In this document: positions 1-64,000 of the stretch, piece by piece
Numbering within the stretch: the first letter of the stretch is position 1
Layout: every line of letters begins with the position of its first letter
Source of the DNA: Planctomycetota bacterium
GTDB lineage: Bacteria > Planctomycetota > UBA8108 > UBA1146
DNA length: 64,000 bases
NCBI GenBank assembly: GCA_014240375.1
Contig: JAAZXB010000006.1
Coordinates: forward strand, 62,001-126,000
Direction of reading: 5' to 3'
Made by a program: the position numbers and the translations under genes
Notes under the pieces: generated by a model
Told to the model about the DNA's origin: nothing
The model's input: only the letters and a program-made list of their open reading frames with translations
Database searches by the model: none

Positions 1-20
1 CATCCGAGGAGACGTCGCAA

Positions 21-1223
21 TTGCACACCCTCCTCGACTACGGACAGGTATGGATCTCCTCTGTACTGCTGCTCCTCTCGATGTGGATCACCAGTGGAAG
101 TCTGGCCGACGAGATCGTGACCGGCAGGATGCGTGTTCTGGTGGTCCATCGTTACGGCAAGAGCGCACTCTTGCCGGGGAAATGGTTGGGCAGTTTGTGG
201 GCCATCCTGGCGCTACTGGTACCCGCCACAGCGATGCTCTGGATCCTCTGTGGACAGGTGGTGGAGAGTTCTACCGATCTGTTCGGTGAACCCGCGGTGG
301 CACTGGTGTCCCCCGATAGCATCGAGGTTACCCCTGAGGAGATCGAGAATTACATGGCACTCCAGATGCTGGAAGATCCAGCAGGCTGGGGAATGCTCGA
401 AAGAGACGAGGCGTATCGCATTGCTCGATCGCGTCTCGATCGTTGGTCGCGTTCGCTGGTCCAGGGAGTTCCGATGGAATACCACTTTCAGTATCCCGCT
501 GGATTGAGTGCCGGTGCAGTGCTCGAGATCAGGCCGTCGCTGGGTCGTCTTCATCGATCGGAGAGGGCCCGGATTCGCCTTCACCTGGCGGGCGATTCCA
601 GAGAAGTGGTACTCAGAAACTCGGTCAGGAGTCAAATTGAGCTTCCGGATCCACTGGTCGGCGAGACAGATGTCGTCATCACGATGGAGTTCCTCGGAGC
701 CGTTTCTGAAGGGATACGCATCTCTTCGTTGAACTGGAGCGGATCGGACGCTATGCAACTGAGGGTTCGAGAGGGTTCCTTGCTCTCCTCGCTGTTACGC
801 TCCCAGTTTTTGCTGTGGATCCGCTGTGGGTTCGTCGCTGCCCTGGGGTTGATGGTGTCGACTTTCCTCGGTTTGCCGGTGGCCACTCTACTGATGCTGT
901 GCTTCTTCATCGCTGCGGCCGGAGGAGGATTTACCGGTGCCTTTGATGATAGTCATGGAGGGGGCCATCACGATCCTCGGGATCAGGAACCTTCCCGGAT
1001 CCTCATCGATCTGCTGGCCAGTGGAGGGGAGTGGGTCGTCAGCCTCCTCGGGGATTGGAGTCGACATGTGACTGGCTCGCGCGTCGCTGCGGGAGAAAAT
1101 GTCAAGGTGTCGGAGGTCTACTCCGGGCTCACCACGATTGGTCTGATCTGGGTCGGTGTTGCTCTGCTACTGGGAAGCTGGATGAATTCCCGCAAGGAGC
1201 ACGGGTTGGGAGTGGACCGATGA
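21..1223 (+). CDS. Multi-spanning membrane protein, ABC-2 permease-like (probably 5'-truncated by the window edge)
   Basis: Hydrophobic segments at both ends of a large hydrophilic domain; frame open to the left edge; TGA overlaps the next ATG (ATGA at 1220-1223). Confidence 0.6.
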   Translation: MHTLLDYGQVWISSVLLLLSMWITSGSLADEIVTGRMRVLVVHRYGKSALLPGKWLGSLWAILALLVPATAMLWILCGQVVESSTDLFGEPAVALVSPDSIEVTPEEIENYMALQMLEDPAGWGMLERDEAYRIARSRLDRWSRSLVQGVPMEYHFQYPAGLSAGAVLEIRPSLGRLHRSERARIRLHLAGDSREVVLRNSVRSQIELPDPLVGETDVVITMEFLGAVSEGIRISSLNWSGSDAMQLRVREGSLLSSLLRSQFLLWIRCGFVAALGLMVSTFLGLPVATLLMLCFFIAAAGGGFTGAFDDSHGGGHHDPRDQEPSRILIDLLASGGEWVVSLLGDWSRHVTGSRVAAGENVKVSEVYSGLTTIGLIWVGVALLLGSWMNSRKEHGLGVDR

Positions 1224-2929
1224 TCCATCGATCCGAGGCGATTCCACTGTTGCTGTTTCTACTGCTGCTCGCTACTGCAGCAGCGATCACGATACCGCTC
1301 GATCGTGGGCTCGAAGAGGATGGAATCTCGTTGCCCATTTCTCGTGCCACTGGTGTTCCCGCCGATGTCTTGTTGATGCAGCAAACTCTGGGTGCTTTTC
1401 GAGGGTGGGCCATCGATGCGTTGTGGCTTCGAGCACTGGAACGCCGAGAACAGGGTCGGCTCCACGAATCGATGGAACTGGCGACCTGGATCACCAAACT
1501 ACAACCGTACTTTCCCAGGGTCTGGAATTTCCAGTCGTGGTTGCTGGCCTTTGAACTTGCCCTCGACAGCAGGGATCCACAGCAACGCTGGTCCTGGGTG
1601 CTGGAGTCGGTCGACCTGCTCAGGGGACCGGGATTGAGAGCGAATCCCTTCAGCCACGAGATTCACGGCCAACTCTCTTACCTGTTCTGGTTCAAGATCG
1701 GTGAGTTCCAGGATGAATCCGCAGGGTATTACCAGCGGCGACTGTGTCAGCGTTGGCGTGATATCCTCGGCGATCCTTCCGCGAGTGAGTCCCGGCCATA
1801 CCAGGAAGTTTTACAGAGGGTCGCTATAGCAGCAACGGAGGCCTCTTCCTCGACCCTACCGTGGCTACAAGATGCTCGCCTGGTCGTTGCCATCGAGAGG
1901 GCTCTCGACGATCCCGAGCCCGTCTTGCGAGAAGGAGTCGAGATTGCGATTCCCCTCCTTCCCGCCGAACATCGGCAAGAAGTGGAGGACATGTTGAGGC
2001 GACGCCTGCTGGAAGGCGAGTTGAACATGTCACCAGAACTGATGGAGAGACTCTCCTGGTATCTGGGCCCGGTCGATTGGCGAACTCCAGGGGCTCATGC
2101 CATTTACTGGGCAGCACAGGGGGTGCTTCGTTCCCGTCCCGGTGGACTTTCGGAATCACTCGATGACTCGAACATCGAGGCTGTCCTGGTGTCGACCAAT
2201 GTTCGAATCGGGCTGCAGAAGTTGGTTCGCTATGGACGTCCTCTACTCGATGAGCAGGGATCGCTGATCACCAGTTTGCCACAACCTGGAATCTTGCCCT
2301 CCTACGAGCGAGCTTTGGTCTGTCTCACCCAGGGGCAGGGGATTCCCGATGAATTGCTGCCCCGGATGCTGGAAATCCTCGCCGATTCGGTGGTGACAGC
2401 ATGGCTCCAGGGGGAGGACCCGATGGCGATTCAATTGCTGGGTCGATATCGGGACCTCGCCGGAGGCACCACTCAGCCATCCGCTGCAGCGCTGGAGTCG
2501 CAGATCGAGACCCTGGTACTCGGCACATTGACCGAAGAGGATGGAGAACGAGAGCGAAAAGGGTTGTTGATCGGGATTCGCGGTAAATCGCTGGTCGCCG
2601 GTGGTGGTGGAGGGACCGCTCAGGAGGCGGTCAGGGGAGATCAACTGGCGGATCGTCTGGAACAGAGATGGTACGGCCGGCGTTTACCCGATGTCCGTCG
2701 CAATTCGATTATTTCAGCACTCAGGACTCCTGAATTTTCAGCTCCGCTGTCGGTCAAGCGCAGAATCTGGGAAACTCTTGGTGCGGAAGAGAAGTTCGAT
2801 CTCGATGAAACTACCCGGAGTCTGTTGAAGATCGAAGCGAATCGTTTTGGCCAGAATCCGCAAGTGGCTTTCCCCGGGATCGGCAAGCAGCGAGGCCGGG
2901 CCGGAAGCCGTACTGAAAATGAGGATTGA
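1220..2929 (+). CDS. Conserved hypothetical, N-terminal membrane anchor, helical repeat-like region
   Basis: ORF 1031..2929; start placed at ATG 1220 (MIHRSEAIPLLLFLLLLATAAAI), coupled to the upstream gene. Confidence 0.65.
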   Translation: MIHRSEAIPLLLFLLLLATAAAITIPLDRGLEEDGISLPISRATGVPADVLLMQQTLGAFRGWAIDALWLRALERREQGRLHESMELATWITKLQPYFPRVWNFQSWLLAFELALDSRDPQQRWSWVLESVDLLRGPGLRANPFSHEIHGQLSYLFWFKIGEFQDESAGYYQRRLCQRWRDILGDPSASESRPYQEVLQRVAIAATEASSSTLPWLQDARLVVAIERALDDPEPVLREGVEIAIPLLPAEHRQEVEDMLRRRLLEGELNMSPELMERLSWYLGPVDWRTPGAHAIYWAAQGVLRSRPGGLSESLDDSNIEAVLVSTNVRIGLQKLVRYGRPLLDEQGSLITSLPQPGILPSYERALVCLTQGQGIPDELLPRMLEILADSVVTAWLQGEDPMAIQLLGRYRDLAGGTTQPSAAALESQIETLVLGTLTEEDGERERKGLLIGIRGKSLVAGGGGGTAQEAVRGDQLADRLEQRWYGRRLPDVRRNSIISALRTPEFSAPLSVKRRIWETLGAEEKFDLDETTRSLLKIEANRFGQNPQVAFPGIGKQRGRAGSRTENED

Positions 2930-4008
2930 TGGAGAATAAAGAAATGACGCAGAAGTGGATCTCTGAACTCCCGAAAGTGCAACTACACGACCATCTCGAT
3001 GGAGGCCTCCGTCCCTCGACCATCATCGAACTCGCCGACGAGAGAGGAATTGAACTTCCGTCGAATGACCCTGACCAGCTGGGGTCATGGTTTTTCAGAG
3101 GTGCGGATCAGGGAAGTTTACCGAAGTATCTGGAAGGATTCTCGGTCACTACTTCAGTGATGCAAGATGAAGAGGCGCTCCACAGAGTCGCCAGAGAGCA
3201 TGTCGAAGGCCTCGCAGCAGATGGTGTGATCTACGGAGAGGTTCGGTTCGCACCGGTTCTTCATGTCGAGAAGGGGCTCGATTCTGCAGCGGTTCTCGAG
3301 GCGGTACTGGACGGGATCGCTGTCGGGTGTCAAAGCACCGGCATCGATGTCAGGATCATCGTCTGCTCCCTGAGGCATATGGACCCGCAGATTTCGCTGC
3401 GTTCGGCGGAGGTGGCGGTTCAGTTCAGAGATCGTGGAGTGGTCGGATTTGATCTGGCTGGCGACGAGTCGGGGCACCCTCCCGCAGATCATAATGAAGC
3501 GTTTCATTTCCTTCGCCGGAGTAATTTCAACATCACCATTCATGCGGGAGAGGCGTTTGGCCTCTCCTCCATCTGGCAAGCGATCCAGCACTGCGGTGCT
3601 CATCGGATCGGTCACGCCACTCGACTGGTGGAGGACGATACTGTTCCAGGAGATCATCGCGGCACTCTAGGGGAGTACATCCTCGATCACAGGATCCCCC
3701 TCGAGATGTGTCTCTCCTCCAATCTCCACACCGGAGCGGTTTCATCCCTCGTCGATCACCCGTTTCCCAGATATCTGAGGGAAGGGTATCGTGTCGGTCT
3801 CAATGTCGATAACACGTTGATGTCGGCCACCACCCTGTCGAAGGAATGGCAACTCGCCGTGGACTTGTTCGGACTCGGACTCGGCGATCTGGAACGGATC
3901 GCCGTCAATTCGATGAAGAGCGCATTCTGCGAGCACTCGACCCGTCGCAAGGTGATCCAGGGGCAGTTGCTACCACGATTCCGTGCGGTTCAGGACGCGA
4001 AGAGTTGA
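2926..4008 (+). CDS. add: Adenosine deaminase family protein
   Basis: LPKVQLHDHLDGGLRP, VIYGEVRFAP, ITIHAGEAFG, RIGHATRL, NVDNTLMS motifs. Confidence 0.88.
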   Translation: MMENKEMTQKWISELPKVQLHDHLDGGLRPSTIIELADERGIELPSNDPDQLGSWFFRGADQGSLPKYLEGFSVTTSVMQDEEALHRVAREHVEGLAADGVIYGEVRFAPVLHVEKGLDSAAVLEAVLDGIAVGCQSTGIDVRIIVCSLRHMDPQISLRSAEVAVQFRDRGVVGFDLAGDESGHPPADHNEAFHFLRRSNFNITIHAGEAFGLSSIWQAIQHCGAHRIGHATRLVEDDTVPGDHRGTLGEYILDHRIPLEMCLSSNLHTGAVSSLVDHPFPRYLREGYRVGLNVDNTLMSATTLSKEWQLAVDLFGLGLGDLERIAVNSMKSAFCEHSTRRKVIQGQLLPRFRAVQDAKS

Positions 4009-4085
4009 ACCTCGGTCCAGTTGGGTGAATAATACAATCCGGTGTCTAAACGACAGTTTCCCGCAGTAGATTCCTGGAGAACCAG

Positions 4086-6095
4086 ATGTCCGATTTGATA
4101 GCGAAGTTGCAGCAGCGAGAGGTTTCCAGGAGATCTCAGGAGGTTCGTCTAGAGGGGCGAGTTCTCCATCTGGTCGATGATGCCGAAGCGATGGTCCAGC
4201 AACTGTCTGGGACCGATCTTCCTCTCGATCACGGACTGACCTATCGCGATAACATCTCCACCGACGAGATCACCCCTGCCTACGTTTGCTACTATCACGA
4301 CGAAACCCTCGGTGAGTTCCCCTATGTTGGATACTCCGCCGGGGGGGAGTTCCCGATCACCAGGAGTTCCATCAAGGACGGCGGATTTGCTGCCGCCGTC
4401 AGTGGTAAGCGAAGGGGCAAGGGGTCCAGTCGTGAGGCGTCCCCTTACGCGGAACTGTGTGCTGGAATCCATCTGATCTTCGCCGAGAATATCGAACGGA
4501 TTTATCAGCAAAACTGCCACAATCTGGGATTGCTGACCTGTACCGATTTCTCGGTTCTCGAGCGATTGGTCGCCGGAGAATCGGTCCCCCTCGACGAGTT
4601 CAAGAAGGGGAAGGATCCCGTCACCTGCCAGATCATCGACTGGGGAGGACTGTTCGAGTTCAATCTAGCACGATTGCAGGGAAAGGTAGATCTATCCGGT
4701 CCCATCGCAGCGAACGGACCACAGACCATCACACAGAAGATTTTTGCCCGCAGCCGAATTCTCGATTCTGCAACCGGGCAGGTCGGAAGTGATAGTGCCG
4801 AAATCGGTGACGCTGGGTTCTTCCAGACCGACATCCGTTTCAGCCATGAATACGTGACTCCGATGGCAGCCTCCTTCTTTGAGCAGAAGGTGGGAAAGGG
4901 AGAACCGCTGACCGATCCCGATTCCGTCATCTTCTTCCGCGATCATTTGACCTTCCTCGAGCAGGCCATCACTCCTGAACGACGGAAGATGGGACTGCTT
5001 CAAACTGCTGAGCAATTGAAAATCAAGCAGGAGGAGTTTGCTCACGCCTATGACATCACCTTGCACGGGGAAACCGGGCTCGGAGGGTCGGAGGCGATTT
5101 GTCACTCCAAGATCATCCAGGACTACGCGCTCCCCGGTCAGTTGATCATCGGGAGTGATTCACATACTCCTCACTCTGGTGCCCTCGGATGCGTTGCTTT
5201 CGGTGTCGGTACCACTGCGATCTTCAACTCATGGATCACAAAAGATGTGTACTCGACGGTTCCCGAAACGGTTCGCATCGAGGTGCGTGGAAAGAGACCT
5301 GCAGGAATCACTGCCAAGGACATGATGTTGGCGATCCTCCGGGAGCCATATGTCGCAGAGGGTCATGCGATCGCCAAGATGGTGGAGTACTGCGGAAATG
5401 CAGTGGAAGAACTCTCCATCGATGAGAGAGCCACGATGACCAACATGGCTGCAGAGGTGGGAGCGTTCAGTGGAATCATCGTTCCTGACGAGAAAACGGT
5501 CGAGTTCCTCGTTGCAGAGCGAGGATTGGACCCGCAGCAGGCTCGCCAGTACTGCGAGGGCCTGTTCTCCGATGAAGGAGCCAACTACTGCCACGAGATC
5601 GTCATAGAAGTCGAAGATCTCGAACCGTTGGTGGCCCTCCCTGGAGATCCCGGAAACGGGGTTGAGATTTCCAAGCTGGAAAAAACTGTCGTCATAGACA
5701 TCGCCTATGGTGGGTCCTGCACTGCGGGCAAAAAAGAGGACATGAACATGTACGCCGAGGTTCTCCGCCACGGATTGGAACAAGGGCGACGAGTGGCGGA
5801 TGGGGTCGAGTTCTGGATCCAGTTCGGATCCCAGGAGGTCAAGGAGTACTGTCGCGAGATGGGCTATCTGGAGATCTTCGAAAAGGCCGGAGCTCAGGTC
5901 ATCGAGCCTTCTTGCGGAGCCTGCATCAATGCTGGTCCAGGGGTCAGTCGTACACCCGAGCAGGTCAGTGTCAGCGCCGTCAACCGCAACTTTCCGGGAC
6001 GGTCAGGACCAGGACAGGTGTATCTGGCCAGTCCGCTGACGGTTGCCGCCAGTGCACTGGCGGGCCACATCGTGGCGTTCAACAGGGATCAATGA
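4086..6095 (+). CDS. Aconitase-family hydratase, swivel domain at N-terminus
   Basis: DNISTDEITPAY and GKGSSREASPYA (swivel) precede IIGSDSHTPHSGALG, GSCTAGKKEDM and SCGACINAGPG (Fe-S core). Confidence 0.88.
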   Translation: MSDLIAKLQQREVSRRSQEVRLEGRVLHLVDDAEAMVQQLSGTDLPLDHGLTYRDNISTDEITPAYVCYYHDETLGEFPYVGYSAGGEFPITRSSIKDGGFAAAVSGKRRGKGSSREASPYAELCAGIHLIFAENIERIYQQNCHNLGLLTCTDFSVLERLVAGESVPLDEFKKGKDPVTCQIIDWGGLFEFNLARLQGKVDLSGPIAANGPQTITQKIFARSRILDSATGQVGSDSAEIGDAGFFQTDIRFSHEYVTPMAASFFEQKVGKGEPLTDPDSVIFFRDHLTFLEQAITPERRKMGLLQTAEQLKIKQEEFAHAYDITLHGETGLGGSEAICHSKIIQDYALPGQLIIGSDSHTPHSGALGCVAFGVGTTAIFNSWITKDVYSTVPETVRIEVRGKRPAGITAKDMMLAILREPYVAEGHAIAKMVEYCGNAVEELSIDERATMTNMAAEVGAFSGIIVPDEKTVEFLVAERGLDPQQARQYCEGLFSDEGANYCHEIVIEVEDLEPLVALPGDPGNGVEISKLEKTVVIDIAYGGSCTAGKKEDMNMYAEVLRHGLEQGRRVADGVEFWIQFGSQEVKEYCREMGYLEIFEKAGAQVIEPSCGACINAGPGVSRTPEQVSVSAVNRNFPGRSGPGQVYLASPLTVAASALAGHIVAFNRDQ

Positions 6096-6151
6096 GCGAC
6101 TTGAGATCGATCGCAGTCTCCACCGCTGCAGTATCATCATCCGCCGCGTTG

Positions 6152-6550
6152 TCATCGATGGAGACCGGCAACTCTGGCCAGTTCGGTCCGAAGTTCTAGT
6201 TGCCTGGAGACCGGTTCGATGAGGTCGAGGTAGCAAACACCATCCCGTGCGGAGCGGTCCGGTTGCCAGGGCACTGCGGAATCCTTCTCGATCGCGCTTA
6301 TCACTTCTCGGACCACCGGAAATCGCCGGGGATCGTCCGCAGCGAACGAGTCGCTAGCGGCTCGCCACCACGATTCTCCTCGTAGTAGCCACTGGTGCCA
6401 ACGCGCTGGGAGTTCACTGCCCAGGTGAAGTGTCAGGTCTTCGACCAGCCTGCGAATCAGCGGCAATGAGCACTGGATCAACTTCGTTTCCACGACGCGA
6501 ATCCGTTCGAGCGCCAGAATCCGCTCGCATGCATCTTCATTGCTGTTCAT
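6152..6550 (-). CDS. Hypothetical protein
   Basis: ORF 6152..6559 between aconitase and DUF72 gene; start placed at MNSNEDACERIL. Confidence 0.45.
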   Translation of the reverse strand: MNSNEDACERILALERIRVVETKLIQCSLPLIRRLVEDLTLHLGSELPARWHQWLLRGESWWRAASDSFAADDPRRFPVVREVISAIEKDSAVPWQPDRSARDGVCYLDLIEPVSRQLELRTELARVAGLHR

Positions 6551-6551
6551 C

Positions 6552-7448
6552 ATGAGCACCTGTCGTTTATCTCGTGTTCTCCAGGTGAATGGGCCTGGAA
6601 TGGAGTGGCCGTTGTTTGATCAAGACTCAGGGCTCTATATCGGCACATCATCCTGGTCCGAGAAAAGTTGGCAAGGGGTCTTTTATCCCGAGGGTCTCGC
6701 ACCCCGGGAGTTCATCCGCCATTACTCGAAGATGTACGACAGCGTCGAGATCGACGCGACCTTCTACGCCATTCCCTCCCGCAGTACCGTGGAAGGGTGG
6801 AGAGAGAGAACTCCGCCTGGATTCCAGTTTGCGGCCAAGGTTCCACGAGTGATCACTCATGACAAGGTTCTGGTGGACGCTCAGGAAGAGATGGAACTCT
6901 TCGTCGAGACGATGCAGTGGCTCGGTGATCGACTCGGGCCATTGTTACTGCAGTTTCCATACTTCAATCGAAAAGCATTTTCGAGCCCCGAGCCCTTTTT
7001 TGATCGTCTCGATCAATTTTTGACGAGGATTCCCGTGGGGCCCAGATACGTGGTGGAAGTCAGGAATCGCCACTGGGTGGGTCGACGATTGGAGCAATTA
7101 CTCCGGCGCCATGGGGTGTCGCTGGCCTGGGTAGATCAGGCATGGATGCCGGAGCCGGAAGACTGGCCTCGATTGCTCGACGGCCCCGGGGCTGGCCCGG
7201 GTTATTTCAGGTTTCTGGGTGATCATAAGCAGATGGATCAACTCACTGATAAGTGGGACCGCCAGGTGGTGGATCGCCGCGATCGACTGGCACGCTGGGT
7301 ACCGCTGATGCGGACCTTTCGCGAAGCGGGAGTGGATGTCTTCGGCTTCTTCAACAATCACTATGCCGGTCATGCACCGGCAACAGTCGAAGATTTCAGA
7401 TCGCTATGGGGTGCGGGAGCAGATCACTCGTCTTCATCTTCGAATTGA
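6552..7448 (+). CDS. DUF72 (YecE-like) domain protein
   Basis: LYIGTSSWSEKSWQGVFYP, SVEIDATFYAIPS, FQFAAKVPRVITH, GFFNNHYAGHAP; start could also be ATG 6600. Confidence 0.85.
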   Translation: MSTCRLSRVLQVNGPGMEWPLFDQDSGLYIGTSSWSEKSWQGVFYPEGLAPREFIRHYSKMYDSVEIDATFYAIPSRSTVEGWRERTPPGFQFAAKVPRVITHDKVLVDAQEEMELFVETMQWLGDRLGPLLLQFPYFNRKAFSSPEPFFDRLDQFLTRIPVGPRYVVEVRNRHWVGRRLEQLLRRHGVSLAWVDQAWMPEPEDWPRLLDGPGAGPGYFRFLGDHKQMDQLTDKWDRQVVDRRDRLARWVPLMRTFREAGVDVFGFFNNHYAGHAPATVEDFRSLWGAGADHSSSSSN

Positions 7449-8905
7449 TGGGGTCCCTCCAGGCCAGTCCACGATCCCACCCGGTACACCAGCATCAGGT
7501 TGGTCCGACCCATTCGATGAGTGGGAGCGCCCATCAACAACACAAGCAGATCACCTTGGGCAGCAACTTCATCGGTCTGGATCGTCTTGTCCAGTTCCTG
7601 GATCAACTCATCGGTGGTTCGGGCGGGGAGGATCTGGTAGGGACGAACTCCCCACACCAGGGTCAGGCGATCTCGAACCGTCTGATTGGTGGTGAAGGCA
7701 AGGATCGGGCGTTCCGGTCGGCGTCGGGAAGCCAGCAGTGCGGTCGATCCTGACCGGGTAAATGCGCAAAGCGCATGGGCGTCGACATCATGGGCCACCT
7801 GGCAACCCGCGTCGGTGACCGCTTCTGCGGGCGAGTTGGTCGACCTCTCTCGCCTCTTCCGGATGAAGGGCTGGACCGCATTTTGCTCGGTGTAATGGAT
7901 CACATTCGACATCATCCTGACCGATTCGATCGGATAATCTCCGATCGCAGTTTCCCCCGAGAGCATCACCGCATCGGTGCCATCGAGTACTGCATTGGCT
8001 ACATCACTCGCCTCTGCACGTGTCGGACGTGGATTTCTCGTCATGCTATCGAGCATCTGTGTTGCGGTGATGATCGGGCGTCCCAACTTCAACCCTTCAG
8101 CGATGATGCGCTTCTGGATGACGGGCACTCGTTCCGGCGGGATCTCCACTCCCAGGTCTCCACGAGCGACCATCGCCCCCCAGGAATTTTCGAGGATCGG
8201 GGTGATGTTATCGACCGCCAACGGCTTTTCGATCTTGGAGATGATGGGGATATCTGAGCCTTTGCTGGCGAGCAAGTCGCGCAACTGAATCACATCTTCA
8301 GGTTTCCTGACGAAGGAGAGAGCGATGAAGTCGACATTCATCGAAGTGGCGAAGATGGCGTCTTCGCAATCCTTCTCGGTGATCGCCGGGGCAGAGACGT
8401 GACTTCCGGGCAAGTTGATGCCCTTACGAGGATGAATCAGCCCGGCATTTGCAGCCCTCGCGATCACCAGCCCCTTCTCGACGGTAATTGTCTCGAAGGC
8501 GATGTTCCCGTCATCGATAAGGATGGGATCACCGACAGAGAGATCCTTGTCGAGCAGGTCATAGTCGCTTCCGATTTCTTCGTTTCCAGGAGTGCGTCCG
8601 ACCGCGATCCGGATCTCCTCTCCCTGTTCGATAGGAATCGGATCTCCTTCAAAATAGGAGAGGCGAATCTTCGGTCCCTGTAGGTCGTACAGGATACCGA
8701 TCGGACGACCCACTCGATTTGCGATCTCTCGGACCATCTCGATGGTCGTCCGATCCTGGTCGTGGGCTCCATGGGAAGCATTGATCCTGACCACATCGAG
8801 ACCCGCCTCGAACATTCCTCGAAGGACTTCGGGGGAATTGGAGGCGGGGCCGAGGGTGCCCACGATCTTGGTTTGTCTGAACGCAGATGAGTGATTTGAT
8901 TCCAT
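7424..8905 (-). CDS. pyk: Pyruvate kinase
   Basis: TKIVGTLGPASNSPEVL, RINASHG, DLQGPKIRL, SKIEKPLAVDN, MVARGDLGVEIP, TATQMLDSMTRNPRPTRAEASDVANAVLDGTDAVMLSGETA. Confidence 0.97.
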   Translation of the reverse strand: MESNHSSAFRQTKIVGTLGPASNSPEVLRGMFEAGLDVVRINASHGAHDQDRTTIEMVREIANRVGRPIGILYDLQGPKIRLSYFEGDPIPIEQGEEIRIAVGRTPGNEEIGSDYDLLDKDLSVGDPILIDDGNIAFETITVEKGLVIARAANAGLIHPRKGINLPGSHVSAPAITEKDCEDAIFATSMNVDFIALSFVRKPEDVIQLRDLLASKGSDIPIISKIEKPLAVDNITPILENSWGAMVARGDLGVEIPPERVPVIQKRIIAEGLKLGRPIITATQMLDSMTRNPRPTRAEASDVANAVLDGTDAVMLSGETAIGDYPIESVRMMSNVIHYTEQNAVQPFIRKRRERSTNSPAEAVTDAGCQVAHDVDAHALCAFTRSGSTALLASRRRPERPILAFTTNQTVRDRLTLVWGVRPYQILPARTTDELIQELDKTIQTDEVAAQGDLLVLLMGAPTHRMGRTNLMLVYRVGSWTGLEGPHQFEDEDE

Positions 8906-8975
8906 TGTTCAATGATGGCCGGATCTGACTCTGCTGTAAAGAGAACACCGGATCGAAGCGGCCTTGAAGGAAAAA

Positions 8976-9011
8976 GAAGGCTCGGAACGCCGATTGGAGT
9001 CCCGAGCCTTC
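8976..9011 (-). terminator. Rho-independent-type terminator of the dockerin-like gene
   Basis: 10-bp stem GAAGGCTCGG/CCGAGCCTTC; on the minus strand followed by a T-rich stretch (plus strand GGAAAAA). Confidence 0.65.
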
Positions 9012-9032
9012 CATCCTCGCAGAGCACTCTGG

Positions 9033-10379
9033 CTAGGGGCATGGAGGAAAACTGCTGCAGTCGATTCCATCGGTGTCGGTCGGATCTTCTCCGCAAGTTG
9101 GATAGGGAGCAGGTGGGAACGCACCGTTCCCGAAGAGGTTCGACAGCTGGAAGATGGGGTCACTGATGTCAAAGCCGCCGTCATCATTGTTGTCACAGGA
9201 ATCACCACAGGGAGGAAAGCCGGCACCAGCGAAGAGGAAACTGAGAGCGGCCACCACATCTGCGATATCGTTGGGGCCTCCATCGGCGTTGCAATCACCC
9301 CTGACAAAGAGCGGTCCGGTGGTGCAGGTGAGTTGGCAACAAACTTGAGCAAGTACTCCGCCACAGGCGTCGACTGATTCGAGGCAAATCGTCTGAGCGT
9401 TGGGGGATAGCCCGAGGCTGCCTTGCCAACTGGTCGCCGCTGCAGATGCCAATGTTTCGACGAGGATTCCATCGATGTAAATGTGGAGTGCCGAATAACC
9501 ACCAGGGTTGGTCCAGCTGGCGTCTGCAGTGCAGCCAGTGAGAGGATCGGTTGCGATGATGTTACAACTGAACCCGCTCGGAAGAGCTGGAGGTGTGTAT
9601 CCAGGGCATGAATCGGTGATGCAAGTCTGGGTCGAGGAAGAGGAAGCCACTACGCCAGTGATGCAGATGTTGGTACTGGCGGTAGGAAGCGTCACGGAAG
9701 TGGAAGTGGCACCGCCAGGAAGGGTCGCCACCAGCGCTCCATCGAGACGCACCTGGATCCCCGTGTAACTGGCATTATTGGTCCAGTTGAGATCGTAGTT
9801 GCAACTGCAGATGTCGGTGAGGGTGCTGGTGAGAGCGGAAGGGGCGGGCACCTCGATCAGCACGTTTCCCCCGGTACTGGATGGAAAGACGCTCGATCCT
9901 CCGACAGTGAACACGATATTGATCGGCGGACTGCCGAGGGAAGATGAGGGGGATACCGCAGAACTGCTCCCCGGAGTGGCAGTGGGAGCCACCGCATAGT
10001 TCATCGTGGCCACCTGCTGGCCGGAACCGGGAGGGAGTGATTCGAGCGCTCCACCAAAAGTGAAGATACACGCCAGTGCCATTCCCGGACCATTGGCCGG
10101 GTTCAGATCTCCGAAGAAGTAGTCCGCCCCATTACCACCATTGAGTGGAATCAACGCAGAGCCCTGGACAATTTCGATCGGGGTCAAGACCGAGCCATCG
10201 TGCGTGGCTCCGTAGGAGAAGCCCAGCACAGGAGCGTCATGTGCGATCTCAACACTGACGCTGATATTATCACCCGGTAATGCTGAGCCGCCGACGATCG
10301 AGAGGACATTTTGAGCTGTGGCCAGCACTGGCAGGACCAACAAGGTGAGCAGGGTGGTTGAGCGTATAATCAACTTCAT
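9033..10379 (-). CDS. Secreted cohesin-like/FN3-like protein with C-terminal dockerin-like repeats
   Basis: Signal peptide MKLIIRSTTLLTLLVLPVLATAQ; two related WTN..Y..(I/L)(Q/H)(V/I)..DG repeats; FVRGDCNADGGPNDIADVVAALSFLF...NNDDGGFDISDPIFQLSNLF. Confidence 0.8.
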   Translation of the reverse strand: MKLIIRSTTLLTLLVLPVLATAQNVLSIVGGSALPGDNISVSVEIAHDAPVLGFSYGATHDGSVLTPIEIVQGSALIPLNGGNGADYFFGDLNPANGPGMALACIFTFGGALESLPPGSGQQVATMNYAVAPTATPGSSSAVSPSSSLGSPPINIVFTVGGSSVFPSSTGGNVLIEVPAPSALTSTLTDICSCNYDLNWTNNASYTGIQVRLDGALVATLPGGATSTSVTLPTASTNICITGVVASSSSTQTCITDSCPGYTPPALPSGFSCNIIATDPLTGCTADASWTNPGGYSALHIYIDGILVETLASAAATSWQGSLGLSPNAQTICLESVDACGGVLAQVCCQLTCTTGPLFVRGDCNADGGPNDIADVVAALSFLFAGAGFPPCGDSCDNNDDGGFDISDPIFQLSNLFGNGAFPPAPYPTCGEDPTDTDGIDCSSFPPCP

Positions 10380-10633
10380 GGGTTACTTTCCAGAAGTACC
10401 GTGATCCCGACCAATACAGATCGGTATCGGGTACAGAATTGTAGTTCGACAGGCATACTACTATTGGAACAACCATCATGAGGTTCGGCAAGGTCCGCCT
10501 ACTACTATCTGTGGATCGCTCTCTGTGCACCACTTCCTGCAGGGAGTGCCAGCAGATAAGATCACGGGTGGTAAGTGTGTCGTGTCAGTCCGGATCGACC
10601 TAACTCGATTCTGAACGAAGATAGAGGTGCATA

Positions 10634-11686
10634 TTGAGTGCGACGATGAAGGCTCTGATCAAATCAGGTCCCAGGCCAGGGTTAAGCCTGGTGGAGAAAC
10701 CGATCCCTGAATTGACCGCCGATGGAGTCCGGGTCCGGGTGATGGCCACCTCGATCTGCGGTACTGATCTTCACATCTACAACTGGGATGCATGGGCGGC
10801 CTCCAAGGTCACCACTCCGTTGACCGTGGGGCACGAGTTCTGTGGAGAGGTGCTGGAAGTGGGGCCGAAGGTCACTCGATTCCAGCCCGGTGATTTCGTC
10901 GCTGCCGAGTCGCATGTGTTCTGTGACAGGTGTCGTCCGTGCAGGACAGGTCAGCGCCACATCTGTGAGAACGAGAAGATCATCGGGGTGCAACGGGATG
11001 GGGCTTTTGCCGAGCAGATCGTGATGCCAGAACGATGCGTCTGGAGAACTCCGAGCACCCTTCCACCGGAAATCGCAACATTACAGGAGCCACTGGGCAA
11101 CTCGGTTCATGTCGCGCTGGCAGGCGAAGTGTCGAGGCGCCATGTGCTGATCACTGGCTGCGGACCTACCGGCTTGTTCGCAGTGGCCATCGCCAAGACC
11201 TGCGGTGCCGCTTCGGTCACTGCTGTCGATGTCCAGGATTACAGGTTGTCCCTGGCGAAACGCCTGGGCGCCGATCATACGCTGGATCCGATGAAATGCG
11301 ATCTGGTCACGAAGGTGCAAGAGTTGACCGATGGCCGCGGTGCAGATGTGGTCCTTGAAATGTCTGGAAACGACAAGGCGATCGAAGACGGACTGCGTTG
11401 CCTCAGTCGAGGCGGAGACTATCGCTTCTTTGGAGTTCCTTCCGACCGGATCTCGATCGATGTCGCTCGTGACATCATCTTCAAGGGGGCACGAGTACAG
11501 GGGATTCTCGGACGAAAAGTGTGGGATACCTGGCATGATACCGCTCGTCTGCTGGAAGCGGGCCTCGATCTCTCCCCGATCATCACCCACAAACTACCCA
11601 TCGAGGAGTACGAGACTGCATTCGACCTGATTCAACGAGGCGAATGCGGCAAGATCATCCTGTATCCAGGTGGAGTGCCTGAGTAA
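10634..11686 (+). CDS. tdh: L-threonine 3-dehydrogenase
   Basis: Zn-dehydrogenase motifs TSICGTDLHIYNWDAWA, GHEFCGEV, CRPCRTGQRHICENEKIIGVQRDGAFAE; adjacent kbl. Confidence 0.95.
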   Translation: MSATMKALIKSGPRPGLSLVEKPIPELTADGVRVRVMATSICGTDLHIYNWDAWAASKVTTPLTVGHEFCGEVLEVGPKVTRFQPGDFVAAESHVFCDRCRPCRTGQRHICENEKIIGVQRDGAFAEQIVMPERCVWRTPSTLPPEIATLQEPLGNSVHVALAGEVSRRHVLITGCGPTGLFAVAIAKTCGAASVTAVDVQDYRLSLAKRLGADHTLDPMKCDLVTKVQELTDGRGADVVLEMSGNDKAIEDGLRCLSRGGDYRFFGVPSDRISIDVARDIIFKGARVQGILGRKVWDTWHDTARLLEAGLDLSPIITHKLPIEEYETAFDLIQRGECGKIILYPGGVPE

Positions 11687-11707
11687 CACTGGAGTCATGA
11701 GGAGAGA

Positions 11708-12895
11708 GTGATGTTTTTAGATCGTGAACGATTTGTCGAACAGTTGCAGGAGATCGAAGACTCCGGCCTCTGGAAACAGGAGCGGTTGATCACCGGTCCC
11801 CAGGGAGCCAAGATTTCCACCTCGGAAGGCGAGGCTCTCAACTTCTGCGCCAATAACTATCTCGGTTTGTCGAGTCATCCCGCCATCCTCGAGACCGCCC
11901 ATTCGGCACTGGATAGCCACGGATTTGGTCTCTCGTCGGTGCGATTCATCTGCGGCACGCAGGATATACACAAACAACTGGAACAACGGATTTCGACCTT
12001 TCTTTCGACCGAAGATTCCATCCTCTATACCTCCTGCTTCGATGCCAATGGTGGGTTGTTCGAGACACTGCTGGGTCCCGAAGATGCGGTGATTTCCGAC
12101 GAGTTGAATCATGCCTCCATCATCGATGGGGTGCGGCTTTGCAAGGCCAAGAGATTTCGCTACTCCCATGCAGACATGTCGGATCTTCAGAGGTGTCTCA
12201 CCGAGTCCGGCGATGCCCGCACCCGGATGGTCGTGACCGATGGCGTCTTCAGCATGCACGGTGATCTAACTCCTCTCGATGAGATTGCAGCGCTTTGTGA
12301 TGAGCACCATGCCCTCTTGGTCGTCGATGACAGCCACTCGACAGGATTCATCGGTAAGACGGGGCGGGGAACTGCCGAACACTTCGGTGTTCAGGATCGG
12401 GTCGATCTCATCACCAGCACTCTCGGAAAAGCCCTGGGAGGTGCCAGTGGAGGGTTCACCACTGGACGCAAGGAGTTGATCGAGCTATTGCGACAACGAT
12501 CTCGTCCATATCTATTCTCCAATACGCTGGCTCCAGCGATCACTGCGGCCGGGATCCGAGTACTGGATCTGATCGATGACGAGCCGGAACGGGTGCAGAG
12601 GAGCCAGTCGAATACCTTGAGATTCCGCCAGGGAATGACCGCTGCAGGATTTGACATCACTCCAGGTATCCACCCGATTGTCCCCATAATGCTGGGAGAC
12701 GAACGCAAGACGATGGAGATGGCCGAAGCGATGAACCAACGAGGGATCTTCGTGGTCGGATTCTCCTATCCGGTGGTTCCCAGGGGGCAGGCACGGATCA
12801 GGGTCCAGATCTCTGCGGGCCACGAAATCGACCAGATCGACCATGCCATCACGGTCTTCACCGAGGTCGGGAAGGATCTGGGACTGCTCAACTGA
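11708..12895 (+). CDS. kbl: Glycine C-acetyltransferase (2-amino-3-ketobutyrate CoA ligase)
   Basis: NFCANNYLGLSSHP, FGLSSVRFICGTQDIHKQLE, VDDSHSTGFIGKTGRGT, TLGKALGGASGG. Confidence 0.96.
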   Translation: MMFLDRERFVEQLQEIEDSGLWKQERLITGPQGAKISTSEGEALNFCANNYLGLSSHPAILETAHSALDSHGFGLSSVRFICGTQDIHKQLEQRISTFLSTEDSILYTSCFDANGGLFETLLGPEDAVISDELNHASIIDGVRLCKAKRFRYSHADMSDLQRCLTESGDARTRMVVTDGVFSMHGDLTPLDEIAALCDEHHALLVVDDSHSTGFIGKTGRGTAEHFGVQDRVDLITSTLGKALGGASGGFTTGRKELIELLRQRSRPYLFSNTLAPAITAAGIRVLDLIDDEPERVQRSQSNTLRFRQGMTAAGFDITPGIHPIVPIMLGDERKTMEMAEAMNQRGIFVVGFSYPVVPRGQARIRVQISAGHEIDQIDHAITVFTEVGKDLGLLN

Positions 12896-12959
12896 TCGCT
12901 TCCCCTTGCGAGTTTGGTGCCTACTCCTGATAGTAGGGCGAATGAAGGACGGAGGAGCG

Positions 12960-14285
12960 ATGAAGGTGCAGTGCCTGAAGGGTTTCCGCGACTACCTTCC
13001 AGAGGAAATGCTACAAAAGGATCGGATGCTGAGGGCGGTTCAGCAGGTCTTCGAGTGTCATGGATATCCTCCACTGATGACTCCCGCTCTGGAGTATTCA
13101 GAAATATTGCTCGGGAAATATGGCGAAGAAGGAGAGATGCTCCTCTATCGCTTTCGCGACAACGGCGATCGAGATGTGGCGCTGCGCTACGATCTGACCG
13201 TGCCGCTGGCTCGCGTTCTCGCCGAGCACGGTGAGATCACCATGCCATTTCGCAGGTACCAGATCGCTCCGGTCTGGAGAGCAGAGAAGCCCGCCCGAGG
13301 TCGCTTCCGTGAGTTCATGCAATGCGATGTGGACCTGGTGGGAGCCGATACTGCGGCCGCCGATGCCGAGATGCTGGTGATCGGAACCGCAGTGATGAAG
13401 GAACTGGGGATTTCTGGCTACCGCATCCGGATCAATCACCGAGGCATCCTCGGTGCTCTTTGCCGTCTGGCGGGGCTCTCTGCCGCGGGGGAGGTCGAGT
13501 TCCTGCGATTGTTGGACAAGTTGGACAAGATCGGAGCCGATGCCTTCCGCGATCAGACCGGAAAAATTTCGGGTATCGACCAGGCTGGAGTGGAAAGCGT
13601 TCTGGAGATTGTGTTGGCCAGCACCGGTGATTCGTGGCAAGTCCTTCAGCGACTCGAAGACGCACTTGGTTCCGATGCAGAAGCGGCCAGTTCTATCGAG
13701 CGAATGAGGAAAGTTATGAATCTGGTGGAAGCTTCGGGAGTGGCGGAGCAGTGCCACATCGATCCGTCCATCGCCCGTGGACTCAGTTACTACACCGGCC
13801 TGGTATACGAGACCTATCTCGATGAATTACCAGGCTTCGGTTCGGTGATGAGCGGCGGGCGATACGACGGACTGGTGGGAATGTTCTCCGGCAAGGATCT
13901 TCCAGCGATCGGTATCAGCCTCGGAATCGATCGTCTCTTCTCTGCCATCCAGGAGATGGGTCTGCTGGAAGATCGCAGCCAGCCTGCGGAAGTGCTGGCG
14001 GTGCAGTTCTCGGAGGATCTGGCACCTGCCACCTTCGAGGCAGCGGCACGGCTTCGTGGGGCTGGGATCGCCACCGTGGTCTACCCGAGGGAAGCAAAGA
14101 TGAAGAAACAGCTCCAGTTCGCCCAGAAGGCAGGGATCCCGTTTGTCGTGGTGATCGGCGAGGATGAGAAGAGCCGGGGCACCCTTCAATTACGCGATAT
14201 GGAAAAGGGTTCTCAACAGGAGATCACCATCGAAGAGGCGATCCGAATCATCGGCGCTGAAGTTTCTGAGGAAACCGATCAATGA
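12960..14285 (+). CDS. hisS: Histidyl-tRNA synthetase
   Basis: KGFRDYLPEEM, RYDLTVPLARVLAEH, RYQIAPVWRAEKPARGRFREFMQCDVDLVG, GLSYYTGLVYE; start ATG 12960. Confidence 0.95.
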   Translation: MKVQCLKGFRDYLPEEMLQKDRMLRAVQQVFECHGYPPLMTPALEYSEILLGKYGEEGEMLLYRFRDNGDRDVALRYDLTVPLARVLAEHGEITMPFRRYQIAPVWRAEKPARGRFREFMQCDVDLVGADTAAADAEMLVIGTAVMKELGISGYRIRINHRGILGALCRLAGLSAAGEVEFLRLLDKLDKIGADAFRDQTGKISGIDQAGVESVLEIVLASTGDSWQVLQRLEDALGSDAEAASSIERMRKVMNLVEASGVAEQCHIDPSIARGLSYYTGLVYETYLDELPGFGSVMSGGRYDGLVGMFSGKDLPAIGISLGIDRLFSAIQEMGLLEDRSQPAEVLAVQFSEDLAPATFEAAARLRGAGIATVVYPREAKMKKQLQFAQKAGIPFVVVIGEDEKSRGTLQLRDMEKGSQQEITIEEAIRIIGAEVSEETDQ

Positions 14286-15109
14286 GTAATAATACCAAGC
14301 ATTTTGAAGTCCCCATCGATGAGCAACGAGTGGTCCGGGCATCGGTCGATGAACCGATGAGTCCGACATCTCGATCGAAGGTCATAGTGTTCATTCCTGG
14401 ATTCAAGGGGTTCAAGGACTGGGGTGGCTGGCCGTGGTTTTGTGGCGAGTTGGCGAAAGCCGGCCATCGAGTCCATCGGCTCAACCCATCGATGTGTGGG
14501 GTCGGCCCAAGCCTCGACTCTTTCGATGAACCGGAACGATTTGCCCAGCAGACTCTGGGGCACGATGTCGAGGATCTGGAAACGTTTCTGCTGCGTCCCG
14601 AGGTGGGCTCGGACGAGGTGATCTTGCTCGGGCACTCTCGAGGGGGCATCGTTGCGGCTCTCACTGCAGCGGCCTCTTCTCAGGTCGCAGGCGTGATCAC
14701 CATGGGAACTCCGGATGCACTGCTTCGCCTCAGTGATGAGGAGATTGAAGAGTGGCAATCTCGAGGGAAACGAGAAGTTGTCAATGCTCGAACTGGAGAG
14801 GTCCTGTACCAGCATCTGGCGGTACTGGAAGACTACCTGGATCAGGAAGAGTTCTACAACGCCCCGCAAGCACTGGCCAAAGCAGCGGTGCCGGTGCTAG
14901 CGATCCATGGTGAAGCAGACCCATCGGTCGAGAGTTCCTGCGCGACCCGATTGCTCGAGGATGTCGATTCTGATCTCGCTCGCAAGGTCCTCATTGCAGG
15001 AGCGGGCCATACATTTGGGATGGTTCACCCCTTCAGCGATCCCAGTCCTCATGCTGAGCAGATGCTCGAGGTGATCACCGATTGGCTGCAGGAAAAGTGG
15101 CCTCGATGA
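14282..15109 (+). CDS. Alpha/beta hydrolase
   Basis: FIPGFKGFKDWGGWPWF, nucleophile elbow LGHSRGG, C-terminal GAGHTFG. Confidence 0.82.
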   Translation: MSNNTKHFEVPIDEQRVVRASVDEPMSPTSRSKVIVFIPGFKGFKDWGGWPWFCGELAKAGHRVHRLNPSMCGVGPSLDSFDEPERFAQQTLGHDVEDLETFLLRPEVGSDEVILLGHSRGGIVAALTAAASSQVAGVITMGTPDALLRLSDEEIEEWQSRGKREVVNARTGEVLYQHLAVLEDYLDQEEFYNAPQALAKAAVPVLAIHGEADPSVESSCATRLLEDVDSDLARKVLIAGAGHTFGMVHPFSDPSPHAEQMLEVITDWLQEKWPR

Positions 15110-16200
15110 AAAGGTATCCGGCATACGACCCGATCGAGTACCAGCAGTGGCAAGCCGATCCTGCGGTGATGAAACAGTACCAGAGCAAGAGCGAGGAGCC
15201 CCGAGTAGAGGCTTCTGTGGCGAGCCTTGGCGCCTCGGGTCTGATCGATCTGTACAAGGGACTGTTGAGAGCACGCCTTCACGACATCGCATTGAAGCGA
15301 TGGGTTCGCACTGGAGTCATCACCAAGGCCTGGCTCGGCTGCGGTGAGGAAGCAGTGACCATCGGCGCATGTCATGCTCTCGGCCCGGATGATGTGGTCG
15401 GTCCCATGATCCGCAATGCCGCTGCCACATTTGAGCGAGGCATCCCCATCGAGGAGTCTTTCCGCTCCTATCTGGCGACCGGGGATGGAATCACCCAAGG
15501 ACGAGATCTTCACTTCGGGGATCTGGACCATGGGGTGGTCGCCCCGATCAGCCATGTCGGGGATCTGGTCCCTGTTTGTGCTGGGTTCGCCCTCGCATTT
15601 CAGTTCAAGAAGGAGCCACGGGTGGCCCTGACCTGGGTCGGCGACGGATCGACTCGAACCGGTGCGGTTCACGAGGGACTCTCGATGGCATCGAGTCGTT
15701 CACTCCCCTTGATCGTGATCATCGAGGACAACGCAGTGGCGCTGGGTACCCGGCGAGATGATCGGTTGGCGAATTCTCTCGCCAGTATGGCTGCGAGTTA
15801 CGATGCTGTCGGGCTCGAGTGTGATGGCAACCATGTGCTGGATGTACATGCTGCGGTTTCCGAGGCACGAGAGATCTGTATCGACGGTAAGGGACCGGTG
15901 ATCATCCTGGCCCGTACATTTCGATTTGGCGGCCATGCTACTCACGACGAGGCCGAGGCTCGTGATCTGTTCGAGCCACAGGAGTTCAAGGAGTGGGCCC
16001 TTCGAGATCCCATCGGCTGCTTCGAGGAGTGGTTGCTGGGTCAACGGGAGCGGCTCGGAATGGATCCTGGACCTGCGCTACAGGAATGCGAGCAACAGGT
16101 CATCGACGAGGTGGAGAAGGCTGCGGAGACATCACTGGAGAGTCAGAAAAATTCGTTACCCGATGCCGATGCGATGCTGGGGGATGTGTTCGCAGGTTGA
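15106..16200 (+). CDS. Thiamine-diphosphate-dependent dehydrogenase E1 alpha subunit
   Basis: TKAWLGCGEEAVTIGACHAL, ThDP-binding TWVGDGSTRTGAVHEGLSMAS...IIEDN, RTFRFGGHATHDE. Confidence 0.85.
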   Translation: MKRYPAYDPIEYQQWQADPAVMKQYQSKSEEPRVEASVASLGASGLIDLYKGLLRARLHDIALKRWVRTGVITKAWLGCGEEAVTIGACHALGPDDVVGPMIRNAAATFERGIPIEESFRSYLATGDGITQGRDLHFGDLDHGVVAPISHVGDLVPVCAGFALAFQFKKEPRVALTWVGDGSTRTGAVHEGLSMASSRSLPLIVIIEDNAVALGTRRDDRLANSLASMAASYDAVGLECDGNHVLDVHAAVSEAREICIDGKGPVIILARTFRFGGHATHDEAEARDLFEPQEFKEWALRDPIGCFEEWLLGQRERLGMDPGPALQECEQQVIDEVEKAAETSLESQKNSLPDADAMLGDVFAG

Positions 16201-16207
16201 GCGGTGA

Positions 16208-16567
16208 CTAGTCGCTCGAGGCGGCCTGTTCAGCCGGATCCTCGATGCTGAAGGAAGTCCCACAGCCACAGGCTCCACTGGCATTGGGATTTTCGAAGAC
16301 AAAACCGCGCCCCATCAGAGACTCCTTGAAATCGACGGTGGTGCCGTTGAGGAACATCCATGACTTGGGATCGACGATCACCCTCACGCCCTCCACATCG
16401 ATGACTCGATCCTTCTCGGTCGGAGCCTCGACGATATCCATGCCGTAGGACATGCCGGCACAGCCACCCCCCTGGACATAGAGACGCAATCCACCCTCTG
16501 CCCCGGCGGATTTCTCCAGGGTCAATCGTGCAATCTCTTGTCCTGCGGCTTCCGTGACGTGAATCAT
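16208..16567 (-). CDS. HesB/IscA/ErpA-type iron-sulfur insertion protein
   Basis: VTEAAGQEIARL, LRLYVQGGGCAGMSYGM, C-terminal CGCGTSF. Confidence 0.92.
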   Translation of the reverse strand: MIHVTEAAGQEIARLTLEKSAGAEGGLRLYVQGGGCAGMSYGMDIVEAPTEKDRVIDVEGVRVIVDPKSWMFLNGTTVDFKESLMGRGFVFENPNASGACGCGTSFSIEDPAEQAASSD

Positions 16568-16586
16568 TTCTCGAATCCTCCTAGCG

Positions 16587-16664
16587 GGCGACCGTGTGGG
16601 TCGACCGTGTGGGTCGACCGTGTGGGTCGATCGTGTGGGTCGATCGTGTGGGGCGACTGTACGA
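16587..16664. repeat. 13-bp tandem repeat (gtcgaccgtgtgg), five copies plus a degenerate sixth
   Basis: Read directly: GGCGACCGTGTGG, GTCGACCGTGTGG x2, GTCGATCGTGTGG x2, then GGCGACTGTACG. Confidence 0.95.
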
Positions 16665-16782
16665 GCGAATTTGGTCAGCGCTTTGCCGATGGAATCGCTT
16701 CAATAACTCCAATTTAACAGCAATTACTCGGAAACTCCAGCGATCGGGTGGCGTTTCCGCAGGAGGCTATCGGTGATACCTT

Positions 16783-17793
16783 TTGACAGAAGGAGTTCGG
16801 TTGTCCGTCACCTTGAAATCACTGGCTGCGGTACCTACCTGGCTCACCTTGCAGGTGGTCACCATCTTCATCGGTTGGCTTCCGATTTCCCGTGCCAGGA
16901 GCCTGGGGCGATTCCTCGGGCGCTGCGGTTGGAGATGGCGGAGAGCGGAGCGTAGGCGCACCTGTGAACAGTTGCGACAACTGGATCCGGGGCTCGGTCA
17001 GAAAACACGTCAGCGCATCGGGAAACGTTGCTTCGAGCAGATGGGAGAGACGATCCTCGAACTGGTCTCGCTCGCCGGAAAGGAGCTGGATCAGCTCGGC
17101 AGTCCTCCTCGGCGCGGGGGGGTCGCCATCGAGGGGCTCGAAGAATTTCGCAGTAAGATTGCTGAACTGAGGTCCGATGGTAGGGGAGTGATTCTCATCT
17201 CAGGACACATCGGGAGCTGGGAACTCGCCGGTTCGATCGTCGGCAGGGAGTTCCCCAAAGACAGTTTGTTCCTGGCACGACGCTATCTGGATGCGGTCGA
17301 ACAGAACTGGGTCAATGGTCTCCGCTGTCGACTTGGCGATCGTCTGGTCTTCCAGGATGAGTCATTGTTACGATCGCTTCGATTGCTCCACGGAGGTGGA
17401 ATCCTCGCGATGCTGACCGACCTCGATATCAAGAGGATGGAGGGGATACACATCCCCTTTCTTGGCAAGGAAGCCCATACCACCACAGCTCCCGCACGAC
17501 TGGCTCTCAAATCAGCGGCGAGGTTGCTGCCCTTCTTCATCATCCGGGATCGCCACGGATATCACATCGAGGTGGATCGGCAGATCGATCCCTCTCTCCT
17601 GACAGGATCGGAGGAGCAGCAGATTCGAGAGGTCACCATCGAGATGAATGGGGCCATCGAGCGAGCGATCCGCCGTCATCCATCGCAATGGCCCTGGATG
17701 CACTCCCGCTGGCACTCGACCCCGGAGATCGTTGAACGACGAAAAAGAGCGCGTGCTCGCCCCTCGCTTGAGGGAGAGGCCGTTGAGGCATAA
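16783..17793 (+). CDS. LpxL/HtrB-like acyltransferase
   Basis: GVILISGHIGSWELAG, LFLARRYLDAVEQNWVN, GGGILAMLTDLDIKRMEGIHIPFLGKEAHTTTAPARLALKS, QWPWMHSRW. Confidence 0.88.
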   Translation: MTEGVRLSVTLKSLAAVPTWLTLQVVTIFIGWLPISRARSLGRFLGRCGWRWRRAERRRTCEQLRQLDPGLGQKTRQRIGKRCFEQMGETILELVSLAGKELDQLGSPPRRGGVAIEGLEEFRSKIAELRSDGRGVILISGHIGSWELAGSIVGREFPKDSLFLARRYLDAVEQNWVNGLRCRLGDRLVFQDESLLRSLRLLHGGGILAMLTDLDIKRMEGIHIPFLGKEAHTTTAPARLALKSAARLLPFFIIRDRHGYHIEVDRQIDPSLLTGSEEQQIREVTIEMNGAIERAIRRHPSQWPWMHSRWHSTPEIVERRKRARARPSLEGEAVEA

Positions 17794-17893
17794 GATGCGT
17801 GCTGACTCGATCGAAAATCCGGCTCTCGGAGAGGGCTCACCACCGGAGTGATCTTGACCCATCGTGCGCCACCAGTACGGAAGGAAACTGCGG

Positions 17894-18775
17894 ATGAAAA
17901 TTCTCTCGATCTTCTCGACTCTGACCTTGTCATTGTTGCTGGGGGCGATGCTGATCACCACTTCGTTTCTGTCGGGGCAAGATGCTCCCGAACTTTCGTG
18001 GAAGAAGGGCGATGGGGCAGAGGTTTTTCAGCAAGGAAAGACCGCCTACGCCGCGCAACAGTTCAAGGAGGCGTATGGTTTCTTCAAGGACGCACGCAAG
18101 CAGGCCAAGAATCGAGATACCCGCGCTCATGTCGAACTGTGGCTCGCCTCGACCGAAGGTGCCAACGAACTGACGGCTCTCAAGAAACAGGCCGCCGATG
18201 GAAAAGAGAACGCTGCCTATCGCTTGGCAGTGAAAAACTATTCAAAGTTTTCCAAGACGCTGGTTGGAGAGGAATACAAGAATTTCCTCACCGAACTGCA
18301 GAGAAAATTGTTTCACGTACTGGAAGATTTCGAGCGCGTCTCTCGTCGATACTCGGAAAAGTACGGCAAGAAATTTATCGACGAAGCCCAGTGGGTGCAG
18401 GAGGGCAAGCGAGCCTTGAAGTGGGATGTCGCATCGGGAAAGACCGAGTTGAAGATCAAGGGAGTCCCTGGTGGTCTGTCCGCCTACAAGTCGATCGCAT
18501 TCTATCTAGACATGCCCAGGGGAGGGTCACCCTACCAGCTGGTGTTCGTCGTCCCTGGGAAATCGGAGGCGGGGGTGAGCCAGGTGAAGGTGGTCAGCAA
18601 CGCCTACATCGCCCAGATGAAATCGCACAAGGGCCTCAAACGGATCGAAGTTCCGCTGCGGAATTTCAAGGGCCAGGGAGATGTGTCGTGGGATCGGGTC
18701 AAGGATTTCAGGATTCAGTTTCTCGGTGCAAAAAAGTTCACTGCCTATATCGACTTCATTGCGCTGCTAAAGTGA
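17894..18775 (+). CDS. Secreted conserved hypothetical; helical N-half, CIA30/CBM11-like beta C-half (tentative)
   Basis: Signal-like MKILSIFSTLTLSLLLGAMLITTSFLSGQ; C-terminal YKSIAFYLDMPRGGSPYQLVFVVPG...DFRIQFLGAKKFTAYIDFIAL. Confidence 0.6.
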   Translation: MKILSIFSTLTLSLLLGAMLITTSFLSGQDAPELSWKKGDGAEVFQQGKTAYAAQQFKEAYGFFKDARKQAKNRDTRAHVELWLASTEGANELTALKKQAADGKENAAYRLAVKNYSKFSKTLVGEEYKNFLTELQRKLFHVLEDFERVSRRYSEKYGKKFIDEAQWVQEGKRALKWDVASGKTELKIKGVPGGLSAYKSIAFYLDMPRGGSPYQLVFVVPGKSEAGVSQVKVVSNAYIAQMKSHKGLKRIEVPLRNFKGQGDVSWDRVKDFRIQFLGAKKFTAYIDFIALLK

Positions 18776-19508
18776 GCCCTGAAGTTCCCAGGGGTGAGGT
18801 TCCCGAGCCCTCGCGCCAGCAACGATCGAGGTCATCGGTGGCCTGATCGGTCGCCTCGTCGAGTGCACTCTGAAAACGCAAAGCCGCATCGCGGTCTCCA
18901 CTTCGCTCGGTAGCGGGATAGACCGGTGCTCCCACAACGATCACCGCTTTGCCCCAAGGTGCTGGTAGGATCATCCGATCCCAGGTGGATAAACGCATCG
19001 ATCGATCGACGGCGAATCCCAGCGGGATCATCGGGATCCCGGTTCTTCTCGCCAGTGCTGCGGCACCTTCTTTAGCCTCTTTTGGAGGGCCCTTCGGACC
19101 GTCGACAGCGAACACCGGGGAGTTCCCCTCGTGTACCAGCTTTTGCAGATCTTGAAAGCCACGCAGTCCTCCACGAGAACTGGACCCGAGGGCCAGAGCC
19201 ACATCGAGATAGTACAGAGCCGAGCCGAGTCGGGCACCATCGTGGTGCTGGCTGGTGATGGCGGCAAATCCATTGGAGCGCAGGGTGTAACTGAGGGGTA
19301 GAACCCACTCGTGCCAGAAACCGACCACCAGGTTGCCATGATTTCGCAGGGCGTCGATGGCGTGGTGACCTCCCGACCAGCGTAGATCGAGGGAGTCATA
19401 CAGCGCCGGTAGGAGCACCGAAAGTGCCCGGCCTGCGAGGGGATAGGGTGGCTCGGCGGAGGTGTCCTTCATGGCTTCAGGATGAGGGAGCAGGGGGGGG
19501 CTGGTCAA
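18756..19508 (-). CDS. DUF374 (lysophospholipid acyltransferase-like) protein
   Basis: VVGFWHEWVLPLSYTLRSNGFAAITSQHHDGARLG, FAVDGPKGPPKEAKEGAAALARRTGIPMIPLGFAV. Confidence 0.87.
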   Translation of the reverse strand: MTSPPLLPHPEAMKDTSAEPPYPLAGRALSVLLPALYDSLDLRWSGGHHAIDALRNHGNLVVGFWHEWVLPLSYTLRSNGFAAITSQHHDGARLGSALYYLDVALALGSSSRGGLRGFQDLQKLVHEGNSPVFAVDGPKGPPKEAKEGAAALARRTGIPMIPLGFAVDRSMRLSTWDRMILPAPWGKAVIVVGAPVYPATERSGDRDAALRFQSALDEATDQATDDLDRCWREGSGTSPLGTSGLTLAAQ

Positions 19509-20611
19509 TGAGACGCTACCTCCTCATCGCTGCGATTTAGCAGCTCCAGTAACGCCTGTTCGACCGCGGCCACCGGGATCGCTGACATGCAGAAGGAGTG
19601 ATCGCAATCGCGCAGGTTGCAAGGAGAGCAGGGGATGGCACTGCGCAGGACGCGAGTCCACGGCTGTCGTGGGGCGTAGATGCTGGGGTCCTTGGGACCG
19701 TACAGACCGATGGAAGGGATGCGGCGAATCGCCCCGAGGTGGAGGATTCCGGTGTCTGCTGCGACCACAGCTTGGCAGCGTCCGATCAATGCCGCCATCG
19801 CAGTCAGATCTCTGGTCTCGGGAGCGGCGTGCACGCGGGCTCCCGCTCCCGAGACGATGGCGTCTCTTGCTGTCCGATCTGCTTCGCCACCGGAGATCCA
19901 GATGCGGTGACCGCGGTGAGCCAGCGATCGCGCCAGTTCCATCCATCGCAGTGCTGGCCACTCCTTGAAACGGCCGAAGGCGCTGACGAAGGGATGCAGC
20001 AGGATCGGAGCCTCGCCATCTTTGAGTGTCTCGATGAGAGTCTCGTCGAGAGTCTCGTCGAGAGCATCGTCGACCTCACCGATCTGACCCGGCGGCGGCG
20101 CTCCATCCCAGCCGAGAGCCCTCACCACCGAGAGGGCCCGGTCGGTTCGATGGACTCGCCCGGCAACTTCGGGCGGGTGAAACCCTCGCCACCAGCGTGG
20201 CAATTCACCACCGTCCTGCGGATGAATTCCGATGATGCGATCGGCTCGAGCCAGCAAACGAATCAGCGCCGATCGAAAATTGGACTGCCAGTCGATCAGC
20301 AGGTCGTAGTGTTGCTCACGCAATTCCCGGGTGAATCGGGCGATCATCGGCCAGGCATGGACACGCTGATCGGGCTGCTTCCAGCTCCTTTTCAATTCGC
20401 TCCTGGGCAGGCTCAAGACCCTGTTCAGTGACGGATGGCCCAGTAACAGGCCGCTCGACAGGGACTCGGTCACGGCGTCGATCCGGGCTTCAGGAAATTG
20501 CTCAGAGAGTGCCTCCAGAGCGGGCAGAACCTGAATCAGATCACCGACGGCGGACAGCCGCACGATGAGGATCGAGCGCGGGAACAGGGGTTCGCTGGGC
20601 AGTGGTCTCAC
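19505..20611 (-). CDS. Glycosyltransferase family 9 (heptosyltransferase-like)
   Basis: ILIVRLSAVGDLIQVLPALEAL, HPFVSAFGRFKEWPALRW, VAADTGILHLGAIRRIPSIGLYGPKDP. Confidence 0.88.
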   Translation of the reverse strand: MRPLPSEPLFPRSILIVRLSAVGDLIQVLPALEALSEQFPEARIDAVTESLSSGLLLGHPSLNRVLSLPRSELKRSWKQPDQRVHAWPMIARFTRELREQHYDLLIDWQSNFRSALIRLLARADRIIGIHPQDGGELPRWWRGFHPPEVAGRVHRTDRALSVVRALGWDGAPPPGQIGEVDDALDETLDETLIETLKDGEAPILLHPFVSAFGRFKEWPALRWMELARSLAHRGHRIWISGGEADRTARDAIVSGAGARVHAAPETRDLTAMAALIGRCQAVVAADTGILHLGAIRRIPSIGLYGPKDPSIYAPRQPWTRVLRSAIPCSPCNLRDCDHSFCMSAIPVAAVEQALLELLNRSDEEVASH

Positions 20612-20683
20612 GTGGGGTAGAATGATCCCCCCGGGGCTTCGAGGGAAGCCCTGTTCGCAGCTCGAGGGGGGATTCCCCTGGAA

Positions 20684-21808
20684 GTGAGCCCGATGAGCGT
20701 TCTTCTCGGAATTGAGTTACAGGGATCGACCGTCTCCTTGCTGGCGGTGGATCGCAAAGGCACTGTCCTGGCACAGGTACAAGAGCCGGTCAGTGTTCCT
20801 TTTCAGCAGTGGTGGGGAATTCATCCCGATGAGCGGGTGAGATCGGTCCGGGCGCTGCTGCAACACGCTTTGCAGGAGGGGCTGATCCGCCCTGCGGCGG
20901 TGGCGGCCATCGGCATCTCCTGTGAGTCTTCGCTGGTGCTGGTCGATGCAGAGATGGAGCCGATCCCGCCGCGCGCTCTCAACTGGCAAGAACTGGATCC
21001 GGTCGCAACGCTTCCTCGGCAGGTCCTCCGCTCGACCCTGGCCAGTTATCCGAGCATCTTACGCGGCCTCCATTGCGTCTTCGATCTGCAGGACTGGCTG
21101 CGCTACCGCTGGACCGGAGCAGTGGCCACCACCACCACCTTCGCCTGGAATATCGGACTGTCCAGTTCGCGTAGTCCAGGTCAGCGCTGGGATGCACAAG
21201 AACTCCAGCAACTGGGACTCGAGTCGGGACAGGTCCCTCCGCTGATGCCGGGACCCCATAAAATCGGAACCCTTGCCGAGGAGTTGGTGCGAGAGACGGG
21301 ATTGCCGAGAGGCACCTGGTTTTGTGGGGGTTCCACACCGCAAGCCGCACGGCTTTGGCTCGCTGCAGAACCTCGCCCGGGCCAGCGAATCGTTCTGCTC
21401 GAGCCCGATGGGGCGACCTTGTGGAGAGTCGGGGGAGAACCGAAGTCAGCGGACTCGATCGAAGATGTGATTCCGTCTCCCTACGGTGATCACTGGTATC
21501 ATCGAGAAGCGGTGGAGGTTGCGGATCCCCGTCGTGGGGACACCCCGATCGCCGATGTGGTGCATGACGCTACTGATATCGATTCCGAGCAGTCGTGGAG
21601 TGTGGATCGGCAATCGATGATGGTCTCCGCCGATTTTGGTGCCCCGTCGAGAGCCCCGGCACTGCTGGCAGGAGTCGGACTCGGCTGGTATCGCGACCTG
21701 AGGCCGCTATGGCGCAAGCGTTGTCGATGCGGATCTCTTCAGGAGTGGATCGATCAATCGATTCATGATGAGGGATCCCCGGATGTGGAGACGAGAGAGC
21801 AGACGTGA
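20684..21808 (+). CDS. FGGY carbohydrate kinase-like protein, apparently catalytically degenerate
   Basis: VLLGIELQGSTVSLLAVDRKG, FDLQDWLRYRWTGAVATTTTFAWNIGL, IGTLAEELVRETGLPRGTWFCGGSTPQAA; catalytic GG(G)D replaced by GGST. Confidence 0.7.
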   Translation: MSPMSVLLGIELQGSTVSLLAVDRKGTVLAQVQEPVSVPFQQWWGIHPDERVRSVRALLQHALQEGLIRPAAVAAIGISCESSLVLVDAEMEPIPPRALNWQELDPVATLPRQVLRSTLASYPSILRGLHCVFDLQDWLRYRWTGAVATTTTFAWNIGLSSSRSPGQRWDAQELQQLGLESGQVPPLMPGPHKIGTLAEELVRETGLPRGTWFCGGSTPQAARLWLAAEPRPGQRIVLLEPDGATLWRVGGEPKSADSIEDVIPSPYGDHWYHREAVEVADPRRGDTPIADVVHDATDIDSEQSWSVDRQSMMVSADFGAPSRAPALLAGVGLGWYRDLRPLWRKRCRCGSLQEWIDQSIHDEGSPDVETREQT

Positions 21809-22824
21809 AGAGCAGCACGACCCTCAAGGACCAGCTTCCAGCTCGCTTTCGCGGAACCATGCTCGGTGCCGCCATCGGCAGCGCCCTTGGCTTTCCCCAT
21901 TCTGGATCATCCCGAACCTTCATGAGGGCTCTGGGATCCGAAGTGATCGAGGGCTATGTCCGACATCGTAACGGCTACTTCCCGGTGGGGCAGCATGGTG
22001 CCGGCGTCCAGTTGATGACACTCGCTGCGGAAGCGATCGCCACTGTCGGTTCGGTGCAACCGCAGTCGATCGTCGATCACTGGATTCCGTTGTGGCGCGA
22101 AAATCGCATCATCGAGCGTCTCCCCGATGTCGATGTGGCGATGTCTCGCTGGCTGCGTCGCGGCCCGGATGCCCGGGGCTGTGCCTGCGGACCGGGCGAG
22201 GTGGGCAGTGGATCCCTGGTGTCTAGCGTACTGATCGGGCTGTGGGATCACGATGATCCCACTTCGCTGGTCGATGACTGCGAACGCTTGATCGGTGTGA
22301 CTCATGAGGACCCGGAGGTTCGAGCAGTCAGCTCGGCGCTGGCCAGTGTCATCAGTCATAATCTCACCCACAAGGATGTAGTGCTGGGAGACGTGATCGA
22401 TGGAGCCACTGCCGCTGCGGCTCGTATCGACATGGCAGTGGCGGAACGAATCCAGGAGATCCCGATGCTGCTCGCCTCCTCCGAACTGGTGGCCTTTGAT
22501 CAACTGGCCAGTTCTCCCGACGAGATTTCAAATGCCGATCACTCCGGAATCGAAAACCGAGCTCTACCGATCTTCCTCGTCGCTCTTCACAGCTGGTTGA
22601 GAAACCCAGCGGAACCGATGCTGGTGATCGGTTCCTGTCTCTCGTCAGGTGGAGCGGTGGAGATGACCGCAGCGGTGGGTGGGGCGCTGGCAGGCTCCTG
22701 TATCGGCGAGCATCGCTTTCCTGCAGTGCTGAAGGAGGGACTGCTGGAGGGGAAAGAGATCTCTGCTGCAGCCGACCTTCTCTACCAGAGCCAGGTCCAG
22801 GAACGCAGACGCAGGAAACTCTAG
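21805..22824 (+). CDS. DraG/ADP-ribosylglycohydrolase-like protein lacking canonical acidic metal-binding motifs
   Basis: FRGTMLGAAIGSALGFP, VGSGSLVSSVLIGL, AAVGGALAGSCIG; GTGA overlap with upstream gene. Confidence 0.65.
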   Translation: MKSSTTLKDQLPARFRGTMLGAAIGSALGFPHSGSSRTFMRALGSEVIEGYVRHRNGYFPVGQHGAGVQLMTLAAEAIATVGSVQPQSIVDHWIPLWRENRIIERLPDVDVAMSRWLRRGPDARGCACGPGEVGSGSLVSSVLIGLWDHDDPTSLVDDCERLIGVTHEDPEVRAVSSALASVISHNLTHKDVVLGDVIDGATAAAARIDMAVAERIQEIPMLLASSELVAFDQLASSPDEISNADHSGIENRALPIFLVALHSWLRNPAEPMLVIGSCLSSGGAVEMTAAVGGALAGSCIGEHRFPAVLKEGLLEGKEISAAADLLYQSQVQERRRRKL

Positions 22825-22915
22825 TGCAGTGGCGTCACCGCCGTGTCCTTGGTATCTTCAATCCTCTGATCGTTTTGCATATGCGATGATTTCCAAGCGA
22901 TCGACAGGAGATGAA

Positions 22916-23146
22916 ATGTCTGGTGAGGTGAGGATGTTCGGCGAGATCGCCTTCGAGATGAGATGGATCTCCACAGCCCATCTATACGAAGCACTGGCGC
23001 TCCAGGCTCGGGATGAGGCGCGCGGCGAAAAGCATCGATTTCTCGGGCAGATTCTCATCGATCTGGGATATATGACAGACCAGCAGGTGCTCGAGGTCCT
23101 CACGGTCCTTCACGATCGCCCCCGCCATGGCCAGCGGGAGACCTGA
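22916..23146 (+). CDS. Small protein resembling a stand-alone MshEN/T2SSE-N-type domain
   Basis: MFGEIAFEMRWISTAHLYEALALQ...FLGQILIDLGYMTDQQVLEVL; compare MFGRIALKNQLVGEADLRRVMSSL in the 26844 ORF. Confidence 0.6.
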   Translation: MSGEVRMFGEIAFEMRWISTAHLYEALALQARDEARGEKHRFLGQILIDLGYMTDQQVLEVLTVLHDRPRHGQRET

Positions 23147-23193
23147 TCCTGACCACTGAACCGCTCCTGCCCTGGCCCCGCCCCCTGCTGAGC

Positions 23194-24156
23194 TTGCTGG
23201 AACGATGCTGGCGAGCCGGGGTGACTCTCGATCACTGGCGCCATCGCCGTCGTGAAACTGCAGGTGAGTGGCCCCTTCGACTTCCGGTTCCTGTCATCAG
23301 CATCGGCAACATCACCGTCGGAGGCACCGGCAAGACTCCTCTCACAGAAGCGTTGGCTCGAACCTGGTTGGATCGAGGTGGCCATCCGGGCATCGTCAGT
23401 CGTGGTTATCGTGGCGATGCCGATGGCAATGATGAACACCGGATGCTGCTACGAAGTTTGCCCGGGGTTCCCCATCAACAACATCGTTGTCGTCACACGG
23501 CAGGGCTCCAGTTGCTGGCAGCCCATCCCGAGGTGGATCTACTGCTGATCGATGATGGATTTCAACATCGACGCCTTCATCGAGATCTCGACCTGGTACT
23601 GCTCGATGGACGCAGTCCGCTGGCGGGAGGCTACTGCTTGCCGCGGGGGCGCTTGCGAGAGCCCTGGAGTCAGTTGGCACGCGCCGATCACCTGATCCTG
23701 ACTCGTGTCGAGCGTTGTCGTGATGGGGAACTGGCGAATACCATCGGGTTTTTACGCCAGTGGTTCCCATCGATACCTCGATCGTTGGCGACCACCGAGG
23801 TGGGAGAGGTGAGATCACTCGGCTCTGCGGAGATCCCCGCTGCCGGATCCAGGGTGTTTGGATTTTGTGGCATCGGAGACCCCGATTCCTTTCGACAGAC
23901 ACTCACCGCTCACGGCTGGAACCTGGTCGGGCTGGAGCCATTTCGAGATCACCACCGCTACCAGATGTCTGACTTTCGACGCATCTATCGGCAAGCCGGG
24001 GAACGGGGGGCCGCGGCCCTGGTCTGCACCGCCAAGGATGCAGTCAAGATCGAGCTCCTGCTCGCTGCTGGAATGAGTTCCCCATTGCCGATCCTGGTCC
24101 AGGAAGTGACCACCGCAGTCGATCTGGAGCCGATCCTCGCCCAAATTGGTGGGTGA
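23194..24156 (+). CDS. lpxK: Tetraacyldisaccharide 4'-kinase (N-terminus uncertain)
   Basis: VISIGNITVGGTGKTPLTEALA, VSRGYRGD, LLIDDGFQHRRLHRDLDLVLLDG, LPRGRLREPWSQLARAD. Confidence 0.92.
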   Translation: MLERCWRAGVTLDHWRHRRRETAGEWPLRLPVPVISIGNITVGGTGKTPLTEALARTWLDRGGHPGIVSRGYRGDADGNDEHRMLLRSLPGVPHQQHRCRHTAGLQLLAAHPEVDLLLIDDGFQHRRLHRDLDLVLLDGRSPLAGGYCLPRGRLREPWSQLARADHLILTRVERCRDGELANTIGFLRQWFPSIPRSLATTEVGEVRSLGSAEIPAAGSRVFGFCGIGDPDSFRQTLTAHGWNLVGLEPFRDHHRYQMSDFRRIYRQAGERGAAALVCTAKDAVKIELLLAAGMSSPLPILVQEVTTAVDLEPILAQIGG

Positions 24157-24232
24157 CAGGGTGTCGGGAGGCGTGAAACTGCGGCCCCTTCCTGCTAGCA
24201 TCTGAAAAAGACCCCGTTGAACAGGAGATCTC

Positions 24233-25204
24233 TTGGTACCGGACTCTCGTTGGCAACCGCTCGATCTTGGAGATGTGAAACCGATCCCCATCGGTCAGCG
24301 CAGGAATATTGTCCACAGAGATCAGTTTCGCGAACTGTGCGACCCGCAGGGAACCATCGAACAGTTGATCGATTCCTTGCCGGACATCCTGGCGGGTGGT
24401 GAACTGCGTGCTGCAGCGGCCGCGGTGGCCCGATCTGTTGCTGAAGGAGCTCCGGTGATCGCCGCCCTCGGTGGCCATGTGGTCAAGGTGGGAATGGGTC
24501 CACTGATCATCGATCTGATGGAGAAGGGTGTGATCTCGGCGATCGCGATGAACGGGGCGACCGCGATTCACGATCTGGAACTGGCTCTGATCGGCCAGAC
24601 ATCTGAAGATGTCGAGTCCAATGTTGCCGATGGTACATTCGGCATGGCGAGTGAAACTGCCGAAGCATTTCGACAGGCGAGCTTGGCTGGCTCCGATGAA
24701 GTGGGGCTGGGAGCGGCTCTGGGAGATTGGATCGAATCGCAGAGCGCTCCCCATGCCGAACTCTCGATGTTGCTCAGAGCTCGGCAATTGCGGATCCCGG
24801 CAACGGTTCATGTCGCCATCGGAACCGACATCGTGCACATGCATCCGGGTGTTGCGGGAGCAGATATGGGAGCGGCGACCGCTATCGATTTTCGGTTGCT
24901 CGCAGCGGTGGTCAGTGACCTCGAGAATGGTTGCTGGCTCAACATCGGCTCTGCGGTGGTGATGCCTGAGGTCTTTCTCAAGGTGGTCAACATCGCTCGT
25001 AACCTCGGGAAACCGCTGAATGGAGTGACCGCCATCAACTTTGACATGATCCCGCACTATCGCACCAGTCGAAATGTTTTGCAGCGTCCGGTGGAGAGAG
25101 GGATCTCATTGACCGGCCATCACGAGATCAACTTGCCGTTATTCCGAGTTGCTGTGCTGCAACGGATGTCAGCGGAAGATCGAGGAGCCAGTGATGATTC
25201 CTGA
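24233..25204 (+). CDS. Conserved protein resembling deoxyhypusine-synthase-fold proteins (tentative)
   Basis: AALGGHVVKVGMGPLIIDLMEKGVISAIAMNGATAIHDLELALIG, GTDIVHMHPGVAGADMGAATAIDFRLLAAVV, LNIGSAVVMPEVFLKVVNIARNLG. Confidence 0.6.
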   Translation: MVPDSRWQPLDLGDVKPIPIGQRRNIVHRDQFRELCDPQGTIEQLIDSLPDILAGGELRAAAAAVARSVAEGAPVIAALGGHVVKVGMGPLIIDLMEKGVISAIAMNGATAIHDLELALIGQTSEDVESNVADGTFGMASETAEAFRQASLAGSDEVGLGAALGDWIESQSAPHAELSMLLRARQLRIPATVHVAIGTDIVHMHPGVAGADMGAATAIDFRLLAAVVSDLENGCWLNIGSAVVMPEVFLKVVNIARNLGKPLNGVTAINFDMIPHYRTSRNVLQRPVERGISLTGHHEINLPLFRVAVLQRMSAEDRGASDDS

Positions 25205-26699
25205 ACTGAATACCCTGGAGGAGGCGCGCATCCTGGTGGTGGGTGACCTGATGCTCGACGAGTACTTCTACGGTGATATCGAGCGCATCTCGCCGGAGGC
25301 TCCGGTTCCGGTGGTACGAGGCCGTCACCATGAGATGCGAGTCGGAGGGGCTGGGAGCGTGGTGACCAATCTGGCCGCCCTCGGATTCGAGCCGATCGTC
25401 GTGGGGCTGGTCGGAGATGACGATGGCGGGCGGTTCATCCGCGAGGCACTCGAGGAGACCGGAGCCCGCACCGAGGGAGTGGTCGTCTGCAAGAGCCGAC
25501 CGACGATTCGCAAGACTCGGATCCTGGCCGGAGTCCAGCACGCTGGCAGAGCCCAGCAGCAGGTACTGCGCCTCGACCAGGAGGAGAAGAGTCCGATCGA
25601 CATTGGCGAGCAGACGCTCTTGATCGAGGCCGTCAATAACGCTCTTGAGCAAGATCCTGCAGCGGTGCTGATCTCTGATTACGAGAAGGGACTGCTCGAG
25701 AAATCACTCCTCGAGTCGCTGGTCGCAGGGGCTCAGCGACGATCAATTCCGGTGCTGGTCGACCCCGGCCGATCGGGACGCTGGAGTGGTTATCGTGGGG
25801 CGACGCTGATCTGTCCCAATCGATACGAGGCCAGTAGCGCGACCGGAATCGATCTCGACGCTGAAGTAAAGGAGCAATTGAAGGCGGGACAGGCGCTGGT
25901 CGAGGATCTCGAACTGGAGCACTGCATCCTGACCCTCGATCGAGACGGAATCACCCGAGTCTCCGCCAGTGGAGACTCTCGGCGCCATCCGACCCGGGTT
26001 CAGGCGGTCACCGATGTGGCGGGTGCCGGAGACATGGTCCTGAGTCTGCTGGGAGCGGCACTGGGCTCCGGCTGGAACATCGATGATGCCTGTCAACTGG
26101 CCAATCTCGGGGCCGGGATCGAGGTCCAGAAGGTCGGGGTGCAGCCGGTTGAACGGTGGGAACTGGAGGCAGCCAGGAGTGCCTGGATGGGGATCGTCCC
26201 CATCGCACTGCGCTCGTCGAAACAGATGCAGGAACTGGTCCAGCAGGCGAAGGCCACCGGCCAGACGGTGGTCTTCACCAATGGCTGCTTCGATCTACTC
26301 CATGCCGGTCATCTCCAGCTGCTCGAAGCGGCCCGGGCCTTTGGCGATCTGCTGGTGGTTGGAATCAATTCAGATGCGTCGGTGGCTCGCCTCAAGGGCC
26401 CCGATCGACCGATTCTGCCCGCCACCGAGCGCGCTCGATTGCTCGGGGCACTCTCCTGTGTCGATCATGTGGTGGTGTTTGATGAGGACACCCCGAAAGC
26501 ACTGATCGGTGCTCTGATCCCCGATGTGCTGGTCAAGGGTGCCGATTACAGCGTCGAGGAGGTGGTCGGTAAGGACGAGGTGGAGGCGGCGGGAGGCCGG
26601 GTCGAGCGAATCACCTTGGTCCAGGGGGCTTCGACCACCGGGCTCATCGAACGAATTCGAAGTGGTACTCGAACTTGCCCCCCGACGCCGGAAGGCTAG
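25194..26699 (+). CDS. hldE: Bifunctional heptose-7-phosphate kinase / heptose-1-phosphate adenylyltransferase
   Basis: ILVVGDLMLDEYFYGDIERISPEAPVPVV, ADVAGAGDMVLSLL-type PfkB motif; C-terminal VVFTNGCFDLLHAGHLQLLEAARAFGDLLVVGINSDASVARLKGPDRPI. Confidence 0.95.
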   Translation: MIPELNTLEEARILVVGDLMLDEYFYGDIERISPEAPVPVVRGRHHEMRVGGAGSVVTNLAALGFEPIVVGLVGDDDGGRFIREALEETGARTEGVVVCKSRPTIRKTRILAGVQHAGRAQQQVLRLDQEEKSPIDIGEQTLLIEAVNNALEQDPAAVLISDYEKGLLEKSLLESLVAGAQRRSIPVLVDPGRSGRWSGYRGATLICPNRYEASSATGIDLDAEVKEQLKAGQALVEDLELEHCILTLDRDGITRVSASGDSRRHPTRVQAVTDVAGAGDMVLSLLGAALGSGWNIDDACQLANLGAGIEVQKVGVQPVERWELEAARSAWMGIVPIALRSSKQMQELVQQAKATGQTVVFTNGCFDLLHAGHLQLLEAARAFGDLLVVGINSDASVARLKGPDRPILPATERARLLGALSCVDHVVVFDEDTPKALIGALIPDVLVKGADYSVEEVVGKDEVEAAGGRVERITLVQGASTTGLIERIRSGTRTCPPTPEG

Positions 26700-26709
26700 G
26701 ATGCACCTT

Positions 26710-26772
26710 CCATGCCGTGGGCATGGGCCCGTCTGAGCCGGAGAGCCCATTCCGGACCTCACATCGTGAGGT
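26710..26772 (+). other. Cluster of three consecutive hairpins upstream of the PilT-like genes (candidate structured RNA/leader)
   Basis: CCATGCC-GTG-GGCATGG (26710-26726); CCGGA-N8-TCCGG (26738-26755); ACCTCAC-ATC-GTGAGGT (26756-26772). Confidence 0.55.
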
Positions 26773-26843
26773 GAATCCATCGGACGATTTCAATATCCGG
26801 AGTCCGGTTCCGCGGGCTCACACGATCAGGCCTGGAGCAATGC

Positions 26844-28229
26844 ATGACCGATGATACGAAGGAGGGCACCGCCGACAGGCCCTCCAGCGAAGCAGCCATG
26901 TTTGGCCGCATCGCTCTCAAGAATCAACTGGTGGGGGAAGCCGATCTGCGACGGGTGATGTCGAGCCTCACCGGGGGATCGGATCTGGGAAAGGCACTGG
27001 TGGCAGAGGGTTTGATCTCTGCCAAGCATGCCGAGGCGATCTCACAAAAAGTTTCTCAGCGACTCGAGGGCCAGTCGACAGCGGCTAGCGCGGGTGACGC
27101 CGGGAGTCCGGCGCAGGCCACTGCTCGAGGCGGAGTGGTCTCGATCGACGATGTGAAGCGGATGGACTTCACCTCGATGGTCGGCAAGCCGTTGATTGAA
27201 TATCTGCGCAAGGCGCGAGAGTTGGGTTGTTCCGACTTTCACTTCCAGGTCGATTCGGCACCTCTGGTTCGTCTCCACGGACATCTCATCCGCTGGAAGC
27301 ATCCAGTACTGACCGTCAAGGACACTGCCAGGACCATCGAGGAATTGCTCGATGAGAAGCAGTGGAAAGATCTGCAACAAGAACAGGATCTGGACTACTG
27401 CCTCGACGATGGGGACAGGGGTCGCTACCGCACCAACTGCTTCAAGCAGCGCAAGGGTTTCGAGGCGGTGTTTCGGATCATCCCGACCAAGGTGCCCTCT
27501 TTTGAGGATCTACACCTGCCGGAGGTGCTTTCCCAGTTCACCCAGTACAACCAGGGCATCGTTCTGGTCACGGGGCCAGCCGGTTGCGGGAAGTCTGCAA
27601 CACTGGCGGCGATCGTCGAGCGAATCAACCAGCAGCGCCATGACCACATCGTGACGGTTGAGGATCCCATCGAATACATCTTCACCCCCGCAGGATGCAA
27701 CATCAATCAGCGTCATGTGCACCATCACACGGAGACCAACTACAGCGCCTTGCGATCGGCGATGAGGGCCGATCCGGATGTCATCATGGTGGGCGAGATG
27801 CGTGACGTGGAGACGATCTCGATGGCCATCACCGCCGCAGAAACGGGGCACCTGGTTCTGGCGACGCTTCATACGACCAATGCCATCCGCTCGATCGATC
27901 GCCTGATCGATGTGTTTCCTCCTCGAGAGCAGGAGCAGGTCCGAGCGATGGTTTCCGAGTCGATGCGAGGGGTCATCTCACAGCAGTTGTTGCCGCGAAA
28001 GGATGGTACCGGCGTTGAGCCGGCACTCGAGATCATGTTCACCACTCCGGCGGTAGGAAATCTGATTCGGGAGGGCAAGACATACCAGCTGGCGTCGGTG
28101 CTCCAGACCGGTCGTAAGCAGGGAATGATCACCATGGATGACTCGATTCGAATCTTGCTCCGTAAGGGAATAGTGACCCCGGAGACTGCTCGATTCCACG
28201 CGGAGGACCCCTCCGCCATGCAGGGTTAG
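26844..28229 (+). CDS. PilT/PilB-like retraction ATPase with N-terminal MshEN-like domain
   Basis: SDFHFQVDSAPLVRLHG, VTGPAGCGKSATLAAIV, TVEDPIEYIF, GEMRDVETISMAITAAETGHLVLATLHTTNA. Confidence 0.92.
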   Translation: MTDDTKEGTADRPSSEAAMFGRIALKNQLVGEADLRRVMSSLTGGSDLGKALVAEGLISAKHAEAISQKVSQRLEGQSTAASAGDAGSPAQATARGGVVSIDDVKRMDFTSMVGKPLIEYLRKARELGCSDFHFQVDSAPLVRLHGHLIRWKHPVLTVKDTARTIEELLDEKQWKDLQQEQDLDYCLDDGDRGRYRTNCFKQRKGFEAVFRIIPTKVPSFEDLHLPEVLSQFTQYNQGIVLVTGPAGCGKSATLAAIVERINQQRHDHIVTVEDPIEYIFTPAGCNINQRHVHHHTETNYSALRSAMRADPDVIMVGEMRDVETISMAITAAETGHLVLATLHTTNAIRSIDRLIDVFPPREQEQVRAMVSESMRGVISQQLLPRKDGTGVEPALEIMFTTPAVGNLIREGKTYQLASVLQTGRKQGMITMDDSIRILLRKGIVTPETARFHAEDPSAMQG

Positions 28230-28239
28230 GAAAATATCG

Positions 28240-29304
28240 ATGTCCGTTAAAGCACTCGAAAAACTACTCTGCAAGATTCGTGAAGTCGAGGGGTCTGACC
28301 TTCATATCAGTGCAGGAATGCCTCCCAAGATCCGCATTCACGGACACCTGAGGCCCATCAACAAGGAACCTCTCACCAATCAACAGGTCGAGGAGCTGCT
28401 GCTCCCCTCCCTCGATGAGAAGCGCAGCGCGATCTTCGCCGAGAAGAATGATCTCGATTGGGCCTACGCCATTCCTGGAGTGGCACGCTTCCGTTGTAGC
28501 TTCTTCAGGCAGCAACACGGGATGTCCGGGGTATTCCGGATCATTCCCGAGGAGATCAAGACGGTGCAGGAACTGGGAGTGCCCTCTCACATCGAAGATT
28601 TCTGTAAACTTCGTAATGGTTTGATCCTCTGCACGGGTCCGACAGGAAGTGGAAAATCGACGACCCTTGCGGCGTTGATCGACTTCATCAACAGGAATCA
28701 GTCGAGGCACATCGTGACCATCGAGGAACCGATCGAGTTCGTGCATCAGAACAAGAACAGTCAGATCACCCAGCGCGAGGTGGGAATCGATACGGATTCC
28801 TTCGCCCGGGCGTTGCGGTCGGTCAGCCGCCAGGATCCGGACGTGATACTGGTGGGTGAACTTCGAGATCTGGAGACGATCAGTCTTGCCATCACCGCCG
28901 CAGAGATGGGGTACCTGGTATTTGCTACCCTCCATACCAATAGTGCGGCCAAGACTGTCGACCGGATCATCGATGTGTTTCCTGAAGATCAGCAAAACCA
29001 GGTGCGCACGATGCTCTCTTCATCGCTCAAGGGAATCATCGCCCAGCTACTGATCCCGAGGCAGGATGGCAAGGGTCGTGTGGCGGTCAATGAGTTGCTC
29101 TTCCATGATGGATCCTTGCCCAACATCATCCGTGAGGGTGCGGTGCACAAGATCGTCTCGCTCATCGAGGGTGGACGAGGTAAGGGGATGCAATTGATGG
29201 ATGATTCCATCATGGTCGCATTGAAGAAGGGTGATATCAGTGCTGAACATGCGCACCGGTGGGCCAGCGAGAAGAAGAAATTTCAGCACTTCCTGAAGGG
29301 TTGA
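28240..29304 (+). CDS. pilT: Type IV pilus twitching motility ATPase PilT
   Basis: SDLHISAGMPPKIRIHGHLRP, CTGPTGSGKSTTLAALIDFIN, TIEEPIEFVHQNKNSQITQREVG, GELRDLETISLAITAAEMGYLVFATLHTNSA. Confidence 0.95.
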   Translation: MSVKALEKLLCKIREVEGSDLHISAGMPPKIRIHGHLRPINKEPLTNQQVEELLLPSLDEKRSAIFAEKNDLDWAYAIPGVARFRCSFFRQQHGMSGVFRIIPEEIKTVQELGVPSHIEDFCKLRNGLILCTGPTGSGKSTTLAALIDFINRNQSRHIVTIEEPIEFVHQNKNSQITQREVGIDTDSFARALRSVSRQDPDVILVGELRDLETISLAITAAEMGYLVFATLHTNSAAKTVDRIIDVFPEDQQNQVRTMLSSSLKGIIAQLLIPRQDGKGRVAVNELLFHDGSLPNIIREGAVHKIVSLIEGGRGKGMQLMDDSIMVALKKGDISAEHAHRWASEKKKFQHFLKG

Positions 29305-29308
29305 TCGG

Positions 29309-30373
29309 TTGTCTGACCCCGAACGGCTGCTGATCCGGTTGCCGACCTGGGTCGGAGATGCGGTGATGGCTACCCCTGCCCTTCGGGCGGTGAGAAGAGA
29401 CCTTCCCCACACCCGCATCGCGCTGATGGGAGGGGCGCATCTCGAACCCTTGCTCGCGGATGCAGACCTGTTCGATGACTGGATCGCGACCGCTTCTGGT
29501 TCGGGCAAGGTCGCTGCCAACATCGCTGCGATCCACAACTTTGCTGCCGATGTGGCACTGCTTCTTCCACATTCCTTTCGAACTGCCTGGGAAATCTGGC
29601 GTGCATCGGTTCCACGGCGCATTGGCCTGAGGGGGCAATTCCGGGGCTGCTTGCTGACGGATCCGCTTGGTCCAACGCGCCTCCCGCCGGGGCGGCGCGC
29701 CATCCCCATGCATCACGAGTATCTGGAGGTGGTGGCTTCGCTGGGAGCTTCTGGCGACGGAATCGGTTCCAGACTCGGGGTTGGCGAGGAAGTGGTTGTT
29801 TCTGCGACCCGACGCCTCGAGGCCCTCTCCATCGGTTCCGATCGGGATTGGATCGGGTTCCACCCGGGAGCGGCCTTTGGTCCCGCCAAGATCTGGCCCA
29901 TCGATCGAATGGCGCGGGTGGCTCGCACCTTGAGGGATGACGACGGCTGTGGAATCGTCATCACCTGTGGTCCGGGAGAGGAACCCTTGGCCCGGCAATT
30001 GAGAGACTTGGTGGGGGGGGAGGTGGTCGATCTTTCCGAAGATCTGTGGCCCCTCGACCAGCTCAAGGTTTTGATGGGGAGATTGGCACTGCTGGTGACT
30101 GGCGATACCGGTCCTCGGCACATCGCTGCGGGGATGGGTACCCCTCAAGTGGTCCTGATGGGTCCCACCAGTCCCGATTACACCGACGCTTACCTCGAAA
30201 CGACCCGCGTGATCCGGCGCGAAGATGTCGAATGCAGCCCCTGTCAACAAAAGGTCTGCCCACTGGGACATCACCAGTGCATGACCTTTATCGAACCGGA
30301 GACGGTGATCGAAGAGGCGCGTCGCTGGCTGGCACGATCCTCCGATTCTGCAGAGGGAGCGGAGCAAGCGTGA
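29309..30373 (+). CDS. waaF: ADP-heptose:LPS heptosyltransferase II-like (GT9)
   Basis: LLIRLPTWVGDAVMATPALRAVRR, HPGAAFGPAKIWP, VTGDTGPRHIAAGMGTPQVVLMGPTSPDYT, TTG start. Confidence 0.88.
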   Translation: MSDPERLLIRLPTWVGDAVMATPALRAVRRDLPHTRIALMGGAHLEPLLADADLFDDWIATASGSGKVAANIAAIHNFAADVALLLPHSFRTAWEIWRASVPRRIGLRGQFRGCLLTDPLGPTRLPPGRRAIPMHHEYLEVVASLGASGDGIGSRLGVGEEVVVSATRRLEALSIGSDRDWIGFHPGAAFGPAKIWPIDRMARVARTLRDDDGCGIVITCGPGEEPLARQLRDLVGGEVVDLSEDLWPLDQLKVLMGRLALLVTGDTGPRHIAAGMGTPQVVLMGPTSPDYTDAYLETTRVIRREDVECSPCQQKVCPLGHHQCMTFIEPETVIEEARRWLARSSDSAEGAEQA

Positions 30374-30435
30374 TCGACCACGCTCGCGAATCGCAGTCTT
30401 GCGAATCGCAGTGGTGAGAGGCTCGGACTGCTCGC

Positions 30436-31527
30436 TTATTGAGCCGAGACCAGTTCCACGATCTGATCGCAGGCTGAGATCATCACTTTTCCCAGCGATC
30501 CATCTGGATGAGTTTTCATCATCGGAGTGCCGCCGTCTCCGCTGAGAGCGATGCTCGGTTCGAGGGGGATCTTGCCGAGGAACGGGACCTGGTAGCGCCG
30601 TGCGGCATCTCGACCGCCGCCGCCACGAAAGATCTCGGTGATCTGGCCGCAGGAGGAGCACTCGAAGCCACTCATGTTTTCGATCACACCGAGGATTGGA
30701 ACGCTGGTCCTCTGGAACATCTGGATGCCGCGCTGAACATCGAGGAGTGCGACATCCTGGGGAGTGGTGACGATCACTCCGCCGGTCAGGGCGATCGACT
30801 GCACCAGGGTCAACTGCGCATCCCCGGTTCCGGGAGGCAAGTCCAGCACCAGATAATCGAGTTGACCCCATTCGACCTGGAACAGGAACTGACGCAGCAG
30901 TCCAGTGACCATCGGGCCACGCCAGATCACTGGAGAGTCATCTTCGAGCAGGTACCCGATCGACATCGTCTTCAGACCATGTACCTCGATGGGAAGGATG
31001 GTGTCTTTTTCGGTCGCTCTGGGTTTCAGATCTTCGGTGCCGAGCATCTTGGGGGTCGAGGGACCGTAGACATCGGCGTCGAGCAAGCCGGTTTTCAGTC
31101 CGCGTGCCGCCAGGGCGAGCGCCAGATTGACCGCTACCGTCGACTTGCCGACCCCGCCCTTGCCGCTGGCCACGGCGATCACATTTTTCACTCCTGGGAT
31201 GTCCTGGGCACCGACAGCGGAGCCTCCCACTCCTGGAGCTCCCGCTGCGGGATCCACAGTCGGGGCGGGAGTCTCGGATCGGTGGAGCAGCGTCACCTTT
31301 TCTACTCCATCGATGGAGCGTACGCGGTCCTCGATCTGTTCCGAGATCGATCCCTGCTGGGTCGTAAGACCGGCGGGAAATTGCACCACGACCGTGACTT
31401 CTCCCTCGTGAACGATGACTCGCTGGATCACGCCGGACTTGACGATGCTGCTCGGAGTTCCTGGCAGGGGAATCTCAGAGAGGACCTGATTGACGGCTGC
31501 TACTATCACGCTCTTGTCAGATGGCAT
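30436..31527 (-). CDS. Mrp/ApbC/NBP35 family P-loop ATPase (Fe-S carrier)
   Basis: IAVASGKGGVGKSTVAVNLALALAARGLKTGLLDADVYGPSTPKMLG, LPPGTGDAQLTL, NMSGFECSSCGQ. Confidence 0.96.
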   Translation of the reverse strand: MPSDKSVIVAAVNQVLSEIPLPGTPSSIVKSGVIQRVIVHEGEVTVVVQFPAGLTTQQGSISEQIEDRVRSIDGVEKVTLLHRSETPAPTVDPAAGAPGVGGSAVGAQDIPGVKNVIAVASGKGGVGKSTVAVNLALALAARGLKTGLLDADVYGPSTPKMLGTEDLKPRATEKDTILPIEVHGLKTMSIGYLLEDDSPVIWRGPMVTGLLRQFLFQVEWGQLDYLVLDLPPGTGDAQLTLVQSIALTGGVIVTTPQDVALLDVQRGIQMFQRTSVPILGVIENMSGFECSSCGQITEIFRGGGGRDAARRYQVPFLGKIPLEPSIALSGDGGTPMMKTHPDGSLGKVMISACDQIVELVSAQ

Positions 31528-31793
31528 CTGGAATCTCTCTCAAGTGAAGAAGGACTAGAAATGATTGGGTTCCTCAACTGACATGGAACTCTATTCCGGT
31601 AAATCGTATCCAGTGAGTCGTTGTTCGGCAATCAACACCGTGTCCCATTCCTGTCGCAACCCTCTTTTCGTGCCACAGTGGTCGCCGGATGAGAGTGCTC
31701 AAGGATCCACAGTTCTGCCCGTGCTATGATGTGTTTTAGAGGGGGATTTGACCGAATTCAGGTGGATTCGGCTCCCGTCTGGGAAGGTCAGCC

Positions 31794-32177
31794 ATGAGTC
31801 AGTTCCTGTTCCTCGATATCGGGCAACTCGAGAGTCGACTGCACCATGATGGTGGTCTGATGCTGGTCCATTTCGGCTCACCGCTCGTCTCTTCCTGTGG
31901 ATTCACCCAGAGAAGTCTGGCACTGATCGCACCGGAGTTCTCGGGCCAGATGCAGTTCTGCACCATCGATGTACCCTTGCAGGAGGTTCAGAATCTTCGC
32001 CAGTATTCGATCCGAGTCGTTCCCACCCTGGTGCTCTTCGACTGCGCCCGAGAAGTGGAGCGCCTCGACCGGATCTTGCTTCCGGCGGAACTGAGGCTCT
32101 TCCTCCGCGATGTCGTGGGGTATTACGGAGTTCCTCAACCGGCTCCGCGAAATGAAGATCCGGGCCTCTCTTCCTGA
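31794..32177 (+). CDS. Thioredoxin-fold protein lacking CxxC
   Basis: LMLVHFGSPLVSSCGFTQRSLALIAPEF...YSIRVVPTLVLFDCAREVERL; cis-Pro motif retained. Confidence 0.68.
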   Translation: MSQFLFLDIGQLESRLHHDGGLMLVHFGSPLVSSCGFTQRSLALIAPEFSGQMQFCTIDVPLQEVQNLRQYSIRVVPTLVLFDCAREVERLDRILLPAELRLFLRDVVGYYGVPQPAPRNEDPGLSS

Positions 32178-32215
32178 GTCCGCCGCCGATCTTCGAGCGC
32201 CCAGAACCTCATATT

Positions 32216-32330
32216 CCTCAGCGTCATGCCCCTCAGCGTCATGTCTGACAACCTGACCCCGCTCTTTTTTCTTCGTGTCCTCAATAATGAGGTCGAGAAT
32301 GAGGTCGAGAATGAGGTCGAGAATGAGGTC
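32216..32330. repeat. Two adjacent tandem repeats: cctcagcgtcatg x2 (15-bp period) and aatgaggtcgag x3.75 (12 bp)
   Basis: Direct reading: 32216-32228/32231-32243 and 32286-32330. Confidence 0.93.
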
Positions 32331-32878
32331 TACAGCGTGAGATGCGTCCACCGACGCACCTCTGGCTGCCTTTCCTTTCGACCAAGGGGCCCACTTCATC
32401 CACTCCGCCTGAGACGGTTTTTCGGGCAATTTGAAGAATATCGGAACCGCTGGCGAATCGGTGGCGTTGATACGGATGTGCAGTGAGTCGGTCGCTAGTG
32501 CGAATCGATCTGCTGGCTCCGAGTTCGCTGCGACGATTCCAGGCACGCTGGTACGTCGACAGCGGCTCGCACATCTGTGAACTCACAGATCGGAGGCAGG
32601 GCCTCGAAGTCGCCTGCCTTGATGTTGAGCTTGTATAGAGGTACACTGACAACTTGAGTCCCACCTTTCAGAGCCCATGAGGCGCGGCTGGTATCCTCTA
32701 CCAGCAGCGCCTCTTTTTTTTTAAATTTTTTTATTGTGGTGACGATTTCCCGACCAGAGTCCTCGGCATCGACCGATAGGAATTGATCGGAGTTCACCTG
32801 TATATCTTTGTAAAGCCAGATCGGGAACGACTCCGATCGACCGAATTGGCAGCCGCTCGATCGGGATGTCGAACTCGG

Positions 32879-34093
32879 TTAGCGGCGATTCGTTTCCGCG
32901 AGGCAGCGCTTCAGATGGTCGTCGAGGGCGCCAAACTGCGAGGAAAGATCATGAATCTCCGAGAGATGAGGACTCTTGAAGAAGAGTCCACAGTGCTGCT
33001 GGAGGCCACGATCCCCTCGTTGGCGAGCCCATTCCAGTAGGCGGCATAGATCGAGAACCAGCGGAGCCGCCAGTACCGCATCGCATCCTTGCCAGGTGAA
33101 CTGCATCGTCATCCGGTGACCGAGAAATCCCTCGAAGTGAATCAGATCCCAGGCGGTCTTGTTGTCTCCCAGACTCGGGACGTAATCGATGGTGACCTGA
33201 CTGTGAACATCTTTACCGAGGATCTTCTCGATCAACTCCCCTTTGGATTCGATTTTGGTCTGACGATTTTCGCTGCAGGAGAGGACTTCCCCATCTCGAT
33301 CTCCCAGCATGTTGTATCCCTGCCACGAGAGAACCTTCAGGGCGCGCTGGGAAAACATTGGCGCCAGAGCAGACTTGACCAGCGTCTCACCCGTCTTCCC
33401 ATCGCTGCCCGCGAAGGGACAGCCCTTCTCTTCGAGCAACTCACAGGTGGCCGGCAGCAGTGCTGCGGGAGAGGGAGTGAAGTTGACGAAGGAAGCTCCG
33501 ACCTGCGCCGCAGCGATGGCATACAGGGTGCTCGATCGAAACGCTTCGGTGGTCCCCTGTGCCAGTTGCTGCAGCAGCTCCGCTGCGGAACCGTGTGACG
33601 GATGGGGGGGGAGCGCCGCTTCCGTGGATGAAAGGTTGACCACAACCACTCCCGAGAGATCATTTTCTTCGCGGAATTCTCTGAGGTCCTGTTCGATTCT
33701 CACCACCGCCTGTGCCGGATCCTCCACGATGCAATCGGGCTGGATTCCTTTGAGAGACAGGATCGCTTCTCCTGCATTGAAGAGGATTCCCGGTCGAATT
33801 CGATCGTCGACCTGTTCCAGTGTTGGCGCAATCTTAGCGATCAATTCTTGGCGAAGACTGCCGCTATCTGCGCAGATTGACCGCGCAGATTCGAGCAGTG
33901 ATCCGTGGCGTACCTCGTGTCCTCCGATGATCAGGTCGTCGAGCGAGGGAAGTGGGCACTGCTCGAACATGGGAGTTTCGGTGAGAAGTCCGACACGATC
34001 TTCGAAGCCGTATTGGATGGCTGCGAGTCCTGCGATGACGGTGGTCGAGACACCACCTCGTGCTCCAACGAGCCATAGTCCGGTGCGGGACAA
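32879..34093 (-). CDS. Inositol-3-phosphate synthase family protein
   Basis: GLWLVGARGGVSTTVIAG, VVVVNLSSTEA, FVNFTPSPA, PFAGSDGKTGETLVKSALAPMF, SWQGYNMLGDRDG, DYVPSLGDNKTAWDLIHFEGFLG. Confidence 0.9.
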   Translation of the reverse strand: MSRTGLWLVGARGGVSTTVIAGLAAIQYGFEDRVGLLTETPMFEQCPLPSLDDLIIGGHEVRHGSLLESARSICADSGSLRQELIAKIAPTLEQVDDRIRPGILFNAGEAILSLKGIQPDCIVEDPAQAVVRIEQDLREFREENDLSGVVVVNLSSTEAALPPHPSHGSAAELLQQLAQGTTEAFRSSTLYAIAAAQVGASFVNFTPSPAALLPATCELLEEKGCPFAGSDGKTGETLVKSALAPMFSQRALKVLSWQGYNMLGDRDGEVLSCSENRQTKIESKGELIEKILGKDVHSQVTIDYVPSLGDNKTAWDLIHFEGFLGHRMTMQFTWQGCDAVLAAPLVLDLCRLLEWARQRGDRGLQQHCGLFFKSPHLSEIHDLSSQFGALDDHLKRCLAETNRR

Positions 34094-34115
34094 CTGGTGA
34101 TCCTTCCCAAGAAAA

Positions 34116-34146
34116 CGGGCCGGTCGCCCGGAAGGCGAACGGCCCG
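34116..34146 (-). terminator. Hairpin downstream of rpsU
   Basis: CGGGCCG..CGCC / GGCG..CGGCCCG; followed by TTTT on the minus strand. Confidence 0.6.
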
Positions 34147-34168
34147 ATCTCCCGACCTGGCTCAGAGA

Positions 34169-34396
34169 TTAGTGACGACGCAATTTTCTACGCGAATCCT
34201 TCACGTCCTGTTTGCGGTCCTTCTTGCGCATCAGCTTCTCGAATTCACGCTGTTTGCGACGTTTCGCCTCGGATGGTTTCTCGTAGAAGCTGCGCTTCTT
34301 GATCTCCTTGAGGAGACCTTCCTTGGCGACGGTACGCTTGAATCGTTGCAGCAGTTTTTCTGGGGTTTCCCCGCTTCGCAGAGTGACGCGAATCAA
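34169..34396 (-). CDS. rpsU: 30S ribosomal protein S21
   Basis: LLQRFKRTVAKEGLLKEIKKRSFYEKPSEAKRRKQREFEKLMRKKDRK. Confidence 0.93.
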   Translation of the reverse strand: MIRVTLRSGETPEKLLQRFKRTVAKEGLLKEIKKRSFYEKPSEAKRRKQREFEKLMRKKDRKQDVKDSRRKLRRH

Positions 34397-34616
34397 ACCG
34401 GCTCACTTTCTCTAGGGCCAATAGGCCACTGCCATTCATCTTCGCCAGACCGATTCGATTTCGGTTCTGGAAGTTCCTGACCGGACCACCCTGCGGGAAT
34501 CGCCCCGGGTCTTTCCTTCAGGAACCGTGGAGTGTAGGGGATCGGTGGAGATCTGACAAGGGAAGCGGAATGGACCGATCGGATTCGACTGGAGGCTGGA
34601 CTCAGCCATCCTGGCC

Positions 34617-36347
34617 GTGCAGGATCGCCATGGCAGGGGGAGAGGAGCCCAACTGGTGCATCAGGGACCAAACCAACCGTTGGCGCGGGCCGACCGCCTT
34701 TCCCGGAGTTATGGGATGGCGTTGCTGGGGGGCCTCTTGGTGCCTCTCTCCTTCGAGCCGTGGGGGCTGGCGAGCCTCTTGCCGATCTCCATCTGGCTGC
34801 TGGCGAGGTCTCTCGAGCAGCGTGACTGGCGCACAGGCCTGCGGATCGGCTGGATCTTCGGGCTGGCGGTGGAGGGGCTTTCCACGCCATGGCTCGGCAA
34901 TGCGGTGCAAAAATATCTGGGCATCTTCGTCATCGGGGATCCCGATTCGCTGCTGGCGCTGCTGGCAGGGATCGGCGCCTTTCTGTTGTGGTGGCCCCTG
35001 GCAGCACTCGGTTGGGGTCTTGTGGGCGCCAGTATCGCAGCGGGACCGGCCCGAGGTGCCGGTCGCTGGCTGCTGGCTGGTCTCGCCATCGTGGTGCTGG
35101 AATCGTGGTGGCCACGGGTCTTCCCCTGGTCGCTGGGCAGTGCGCTGGCGACTCCAGACCGAACACTGGGTTGGTGGTGCCTGAGCACCTTCGGAGTCGA
35201 GGGGGTCTCGCTGCTGCTGGTTCTGTCCGGTTTCATCGCAGCATCCGCCAGCCCCTCCTTTCCCCGCCACTGGCGGCACAGTTGGCGCTGGTTGGCGGCA
35301 TTGCTGTGGATCGCGGTCCCGCTCCTCTCGGGGTCCACAGCCGCTGAGATTTCACCGCAGGAAGTGCCCGCAGGAGCGCCACAGCTGGTCTCCATCGTGC
35401 AGCCGGCGATTTCCCTGGAAACCCGCCATCGAGGAGACGAAGCGGCTCAGGCTCAGCAGTTGGCGACGATTCGGCAGTGGATCGAGCGGGCATCGGATGG
35501 CGATGGTCGAACGGCCGATCTGGTCATCTTGCCGGAAGCGATCTTGCCTGGAGTGTGGCGAGAAGCTTGGTTGACCGCGTGGCTCGATCCGTGGCTCACA
35601 GCACCGCTGGTGGTCGGTTTTACCCGGGCTCATCCAGAGGGCTATGCCAACTCTGTCGGCTTCTATCCCGCCGCTGGAACGGGGGAATCGCCCGCGGGTG
35701 AAGCGAGGACTCGAGGGGCGGGGCTGGCGCAACTGGCAGACAAGAAGGTGCTGGTACCGTTCGGAGAGAGGATTCCACTGGGCGGACTGATCTCAGCGCT
35801 GGGCATCGATCTTCCACTGGTCGACCTGATTCCCGCGAGCCAGCAAACCGTCTTCCGCGATGCGGTTCTTGCAGCACCGCTGGGAGTCTCCATCTGCTAC
35901 GAAGGGATCCTCGCCGAGCCGATCTTCGAGACCATCGAGGGGGGGGCACGTTGGCACGTCAATCTGACCGAGGATCTGTGGTACGGCGACTGGATCGAAC
36001 CGGCGCAACATCTGCAGTTGCAGCGATCGCGAGCGATCGAGAGCCAACTGCTGTGGCTGCGAAGCGCCAATGCGGGGATCAGTGCCATCATCGATCCCAC
36101 CCCGGCGGGACTGCGCGGTGTCACGGCGATTCGCCGCTGGTCCGATGGACGCTGGTCGCGATGGCGACCGACCGATGTTGGAGAGCCGCTCGAACTGGCG
36201 ATGGGACAGCCCTCCATCTTGCAGGCGCGCATCGAACACTGGCCTGTTCCGTCCAACCCTGGTTGGAGGAGAGTGCTGCGCTGGGGATCTCTCCCCGGTG
36301 CTCTGCTGTGGCTGACTCTCCTGTGGTTCCGGAAAAAAAAGGGATAG
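34617..36347 (+). CDS. lnt: Apolipoprotein N-acyltransferase
   Basis: Multi-TM N-half (LLGGLLVPLSFEPWGLASLLPISIWLLAR), then nitrilase-like DLVILPEAILPG, DKKVLVPFGERIPL, LGVSICYEGIL. Confidence 0.92.
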   Translation: MQDRHGRGRGAQLVHQGPNQPLARADRLSRSYGMALLGGLLVPLSFEPWGLASLLPISIWLLARSLEQRDWRTGLRIGWIFGLAVEGLSTPWLGNAVQKYLGIFVIGDPDSLLALLAGIGAFLLWWPLAALGWGLVGASIAAGPARGAGRWLLAGLAIVVLESWWPRVFPWSLGSALATPDRTLGWWCLSTFGVEGVSLLLVLSGFIAASASPSFPRHWRHSWRWLAALLWIAVPLLSGSTAAEISPQEVPAGAPQLVSIVQPAISLETRHRGDEAAQAQQLATIRQWIERASDGDGRTADLVILPEAILPGVWREAWLTAWLDPWLTAPLVVGFTRAHPEGYANSVGFYPAAGTGESPAGEARTRGAGLAQLADKKVLVPFGERIPLGGLISALGIDLPLVDLIPASQQTVFRDAVLAAPLGVSICYEGILAEPIFETIEGGARWHVNLTEDLWYGDWIEPAQHLQLQRSRAIESQLLWLRSANAGISAIIDPTPAGLRGVTAIRRWSDGRWSRWRPTDVGEPLELAMGQPSILQARIEHWPVPSNPGWRRVLRWGSLPGALLWLTLLWFRKKKG

Positions 36348-36600
36348 TGTCCGTCTGAGGACCCGATCTCGGCTTGACTAGCAGAAACAATGCCGTAACA
36401 TCGAATATTAGCGAAATTGCTCTAGGTCACTTGTTCGCATGGACTTGTGAAGTGCCATTGTGCTCGTACTGAGCGCTACTCCCGTTCCAGCAAAATGGTG
36501 GCCGAAAAAGGGTCTGTAACGGTCTGTAACGGGGAAGAGGGTCTTCTCCAGCACTCGATCTGGGCGGGGACCGAAGACCAGCGTGAAGGGAAAGCAGCGG

Positions 36601-38118
36601 ATGAGACTCAACACCGGCCTTTTCCAGCAGCAGACCCAGAAACAGATCCTCTCTCCCCAGATGATCCAGTCGATGGAGATCCTGGTGCTCAACCAGCAAC
36701 AGTTGGAAGAGCGCATCTCGGATGAACTGGAGGAGAATGTCACCCTCGAGCGGGAGGAGTCGGGTGCCGAAGGTTCAGCCAGTGAGGCGATCGGCCTCGA
36801 CCGGGAGAGTGATTTCACCGAAACATCCGCCGAAGATCTCGCAGGCCAGCAGGAGTTGACCGATCTGACCGAGCGCTATGAGCAGTTGCGAGAGCTCCAG
36901 CAAGCAGACTTCTGGTCTGAATCTTCTCCGATGCAGAAATCGTCAGGAATCGATGACGAGGACTCCTTTGAACTGATCGAGAATACCGAGGGCCGACCAC
37001 AGTCGCTTCCACAGTTTCTGGTCGATCAGCTGAGTCTGAAAAGTCGTATCGATCTGCGACAGAGGGGGCTCTGTGAGGAGATCATCTACAACCTCGATGA
37101 TCGGGGTTGGTTGATCCATTCGATCGAAGAGATTCACAACGCATTGGTTTCTGGAATCGAGCTGCCGGGAAGCGATCCGCGCCTGGCAGGCAAATCTCCA
37201 CTCCTCGAGGAGGTTCTCGCTGCACTGGAACAGGTGCAGCAACTCGATCCGGTCGGCGTTGGAGCCCGTGATCTGATCGATTGCCTCTGCATTCAGTTAC
37301 ATCGCGACCCCGGTGAAAACCAGCTGGAAGAGCAGATGGTCCGCCATCACCTCGATGATCTGGCGCACAATCGATTACCCCACATTGTACGGGCCACCGG
37401 GCATTCCCTCGAAGAGGTCAAGGTGGCGGTGGATGTGATTCGATCGCTGGAACCGATCCCGGGCAGGCACTTTCGCCAGGAGCCCAATGCACGAGTGGTC
37501 CCGGATGTGATCATCCACGAGGATGAAAATGGCCAGTTCAAAGTTGAGATCAATTCCTCTTCGGTTCCGCGCCTGAAGATTTCTCCTCATTATCATCAAC
37601 TGTTGAAGTCCGCTCGCAAGGATCCGGAACTACGCAAGTACCTGAAGAAGCGGATCGAGAATGCCGAGTGGTTGATGGGAGCGGTGCAGCAGCGTAGCTC
37701 GACTCTTCAGCGAGTTGCGGAAGAGGTGGTCCAGCGGCAAGTACGTTACTTCCGTGAAGGAGATCGGCACCTGCAACCGCTTCGGATGCAGGATGTTGCA
37801 GACACCGTAGGGGTCAATGTTTCGACGGTGAGCCGGGCGATCTCGGGCAAATGGTTCCAGGCTCCCGGGATGATTCGAGAACTGAGAAGCCTCTTCACCA
37901 GCGGCACGGTACGAGACGATGGTTCTCAGGAGTCTCGCGGTGGGGTGATCGCCCGCATCCAGGACCTGGTCAAGGGTGAGGATTCTCGCAAACCACTCAG
38001 CGATGCCCAGATCGTCAAAGAACTCGCCGAGAAGGGGGTACGGATCTCTCGACGAACCGTTACCAAGTACCGTGAGGCGGAGGGGATCCCCTCGTCACGG
38101 GAGCGTCGGCAGTACTAG
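36601..38118 (+). CDS. rpoN: RNA polymerase sigma-54 factor
   Basis: Gln-rich region I MRLNTGLFQQQTQKQILSPQMIQSMEILVLNQQQLEERI; VGVNVSTVSRAISGKWFQ; RpoN box ARRTVTKYR-like ISRRTVTKYREAEGIPSSRERR. Confidence 0.96.
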   Translation: MRLNTGLFQQQTQKQILSPQMIQSMEILVLNQQQLEERISDELEENVTLEREESGAEGSASEAIGLDRESDFTETSAEDLAGQQELTDLTERYEQLRELQQADFWSESSPMQKSSGIDDEDSFELIENTEGRPQSLPQFLVDQLSLKSRIDLRQRGLCEEIIYNLDDRGWLIHSIEEIHNALVSGIELPGSDPRLAGKSPLLEEVLAALEQVQQLDPVGVGARDLIDCLCIQLHRDPGENQLEEQMVRHHLDDLAHNRLPHIVRATGHSLEEVKVAVDVIRSLEPIPGRHFRQEPNARVVPDVIIHEDENGQFKVEINSSSVPRLKISPHYHQLLKSARKDPELRKYLKKRIENAEWLMGAVQQRSSTLQRVAEEVVQRQVRYFREGDRHLQPLRMQDVADTVGVNVSTVSRAISGKWFQAPGMIRELRSLFTSGTVRDDGSQESRGGVIARIQDLVKGEDSRKPLSDAQIVKELAEKGVRISRRTVTKYREAEGIPSSRERRQY

Positions 38119-38249
38119 TTCTCTCGCGTATCCCACCCAAAAATCCCCCGGTTCTGCTCCAGGCAATCGATGGCTCCGGACAATTTCCTGTTATCCTGCC
38201 CACTTCCGACAATGTCACTTGTGGCCCCCGCAGGAGTTGATCAGCACCG

Positions 38250-39176
38250 ATGATCGAGGTTGAAAATCTCTCTAGAAGTTACGGTAGCCGCAAGGCGCTG
38301 GATTCCATCAGTTTCCAGGTCCCGTTCGGCTCGGTGACCGGTTTCCTGGGACCCAATGGTGCGGGAAAAACCACCACCCTGCGGGTACTGACCAGCTGGC
38401 TCTTGCCCGACCCGGGAACCGAGAAGGTGATGGTTTGCGGGGTCGATCTACTGCGAGAACCACGACTCGCTTGCCGCAAGGTCGGGGCATTACTCGAGCA
38501 ATTACCCTTGCCCGGTGAGTTGCGAGTTTGCGAGTTCCTCCACTCGAGAGCGCGCCTCAAGGGAATCTCCGGGTCGCAGATTTCAGCCGAGATCCAGCGA
38601 GTTCTGGAAGACGTCGATGCTCTGGATGCGAGTCGCCGCGGCATCGGAACCCTGTCGCAGGGCTATCGTCAACGGATCGGCCTGGCCGATGCACTGCTGG
38701 GAGATCCACCGGTGTTGCTGCTCGACGAGCCGACTCGTGGCCTCGATCCGAGGCAAGTAGCGCTGTTTCGAGACCTGATCGATCGCCTTCGTCATCAGCA
38801 CACCATCATCCTCTCCAGTCATGTGCTGGGGGAGGTGGAACAGATTTGTGATCGAGTGTGCATGATTTCCGCGGGCAAGATCTGTCTCGATGAAGATCGA
38901 GAAGCGTGGACCCGGCGTCTGGAAATATCCGGTACCACCCGGGTCGAAGTGGTCGATGGGTCCGACGATGTCGCTGTGGGACTGGCAACTCTCGATGGTG
39001 TGAGCGAGGTCCTGACCGACGGGTCGGGGTGGATCCTTCAGGGGGATCGTGATCTGCGCCGGTCGATTGGAGAACTGGCCCGCCAGAAAGAATGGGTCCT
39101 CTCCGAACTGAGTACCGATCCAGCCACTCTGGAATCACTATTTCTGCAACTGACCGATCCGGGAGAGGAATCATGA
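38250..39176 (+). CDS. ABC transporter ATP-binding protein (GldA-like)
   Basis: FLGPNGAGKTTTLRVLTSWLLPD, GTLSQGYRQRIGLADALLGDPPVLLLDEPTRGLDPRQ, ILSSHVLGEVEQICDRV. Confidence 0.95.
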   Translation: MIEVENLSRSYGSRKALDSISFQVPFGSVTGFLGPNGAGKTTTLRVLTSWLLPDPGTEKVMVCGVDLLREPRLACRKVGALLEQLPLPGELRVCEFLHSRARLKGISGSQISAEIQRVLEDVDALDASRRGIGTLSQGYRQRIGLADALLGDPPVLLLDEPTRGLDPRQVALFRDLIDRLRHQHTIILSSHVLGEVEQICDRVCMISAGKICLDEDREAWTRRLEISGTTRVEVVDGSDDVAVGLATLDGVSEVLTDGSGWILQGDRDLRRSIGELARQKEWVLSELSTDPATLESLFLQLTDPGEES

Positions 39177-39904
39177 TGCGGGTGGCATCCCTCGCCAAGA
39201 GGGAACTACTGACCCTCTTCGTCTCGCCGGTGGCGTGGACCATCACCTTCGTCTTCCTGCTGGTGATGGGGATGACTTTTCATCTGTCCTTGTTGTCGGT
39301 CGGGGGAGATCTTCAGCAACTGGTCCCGGCGATCTACAGTGGCTATCTTTTCTGGTTCATGATGCTGATCTTTCCACCACTCATCACGATGAGAACCCTG
39401 GCGGAAGAGCGCCGCACGGGTTCACTCGAGATGCTGGTCACTACCGGGATCGCCGATACCACGGTGATCACCGCCAAGTGGATCTCGACCTGGATCTTCT
39501 TCCTGTTCTTGTGGCTTTGCATGCTGCCGCTGTGGCTTCTGCTCGATGGTGTTGGCCAGGTCGACTTCGGCGTCTTGCTGTCCGCGCATCTTGGCATCGC
39601 CCTGGTCGGAGCCGGATTCTGTGCCGCGGGGATTCTCGCCTCCTCCTTGACCTCTCACCCGCTCGCCTCTGCCGGATTGGCCCTGGCGATCAACCTGGTG
39701 CTGTTTCTGGTCGAGTGGCTTCGATTTCTCTACGAGCCGGGAGACTTGCAACTTCGTTGGATCGAGCACTTCAGTGCCGTGCATCACATCGGTGCAGAGA
39801 TGACCCGCGGAATCGTCGATCTGAGGGTGCCGATCTGGTGGGTTTCCTTCACCATCTTGATGCTCTTCCTCTCCACCAAGGTGCTGGAGAGGAGGCGCTG
39901 GTGA
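39173..39904 (+). CDS. ABC transporter permease (GldF-like)
   Basis: LAKRELLTLFVSPVAWTITFVFLLVMG...LAEERRTGSLEMLVTTGIADTTVITAKW; ATGA overlap with the ATPase. Confidence 0.92.
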   Translation: MMRVASLAKRELLTLFVSPVAWTITFVFLLVMGMTFHLSLLSVGGDLQQLVPAIYSGYLFWFMMLIFPPLITMRTLAEERRTGSLEMLVTTGIADTTVITAKWISTWIFFLFLWLCMLPLWLLLDGVGQVDFGVLLSAHLGIALVGAGFCAAGILASSLTSHPLASAGLALAINLVLFLVEWLRFLYEPGDLQLRWIEHFSAVHHIGAEMTRGIVDLRVPIWWVSFTILMLFLSTKVLERRRW

Positions 39905-41358
39905 TCGACTTCATCCGAACACGTCGTCTCCGCACCAGGATCCAGGTCCCGCTGCAGATCTTTCTGCTGATGTGGATCGTCTGGGCCATCAACCTCTGGT
40001 CTTTTCACGACTCCATCCGTAGCGACTGGAGCCAGCAAGCTCAGATGGCGGTGACACCGTCCGATCGGGCTCTGCTGGACGCTCTGCCTCGATCGGTCGA
40101 TGTGGTGATTCCGGTCGATCTACCGCCCACCGCAGCGGGTCGGGTGAGAGCTCGGGTTCTGCTCCAGGCGCTGCGCTGGATCGGTGAACTGAGCCGAACC
40201 GCTCCCGATGCCTTGTCGCCACCGATTCAGGTCGATGTGAATCGCCAGGCGGATCGCTGGGAGTTGCTGCGCAATGCCCGTGGCCTCGAGGCGGATGCCA
40301 TCAACAAGATCCACTTCTTCTGCGGGGAGCGGCGACTGGCGCTCGATGTGGAGGAACTCGCCATCATCCGGGAGCCGACGCTGATGGAACCGGAGGCGGT
40401 GGCTCGTATCGTCGTCGATCGTGTTCGAGAAGCGGTCGAGGCGGCCTTGCGACAGGTCGCCACCGATCAGGCTACCGAGATACGCATCAGCCAGGGCAGT
40501 GGTGAACCGCCACTGAACTCATCGAGGGGGCCGAGTCTGGTCGCGATGGTGAGGGATCTGCAACAGAGGGGCGCTCGAGTGGCGGGTCACTCCTTGGCCA
40601 GCATCGAGACCATCGATGAGGAAGCCGATCTGCTGGTGGTCCTGGGTGGTGGAGTCCAGCGCTTCGATGCGTTGTCGTCTTCGGTCCGCAGAGAGGTCGA
40701 GAGATTCCTGGCTGAAGGAGGCGGGGTGCTACTACTGCTTCCGGCCAGCGGAGAAACCGGTCTCGAAGAATTGATGGCTGACGTTGGAATCTCGGTGCTC
40801 CCTGGCCTCGCTGCGCAGGTCACGGCGGTGCCCAATCGAGCGGTCCAATCGTCATTTTCGGTGGTCGGAGAACGACTCGATCGGTTCCATCCGATCACGG
40901 CACCGATGATCGGTGAGAGGTTTGCCGCCCGCTGGACTCCGAGTCGTGTACTCGAGGTGACCCAGCCTGCCACCGCCTTGCTCTCGACCGGTCCTTCCGC
41001 CTGGTTGGAGCGCGACCGGATCTCCGCTCGCAGAGATGTGGAGGAACTTCCCGGACCGCAGATTCTGGCAGCGGCGGCACCGGTGGGCGAGGGCCGACTG
41101 GTGGTGGTGGGGAACTGGAACACGACGCTGTCCAACCTGTGGACCGGAGACGCGAGAAGGTTTCTGCTGGCCTGCTGCGACTGGGCTGCCGGACGCGATC
41201 TGTTGCCGGCGGGAGCGGGGAGGGAACCACTCTCCTTTCGCATCGAACTCGATGAGAGACTGCGCCGGTCCTTCTTCTGGACCTCCTTTGCTGTGTTGCC
41301 CGGCTGCGCCTTGATCGGCGGTTTGTTGGTGGCCTGGGCCCGAAGGAGGGACCGATGA
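39901..41358 (+). CDS. GldG-like ABC-associated protein
   Basis: GTG start; N-term TM, LLVVLGGGVQRFDALSSSVRREVERFLAEGGGVLLLLPA, C-term TM ending GGLLVAWARRRDR. Confidence 0.85.
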   Translation: MIDFIRTRRLRTRIQVPLQIFLLMWIVWAINLWSFHDSIRSDWSQQAQMAVTPSDRALLDALPRSVDVVIPVDLPPTAAGRVRARVLLQALRWIGELSRTAPDALSPPIQVDVNRQADRWELLRNARGLEADAINKIHFFCGERRLALDVEELAIIREPTLMEPEAVARIVVDRVREAVEAALRQVATDQATEIRISQGSGEPPLNSSRGPSLVAMVRDLQQRGARVAGHSLASIETIDEEADLLVVLGGGVQRFDALSSSVRREVERFLAEGGGVLLLLPASGETGLEELMADVGISVLPGLAAQVTAVPNRAVQSSFSVVGERLDRFHPITAPMIGERFAARWTPSRVLEVTQPATALLSTGPSAWLERDRISARRDVEELPGPQILAAAAPVGEGRLVVVGNWNTTLSNLWTGDARRFLLACCDWAAGRDLLPAGAGREPLSFRIELDERLRRSFFWTSFAVLPGCALIGGLLVAWARRRDR

Positions 41359-43106
41359 ACTGGCGGACCACGCTGTTACTGGCACTGATCGCCGTGGTGA
41401 TCACTCCGCTGTCGTATCGAGCGGTGCGCGATGCTCGCCCCAGTTACGTGGTCGGGGATGCTCGCCCCTTCTCCTTTGCCATTCCTGCGGTGGTCTCACT
41501 CGAGATCGCTCGAGGAGAGCAGACGATCCGCATCGAGAAGTCTGCCGTGGGATGGGACATCACGGCACCGGTGAGGGATCGAGGACGCTACGCATCCATC
41601 GAGGACTTGCTGCATCTTCTTCGCGATCTGGAAATACGCGGAGAAGGACCTGACGATCTGAAAAAGTCGGGGCTCGAAACTCCCCACATCGTCGTCACGG
41701 TGGAGAGTCCTTCTCGTGAGTATCGCCTCGAACTGGGGTCGGACCATCCCTCGTTACCGCGAGTCCATGCTCGAGTCGGCGACCGCCCGGTGCTGATTGC
41801 AGCAGAGATTCGCGATGCTCTGCGAGATTTTGAGCTCGATGAACTGAGAGACGATGCGGTCTGCGGGGCTTCGCCCGGCAGGGTCGAGCGAGTCTTGCTG
41901 GAACGTCCCGGTCAGCCTTCGCTCGAACTGGTACGAAGAGGGGTGCACTGGCAACTGGTGGCTCCCTTCACCGCCGATGCGAATCCGGATGGGGTGGAGC
42001 AGTGGCTCACCCGTATCGCTCAGTGGGCAGCCGTGGATTACATCGATCCCCCTTTTGAGAAACCGCTCGGGCTCGAGGCACCGAGAGCGAAACTGACGGT
42101 GCAACTGAAAGATGGCTCGGTCAAGACGGTCGAGGTCGGGGCACGGTATACCTCGAAGATCTCGCAGACCGTTGCGGTGCGCTGCTCCGGCCGTGACTCT
42201 CCGCTGGTCGCTGCGGGAGTGATGGCACGGGAACTGATCGAGTTCGACGCGTCGCTGCTGGTCAGTCCCTACCTGGTTCGCATCGATCAACCAAGGATTC
42301 GCGCCCTGTCGCTGACGGACGGTGCTCATGGCAAGGTCGATCTCGAGGTCGATTCTGCTGGTGGGTGGAAAATGCGCTGGGGCGGGGATCGCACTGCAGT
42401 GCCCGCAGATGCGGTACTTGTGGAACGATGGAGCGAGCGGCTGCGTCAATTGAGGGTCACCGACCGCCAGCCGCTCGATCGCTCCTCGCTGCAGCTGTGG
42501 GGATTCGATCGTCCACTGTTGCGAGTGGTGCTGGTGACTGAAGATGGGGATCCTGAAGAGATGATGTTTGGTGCCGAGGTTGCCGAGGGATCGGGAATTC
42601 TCTATGCCTGGAATCTACGCCAGGAAACGGTGGCACAGGTGAGAGTCGATGACATCGATCAACTGGTCAACGCTCCCTTCTCGTTGAGGGACCCTCGGGT
42701 CACCTCGATGCCATCTGGAGAGTTACTGCGCTTTCGCATCACCACCGCTACCGGGGAAGCTTTGCTGGCACAGCCTCATCAGACGTGGCGCTGTCAGGGA
42801 AAGGAACAGATCGATCTGCCGCAGCCGGATGTCCGCTGGATCGCCCGAACTCTCTCCCAGCTGGTCGCAAGAAGCTGGGCTCCAGAGGATCCGACCGCGC
42901 CGGGCCCACAGCAGTATCTGTTGAAGGCGGAGTTGTTCGGATTGACCGGGGCTGAGCCACAGGTCACCATCTACCTCGGCCAGAAGGAAGTGGACGGGGA
43001 TCGGCGAGCACGGATCGATGACTGGGTTTTCTCGCTGGCCTCTTCCGAGGGCCCCGATCTGGTGAATTTTTGCGATCAGTTCCTCCAGCAGCTGCAGCAG
43101 CAGTAG
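41355..43106 (+). CDS. DUF4340-type protein
   Basis: Follows GldG-like gene by ATGA overlap; N-term TM; repeated V..v.l.r..q.i.i.k...W.i..P.. motifs. Confidence 0.75.
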   Translation: MNWRTTLLLALIAVVITPLSYRAVRDARPSYVVGDARPFSFAIPAVVSLEIARGEQTIRIEKSAVGWDITAPVRDRGRYASIEDLLHLLRDLEIRGEGPDDLKKSGLETPHIVVTVESPSREYRLELGSDHPSLPRVHARVGDRPVLIAAEIRDALRDFELDELRDDAVCGASPGRVERVLLERPGQPSLELVRRGVHWQLVAPFTADANPDGVEQWLTRIAQWAAVDYIDPPFEKPLGLEAPRAKLTVQLKDGSVKTVEVGARYTSKISQTVAVRCSGRDSPLVAAGVMARELIEFDASLLVSPYLVRIDQPRIRALSLTDGAHGKVDLEVDSAGGWKMRWGGDRTAVPADAVLVERWSERLRQLRVTDRQPLDRSSLQLWGFDRPLLRVVLVTEDGDPEEMMFGAEVAEGSGILYAWNLRQETVAQVRVDDIDQLVNAPFSLRDPRVTSMPSGELLRFRITTATGEALLAQPHQTWRCQGKEQIDLPQPDVRWIARTLSQLVARSWAPEDPTAPGPQQYLLKAELFGLTGAEPQVTIYLGQKEVDGDRRARIDDWVFSLASSEGPDLVNFCDQFLQQLQQQ

Positions 43107-43121
43107 GGAAGGTGGCCACCG

Positions 43122-44477
43122 TTGTTGGATTCCAGCGATCGTAAGTTGTGGCTACTGGTACTGGCGCTTCCCTTTGTCGCCTGGCTGCTCATCGATCCCC
43201 GACCTGCGCCGACTGTGATCCCACCCCCGGATCGAGTCGACCCACCACCGGTCACCGGGGCGGAAGTGGATTCACATCCCATCCTTCCACCACCGGTTCT
43301 CATCGACCCACCGAGTGACCCACCGAGTGACCCACCGAGCGACCCACCGAGCGACCCTGAGCCGAGAGTGCTTCCTATTCAGTGCCGGGTCCGTGGACTG
43401 TCTGCCGCCGGAGAACTGTTGCCAGAGGGCACCGAGTTGCCGCTGGAAACCGACGCAGGGACAGTGGTTACCGGGGCTGACGACGGGCTCGAGGTGGCTG
43501 GAGAGGGGTTGCGGTGGATCTCGTCGAATGGCAGCCGGATCCCGGTCGATCTGCCCCCGGGTCAGTGGATTCTCGACTGTACCGCTCAACTACCGCTCGC
43601 CGATGCCCCGATTCAACTCGATTGGGTGATCCTGGCGCGAGAGGCGCAGGGGCAATTCCCGGCCCGATTGGTGCTCTCGGGAACCACTCCACTGCCGGTC
43701 GGAATGCGCCTGCTGGTCAAGTTGTCTCATCAGGACCGGACCCTCGATGGTGGATACGAGATCACCGAGGGCGAATCGGTCTGGTGGAACCGGGCCCTGG
43801 TCTCTGACTCGTGGTTTGCCGGCTGTCTGGCGATGAATATCGAGTGGGATCCAAATTTGTTACGAGAATCTCAGCGCTCTGTTCTGGAACCGCTGTGGCG
43901 AGGAATCGCTCGAGGAGAGATCTGGTCCTGGCAAGGATTTCTTTGCATCGATGACCCGGAGGAGGCGCGGCGACAGCAACTGGAAATCTCCCGCTGGTAT
44001 GCCGAGGTGCTCGAAGAGGTGCAGGCTTGCCGTGATCTGTTACTGGTGGCCAGTGCCAAGGCACGTGGCAAGAAATCGACGCTGTTGCGCGATCCCGAAC
44101 GTGCCGATCGGGTCTTCGAGCATCCCCTGGCAGCCACCTTCGACCTCCTCGGTCGCGGCAAGAATTTTGATTACAAGCGCTGGCGTCGTCTCATCGACGA
44201 GGTCCTTCCGCAGCGGTGGAGCCAGTGGAGCGGCGCCGGAAGGGTTCCGTATCCCCATCGACAGCCTGCCGCGGCCAAGAATGTGGCGCTGCTCTTCAAT
44301 GTTTTGGTGAAATACAGCCGCCTCGAGAGCACGGTGCTTTATGAGGCCCTCGGAAAGCCGCGACACATCCACGATTTCGTGGCGAATTTCGACTGGGAGC
44401 CGTCGACCGAGCGGAAACAGACGTTGTCGAGATTGAGGAATTTCATCGAGGCGATCCGCCAATCGATCTGGAAGTGA
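43122..44477 (+). CDS. Hypothetical membrane-anchored protein with (DPPS)4 linker
   Basis: TTG start; LLVLALPFVAWLLIDP anchor; DPPSDPPSDPPSDPPSDPEPR. Confidence 0.7.
   Translation: MLDSSDRKLWLLVLALPFVAWLLIDPRPAPTVIPPPDRVDPPPVTGAEVDSHPILPPPVLIDPPSDPPSDPPSDPPSDPEPRVLPIQCRVRGLSAAGELLPEGTELPLETDAGTVVTGADDGLEVAGEGLRWISSNGSRIPVDLPPGQWILDCTAQLPLADAPIQLDWVILAREAQGQFPARLVLSGTTPLPVGMRLLVKLSHQDRTLDGGYEITEGESVWWNRALVSDSWFAGCLAMNIEWDPNLLRESQRSVLEPLWRGIARGEIWSWQGFLCIDDPEEARRQQLEISRWYAEVLEEVQACRDLLLVASAKARGKKSTLLRDPERADRVFEHPLAATFDLLGRGKNFDYKRWRRLIDEVLPQRWSQWSGAGRVPYPHRQPAAAKNVALLFNVLVKYSRLESTVLYEALGKPRHIHDFVANFDWEPSTERKQTLSRLRNFIEAIRQSIWK
43305..43352 (+). repeat. 12-bp tandem repeat (gacccaccgagt/c) x4 encoding DPPS
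   Basis: Direct reading. Confidence 0.95.
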
Positions 44478-44502
44478 ACCCCGCCTCCTGGGTCGCGGAT
44501 GG

Positions 44503-45501
44503 TCAGAATCGAGCCTGGTCAGGCTTCTGGCCGGTTTTTTTCTCTGACCCCTTCTCGACACCGTTGGCTGGAGTCGATCGATCGGTCGCGTCTGGTGTTG
44601 TCGAATCCGGTGGATCTCGCTGAACCCGCCGGATCTCCAGCTCTCCCTGGCGGTACTGTTCGATGGTGCCCCCAGGGCCGATCCAGATCTTGGCTTCGAA
44701 CTCATGAGACAGCACGCTCCATCGGGTGGTCTCGACGGAACCGATTTTTTCGGCCCTGTCCTTTTTCAGTTCCAGTTCGATCGATCGGTATTCGCTGGGG
44801 ATCAGTGCCGTGAACTGGCGTTGATCGGTTCGATCGAGTTGTAGGCCGATCAGCAACCAGTGCTCGAAGGCCTGATTTTCGAGCAGCACCATCTTGTCGT
44901 GGAAAGGCAGGAATCGATCGATGCGGGTGGCACGGGCCGGATCTTGTACGACGATCCGGATTCGAGAGGTTTCGGGATCGACTTCGCTGGCCACCACGAT
45001 CTGTTTTTCTCCCGCACCCGCCGCCCTGATCCAACTCTCACGGTGGGTACCCTTGCTGCGAAGGTTCGACTGGAGAAATCGGGTACGATGGCGGATCTGC
45101 ATCGTCCTGCCCGGTTGGCGCCACTGCAATCGGGCCTCGAGGGTCCATTCTTCAGCGGGGGCTGTCGGCATCCGCCAGTGGACACTGGTTTTTCCGGTGG
45201 GCACCCCTTTCTGGGTCCATTGCCATTGGAGAGGCTCTTCCACTGGGTAGGGGAAAGTGACAGGTGGTGCATCGATGACCCCAGGGTTCCCCGGGTTCGG
45301 ATCGAGAGGCGATTGGTAAACGGCCATACAGATGAGGAGTGCAATGAGCAAAGGGGAGGACCTTTCTTGTCTGATTAGGCGCTCGGAAAACTGGAGCCGT
45401 GCAATTTTGATGGGGTTTGTGGTACGATCCAATCTTGCTCGGATGGAGTTCTCAAGGCAAGTCCCAAACCTGTCTATCCTCGGGACTTGAAGTGAACCCA
45501 C
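44503..45501 (-). CDS. Hypothetical protein, DUF3108-like (tentative); N-terminus uncertain
   Basis: Hydrophobic LLIALLICMAVYQS then beta-rich WQWTQKGVPTGKTSVHWRMP...EAKIWIGPGGTIEQYRQGELEIRRVQ. Confidence 0.55.
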   Translation of the reverse strand: MGSLQVPRIDRFGTCLENSIRARLDRTTNPIKIARLQFSERLIRQERSSPLLIALLICMAVYQSPLDPNPGNPGVIDAPPVTFPYPVEEPLQWQWTQKGVPTGKTSVHWRMPTAPAEEWTLEARLQWRQPGRTMQIRHRTRFLQSNLRSKGTHRESWIRAAGAGEKQIVVASEVDPETSRIRIVVQDPARATRIDRFLPFHDKMVLLENQAFEHWLLIGLQLDRTDQRQFTALIPSEYRSIELELKKDRAEKIGSVETTRWSVLSHEFEAKIWIGPGGTIEQYRQGELEIRRVQRDPPDSTTPDATDRSTPANGVEKGSEKKTGQKPDQARF

Positions 45502-45581
45502 TTGACGTGGTGAGGGGGGGCCCCCCGCGTCTGATTCGGTGTATTGCCCGATCCAATGGTCGGAATTCGCAATGCCACAGG

Positions 45582-45613
45582 AGTGACCGAAGTGACCGAA
45601 GTGACCGAAGTGA
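45582..45613. repeat. 9-bp tandem repeat (agtgaccga) x3 plus partial
   Basis: Direct reading. Confidence 0.93.
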
Positions 45614-45656
45614 TCTAGTTTCTCTCCGCTTCTGCGGGGGAGAGACGCGGGAAGGA

Positions 45657-46670
45657 ATGTTGATGCGCAAGGATCTGTCCCTCATTCGCCGCCTGGAAAA
45701 AATCGAGAAGGAACTGGGATACTGCCAGATTAAACTCGAGAAGGAGCAGCGCCTCGCGACACGAGTACATTTTCTGAGAGCTCACCGCGACCGATTGCTG
45801 GAGGTTCTGGATCTTTTTCCAGAGCAGGATTCTGGTTCCGGAGACCGTCTCTGCGGATTGTCGTTCAGCGAGATCTCCTCTCGCATCATGGATGAAGACA
45901 AGCATCTCGATCTCGAGCCGCTAAGGAACTCCTTTCTGGCCATCGGTATGCGTCCTGAAGTCACCACCGAACTGGAGGAACTGGAAGTCGAGATCAAAGA
46001 CGTTTCAGAACGCCTTTCGACTTTCCGTGTTTTCCACGACAAGGTTGCTGGGCTTCAGTCGGAGCGAAGACATGCACTCAGTAGTTTCGATCTCTCCGGC
46101 GACGAACCCGTCCTGGCGATCTCCGATGAATTCGAAGTGACCGAGAACGACTGGAATGTGCTGACCGAAGATCTTACCAATCTGGATGACGCACTTTTCA
46201 ATGTCAGTCGTACCAAGGATTATCTCACTTCGGCACGAAACTTTGTGCTGCATGCTCGTAGCCATTATTCGGTTCCGGATTGGATCGAAAAAGGTTACCT
46301 CGTCGACCTGCTGAAGCACTCGACCATCGGACGGATCCGAGAGATGCTGGAGGGCGGAGAGCGCAACTTGAAGACCGCTTTGAGTGAACTGATTTGCCTC
46401 GATAACTATCCGCTTGTCGCAGACGATTTCAAACCGATCCTTCGCCCCTTCTACCGGTTGCTCTTTGATGATGTCTTTCACCAGACGAAGTTTCAGGATG
46501 TACTGCAACTGATCGAGGAGAGACTCGACCGCTCGACGCGACTTCACGATCAGCTGGAGAAGTCGCGGGAGAAGGTGTATCAGACTCAAGTCCTGAAGGA
46601 AAAGGCGCGCGAAAGCCTGTTCCACCGGATCGGCGATGAGCGCAGGAAACTGCGCCTGACCACTATCTGA
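45657..46670 (+). CDS. Hypothetical coiled-coil-rich protein
   Basis: Charged helical sequence MLMRKDLSLIRRLEKIEKELGYCQIKLEKEQR...; ATG 45657 or 45663. Confidence 0.65.
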   Translation: MLMRKDLSLIRRLEKIEKELGYCQIKLEKEQRLATRVHFLRAHRDRLLEVLDLFPEQDSGSGDRLCGLSFSEISSRIMDEDKHLDLEPLRNSFLAIGMRPEVTTELEELEVEIKDVSERLSTFRVFHDKVAGLQSERRHALSSFDLSGDEPVLAISDEFEVTENDWNVLTEDLTNLDDALFNVSRTKDYLTSARNFVLHARSHYSVPDWIEKGYLVDLLKHSTIGRIREMLEGGERNLKTALSELICLDNYPLVADDFKPILRPFYRLLFDDVFHQTKFQDVLQLIEERLDRSTRLHDQLEKSREKVYQTQVLKEKARESLFHRIGDERRKLRLTTI

Positions 46671-46731
46671 GTTTGACCCTGAGTCTGACCCTGAGTCTTG
46701 CCTGGGCCTTGCCTGGGCCTTGCCTGGGCCT
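46669..46731. repeat. Two contiguous tandem arrays: tgagtctgaccc (12 bp, 2.5 copies) and ttgcctgggcc (11 bp, 3 copies)
   Basis: Direct reading; starts in the stop codon of the 45657 gene. Confidence 0.93.
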
Positions 46732-46760
46732 TGCCTCGTGTCGGCGATTCCGGAGGAGGA

Positions 46761-46828
46761 ATCGCCTCATCGAGTCCATCGCCTCATCGAGTCCATCGCC
46801 TCATCGAGTCCAACGCCTCATCGAGTCC
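46761..46828. repeat. 17-bp tandem repeat (atcgcctcatcgagtcc) x4
   Basis: Direct reading; minus-strand stop codon of the ThiF-like gene (46818-46820) lies in the last copy. Confidence 0.95.
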
Positions 46829-48128
46829 ACAGTGCGTCCTTTCCCAGCCAACTTTCGAGTTGCTGTTGCGCTTGCTCTACCGTCTCCGAGTGATTTCCGG
46901 TGAGCAGCGCACGGCCGTCGCGGTAGCAGATCAGCGAACCGGAGGGGCCGTCGCTGCGGATCGCGGCGGCACTCCGATGCCAGCGGATTTCACAATCCAG
47001 TTGTCGCAGGCGTGATTCAATCTCATCCAGATCGAGTTGCAACCAGGTCTCCACCGACCCACTGCCGCACAATTTCCTCAAGTGCACTCCCGATCTTTCT
47101 TGTCGGTCAGAAACGGTGCTCTGCGATCGCAGCCCACAGCGGGGACAGTCGGGATCGCTTTCCAGCTCGACAGTCTTTTCTCCATCTGCAATGTTGCCTC
47201 GAAGGATGGTCCGGCGGGTTGAAGCTGGAGATTCTTGAATGAGGTTGTCCAGGTGGGGGCGTCGGAGTTCCTTCACCAGTAACCGGATCGCAGCTGCGGC
47301 TGCGGCGAGGCAGGCGACCGGCAGCACCCCGTCCGATTCACAGGTTCCGATGGCGCCCGGCGCGGGAGATTCAGCAACCCAGCAGTGGTAACAAGGAGTT
47401 CCGGGGGGCAAGAACGACGCTGCGACCCAGCGATCTGAGATGGCGCCGCTATGAATCCACCCAACCCCCGTTTGCATGGCGGTCTGATCGATGAGAGTTC
47501 TGGCTGCGATATGATCGGTCGCATCCATCACCACGTCGTGTGCGAGAAAGTGAGCCTCTGCATTGGTCGGGGTGAGCATCTCGGGAATCATTTTGAGTTG
47601 AGTTCGACCGCCAATCTTGTCCAATTCTCGACCTGCCACGGTCACCTTGGCCCGGCCCACATCGGCATCTTCTTGGTGATAGAGTACCTGGCGGTGGAGA
47701 TCGGTGAGCCGAACTCGATCCCCATCGAGGAGCGTGAGGAAGCCGATGCCGCTGCGCACCAGCGTCTGTGCGAGGATCGTGCCGACGCCGCCACAGCCCA
47801 CCAGCAACACCCGTAAACGCTGCCAATCTCGGTCGAGATCGGTCCCCCCGGCGATTTTTAACTGTCGGTCGTAACGGTCCAAGTGGCCTCCCTCGAGCGC
47901 TGCGATGCTGATTCCCCAGACTAAGGGCCGGTCCCCCCGGGCTCCAGAGAAGAGCGCAAGAACCATCGCCTTTGGCGGTGGGGTTGCTTCCTGGCAGATC
48001 CGGCGGTGTACTGCCGTATGCTCCGAGACCACTTGTCTACGACCAGATCGGCACAGCTGAGGGAACCAACATGACTGGACCGGGTGGACTCGAACTCGAC
48101 ACCATTGCACTACCGCTGCTGCTGGCAT
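46818..48128 (-). CDS. ThiF/MoeB-family adenylyltransferase with Cys motif and C-terminal extension (start probably internal)
   Basis: LDRYDRQLKIAG, RVLLVGCGGVGTILAQTLVRSGIGFLTLLDGDRVRLTDLHRQVLY, DATDHIAARTLIDQTA, CPRC. Confidence 0.85.
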   Translation of the reverse strand: MPAAAVVQWCRVRVHPVQSCWFPQLCRSGRRQVVSEHTAVHRRICQEATPPPKAMVLALFSGARGDRPLVWGISIAALEGGHLDRYDRQLKIAGGTDLDRDWQRLRVLLVGCGGVGTILAQTLVRSGIGFLTLLDGDRVRLTDLHRQVLYHQEDADVGRAKVTVAGRELDKIGGRTQLKMIPEMLTPTNAEAHFLAHDVVMDATDHIAARTLIDQTAMQTGVGWIHSGAISDRWVAASFLPPGTPCYHCWVAESPAPGAIGTCESDGVLPVACLAAAAAAIRLLVKELRRPHLDNLIQESPASTRRTILRGNIADGEKTVELESDPDCPRCGLRSQSTVSDRQERSGVHLRKLCGSGSVETWLQLDLDEIESRLRQLDCEIRWHRSAAAIRSDGPSGSLICYRDGRALLTGNHSETVEQAQQQLESWLGKDALWTR

Positions 48129-48730
48129 TCCTGAGCGGCTCGATCCCCTTCACCTGGCTGATCGGAAAAGCACGCGGTATCGACCTGCTGTCGGTCGGAA
48201 GTGGCAATCCAGGAGCGACCAACCTGAGCCGGGAACTGGGAAAGTTCTACGGAGCTCTGGGGCTGATCCTCGACCTTCTCAAGGGGGCGATCCCGGTGTT
48301 ACTCACATCCGGTCGCTGGGAGGAGCCCGCCCCGCTGTTTCTGGTGGGAGCGTCGGCAGTGTTTGGACACTGTTACTCACCCTTCTTGAAGTTTCGTGGG
48401 GGCAAGGGTGTCGCGACTACCGGAGGAGTGCTACTGGCGATCGAGCCGGCGATGGCACTGCTGCTGCTGAGCGGCTGGTTCATCGGGCTAAAATCGCTGC
48501 GCAGTGTCGGGATGGCTTCGGTGACCGCTTCGGTGATCGGAATCTGCTCTGCAGCGGTGATCCTGGCAGGTTGGCCACCGCTACTGGGCTGGCTGGTGAC
48601 GGCAATTTCGAGTGACTCTCAGACCGTTCTCGGCTGGGTTCTGCTGATCGTCTCGGCTCTGGTGTTGATTCGCCATCGATCGAATATCCAGCAATATTAT
48701 CTGCCAGGTTCAAAAGAGGAGAAGCGATGA
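48071..48730 (+). CDS. plsY: Acyl-phosphate:glycerol-3-phosphate acyltransferase
   Basis: GSIPFTWLIGKARGIDLLSVGSGNPGATNLSRELG, VFGHCYSPFLKFRGGKGVATTGGVLLAI. Confidence 0.95.
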   Translation: MTGPGGLELDTIALPLLLAFLSGSIPFTWLIGKARGIDLLSVGSGNPGATNLSRELGKFYGALGLILDLLKGAIPVLLTSGRWEEPAPLFLVGASAVFGHCYSPFLKFRGGKGVATTGGVLLAIEPAMALLLLSGWFIGLKSLRSVGMASVTASVIGICSAAVILAGWPPLLGWLVTAISSDSQTVLGWVLLIVSALVLIRHRSNIQQYYLPGSKEEKR

Positions 48731-49707
48731 AGGTGGTAGTAGCAGGGTCAGGAAGTTGGGGAACGGCGCTGGCGCACGTGGCTCGTCAGGCTGGAGCCGA
48801 GGTGACGATCCACTGCCGCAGAGCGGAAAGAGCGCACCAACTCGCTCGGGGATTCCACGATATGTTGCCGCAAGGTGCTCTCGGGGAAGGCTTTCGGGTC
48901 TCGGTCGCCGGCGATGGACCGACTCCCACAGCGGATCTGGTGATCAGTGCGGTTCCGACCCAGCAGATTCGCCAGTACATGGAGGGACCGGGAGCAGAAC
49001 TACCTCGGGATGCCATCTGGGTCTCCGCATCGAAGGGGCTCGAACTGGAGACCAATCTCCTGCCATCGCAGGTGCTCCAAGATTGTGGCGTAACAATCGA
49101 TCCAGCCGTACTTTCGGGGCCTTCCCACGCGGAGGAAGTGGTGGCGGATTTGCCGACCGCTGTGGTGGTAGCGGATGTTGATCTGGAGCGTGGGAAGTTG
49201 ATCCAGCAGATTCTCCGGACCCCTCGATTCAGGATCTACAGGAGTGAGGATCGGACCGGAGTGGAATGGGCCGGGGCACTGAAGAATGTGGTGGCTTTGG
49301 GGTGTGGTATTGCAATCGGTCAAGGTTTCGGTGACAACACCGTAGCAGCACTGGTGACCCGCGGAACCGTCGAGATCTCGAGGCTGGGGACGTCCCTGGG
49401 GGGACGTCGTGAAACCTTCGCCGGACTCTCGGGAATCGGTGATCTGGTGGTTACATGTTGTAGTGGGCATTCACGCAATCGAACGGTCGGGTGCAGAGTA
49501 GGTGCTGGCGAAACAGCCGCAGCAGTACTCGATTCGATGGAGCAGGTGGCCGAGGGAGTGATGACCTCCAAGGCTGTGAAACAACTCTGTTCCACGGGAC
49601 AAGTGGAGATGCCCATCGCAGATACCGTGTTTCGCATTTTGCATGAAGATTTACCGGTGGCAGAAGGCGTCGAACAATTGCTGATGCGCCAACCAGAAGT
49701 AGAGTGA
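48727..49707 (+). CDS. gpsA: Glycerol-3-phosphate dehydrogenase [NAD(P)+]
   Basis: VVAGSGSWGTALAHVARQAG, SKGLELETNLLPSQVL, LSGPSHAEEV, GALKNVVALGCGIAIGQGFGDNTVAALVTRG, GDLVVTCCSGHSRNRTVG. Confidence 0.96.
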   Translation: MKVVVAGSGSWGTALAHVARQAGAEVTIHCRRAERAHQLARGFHDMLPQGALGEGFRVSVAGDGPTPTADLVISAVPTQQIRQYMEGPGAELPRDAIWVSASKGLELETNLLPSQVLQDCGVTIDPAVLSGPSHAEEVVADLPTAVVVADVDLERGKLIQQILRTPRFRIYRSEDRTGVEWAGALKNVVALGCGIAIGQGFGDNTVAALVTRGTVEISRLGTSLGGRRETFAGLSGIGDLVVTCCSGHSRNRTVGCRVGAGETAAAVLDSMEQVAEGVMTSKAVKQLCSTGQVEMPIADTVFRILHEDLPVAEGVEQLLMRQPEVE

Positions 49708-49717
49708 GGAGAGCTAC

Positions 49718-50020
49718 GTGTACTGGGTTGTTTCGATCATCCCATCCGAAGCCCTCGATCTGCTGACTGAGAAGTTTTCGAAGGTCGGAGTGGTCCGATT
49801 CACGGTGGCCGAAGTGGAAGTAGTGAATCCTCAATCGGCAGTCTCGGCGGGGGATCAGGCTTTGAGGGTAGAGGTCGCATTGAACGAGGAGTTTCTTCAG
49901 CCTGCATTGAAGGTTCTGGAACAGATACAGAAGGCTGGATTCGATGTCTCCACACACGTGGGACAACTCTCGGACGCGATGAGAACTCGCACGGGTGAAC
50001 TGGGGCCTGAAGCGATTTGA
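49718..50020 (+). CDS. Small PII-like (ferredoxin-fold) protein, tentative
   Basis: GTG start; YWVVSIIPSEALDLLTEKFSKVGVVRFTVAEVEVV resembles the PII beta1-alpha1-beta2 unit; upstream of glnA. Confidence 0.55.
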   Translation: MYWVVSIIPSEALDLLTEKFSKVGVVRFTVAEVEVVNPQSAVSAGDQALRVEVALNEEFLQPALKVLEQIQKAGFDVSTHVGQLSDAMRTRTGELGPEAI

Positions 50021-50138
50021 AAAAGTGGATGGAAGCGAAACTCTTGGTCTCGATGAGCGAGCAGGAGTGACTTGAGAAGTACATGGCGGATATTCAAGGG
50101 GCGTGAATAACAGTTAATATCGGTTCTGGGATGAGCCG

Positions 50139-51566
50139 ATGGAGGGAGAGACAGTGACCGTCAATGAGGTCCTAGAACTGGTCAGGAACAAGGGTGTTGA
50201 AGCGGTAGATTTTCGCTTCATGGATTTTCCCGGGCTCTGGCAACATTTTACGATTCCTGCCACGGGTCTCGACGAGAGCAGTTTTTCCGACGGCCTCGGA
50301 TTTGATGGTTCCAGCATGCGTGGCTGGAAAGGGATCCAGGAGAGCGACATGTTGGTGGTCCCAGACCCCGACACCGCATGGATCGATCCTTTCCCCAAGA
50401 TGAAGACGCTGGTGCTGATCTGTGACATCAAGGATCCCGTCACTCATGAGAGTTACTCGAGGGATCCTCGAAACATTGCCAAGCGAGCGGAAGCTTATCT
50501 GCGCACCACAGGAATCGGAGATGACGCATATATTGGCCCCGAGGCTGAGTTCTTCATCTTTGATGATATCCGTTTCGATCAGAACGAGCATTCTGGTTTC
50601 TACTTCCTCGACAGTGTCGAGGGACGATGGAACACCGGAACAGATGAAGGGCCAAATCTCGGCTACAAGCCGCGATACAAGGAGGGCTACTTCCCTGTTC
50701 CTCCGACCGACAAGTTCAATGACCTGCGCAATGAGATGATGAAGAACCTCATCGATTGTGGCATCGAAATCGAATGCCAACATCACGAGGTCGCTACTGC
50801 AGGGCAGGCCGAGATCGACATCAAGTACAGTGCACTGCTCAAAGCCGCTGACCAGTTGATGTGCTACAAGTACATCGTCAAGAATACCGCCCATCAAAAT
50901 GGCAAGACGGTTACCTTCATGCCAAAGCCGGTGTGGAATGACAATGGTAGTGGCATGCACATGCACCTCTCCATCTGGAAGAACGGGGTCAACCAGTTCG
51001 CCGGTGAAGGATATGGCGGCATGAGTGAAATCGGCCTGCATGCGATCGGTGGAATTCTGCAGCACGCTCCAGCTCTGGTCGCATTGACCAATCCAACCAC
51101 CAATTCCTACAAGAGGTTGGTGCCTGGATTCGAGGCCCCGACACGATTGGCCTACTCCTCGCGCAACCGCTCGGCAGCGATCCGGATCCCGGTCGGGGCC
51201 ACCAGTGCCAGTGCCAAACGCTTCGAGTTCCGCTGTCCGGATCCCTCCTGTAATCCGTATCTGGCCTTCTCGGCCCTGACGATGGCGGCTCTGGACGGGA
51301 TCAAGAACAAGATCGACCCGGGTCTTCCCTTCGACAAGGATCTCTACGACATGCCTGCGGATCAACTCGCCGATGTGCCGAGCACCCCTGCGTCTCTCGA
51401 GGATGCTCTCAATGAGCTGGAAAAGGATCACGAATTCCTGCTCGCTGGTGATGTCTTCACCCCGGATGCGATCCGCGCATGGATTGACTACAAGAGAGAA
51501 AAGGAAGTGAACGAGTTACGGCTCCGTCCACACCCCTATGAGTTCGCACTCTACTACGACATCTAG
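50139..51566 (+). CDS. glnA: Glutamine synthetase type I
   Basis: [103 protein letters not shown]. Confidence 0.98.
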
Positions 51567-52446
51567 TCGCGACGGTCGGCCGGAGGAAGTTCCTGAGAGA
51601 ACTTCCTCCGGCACGACGGATGGCTCCGACTCCCTTCCAGATCGGCAGACGATTGCGCAGCTTTCGTCCTGGCTGCGAGAACATCGCCCGGTCGTGGTCG
51701 CCCTCAGCGGGGGAGTCGATTCGGCCTTGATGGCAGCGATTTCCGTCGAGGTCCTCGGTTCCGATGCGGTTGCCGTCACCGGAATTTCTCCCAGTCTTTC
51801 TCACGAGGAACAGCAAGCGGCTCGTCTCTCCGCTCGAATCGCAGGAATTCGCCATCTCGAAGTCGCTACTTCTGAACTGTCACGACCGGGCTATCGCGCC
51901 AACGCTGGTGACCGGTGCTATCACTGCAAATCTGAACTCTATGATGTGATCCTCTCCGTCGAAGAACTGGCCCAGCACACCATCATCGATGGAGCCCAGG
52001 CTTCCGATGATTCAGGGGATCGACCGGGAATGAAGGCTTCCGGTGAGCGAGGGGTGAAGAGCCCTCTGCGCCAGTTTGGCATCGACAAGCCACAGGTACG
52101 TGAGATGGCCCTACGCCGAGGATTGCCCAGCTGGGATCGACCGGCACGACCGTGTCTTGCGAGCCGCGTCCCGGTGGGAACCGAGGTAGACCGACGGCTG
52201 TTGCAACAGATCGAGGCGCTCGAGGCTCTGCTCTCCGGTGAAGGATTTTCCATCTATCGAGCCCGATGCGGGGGAGATCGAGTGGTGGTCGAGATCGACC
52301 TCGAGCAACTGGATCAGTGCGCCGATGATCGTTGGCGTCAGCGCTTCGAGGCACTGGCCCGATCCCTCGGAATTACCGAGTGCTGGCTCGATGCACGAGG
52401 ATACGGGGGTCCGGGACCGGCTCGGCTGGAACCGCTGATCGGCTAG
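51538..52446 (+). CDS. larE: LarE-type ATP-dependent sulfur transferase (start uncertain)
   Basis: [15 protein letters not shown] (PP-loop), [50 protein letters not shown]. Confidence 0.9.
51579..51612 (+). terminator. Perfect 14-bp hairpin immediately after glnA (terminator or processing element; no U-tract)
   Basis: GCCGGAGGAAGTTC-CTGAGA-GAACTTCCTCCGGC. Confidence 0.65.
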
Positions 52447-52521
52447 ATCGAGCCCTTCCACTCGAGCCCTTCCACTCGATCCGCGCAGAAAAGGTCGATT
52501 CTTGGCTGTTTCGACCCCTCG

Positions 52522-53337
52522 ATGAACTTGCACAACTCCCTCTGGATCCGTAGGTTATTGGACTCGGGCCGGGACTCTGCGAGGTCATTTCAAGTATCGT
52601 GGATCTCGAAGTCCGACGTGGTTTGTCGGGAGGATCGCTTGGTTCTGCAGATTGCGACCATCGATGGGCCTGCTGGCTGTGGAAAGAGTAGTGTTGCTCG
52701 ACTACTGGCGGCTCGCATCGGAGGACGGATGTTCTCCAGCGGACGCCTCTACCGGGGGATCACTTGGTTGGCTCTCGAACAGCGAGTGGCTCTTCCCGAT
52801 CGGCAACGAGTTGGCGAATTGATCGAGAACCATCGACTGGAAATCGTCGCATCTTCCGATTCGTTCCGGGTCGAGGTGGATGGATTCGATCCGGGAGATG
52901 TACTGGATTCGACCCGGGTGACCGGAGAGATCCATCACATTTCCAATGATCCTGCCGTGAGAAGTGCAGTGTTGCCGTTGCAGCGCAACTTGCCGACAGA
53001 TCTTCCGGTGCTTGCAGAGGGTCGAGACATGGGAACCGTGGTGTTCCCGGATGCCCCGGTGAAGATCTTCCTGACCGCCTCCGTCGAGGAGCGAGCCAGG
53101 AGAAGACAGGTGGAACTGAATGATCGCCTCTCGGAGGAATTGCCGCTCGAGGTGGTCCAGGAGCAGGTGGCACGCAGGGATGCCCTGGATGAAGAAAGAG
53201 ATGTGTCGCCACTGATGGCGGCTCCAGATGCAGTGACAGTTGATACGACCTTGCTCGACCTGGAGGAGGTGCTATCGGCGATCTTGAAGAGGATCCCGCG
53301 TTCGTGGAACCGGGGGCCAACTGGTTCTACTTCCTGA
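52522..53337 (+). CDS. cmk: Cytidylate kinase (true start may be near 52639)
   Basis: IATIDGPAGCGKSSVARLLAARIGGRMFSSGRLYRGITWLAL, LAEGRDMGTVVFPDAPVKIFLTASVEERARRR. Confidence 0.92.
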   Translation: MNLHNSLWIRRLLDSGRDSARSFQVSWISKSDVVCREDRLVLQIATIDGPAGCGKSSVARLLAARIGGRMFSSGRLYRGITWLALEQRVALPDRQRVGELIENHRLEIVASSDSFRVEVDGFDPGDVLDSTRVTGEIHHISNDPAVRSAVLPLQRNLPTDLPVLAEGRDMGTVVFPDAPVKIFLTASVEERARRRQVELNDRLSEELPLEVVQEQVARRDALDEERDVSPLMAAPDAVTVDTTLLDLEEVLSAILKRIPRSWNRGPTGSTS

Positions 53338-53951
53338 GTCGCGCCGTGGCGGGATTTTTCTGCTGGTGTTTGTTCCGGCCGACCCGTCAAGGTGTTGAGA
53401 AGGTGCCTGAAAGTGGCGGCTTCTTGCTGGCGGTGAACCACTCGAGTTTACTGGATCCGGTGATGGCCGGGACCAACCTGAAGCGCCCACTGGCGTACAT
53501 GGCGAGAAGTACTCTCTTCAGGCCCGCTCCGATCGGGATGGCATTGAGGGGGATGAATGCCCTTCCGCTCGAAAGAGAAGGGGTCGGAATCTCTGCATTC
53601 CGTTCGGTGATCGATCACCTCTCTCGCGGGGGAGGAGTACTGGTCTTTCCCGAGGGAACCCGTAGCCGAAGCGGTCGGCTCGGTCGCTTCAAGGGCGGGG
53701 TGGTGAAACTGGCGAGAATGTCAGGGGTCCCGGTGGTCCCGGCGATGATCGTGGGAAGTGATCGAGCGCTTGGACGGGGCCAGTGGTTGCCTCGGACGGT
53801 ACCGTTGGAGATCCGCTTCGGCGATCCGATCGACTTGCTCGATCCAGAGGAAGACGCAGGTGAAGCCTTGGCTCGTCTGCGGGCGGCGATGATTCGGCTC
53901 GCTCCAGAGTGTGTCGATGAAGAGCAGGTCGTCGATGATGTAGAACAGTGA
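53304..53951 (+). CDS. plsC: 1-acyl-sn-glycerol-3-phosphate acyltransferase
   Basis: GFLLAVNHSSLLDPVMAG, VLVFPEGTRSRSGRLGRFKGGVVKLARMSGVPVVPAMIVGSDRALG. Confidence 0.93.
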   Translation: MEPGANWFYFLSRAVAGFFCWCLFRPTRQGVEKVPESGGFLLAVNHSSLLDPVMAGTNLKRPLAYMARSTLFRPAPIGMALRGMNALPLEREGVGISAFRSVIDHLSRGGGVLVFPEGTRSRSGRLGRFKGGVVKLARMSGVPVVPAMIVGSDRALGRGQWLPRTVPLEIRFGDPIDLLDPEEDAGEALARLRAAMIRLAPECVDEEQVVDDVEQ

Positions 53952-53956
53952 CATGC

Positions 53957-53995
53957 CGATAAGAAAATGAACAGTGCGATAAGAAAATGAACAGT
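53957..53995. repeat. 20-bp direct tandem duplication (cgataagaaaatgaacagtg)
   Basis: Direct reading of two copies between plsC and rpsA. Confidence 0.95.
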
Positions 53996-54127
53996 ATCGA
54001 TCTCGAGTTGGTGATGGTCACCAGCAGAGGTCGGGCAAACAAGGACGAGTGAAACGAAGCCGTGGACGGGCGCGAATGTCGAGCCCGGGCTTCTCACAGT
54101 CCGTAACCAGAAAAAAGAGGCCTTTTC

Positions 54128-56179
54128 ATGGCCAGAACGGTCAGACCAGAACTGCTCAAGCAGTTTGATCTTCGGGGAGACTCCCTGGAGAAAAAAGTAG
54201 AAGAATATCTCGAGGGAGACTCTCTCGATAATGTCGAAGAAATCCTCCTCGACTCGATAGGTGATTTCGAAGAAGACAAGATCATCGTCGGCACAGTGGT
54301 CAGCGTCAGCGCCGACTGGGTGATCGTGGATGTGGGCTACAAGGCCGAGGGTGAAGTTCCAAAGAACCACTTCGAGGGTGCCGAGATCAATGTTGGAGAC
54401 AAAGTCGATGTCCTCATCGAGGAAGTCGATGAAACTGACGGCCGAATCATGCTTTCCAAGCGCAAAGCGGATCGCATCAAGGGCTGGGAACAGGTGGTCG
54501 ACACCCACAACGAGGGTGACGTGGTCAGCGGCCGCGTGATGAGGAAAATCAAGGGCGGATTGTTGATCGACATCGGCGTTCCGGTGTTCTTGCCCGCTTC
54601 TCAGATTGCCATCCGCAGGGTCGGAGACGTCTCCGAATTCGTCGGGCGTGATCTGGAATGCAAGATAATCAAGATCGATGAACCTCGCATGAATATCGTC
54701 GTCAGCCGTCGCAAGCTGCTGGAAGAACGTCGTGACGAGATGAAGTCGAACCTGATGTCTGAAATCGAACTGGATCAGGTCCGTAAAGGGACCGTCAAGA
54801 ACATCACGGACTTCGGCGCATTCGTCGACCTTGGTGGAATCGACGGACTACTTCACATCACGGATATGTCATGGGGCAGGATCAATCACCCCAACGAGAT
54901 CCTCGCCGTCGAGCAAGAGATCGATGTGAAGGTGCTCAAGATCGACAAGGAGCGGGAACGCATCTCTCTCGGTCTGAAGCAGACCCAACCCAGCCCCTGG
55001 GACGACATCGAGGAACGCTTCCCGATCGGTTCAAAGATCAGTGGCAAGGTGGTCAACGTTCTCTCCTACGGTGCGTTCATCGAACTGGAAGAAGGCATCG
55101 AGGGACTGGTACACGTTTCCGAGATGTCCTGGACCCGTCGAATTTCGAACCCCAAGGAGGTGGTCGATGCGGGCCAAGAAGTCGACGTGGTGGTACTCGA
55201 GATCAAGAAGGAGAAGCAAGAGATCAGCCTCGGAATGAAACAGATCGAGGTGAATCCTTGGGAAGTCGTGGCCCAGAAGTACCCTGTCGGACACTACATC
55301 AGCGGTAAGGTTCGTAACCTCACCAACTATGGTGCCTTCATCGAACTCGAGGATGGGATCGACGGACTCTTGCATGTCAGTGATATGTCATGGACTCGCA
55401 AGATCATTCACCCCTCGGAGAAGATCGAGAAGGGTGAAGAGATTCATGCGGTGGTCCTTGAAGTCGACCAGGAGCGCAAGCGCATTGCACTGGGCCTCAA
55501 GCAGATGGAAGAGGATCCCTGGATCCGTTTCATTCCTGAGACCTATGTGGTGGGTACGGTGATCCGGGGAACCGTCACCAAGACCACCAACTTCGGCGCC
55601 TTTGTCCAGATGGATGAGGACCTCGAGGGTCTGCTACACATCTCCGAGCTCTCCGAGGACAAGGTCGAAGCTCCTGAAGAGGTGGTGAAGATCGGTCAGC
55701 AGGTCGATGTGAAGGTGATCAAGGTGGACGAGGAGAACCGAAAGATCGGTCTCAGTCTCAAGGAGGTCACCGAGGAAGAGAGTGGCCAGCTGTCTGCACT
55801 CTACGCCGAAGCCGGTGAGGGGGAGTCGCCCACTGCTGTGGGGTCGGTGCCGGAGCACTTGCCCGATGAGATCGCCGATATTGGCGAGGTGGTAGACCAG
55901 ATCGATGCACCCGATGCGGAAGAAGATGCTGCAGCGGAAGGCAAAGCTACGGCTGACGAACCGGCTGCGACGGAAGCCTCTGCTGAAGTTGCCGAAACGG
56001 TCGAAGCTGCTGCGGTCGAACCTGCTGCGGAAAAACCTGCTGCGGAAGAAGCTGCTGCGGTCGAACCTGTTGCGGAAGAAACTGCTGCGGAAGAAGCTGT
56101 TGCGGAGCAACCTGCTGCGGAGGAAGTGACACAAGACGAGACGACCCCTGAGAAAGATGGGGAGTCGCAGGAATCCTAG
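54128..56179 (+). CDS. rpsA: 30S ribosomal protein S1 with Ala/Glu-rich C-terminal tail
   Basis: Six S1 motifs (e.g. GTVKNITDFGAFVDLGGIDGLLHITDMSW, GKVRNLTNYGAFIELEDGIDGLLHVSDMSW). Confidence 0.97.
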   Translation: MARTVRPELLKQFDLRGDSLEKKVEEYLEGDSLDNVEEILLDSIGDFEEDKIIVGTVVSVSADWVIVDVGYKAEGEVPKNHFEGAEINVGDKVDVLIEEVDETDGRIMLSKRKADRIKGWEQVVDTHNEGDVVSGRVMRKIKGGLLIDIGVPVFLPASQIAIRRVGDVSEFVGRDLECKIIKIDEPRMNIVVSRRKLLEERRDEMKSNLMSEIELDQVRKGTVKNITDFGAFVDLGGIDGLLHITDMSWGRINHPNEILAVEQEIDVKVLKIDKERERISLGLKQTQPSPWDDIEERFPIGSKISGKVVNVLSYGAFIELEEGIEGLVHVSEMSWTRRISNPKEVVDAGQEVDVVVLEIKKEKQEISLGMKQIEVNPWEVVAQKYPVGHYISGKVRNLTNYGAFIELEDGIDGLLHVSDMSWTRKIIHPSEKIEKGEEIHAVVLEVDQERKRIALGLKQMEEDPWIRFIPETYVVGTVIRGTVTKTTNFGAFVQMDEDLEGLLHISELSEDKVEAPEEVVKIGQQVDVKVIKVDEENRKIGLSLKEVTEEESGQLSALYAEAGEGESPTAVGSVPEHLPDEIADIGEVVDQIDAPDAEEDAAAEGKATADEPAATEASAEVAETVEAAAVEPAAEKPAAEEAAAVEPVAEETAAEEAVAEQPAAEEVTQDETTPEKDGESQES

Positions 56180-56195
56180 ATTCCCGGGAGTTCTC

Positions 56196-57359
56196 ATGTT
56201 CGAGTGGATGACTACAACCAAGCGCAGCGCTGGTGTGCTGCTGTTCTGTGTCCTCGTCACCGCAGTGGCTCTTGCCACTGGCGGTGACGAGGACCAGAGC
56301 CCTCTATCGGTGAATCCAGCCATGTCCAATCGAGCCATGTCCAATCGAGCGGTGTCCAATCGAGCCGTGTCCAATGCCACTGCAAGAGTGGAACTGCAGT
56401 CTCCTGCAGGGCCCACTCCGAGGGAAGCCTCTGGCGCTGCGGTGACTGAGTTTCTCACCTCTCGCTATCAGGATGCCGTTCGCTCCTATGAGAACGGCAA
56501 CTTCGAAAAAGCGTGGCGTATCTGCGAAGCACTCATGGTGCTGGCCCCTGACAGTTTTCCATTGAGACTCGATGTCAGGAAACTGCGTCGAAGGGCGCAC
56601 GGGAGACACCTCAGTCATAGTGTATTCGTGGTCCGTTTCGAACGTGACGAGGTAGAGGGGGAGTCTCCTTTCCCGCTGTCATTGCTCGAAGGTTCTGTGG
56701 TACTGGAAAATCTATCGCAGGAGAAGATTCTGTTTGGAGATCAGGAGCAGAATCCGGTGCTTGGCCAGGTGGCGTGGAGCGTCCATGAGGTCTACCAGAA
56801 TGGCACGGTTCGATCCCTCTCGGACGTCCGTGTCTTGCGTATCGAGAGTGGATTTCAAGTCGGAGCCGGTGCCAGCCGTGCCATCCCGGTTACCTTGCCG
56901 TTACCGGTGCCGGGCGCGATGCCGGTGCTCCAGCAATGGGCCGTGACCGGCGTGACGATGCCGGTCCGGCTGGTCACCGCCGAGGGAGAGGTCAGCCGAG
57001 GAATCCCGTGGCTGGAAGAAACTGGAGTGGTGGTTCCCGAGGGATACCAGTCGATTGAGAACGATCCGAAGGGCGAGTTGCGAAAATCGCTGCTCGATGG
57101 GGATCCGATCCGGATGGCCATTTCTCAGTACCTGTGGCTGGCGCAGCGGCGTGATTCGAAGCGATCACCCAATCCTCTCGACCCGATCGTCGACGACCTG
57201 CTCGCCTCCCTGGGGGCTCATCAAGGAGTGCTCGACGAATTGATCGTGATGTCCCTGGAAGAGGTGACGGGGTTGATCCGGGAGCGATCTGCGAGAGCAT
57301 GGAAGATATGGGGAGTGACTCGTCAGGTTCGCCGTGGATTCGACAAGGCCAAGGACTGA
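56196..57359 (+). CDS. Secreted/anchored hypothetical protein with (A[MV]SNR) repeats
   Basis: N-term hydrophobic AGVLLFCVLVTAVALATGG; AMSNRAMSNRAVSNRAVSNA. Confidence 0.65.
   Translation: MFEWMTTTKRSAGVLLFCVLVTAVALATGGDEDQSPLSVNPAMSNRAMSNRAVSNRAVSNATARVELQSPAGPTPREASGAAVTEFLTSRYQDAVRSYENGNFEKAWRICEALMVLAPDSFPLRLDVRKLRRRAHGRHLSHSVFVVRFERDEVEGESPFPLSLLEGSVVLENLSQEKILFGDQEQNPVLGQVAWSVHEVYQNGTVRSLSDVRVLRIESGFQVGAGASRAIPVTLPLPVPGAMPVLQQWAVTGVTMPVRLVTAEGEVSRGIPWLEETGVVVPEGYQSIENDPKGELRKSLLDGDPIRMAISQYLWLAQRRDSKRSPNPLDPIVDDLLASLGAHQGVLDELIVMSLEEVTGLIRERSARAWKIWGVTRQVRRGFDKAKD
56319..56377 (+). repeat. 15-bp tandem repeat (gccatgtccaatcga) x4
   Basis: Direct reading, in-frame in the 56196 gene. 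Confidence 0.94.
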
Positions 57360-57373
57360 TTGCGGGGGAACTG

Positions 57374-58594
57374 ATGTCAGAAGAAAAACTCAACCTTGCC
57401 GATCCTGCCTTTGATGAGGTGACACGTGGGGTAGTCACCATCGACACCAGAGAAGAGTTGAAGAAGAAGTGGATCCGGTCCCGTGAAGAAGATCGTCCTC
57501 TGCGGGTCAAACTGGGAGTGGATCCGACCAACCCTCAACTTCACATCGGTCATGCGGTTCCCCTCAGAAAACTGCGTCAGTTCCAGGACGCAGGTCATGT
57601 CGCAGTACTGATCATCGGCGATTACACGGCGTGTGTCGGAGACCCATCTGGGAAGGACAAGACGCGCCCAACACTGACTCATGATGCGTGTCGTGAGAAT
57701 GCTCAGGATTATCTGAAGCAGGCCTGGAAGATCCTCGATCAGGAGCGCACAGAACTGCGTTGGAATGGCGATTGGTTTCGTGAGATGTCATTTCTCGATG
57801 TGATCGCGCTCTGTGGCAGGACCACGGTCGCGCGGCAACTGGAAAGAGATGACTTCAGCAAGCGATACTCCGGAGGCCATCCCATCAGCGTTCACGAGTT
57901 CATCTACCCCCTGATGCAAGCCTGGGATTCGGTTCAGGTCGAGGCCGATATCGAGGTGGGGGGGACGGACCAGACCTTCAATTTACTGCTGGGGCGCGAT
58001 CTGATGAGGCAGGAGGGCCTCGAGCCACAGGTTTGCATGACCACACCACTGCTGGTCGGGACCGATGGATCGATGAAGATGTCGAAGAGCTATGGGAACT
58101 CGATCGGAATCAGTGACCCCCCCGAGGAGATCTACGGCAAGACGATGTCGGTCCCCGATGAGCAGATGAGAGAATACTTCACTCTTGCATCGGATCTGTC
58201 CCTCTCGGAAATTGACCAGGTTCTTGCTGCATCTCCCCGCGAAGCGAAGGGGATCCTTGCTCGTACCCTGGTTCGCCTCTACCACGATGAGGAACAATCG
58301 TTGGCGGCGGAGGCGCACTTCTTGCGAGTCTTCAGCCAGAAGGCGATGCCGGAGGTGATCGAGGAGTACACGGTTTCACCAGCAGACCTGGAAGACGGCA
58401 AGATCTGGGTTGTGAAGTTAATCGTCGACTCCGGATTGGCGCTCAAGAATAACGAGGCTCGTCGCAATATCGAAGGCGGTGGTGTGCGAATCGACGAACA
58501 GCGCCTCGAAGATCATGGCAGCCAGATCGAGGTTCGTGATGGAATGGTGATCCAGGTCGGCAAGCGCAAGTTTCGTCGGATCCGAGTCGGCTAG
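57374..58594 (+). CDS. tyrS: Tyrosyl-tRNA synthetase
   Basis: LRVKLGVDPTNPQLHIGHAVPLRKLRQFQDAGH, GDYTACVGDPSGKDKTRP, GGTDQTFNLLLGRDL, KMSKSYGNSIGI; S4-like C-term. Confidence 0.96.
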   Translation: MSEEKLNLADPAFDEVTRGVVTIDTREELKKKWIRSREEDRPLRVKLGVDPTNPQLHIGHAVPLRKLRQFQDAGHVAVLIIGDYTACVGDPSGKDKTRPTLTHDACRENAQDYLKQAWKILDQERTELRWNGDWFREMSFLDVIALCGRTTVARQLERDDFSKRYSGGHPISVHEFIYPLMQAWDSVQVEADIEVGGTDQTFNLLLGRDLMRQEGLEPQVCMTTPLLVGTDGSMKMSKSYGNSIGISDPPEEIYGKTMSVPDEQMREYFTLASDLSLSEIDQVLAASPREAKGILARTLVRLYHDEEQSLAAEAHFLRVFSQKAMPEVIEEYTVSPADLEDGKIWVVKLIVDSGLALKNNEARRNIEGGGVRIDEQRLEDHGSQIEVRDGMVIQVGKRKFRRIRVG

Positions 58595-59187
58595 CGCCGT
58601 TCGAATTTCACCTCACCACTGAGCACCAGTTCCAGTGCACGTGGGTAAGCGATCTTTTCCGCCTCGAAGACCCTTTGGGCCAGATCCTCGACCGAATCCT
58701 TTGCCTCGACGGCGACTCGTTGCTGAAGGATCACCGGGCCATGATCGTAGTCGTCATCGACGAAGTGGACGCTGCAACCACTGAACGATTCACCCGCTTC
58801 GAGCACTCTCTGGTGAACTCGATCTCCATAGCACCCCTCGCCGCCGTGCAACGGAAGTAATGAGGGGTGAATGTTGAGCACCCTACCGAGCCAGTTCTGC
58901 GGTATCTCCAGTTTGCGTAGCCAGCCGCCCAGTAGTGCGAACTGACACCCCGCATCATCGAGAGCTTGAAAGATCTGGTGGGAAGCCGCCGGCTCCTTGC
59001 AGCGGTGGACCTGGTGGGGGATACCCAGGCGTGAAGCACGTTCCAGGCCGCCGGCACCCGGTCGGCTGGCAATCACCAGATCGATGGAGGCAGCGATCGA
59101 CCGCTGCTCGATGACCTGGTGCATGTTCTCCAGGCTCCGCCCTCCGCCGGAAAGAAGAAACCCGATGCTCGCCGGGTTGGCGCTCAT
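58591..59187 (-). CDS. purN: Phosphoribosylglycinamide formyltransferase
   Basis: IGFLLSGGGRSLENMHQVI, ALLGGWLRKL, LNIHPSLLPLHGGEGCYGDRVHQRVLEAGESFSGCSVHFVDDDYDHGPVILQQRV. Confidence 0.93.
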   Translation of the reverse strand: MSANPASIGFLLSGGGRSLENMHQVIEQRSIAASIDLVIASRPGAGGLERASRLGIPHQVHRCKEPAASHQIFQALDDAGCQFALLGGWLRKLEIPQNWLGRVLNIHPSLLPLHGGEGCYGDRVHQRVLEAGESFSGCSVHFVDDDYDHGPVILQQRVAVEAKDSVEDLAQRVFEAEKIAYPRALELVLSGEVKFERR

Positions 59188-59224
59188 CGGGTTTGATCCG
59201 GTACTTTGGTCGCTGGCACAGGAC

Positions 59225-59845
59225 CTACAGGTCGTTCAGACTGGTGAGTATCTGGCCGATCAGCCCGTATTCGAGCGCTTCTTTAGGTGACATCCAGCAG
59301 TCTCCGTTGGTGTCATTCTCGACTTCTTCCAAAGTCTTCCCGGTTCCATCTGCGATCAACTGATTGCAGCGCTTTCGTAATTTCATGATCTCTCCGGCGG
59401 TGACTTCGATCTCCGACGCCTTGCCACGCACACCACTCGATGGCTGGTGAATCATGATCCGGCTATTGGGAAGGGAGAAACGACGCTCCTTGGGAGTTGC
59501 CAGCAAGATCACGGTCCCGGCAGAGGCATTCAGTCCATTGGTGATGCACAGCACAGGACTCCGGATGAACTGGATGGCATCATGAATGGCAAAACCATCA
59601 TCGGCCGAACCTCCTGGAGTATTGATGAACAGTCGAATCGGATCATCAGACTGAGAGTCGAGCCACATCAGTGCCGGCACGATCTTGCTGGTCAACTTCG
59701 GCGAGACCTCTTCGGAGATGAAGAGGGTCCGCTGCTTTTCCATCAGATCACGCATGAACGGAACCTTGGCTTTTTTCTTCTTGTCGTCGTCGGATTCCTT
59801 GTCGCTGTTCTCGAACGCATCGTACGAGTAATCAAATTCTGTCAT
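59225..59845 (-). CDS. clpP: ATP-dependent Clp protease proteolytic subunit family
   Basis: RTLFISEEVSPKLTSKIV, LFINTPGGSADDGFAIHDAIQFI, LNASAGTVILLATPKERRFSLPNSRIMIHQPSSGVRGKASEIEV. Confidence 0.93.
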   Translation of the reverse strand: MTEFDYSYDAFENSDKESDDDKKKKAKVPFMRDLMEKQRTLFISEEVSPKLTSKIVPALMWLDSQSDDPIRLFINTPGGSADDGFAIHDAIQFIRSPVLCITNGLNASAGTVILLATPKERRFSLPNSRIMIHQPSSGVRGKASEIEVTAGEIMKLRKRCNQLIADGTGKTLEEVENDTNGDCWMSPKEALEYGLIGQILTSLNDL

Positions 59846-59882
59846 CCGCTTTCTTTCCTTCCTGGGCCTCAGCGGCCAGGTT

Positions 59883-60725
59883 TCATGAGTTCAAAAAGTT
59901 CACAATCAGGCGTGTCAGTCTCGGTTCTGCTTCAGCTGCCACCGCAAGGATCTCCTCGACCGACACTTTCTTCAAGTCTTCCGGGTCGCAAAGATCGGTG
60001 ACCACAGAGATTGCTGTGGCTCGAATCCCCTCATGGGCACAGATGATGGCTTCCGGGATGGTCGACATTCCCACCACATCCGCCCCCAGAGTGCGAAGCA
60101 TCCGGTATTCGGCCCTGGTTTCAAGGTTGGGCCCGGGAACTGCGACGTATACCCCTCGAGTCGCTCGAATTTCCAGAGAGGAGGCAATTTTCTCCATCCT
60201 GACCACCGATTCGAGGCAGTACGGTTCCGACATGTCGGGGAATCGAGGTCCCCACTGGTCGACATTGGCACCCGTCAGGGGGTTCTGCCCGAGCAAGTTG
60301 ATGTGATCATCGAGCAGCAGCAGGTCTCCCTTCTGGAGATCGGGATCGATTCCGCCGCAGGCATTTGTGATGATGGCAGAGGTCACTCCCAGTCGTCCGG
60401 CGACTCGCATCGGCATCGAGATGTCGGCCATCGACCAGCCCTCGTAGGTGTGAAATCGCCCCTCGAAAGCGAGCACTCGGGCCGACCCGATCTGACCGAT
60501 GTGGAGTCTGCCGGAATGACCCGGTGCGGTGGATACGGGGAATCCTGGGATCTCTTCATAGGGCATAGTCAACGGTTGCGAGATCTCGTGCACCAGGGCT
60601 CCGAGTCCGGTACCGAGGATCAGGACCGTGTCAGGGGGGGCTCCGGTGTTGAACGATGCGATCGCCTCGGCAGCCTTTTCGACTCGTTGCAGGAACTGAT
60701 GACCTGCCTCCAGGATGCGATTCAT
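59883..60725 (-). CDS. Purine nucleoside phosphorylase
   Basis: LILGTGLGALVHEI, GHSGRLHIGQIGSARVLAFEGRFHTYEGW, TNACGGIDPDLQKGDLLLLDDHINLLGQNPLTG, GPNLETRAEYRMLRTLGADVVGMSTIPE. Confidence 0.95.
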   Translation of the reverse strand: MNRILEAGHQFLQRVEKAAEAIASFNTGAPPDTVLILGTGLGALVHEISQPLTMPYEEIPGFPVSTAPGHSGRLHIGQIGSARVLAFEGRFHTYEGWSMADISMPMRVAGRLGVTSAIITNACGGIDPDLQKGDLLLLDDHINLLGQNPLTGANVDQWGPRFPDMSEPYCLESVVRMEKIASSLEIRATRGVYVAVPGPNLETRAEYRMLRTLGADVVGMSTIPEAIICAHEGIRATAISVVTDLCDPEDLKKVSVEEILAVAAEAEPRLTRLIVNFLNS

Positions 60726-60757
60726 TCGAACTCCTTCTTCGCCCTACTGACTTCGCA

Positions 60758-61084
60758 CTACTGATCCTTCTGAGGACCGGTCCATCGACTCAGTAGTTTC
60801 TGTACATGATCCAGATCAGCCTCACACAACAGGATGCACTTGTTCCGATGGCGTTCCCCGCGGATCCATCTCAGGTCTTTCTTTCGCATCGCGAGGCTCC
60901 GGGCCAGCAGATCCACGATGGCCTGGTTGGCCTTGCCTTTTTCGGGAGCCGTGGTGATTCTCACCACCAGTGATCCGTCGCGGATGCCAGTGATCTCGTT
61001 TCGAGAAGCTCCGGCGATCGCCCTGATCGACATCTCGACTCCCTCGTCAGTCTGGATCAGTGAGACAGGAGTATAGGATGACAT
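60758..61084 (-). CDS. DUF167 (YggU-like) protein
   Basis: IRAIAGASRNEITGIRDGSLVVRITTAPEKGKANQAIVDLLARSLAMRKKDLRWIRGERHRNKCILL. Confidence 0.9.
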   Translation of the reverse strand: MSSYTPVSLIQTDEGVEMSIRAIAGASRNEITGIRDGSLVVRITTAPEKGKANQAIVDLLARSLAMRKKDLRWIRGERHRNKCILLCEADLDHVQKLLSRWTGPQKDQ

Positions 61085-61099
61085 GGAAATCCTTCCATC

Positions 61100-63619
61100 C
61101 TAATCCCGGGTCTCACGCAGCATCTGACGCAGGCGTGGCACCGTCTCGGGAGCGATCTTTTGCCAGAGAGGGGTCGCCTCCCCTTTTCTCTCTGCCCATT
61201 CGAGCAGCAAGGTGACATAGATCAACATTTCCACCGGCGGACCGGCTTCGATCCACAGGTCGAGTCTCGATCCTGGAGCGATTTCCTTCCACAGGAGGTA
61301 ACGCCAGACTTGCTCTTCGGTATCCCGGAAGATCACCCGATCTTTCTCGATCCTCACGATACTGGCAGCGAAATCACCGGAAGCACTTCCCTCGATGAGG
61401 CGGCCGGAGCGCAGTGGGAGGTCGGTGGGTGGCAAATTGGCGAGGGCCAGGTCGAATCGCTCCAGTAATTCATGATGTTGGTCGATCACCAGCATCGCCG
61501 ATTCTGGTAAGCCGTCGCGCAGCGCGGCATCGCGCAGGACGCTGGAAGACTCTCGTCCCGAAAAGGACCGATTGAAGGCACTCCAGCCCTCTCTCAACAC
61601 AGGGCCCACCTCTGGCGTCAGTACCGCAGCTGCCGCTTCGCGGGCTTGACTCACCAGGCCTCGTAACTGCGATTCCAGATCACGAGTCTCGGGAAGTAGT
61701 GCCCTGGAAACGACCCCGTCGATGATGTCTTCCGCCTGGGCAAACCTGCCCTCCTCGAGCAACGTTTTCACCTCGGTGTTGGCCTCGGTCCACAAGATGA
61801 TCGCCTCGCTGGCGAGTCGTTCGAGGAATAGATTGCGCTGCTGCCACGCCTCGGTGCTGGCAAAGTCTTCGGAGAGGGTGAGAGCCTCTTCACGTGCACG
61901 AGCAGGGTTCCTTGACGATCTCCAACCCTCGGCTCGAGCCAGCGCCTCCTGCCAGGTGAAGAGCGCAAGGTCTTCCAGTTCCGAGGCCTGCTTCAACTCC
62001 AGCTTCAGTTGCTGGGCCAGCACCTTGGCACGTTCTCCCGCTCGGGTCCCCGGATGTGCTTCGACCAGTTCCAGTAGTTTCTGGAGCTTCTGTTGTGGCT
62101 TCACCTCCTGCTGGGTGGCGGAGAGAATGTCGGCGAGATGGCTACGAGCAGCTTCTTCGCGAGAGAGTGCATCTACCCGCTGATGCTCTGCTTCGATGGC
62201 CAGCTCCAGGTCGGTCACTCGAGGCTGAAGATCCAACGGAATCTTCTCGATCGACTCCAGTAGTTCCTCGGCACCCACAGGGTCCCCTCGACTCACGGCG
62301 GATTCGGCGAGGTCGAGACTCTTGGAGACTGCGTCGAAGTTCTGGGCAGTCTGTTGAGCGGCACGAGTTTTCTCGTCCTGGTTCTTCTGCCACTGCATCC
62401 AACCGGCGATCGATCCGATCAAGATGACGAGGAAGGTCAGCAGTTTCAGCCGCGATGGACCGCTCTTTCCGGCGGAGCCTTCGATCCCTCTCGAGCCGTG
62501 ATCTTGCAACAGTTGATCCAGTTCCTCTCCGAGGACCCTGGCGTTGGCGGGGCGCTGATCCCGATCGGGATCCATCATTCGAGCCACCAGTTGAACCACC
62601 TCGGCGGGGACCTGTGGGGCTACTTCTGCGAGATCGGGGGGAGACGTTGCCTGGATGTGTTTGAGGATCACCTCCCGCGCTCCAGCTCCGCGGTACGGGG
62701 TACGACCTGCGAGGCAATGAAAGAGGGTTGCGCCGAGAGAGTAGATATCGGCACGCTGATCGATGGAATCTCCACGCGCCTGTTCCGGTGCGATGTAGTG
62801 CGGAGAGCCGCTGACGCCGTCCTTCTGGGAAGCGACACCCGATTCGTCAGTGGTTCGTGCGATTCCAAGGTCTCCGATCTTGACTGCACCATTGCTGGAG
62901 ATCATCAGATTGCCCGGTTTGATGTCGCGATGAACCATTCCCATTTTCTCTGCATATTCCAGACCGGTGGCCGCGTCCCTTGCACATCGCAGCGCCTGAT
63001 CCAGAGGGAGGGCTCCACCCTCATCGATCATCTTCTCTACCGATCCTCCTGCGACCAGTTCCATGGTGAAGTAGTGCTGGGAACCTTCTTTCCCGACATC
63101 GTAGACCTGGACGATATGGGGGTGACTGAGGCGACCTGCGGATCGGGCTTCACGGATGAACAAGGAGATGAACTGGGGATTTCTGGTGTACTTTTCGGAC
63201 AGGATCTTGAGGGCGATCGGGCGATCGAGAGATTTCTGGCGGGCACGATATACGGTCCCCATCCCACCTCGCCCGATTCTCTGTTCGACCTGGCAGCCGC
63301 CGATTTCAGAACCCAGCAGTGGATCGTCATCGGTGAGGAATGTGAGCCGTGTGATGCCCACTTCGATGTTGTCATTGTGACGCAGAGTAGTGGGCCCGGA
63401 GATCTCCTCGCCATTGACCAGCACACCGTTGGTACTCTCCAGATCACGGATGATACAGCCGTCTTCCCTGCACTCGATCTGGCAGTGTCGCCGGCTGATC
63501 TCCTCGTCTCGCAATGAGATCTGGGCAGTGTTGTCGCGACCGATGAGCAGCACCGCTTGTTTTTGAATCGACCAGGTACTTCCCCGGTCAGGTCCCTTTT
63601 CTGCGACGATCCGAGGCAT
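61100..63619 (-). CDS. FHA-domain Ser/Thr protein kinase with single TM and C-terminal helical domain
   Basis: FHA: LLIGRDNTAQISLRDEEISRRHCQIE..DLESTNGVLVNG; kinase: IGRGGMGTVYRARQ, HRDIKPGNLM, GDLGIAR; TM LTFLVILIGSIAGW; start ATG 63619. Confidence 0.94.
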   Translation of the reverse strand: MPRIVAEKGPDRGSTWSIQKQAVLLIGRDNTAQISLRDEEISRRHCQIECREDGCIIRDLESTNGVLVNGEEISGPTTLRHNDNIEVGITRLTFLTDDDPLLGSEIGGCQVEQRIGRGGMGTVYRARQKSLDRPIALKILSEKYTRNPQFISLFIREARSAGRLSHPHIVQVYDVGKEGSQHYFTMELVAGGSVEKMIDEGGALPLDQALRCARDAATGLEYAEKMGMVHRDIKPGNLMISSNGAVKIGDLGIARTTDESGVASQKDGVSGSPHYIAPEQARGDSIDQRADIYSLGATLFHCLAGRTPYRGAGAREVILKHIQATSPPDLAEVAPQVPAEVVQLVARMMDPDRDQRPANARVLGEELDQLLQDHGSRGIEGSAGKSGPSRLKLLTFLVILIGSIAGWMQWQKNQDEKTRAAQQTAQNFDAVSKSLDLAESAVSRGDPVGAEELLESIEKIPLDLQPRVTDLELAIEAEHQRVDALSREEAARSHLADILSATQQEVKPQQKLQKLLELVEAHPGTRAGERAKVLAQQLKLELKQASELEDLALFTWQEALARAEGWRSSRNPARAREEALTLSEDFASTEAWQQRNLFLERLASEAIILWTEANTEVKTLLEEGRFAQAEDIIDGVVSRALLPETRDLESQLRGLVSQAREAAAAVLTPEVGPVLREGWSAFNRSFSGRESSSVLRDAALRDGLPESAMLVIDQHHELLERFDLALANLPPTDLPLRSGRLIEGSASGDFAASIVRIEKDRVIFRDTEEQVWRYLLWKEIAPGSRLDLWIEAGPPVEMLIYVTLLLEWAERKGEATPLWQKIAPETVPRLRQMLRETRD

Positions 63620-63993
63620 CAGTTCACCTCTTCCTGCGACTGGTAGAGTGCGCGGCCGAGGCGAATCCAGGTGGCGCCCTCTTCGACGGCAACCTTCCAG
63701 TCTCCCGACATCCCCATCGAGAGGTGCTCGAATTGGGGGATAGTGGTGGCGGGAAGTTGTTGCTGAATCGTGGTCCTCAGCTGATGCAGGGCACGGAAGA
63801 CCGGTCGGCTCTGTTCGGGAGACCAGTTGGGAGCCATCGTCATCAAACCGCAGAATCGAAGGGCAGGGAATTGATCGATCCAGCGGAGGATCAGATCGGA
63901 AGCCTGCACCGGGTCGATGCCCGCCTTGCGAGATTCTCCAGCGATGTTGACCTGTACCAGCACCGGTAACTGGGCCACGAGATGGTCCTCCAC
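63619..63993 (-). CDS. YggS-family PLP-binding protein (partial at window edge)
   Basis: VLVQVNIAGESRKAGIDP, LRFCGLMTMAP, FEHLSMGMSGDWKVAVEEGATWIRLGRALY. Confidence 0.93.
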   Translation of the reverse strand: MEDHLVAQLPVLVQVNIAGESRKAGIDPVQASDLILRWIDQFPALRFCGLMTMAPNWSPEQSRPVFRALHQLRTTIQQQLPATTIPQFEHLSMGMSGDWKVAVEEGATWIRLGRALYQSQEEVN

Positions 63994-64000
63994 CCATGTG

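Follow-up and report, generated by a model that had tools for sequence, protein, structure and literature searches.

The window, a 64,000-nucleotide stretch of the genome of a marine member of the Planctomycetota, carries two genes, here called A and B, that retain the folds of known enzymes and have lost their catalytic residues (Table 1). The genome assembly amounts to 3.39 Mb; the named genomes closest to it are Planctomycetota MAGs, including UBA1146, TMED53 and MCMED-G47. An earlier, sequence-only reading had described both open reading frames (374 and 339 amino acids), their GTGA overlap and a number of peptides, all of which are present in the sequence, and had regarded the two products as degenerate enzyme scaffolds encoded among lipopolysaccharide (LPS) genes. 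Alignment confirmed the residue losses, AlphaFold and Foldseek confirmed the folds, and the LPS setting was borne out by Pfam matches of the neighbouring genes and by a gene-neighbourhood comparison across the class. The 374-amino-acid frame of gene A runs from GTG 20684 to a stop at 21806–21808, but ATG 20693, where its homologues begin, is the more likely start and would give a product of 371 amino acids.

Table 1. Genes and features around the A–B pair (positions within the window)
Feature	Position	Strand	Evidence or remark
LpxL-type lipid A acyltransferase	16783..17793	+	Lip_A_acyltrans 1.4e-35
DUF374 protein, acyltransferase-like, LPS-associated	18756..19508	-	PF04028 4.2e-14
GT9 heptosyltransferase, divergent from A	19505..20611	-	Glyco_transf_9 3.3e-30
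Gene A, FGGY-fold pseudokinase without ATP lobe	20684..21808	+	Pfam, AF2, Foldseek, class alignment
GTGA four-nucleotide stop/start overlap of A and B	21805..21808	+	sequence
Gene B, ARH/DraG-fold pseudoenzyme, 339 aa	21805..22824	+	Pfam, AF2, Foldseek, residue alignment
Conserved small neighbour gene, 76 aa, start codon ATG 22916	22916..23146	+	alignment; no Pfam family above cut-off
LpxK, lipid A 4'-kinase	23194..24156	+	Pfam LpxK 1.5e-68
HldE/RfaE, makes ADP-heptose	25149..26699	+	PfkB and cytidylyltransferase domains in orthologue
PilT-like ATPase 1	26844..28229	+	T2SSE 1.2e-44; second copy follows at about 28255–29298

Gene A matches the Pfam family FGGY_N at 51.1 bits (cut-off 28.8), with the best stretch at residues 121–218, while a Pfam profile search did not find FGGY_C (PF02782), the ATP lobe, at E ≤ 1. 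Against the xylulokinase model TIGR01312 it scores 45.4 bits, the equivalog cut-off being 380.25. An AlphaFold (AF2) model built with the class alignment as input has a pLDDT of 90.2, and Foldseek matched it in the PDB to xylulose and glycerol kinases, most of the alignments containing large gaps. With the FGGY kinases (xylulokinase XylB, glycerol kinase) gene A shares the N-lobe fold and the landmarks LRYRWTG and TGLPRGTW; unlike them, it lacks the DxGT phosphate loop, the sugar motif, the catalytic Asp and the FGGY_C/ATP lobe. The position of the DxGT loop is occupied by IELQGST and the catalytic Asp column by P219, and the sugar motif, QQHG in the XylB of the same genome, aligns with SCES; very little of the ATP lobe is left when A is aligned with that XylB. 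None of the four elements (DxGT, sugar motif, catalytic Asp and C-lobe) occurs in any member of A in the class alignment, and GGGD[NQ] or DxGT, looked for elsewhere in the A sequences, was not found class-wide. The XylB-like kinase itself is intact (DVGTQ, GGGDN) and separately encoded (L090:4082–5491), so gene A is not the sole FGGY protein of this genome.

Gene B matches the Pfam family ADP_ribosyl_GH (PF03747) over the full profile at 90.1 bits (cut-off 26.2), and its AF2 model, again built from the class alignment, has a pLDDT of 90.9. Foldseek matched this model in the PDB to MJ1187, ARH3 and DraG (1t5j, TM 0.81/0.91, E 1e-12). These three ADP-ribosylglycohydrolase (ARH) family proteins share the all-helical fold with gene B over its full length; unlike them, gene B retains neither the catalytic flap Glu nor any of the metal ligands. 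In the N-terminal part of the site, alignment shows D26 changed to S, the flap Glu to S33 (an assignment taken from the B-family multiple alignment), T65 to G, D66 to A and D67 to G, so that residues 65–67 read GAG where [ST]DD is usual; in the C-terminal part, D284 is changed to A, D286 to E and T287 to M, and AVEM at 284–287 stands in for D-x-D-T. With every aligned metal or catalytic residue replaced, the dinuclear metal site is gone from gene B. It is established that ARH enzymes require these residues (PMC7050489, PMC8319183). The sequence-only reading had allowed for a catalytic Asp or metal ligands lying elsewhere in the two proteins; alignment revealed none, and no alternative [ST]DD or DxDT motif aligning with the ARH site was found in gene B. 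Erosion extends to the phosphate-binding GNG loop, which across most lineages of the B-family alignment has become GAS/GAA, SCG, EAA, SSD or AEP, and some B lineages retain a TH-x-D element and a GxG loop.

Precedents for an ARH fold that serves without catalysis come, by analogy, from eukaryotes and organelles. ADPRHL1/ARH2, a vertebrate heart pseudoenzyme, is described as having the ARH fold without the residues that catalysis needs, as in gene B, and is essential for heart development (PMC7390403, PMC10601310); it differs from gene B in being eukaryotic and outside any gene cluster, and the likeness is drawn at the level of the family. The ARH fold also occurs as a subunit of large assemblies, in mt-SAF23 (6sga) and in the ARHL protein of the Orf2971/Ycf2-FtsHi motor complex (8xks, 8xqw). 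Both matched gene B by profile, and ARHL also by fold; unlike gene B they belong to organellar machines, and they are likened to it by fold and not by the state of the active site. Literature searches for a bacterial ARH pseudoenzyme or an FGGY pseudokinase returned nothing relevant.

Both genes are kept throughout the class. Among 29 class genomes from six families (f1–f6), several of them incomplete or fragmented, A was found in 28 and B in 27; these counts include one genome (G024) whose only A signal comes from longer FGGY frames that match weakly, and whose B is broken up at contig ends into three short pieces. Where completeness is at least 90%, A and B are each present in 16 of 16 genomes. 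Across 294 genomes of the phylum the short form of A is restricted to the class, the A search elsewhere scoring only full-length FGGY proteins at no more than 114 bits, and B-like proteins outside the class also score lower (at most 266 bits). Values of dN/dS lie between 0.06 and 0.18 for A and between 0.03 and 0.13 for B. Both genes are under purifying selection, which excludes neutral decay.

The catalytic site of B was lost unevenly. Of the B copies checked within the class, only those of G009 (L046) and G016 (L047) have a complete ARH site and, judging from their sequences, may be active. Outside the class, 11 of 12 examined relatives keep the ARH motifs, two of the 11 without a clear flap Glu; the exception, G120, is divergent. 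Class members retain different pieces of the site, G021 for instance SDD and both G019 and G026 the flap Glu; D26 is changed only in three f1 genera (g1, g3 and g5). As different members lost different pieces, erosion was piecemeal and parallel. In the B gene tree the copies of G016 and G007/G009 branch at the base of the class, and most of the dead copies group together. A single loss in their common ancestor was considered and rejected, since the grouped dead copies keep different parts of the site. The f1 copies of B as one clade are only marginally rejected (p-AU 0.049); in the A gene tree, f1 and f2 split from the rest with full support. The intact copies of G009 and G016, already situated in the LPS locus, form a natural active/inactive comparison pair with the dead ones.

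The sequence-only reading had proposed a conserved, translationally coupled pair. Class-wide retention and purifying selection of both genes uphold its conservation, but the coupling is confined to 13 genomes and adjacency to two families. The four-nucleotide overlap is present in 13 of 13 genomes of genera g1, g3 and g5, and the remaining adjacent cases have spacings of +7 (G007), −8 (G009) and +12 (G016) nucleotides. Every genome of f1 and f2, together one order, that contains the two genes has them side by side, 16 in number; in the other four families (f3–f6) A and B occupy separate loci. In genus g9 (f5) the partners are swapped, A overlapping mdh (malate dehydrogenase) by four nucleotides and B overlapping kdsA. 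Restricted adjacency and partner swapping argue against an obligate A–B complex, which we no longer favour; a complex in f1 may have arisen secondarily.

B is constantly linked to genes of lipid A, Kdo and heptose synthesis. Of the 26 class genomes with LpxK, 25 have B and lpxK on one contig and no more than 1.4 kb apart; in the remaining one (G011) both genes sit at contig ends. HldE follows LpxK in five families and is absent from the f3 locus, the order of the PilT-like ATPase pair is conserved in all six, KdsA flanks the other side of the locus in f3–f6, and GT9 is also part of it. Six loci of B relatives outside the class, each covering 11–12 kb, contained none of the genes just named. 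The linkage of A is less constant: it lies by DUF374, GT9 or LpxL in five of six families (GT9 in f1, f2 and f3; DUF374 in f1, f3 and f5; an LpxL gene directly downstream in G018 of f4), and its neighbours in f4–f6 are mainly mdh/queA, the immediate one being mdh. As evidence for what A and B do, this neighbourhood is guilt by association.

Several other genes of the locus are of interest in their own right. The small product of 22916–23146, found beside B or LpxK in f1, f2, f5 and one f6 genome, consists of a tandem pair of LG..L...G.....L..AL..Q-like repeats and in this resembles the MshEN-like N-terminal module of type II secretion ATPases; it could be a c-di-GMP-binding module near LPS genes. 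The class-wide succession of hldE and two PilT-like ATPases (26844–29298) is an unusually constant pairing of LPS and pilus-retraction-type genes. Between lpxK and hldE in f1, the frame at 24233–25204 gives weak, sub-cut-off matches to deoxyhypusine synthase/ArgZ-like proteins. Beside lpxK in f4–f6 lies a conserved unannotated protein lacking a Pfam match (L079:3111–3701, L078:4487–5125, L072:9026–9703); the L079 version resembles a lipoprotein and has a Cys close to its N-terminus, and the protein is a possible candidate for an LPS-assembly lipoprotein.

One genome, G005, a 2.2-Mb assembly of the same family that is 82% complete, is alone in the class in lacking both A and B. LpxK, HldE, LpxB and the Kdo transferase were not found in it either, and LpxC is retained. 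The counterparts of the missing genes sit on three different contigs in G000, the genome of the window, so incompleteness alone explains G005 poorly. Its A, B, lpxK and hldE could nevertheless have been lost in one physical event, given their arrangement in f1, and G005 possibly represents a loss of lipid A in a single genome.

Taken together, the catalytic residues have been lost and the folds retained in both proteins across the class, and B is constantly tied to lpxK together with hldE, the PilT-like genes and/or kdsA. We put at about even the chance that A and B are ancient, class-restricted pseudoenzymes with a non-catalytic role in the envelope, for which the likeliest form would be a scaffold or regulator of lipid A–Kdo–heptose assembly. 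Their orthology and function are assigned here from sequence, predicted structure and gene context.

The strongest competing explanation, unlikely but deserving of weight, is that A and B act outside LPS synthesis, for example in protein quality control or as another kind of scaffold, and that their linkage is inherited synteny. Gene order may persist without functional linkage, and the neighbours of A vary by family between mdh/queA and LPS genes. That same reshuffling, over the same distances, indicates however that synteny is not generally frozen; moreover, B and kdsA are translationally coupled in f5, and G005 is without A, B and the lipid A pathway together.

Distinctly less probable is a metabolite sensor, in which B would bind an ADP-sugar such as the ADP-heptose made by HldE, A would bind a sugar or sugar phosphate, and occupancy would tune LPS synthesis. 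The ARH fold binds ADP-ribose, HldE stands next to the B locus in five of the six families, and the TH-x-D element and GxG loop persist in some lineages; these points favour such a role, which the sequence-only reading had offered alongside a scaffold. It is weakened by the replacement of the GNG loop in most lineages, on account of which ADP-heptose sensing no longer serves as our leading idea, by the dependence of ARH3 activity on neighbouring adenosine contacts (PMC8319183), and by the lack of a sugar motif in A.

Fainter still is the prospect of cryptic catalysis, with new residues replacing the old site and A and B being active enzymes of a new type. Strong purifying selection would suit this idea, and USP53 and USP54, annotated as pseudoenzymes, are reported to be capable of activity (PMC12037411); but B retains none of the two-metal ligands, the residues in their place differ from lineage to lineage, and A is without its whole ATP lobe. 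Decaying pseudogenes, for which the lost catalytic motifs might speak, can be dismissed as next to impossible, since almost every class genome has open frames, dN/dS lies at 0.03–0.18, and the check for decay came out against it.

A non-catalytic role in LPS assembly could most economically have been reached in a few steps. B would have entered the LPS locus at a time when its ARH site was complete, as the intact orthologues of G009 and G016 in that locus suggest; selection would then have come to act on its binding role, with piecemeal erosion of the metal site following in separate lineages. A may represent an FGGY N-lobe that has been preserved without the ATP lobe and serves as a binding module. 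A rearrangement in one order presumably brought A and B together as a single operon; the two genes became translationally coupled in three genera, and such an arrangement would help to equalise their dosage or let the products assemble during translation. Tentatively, and with less than even confidence, we propose that in a class of Planctomycetota an ARH hydrolase and a truncated sugar kinase have become non-catalytic factors dedicated to assembling or gating lipid A–Kdo–heptose synthesis, the hydrolase site having been lost repeatedly in parallel and the binding retained.

Lipid A synthesis is textbook biochemistry in Proteobacteria; to our knowledge, few of its accessory factors have been identified in Planctomycetota. 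A would be annotated in databases as a sugar kinase and B as an ADP-ribosylglycohydrolase, and probably they are neither. If A and B are indeed LPS factors, they would provide a clean natural case of repeated enzyme-site loss under a constant gene context, in which the intact B orthologues (G009, G016) and the dead ones allow direct comparison.
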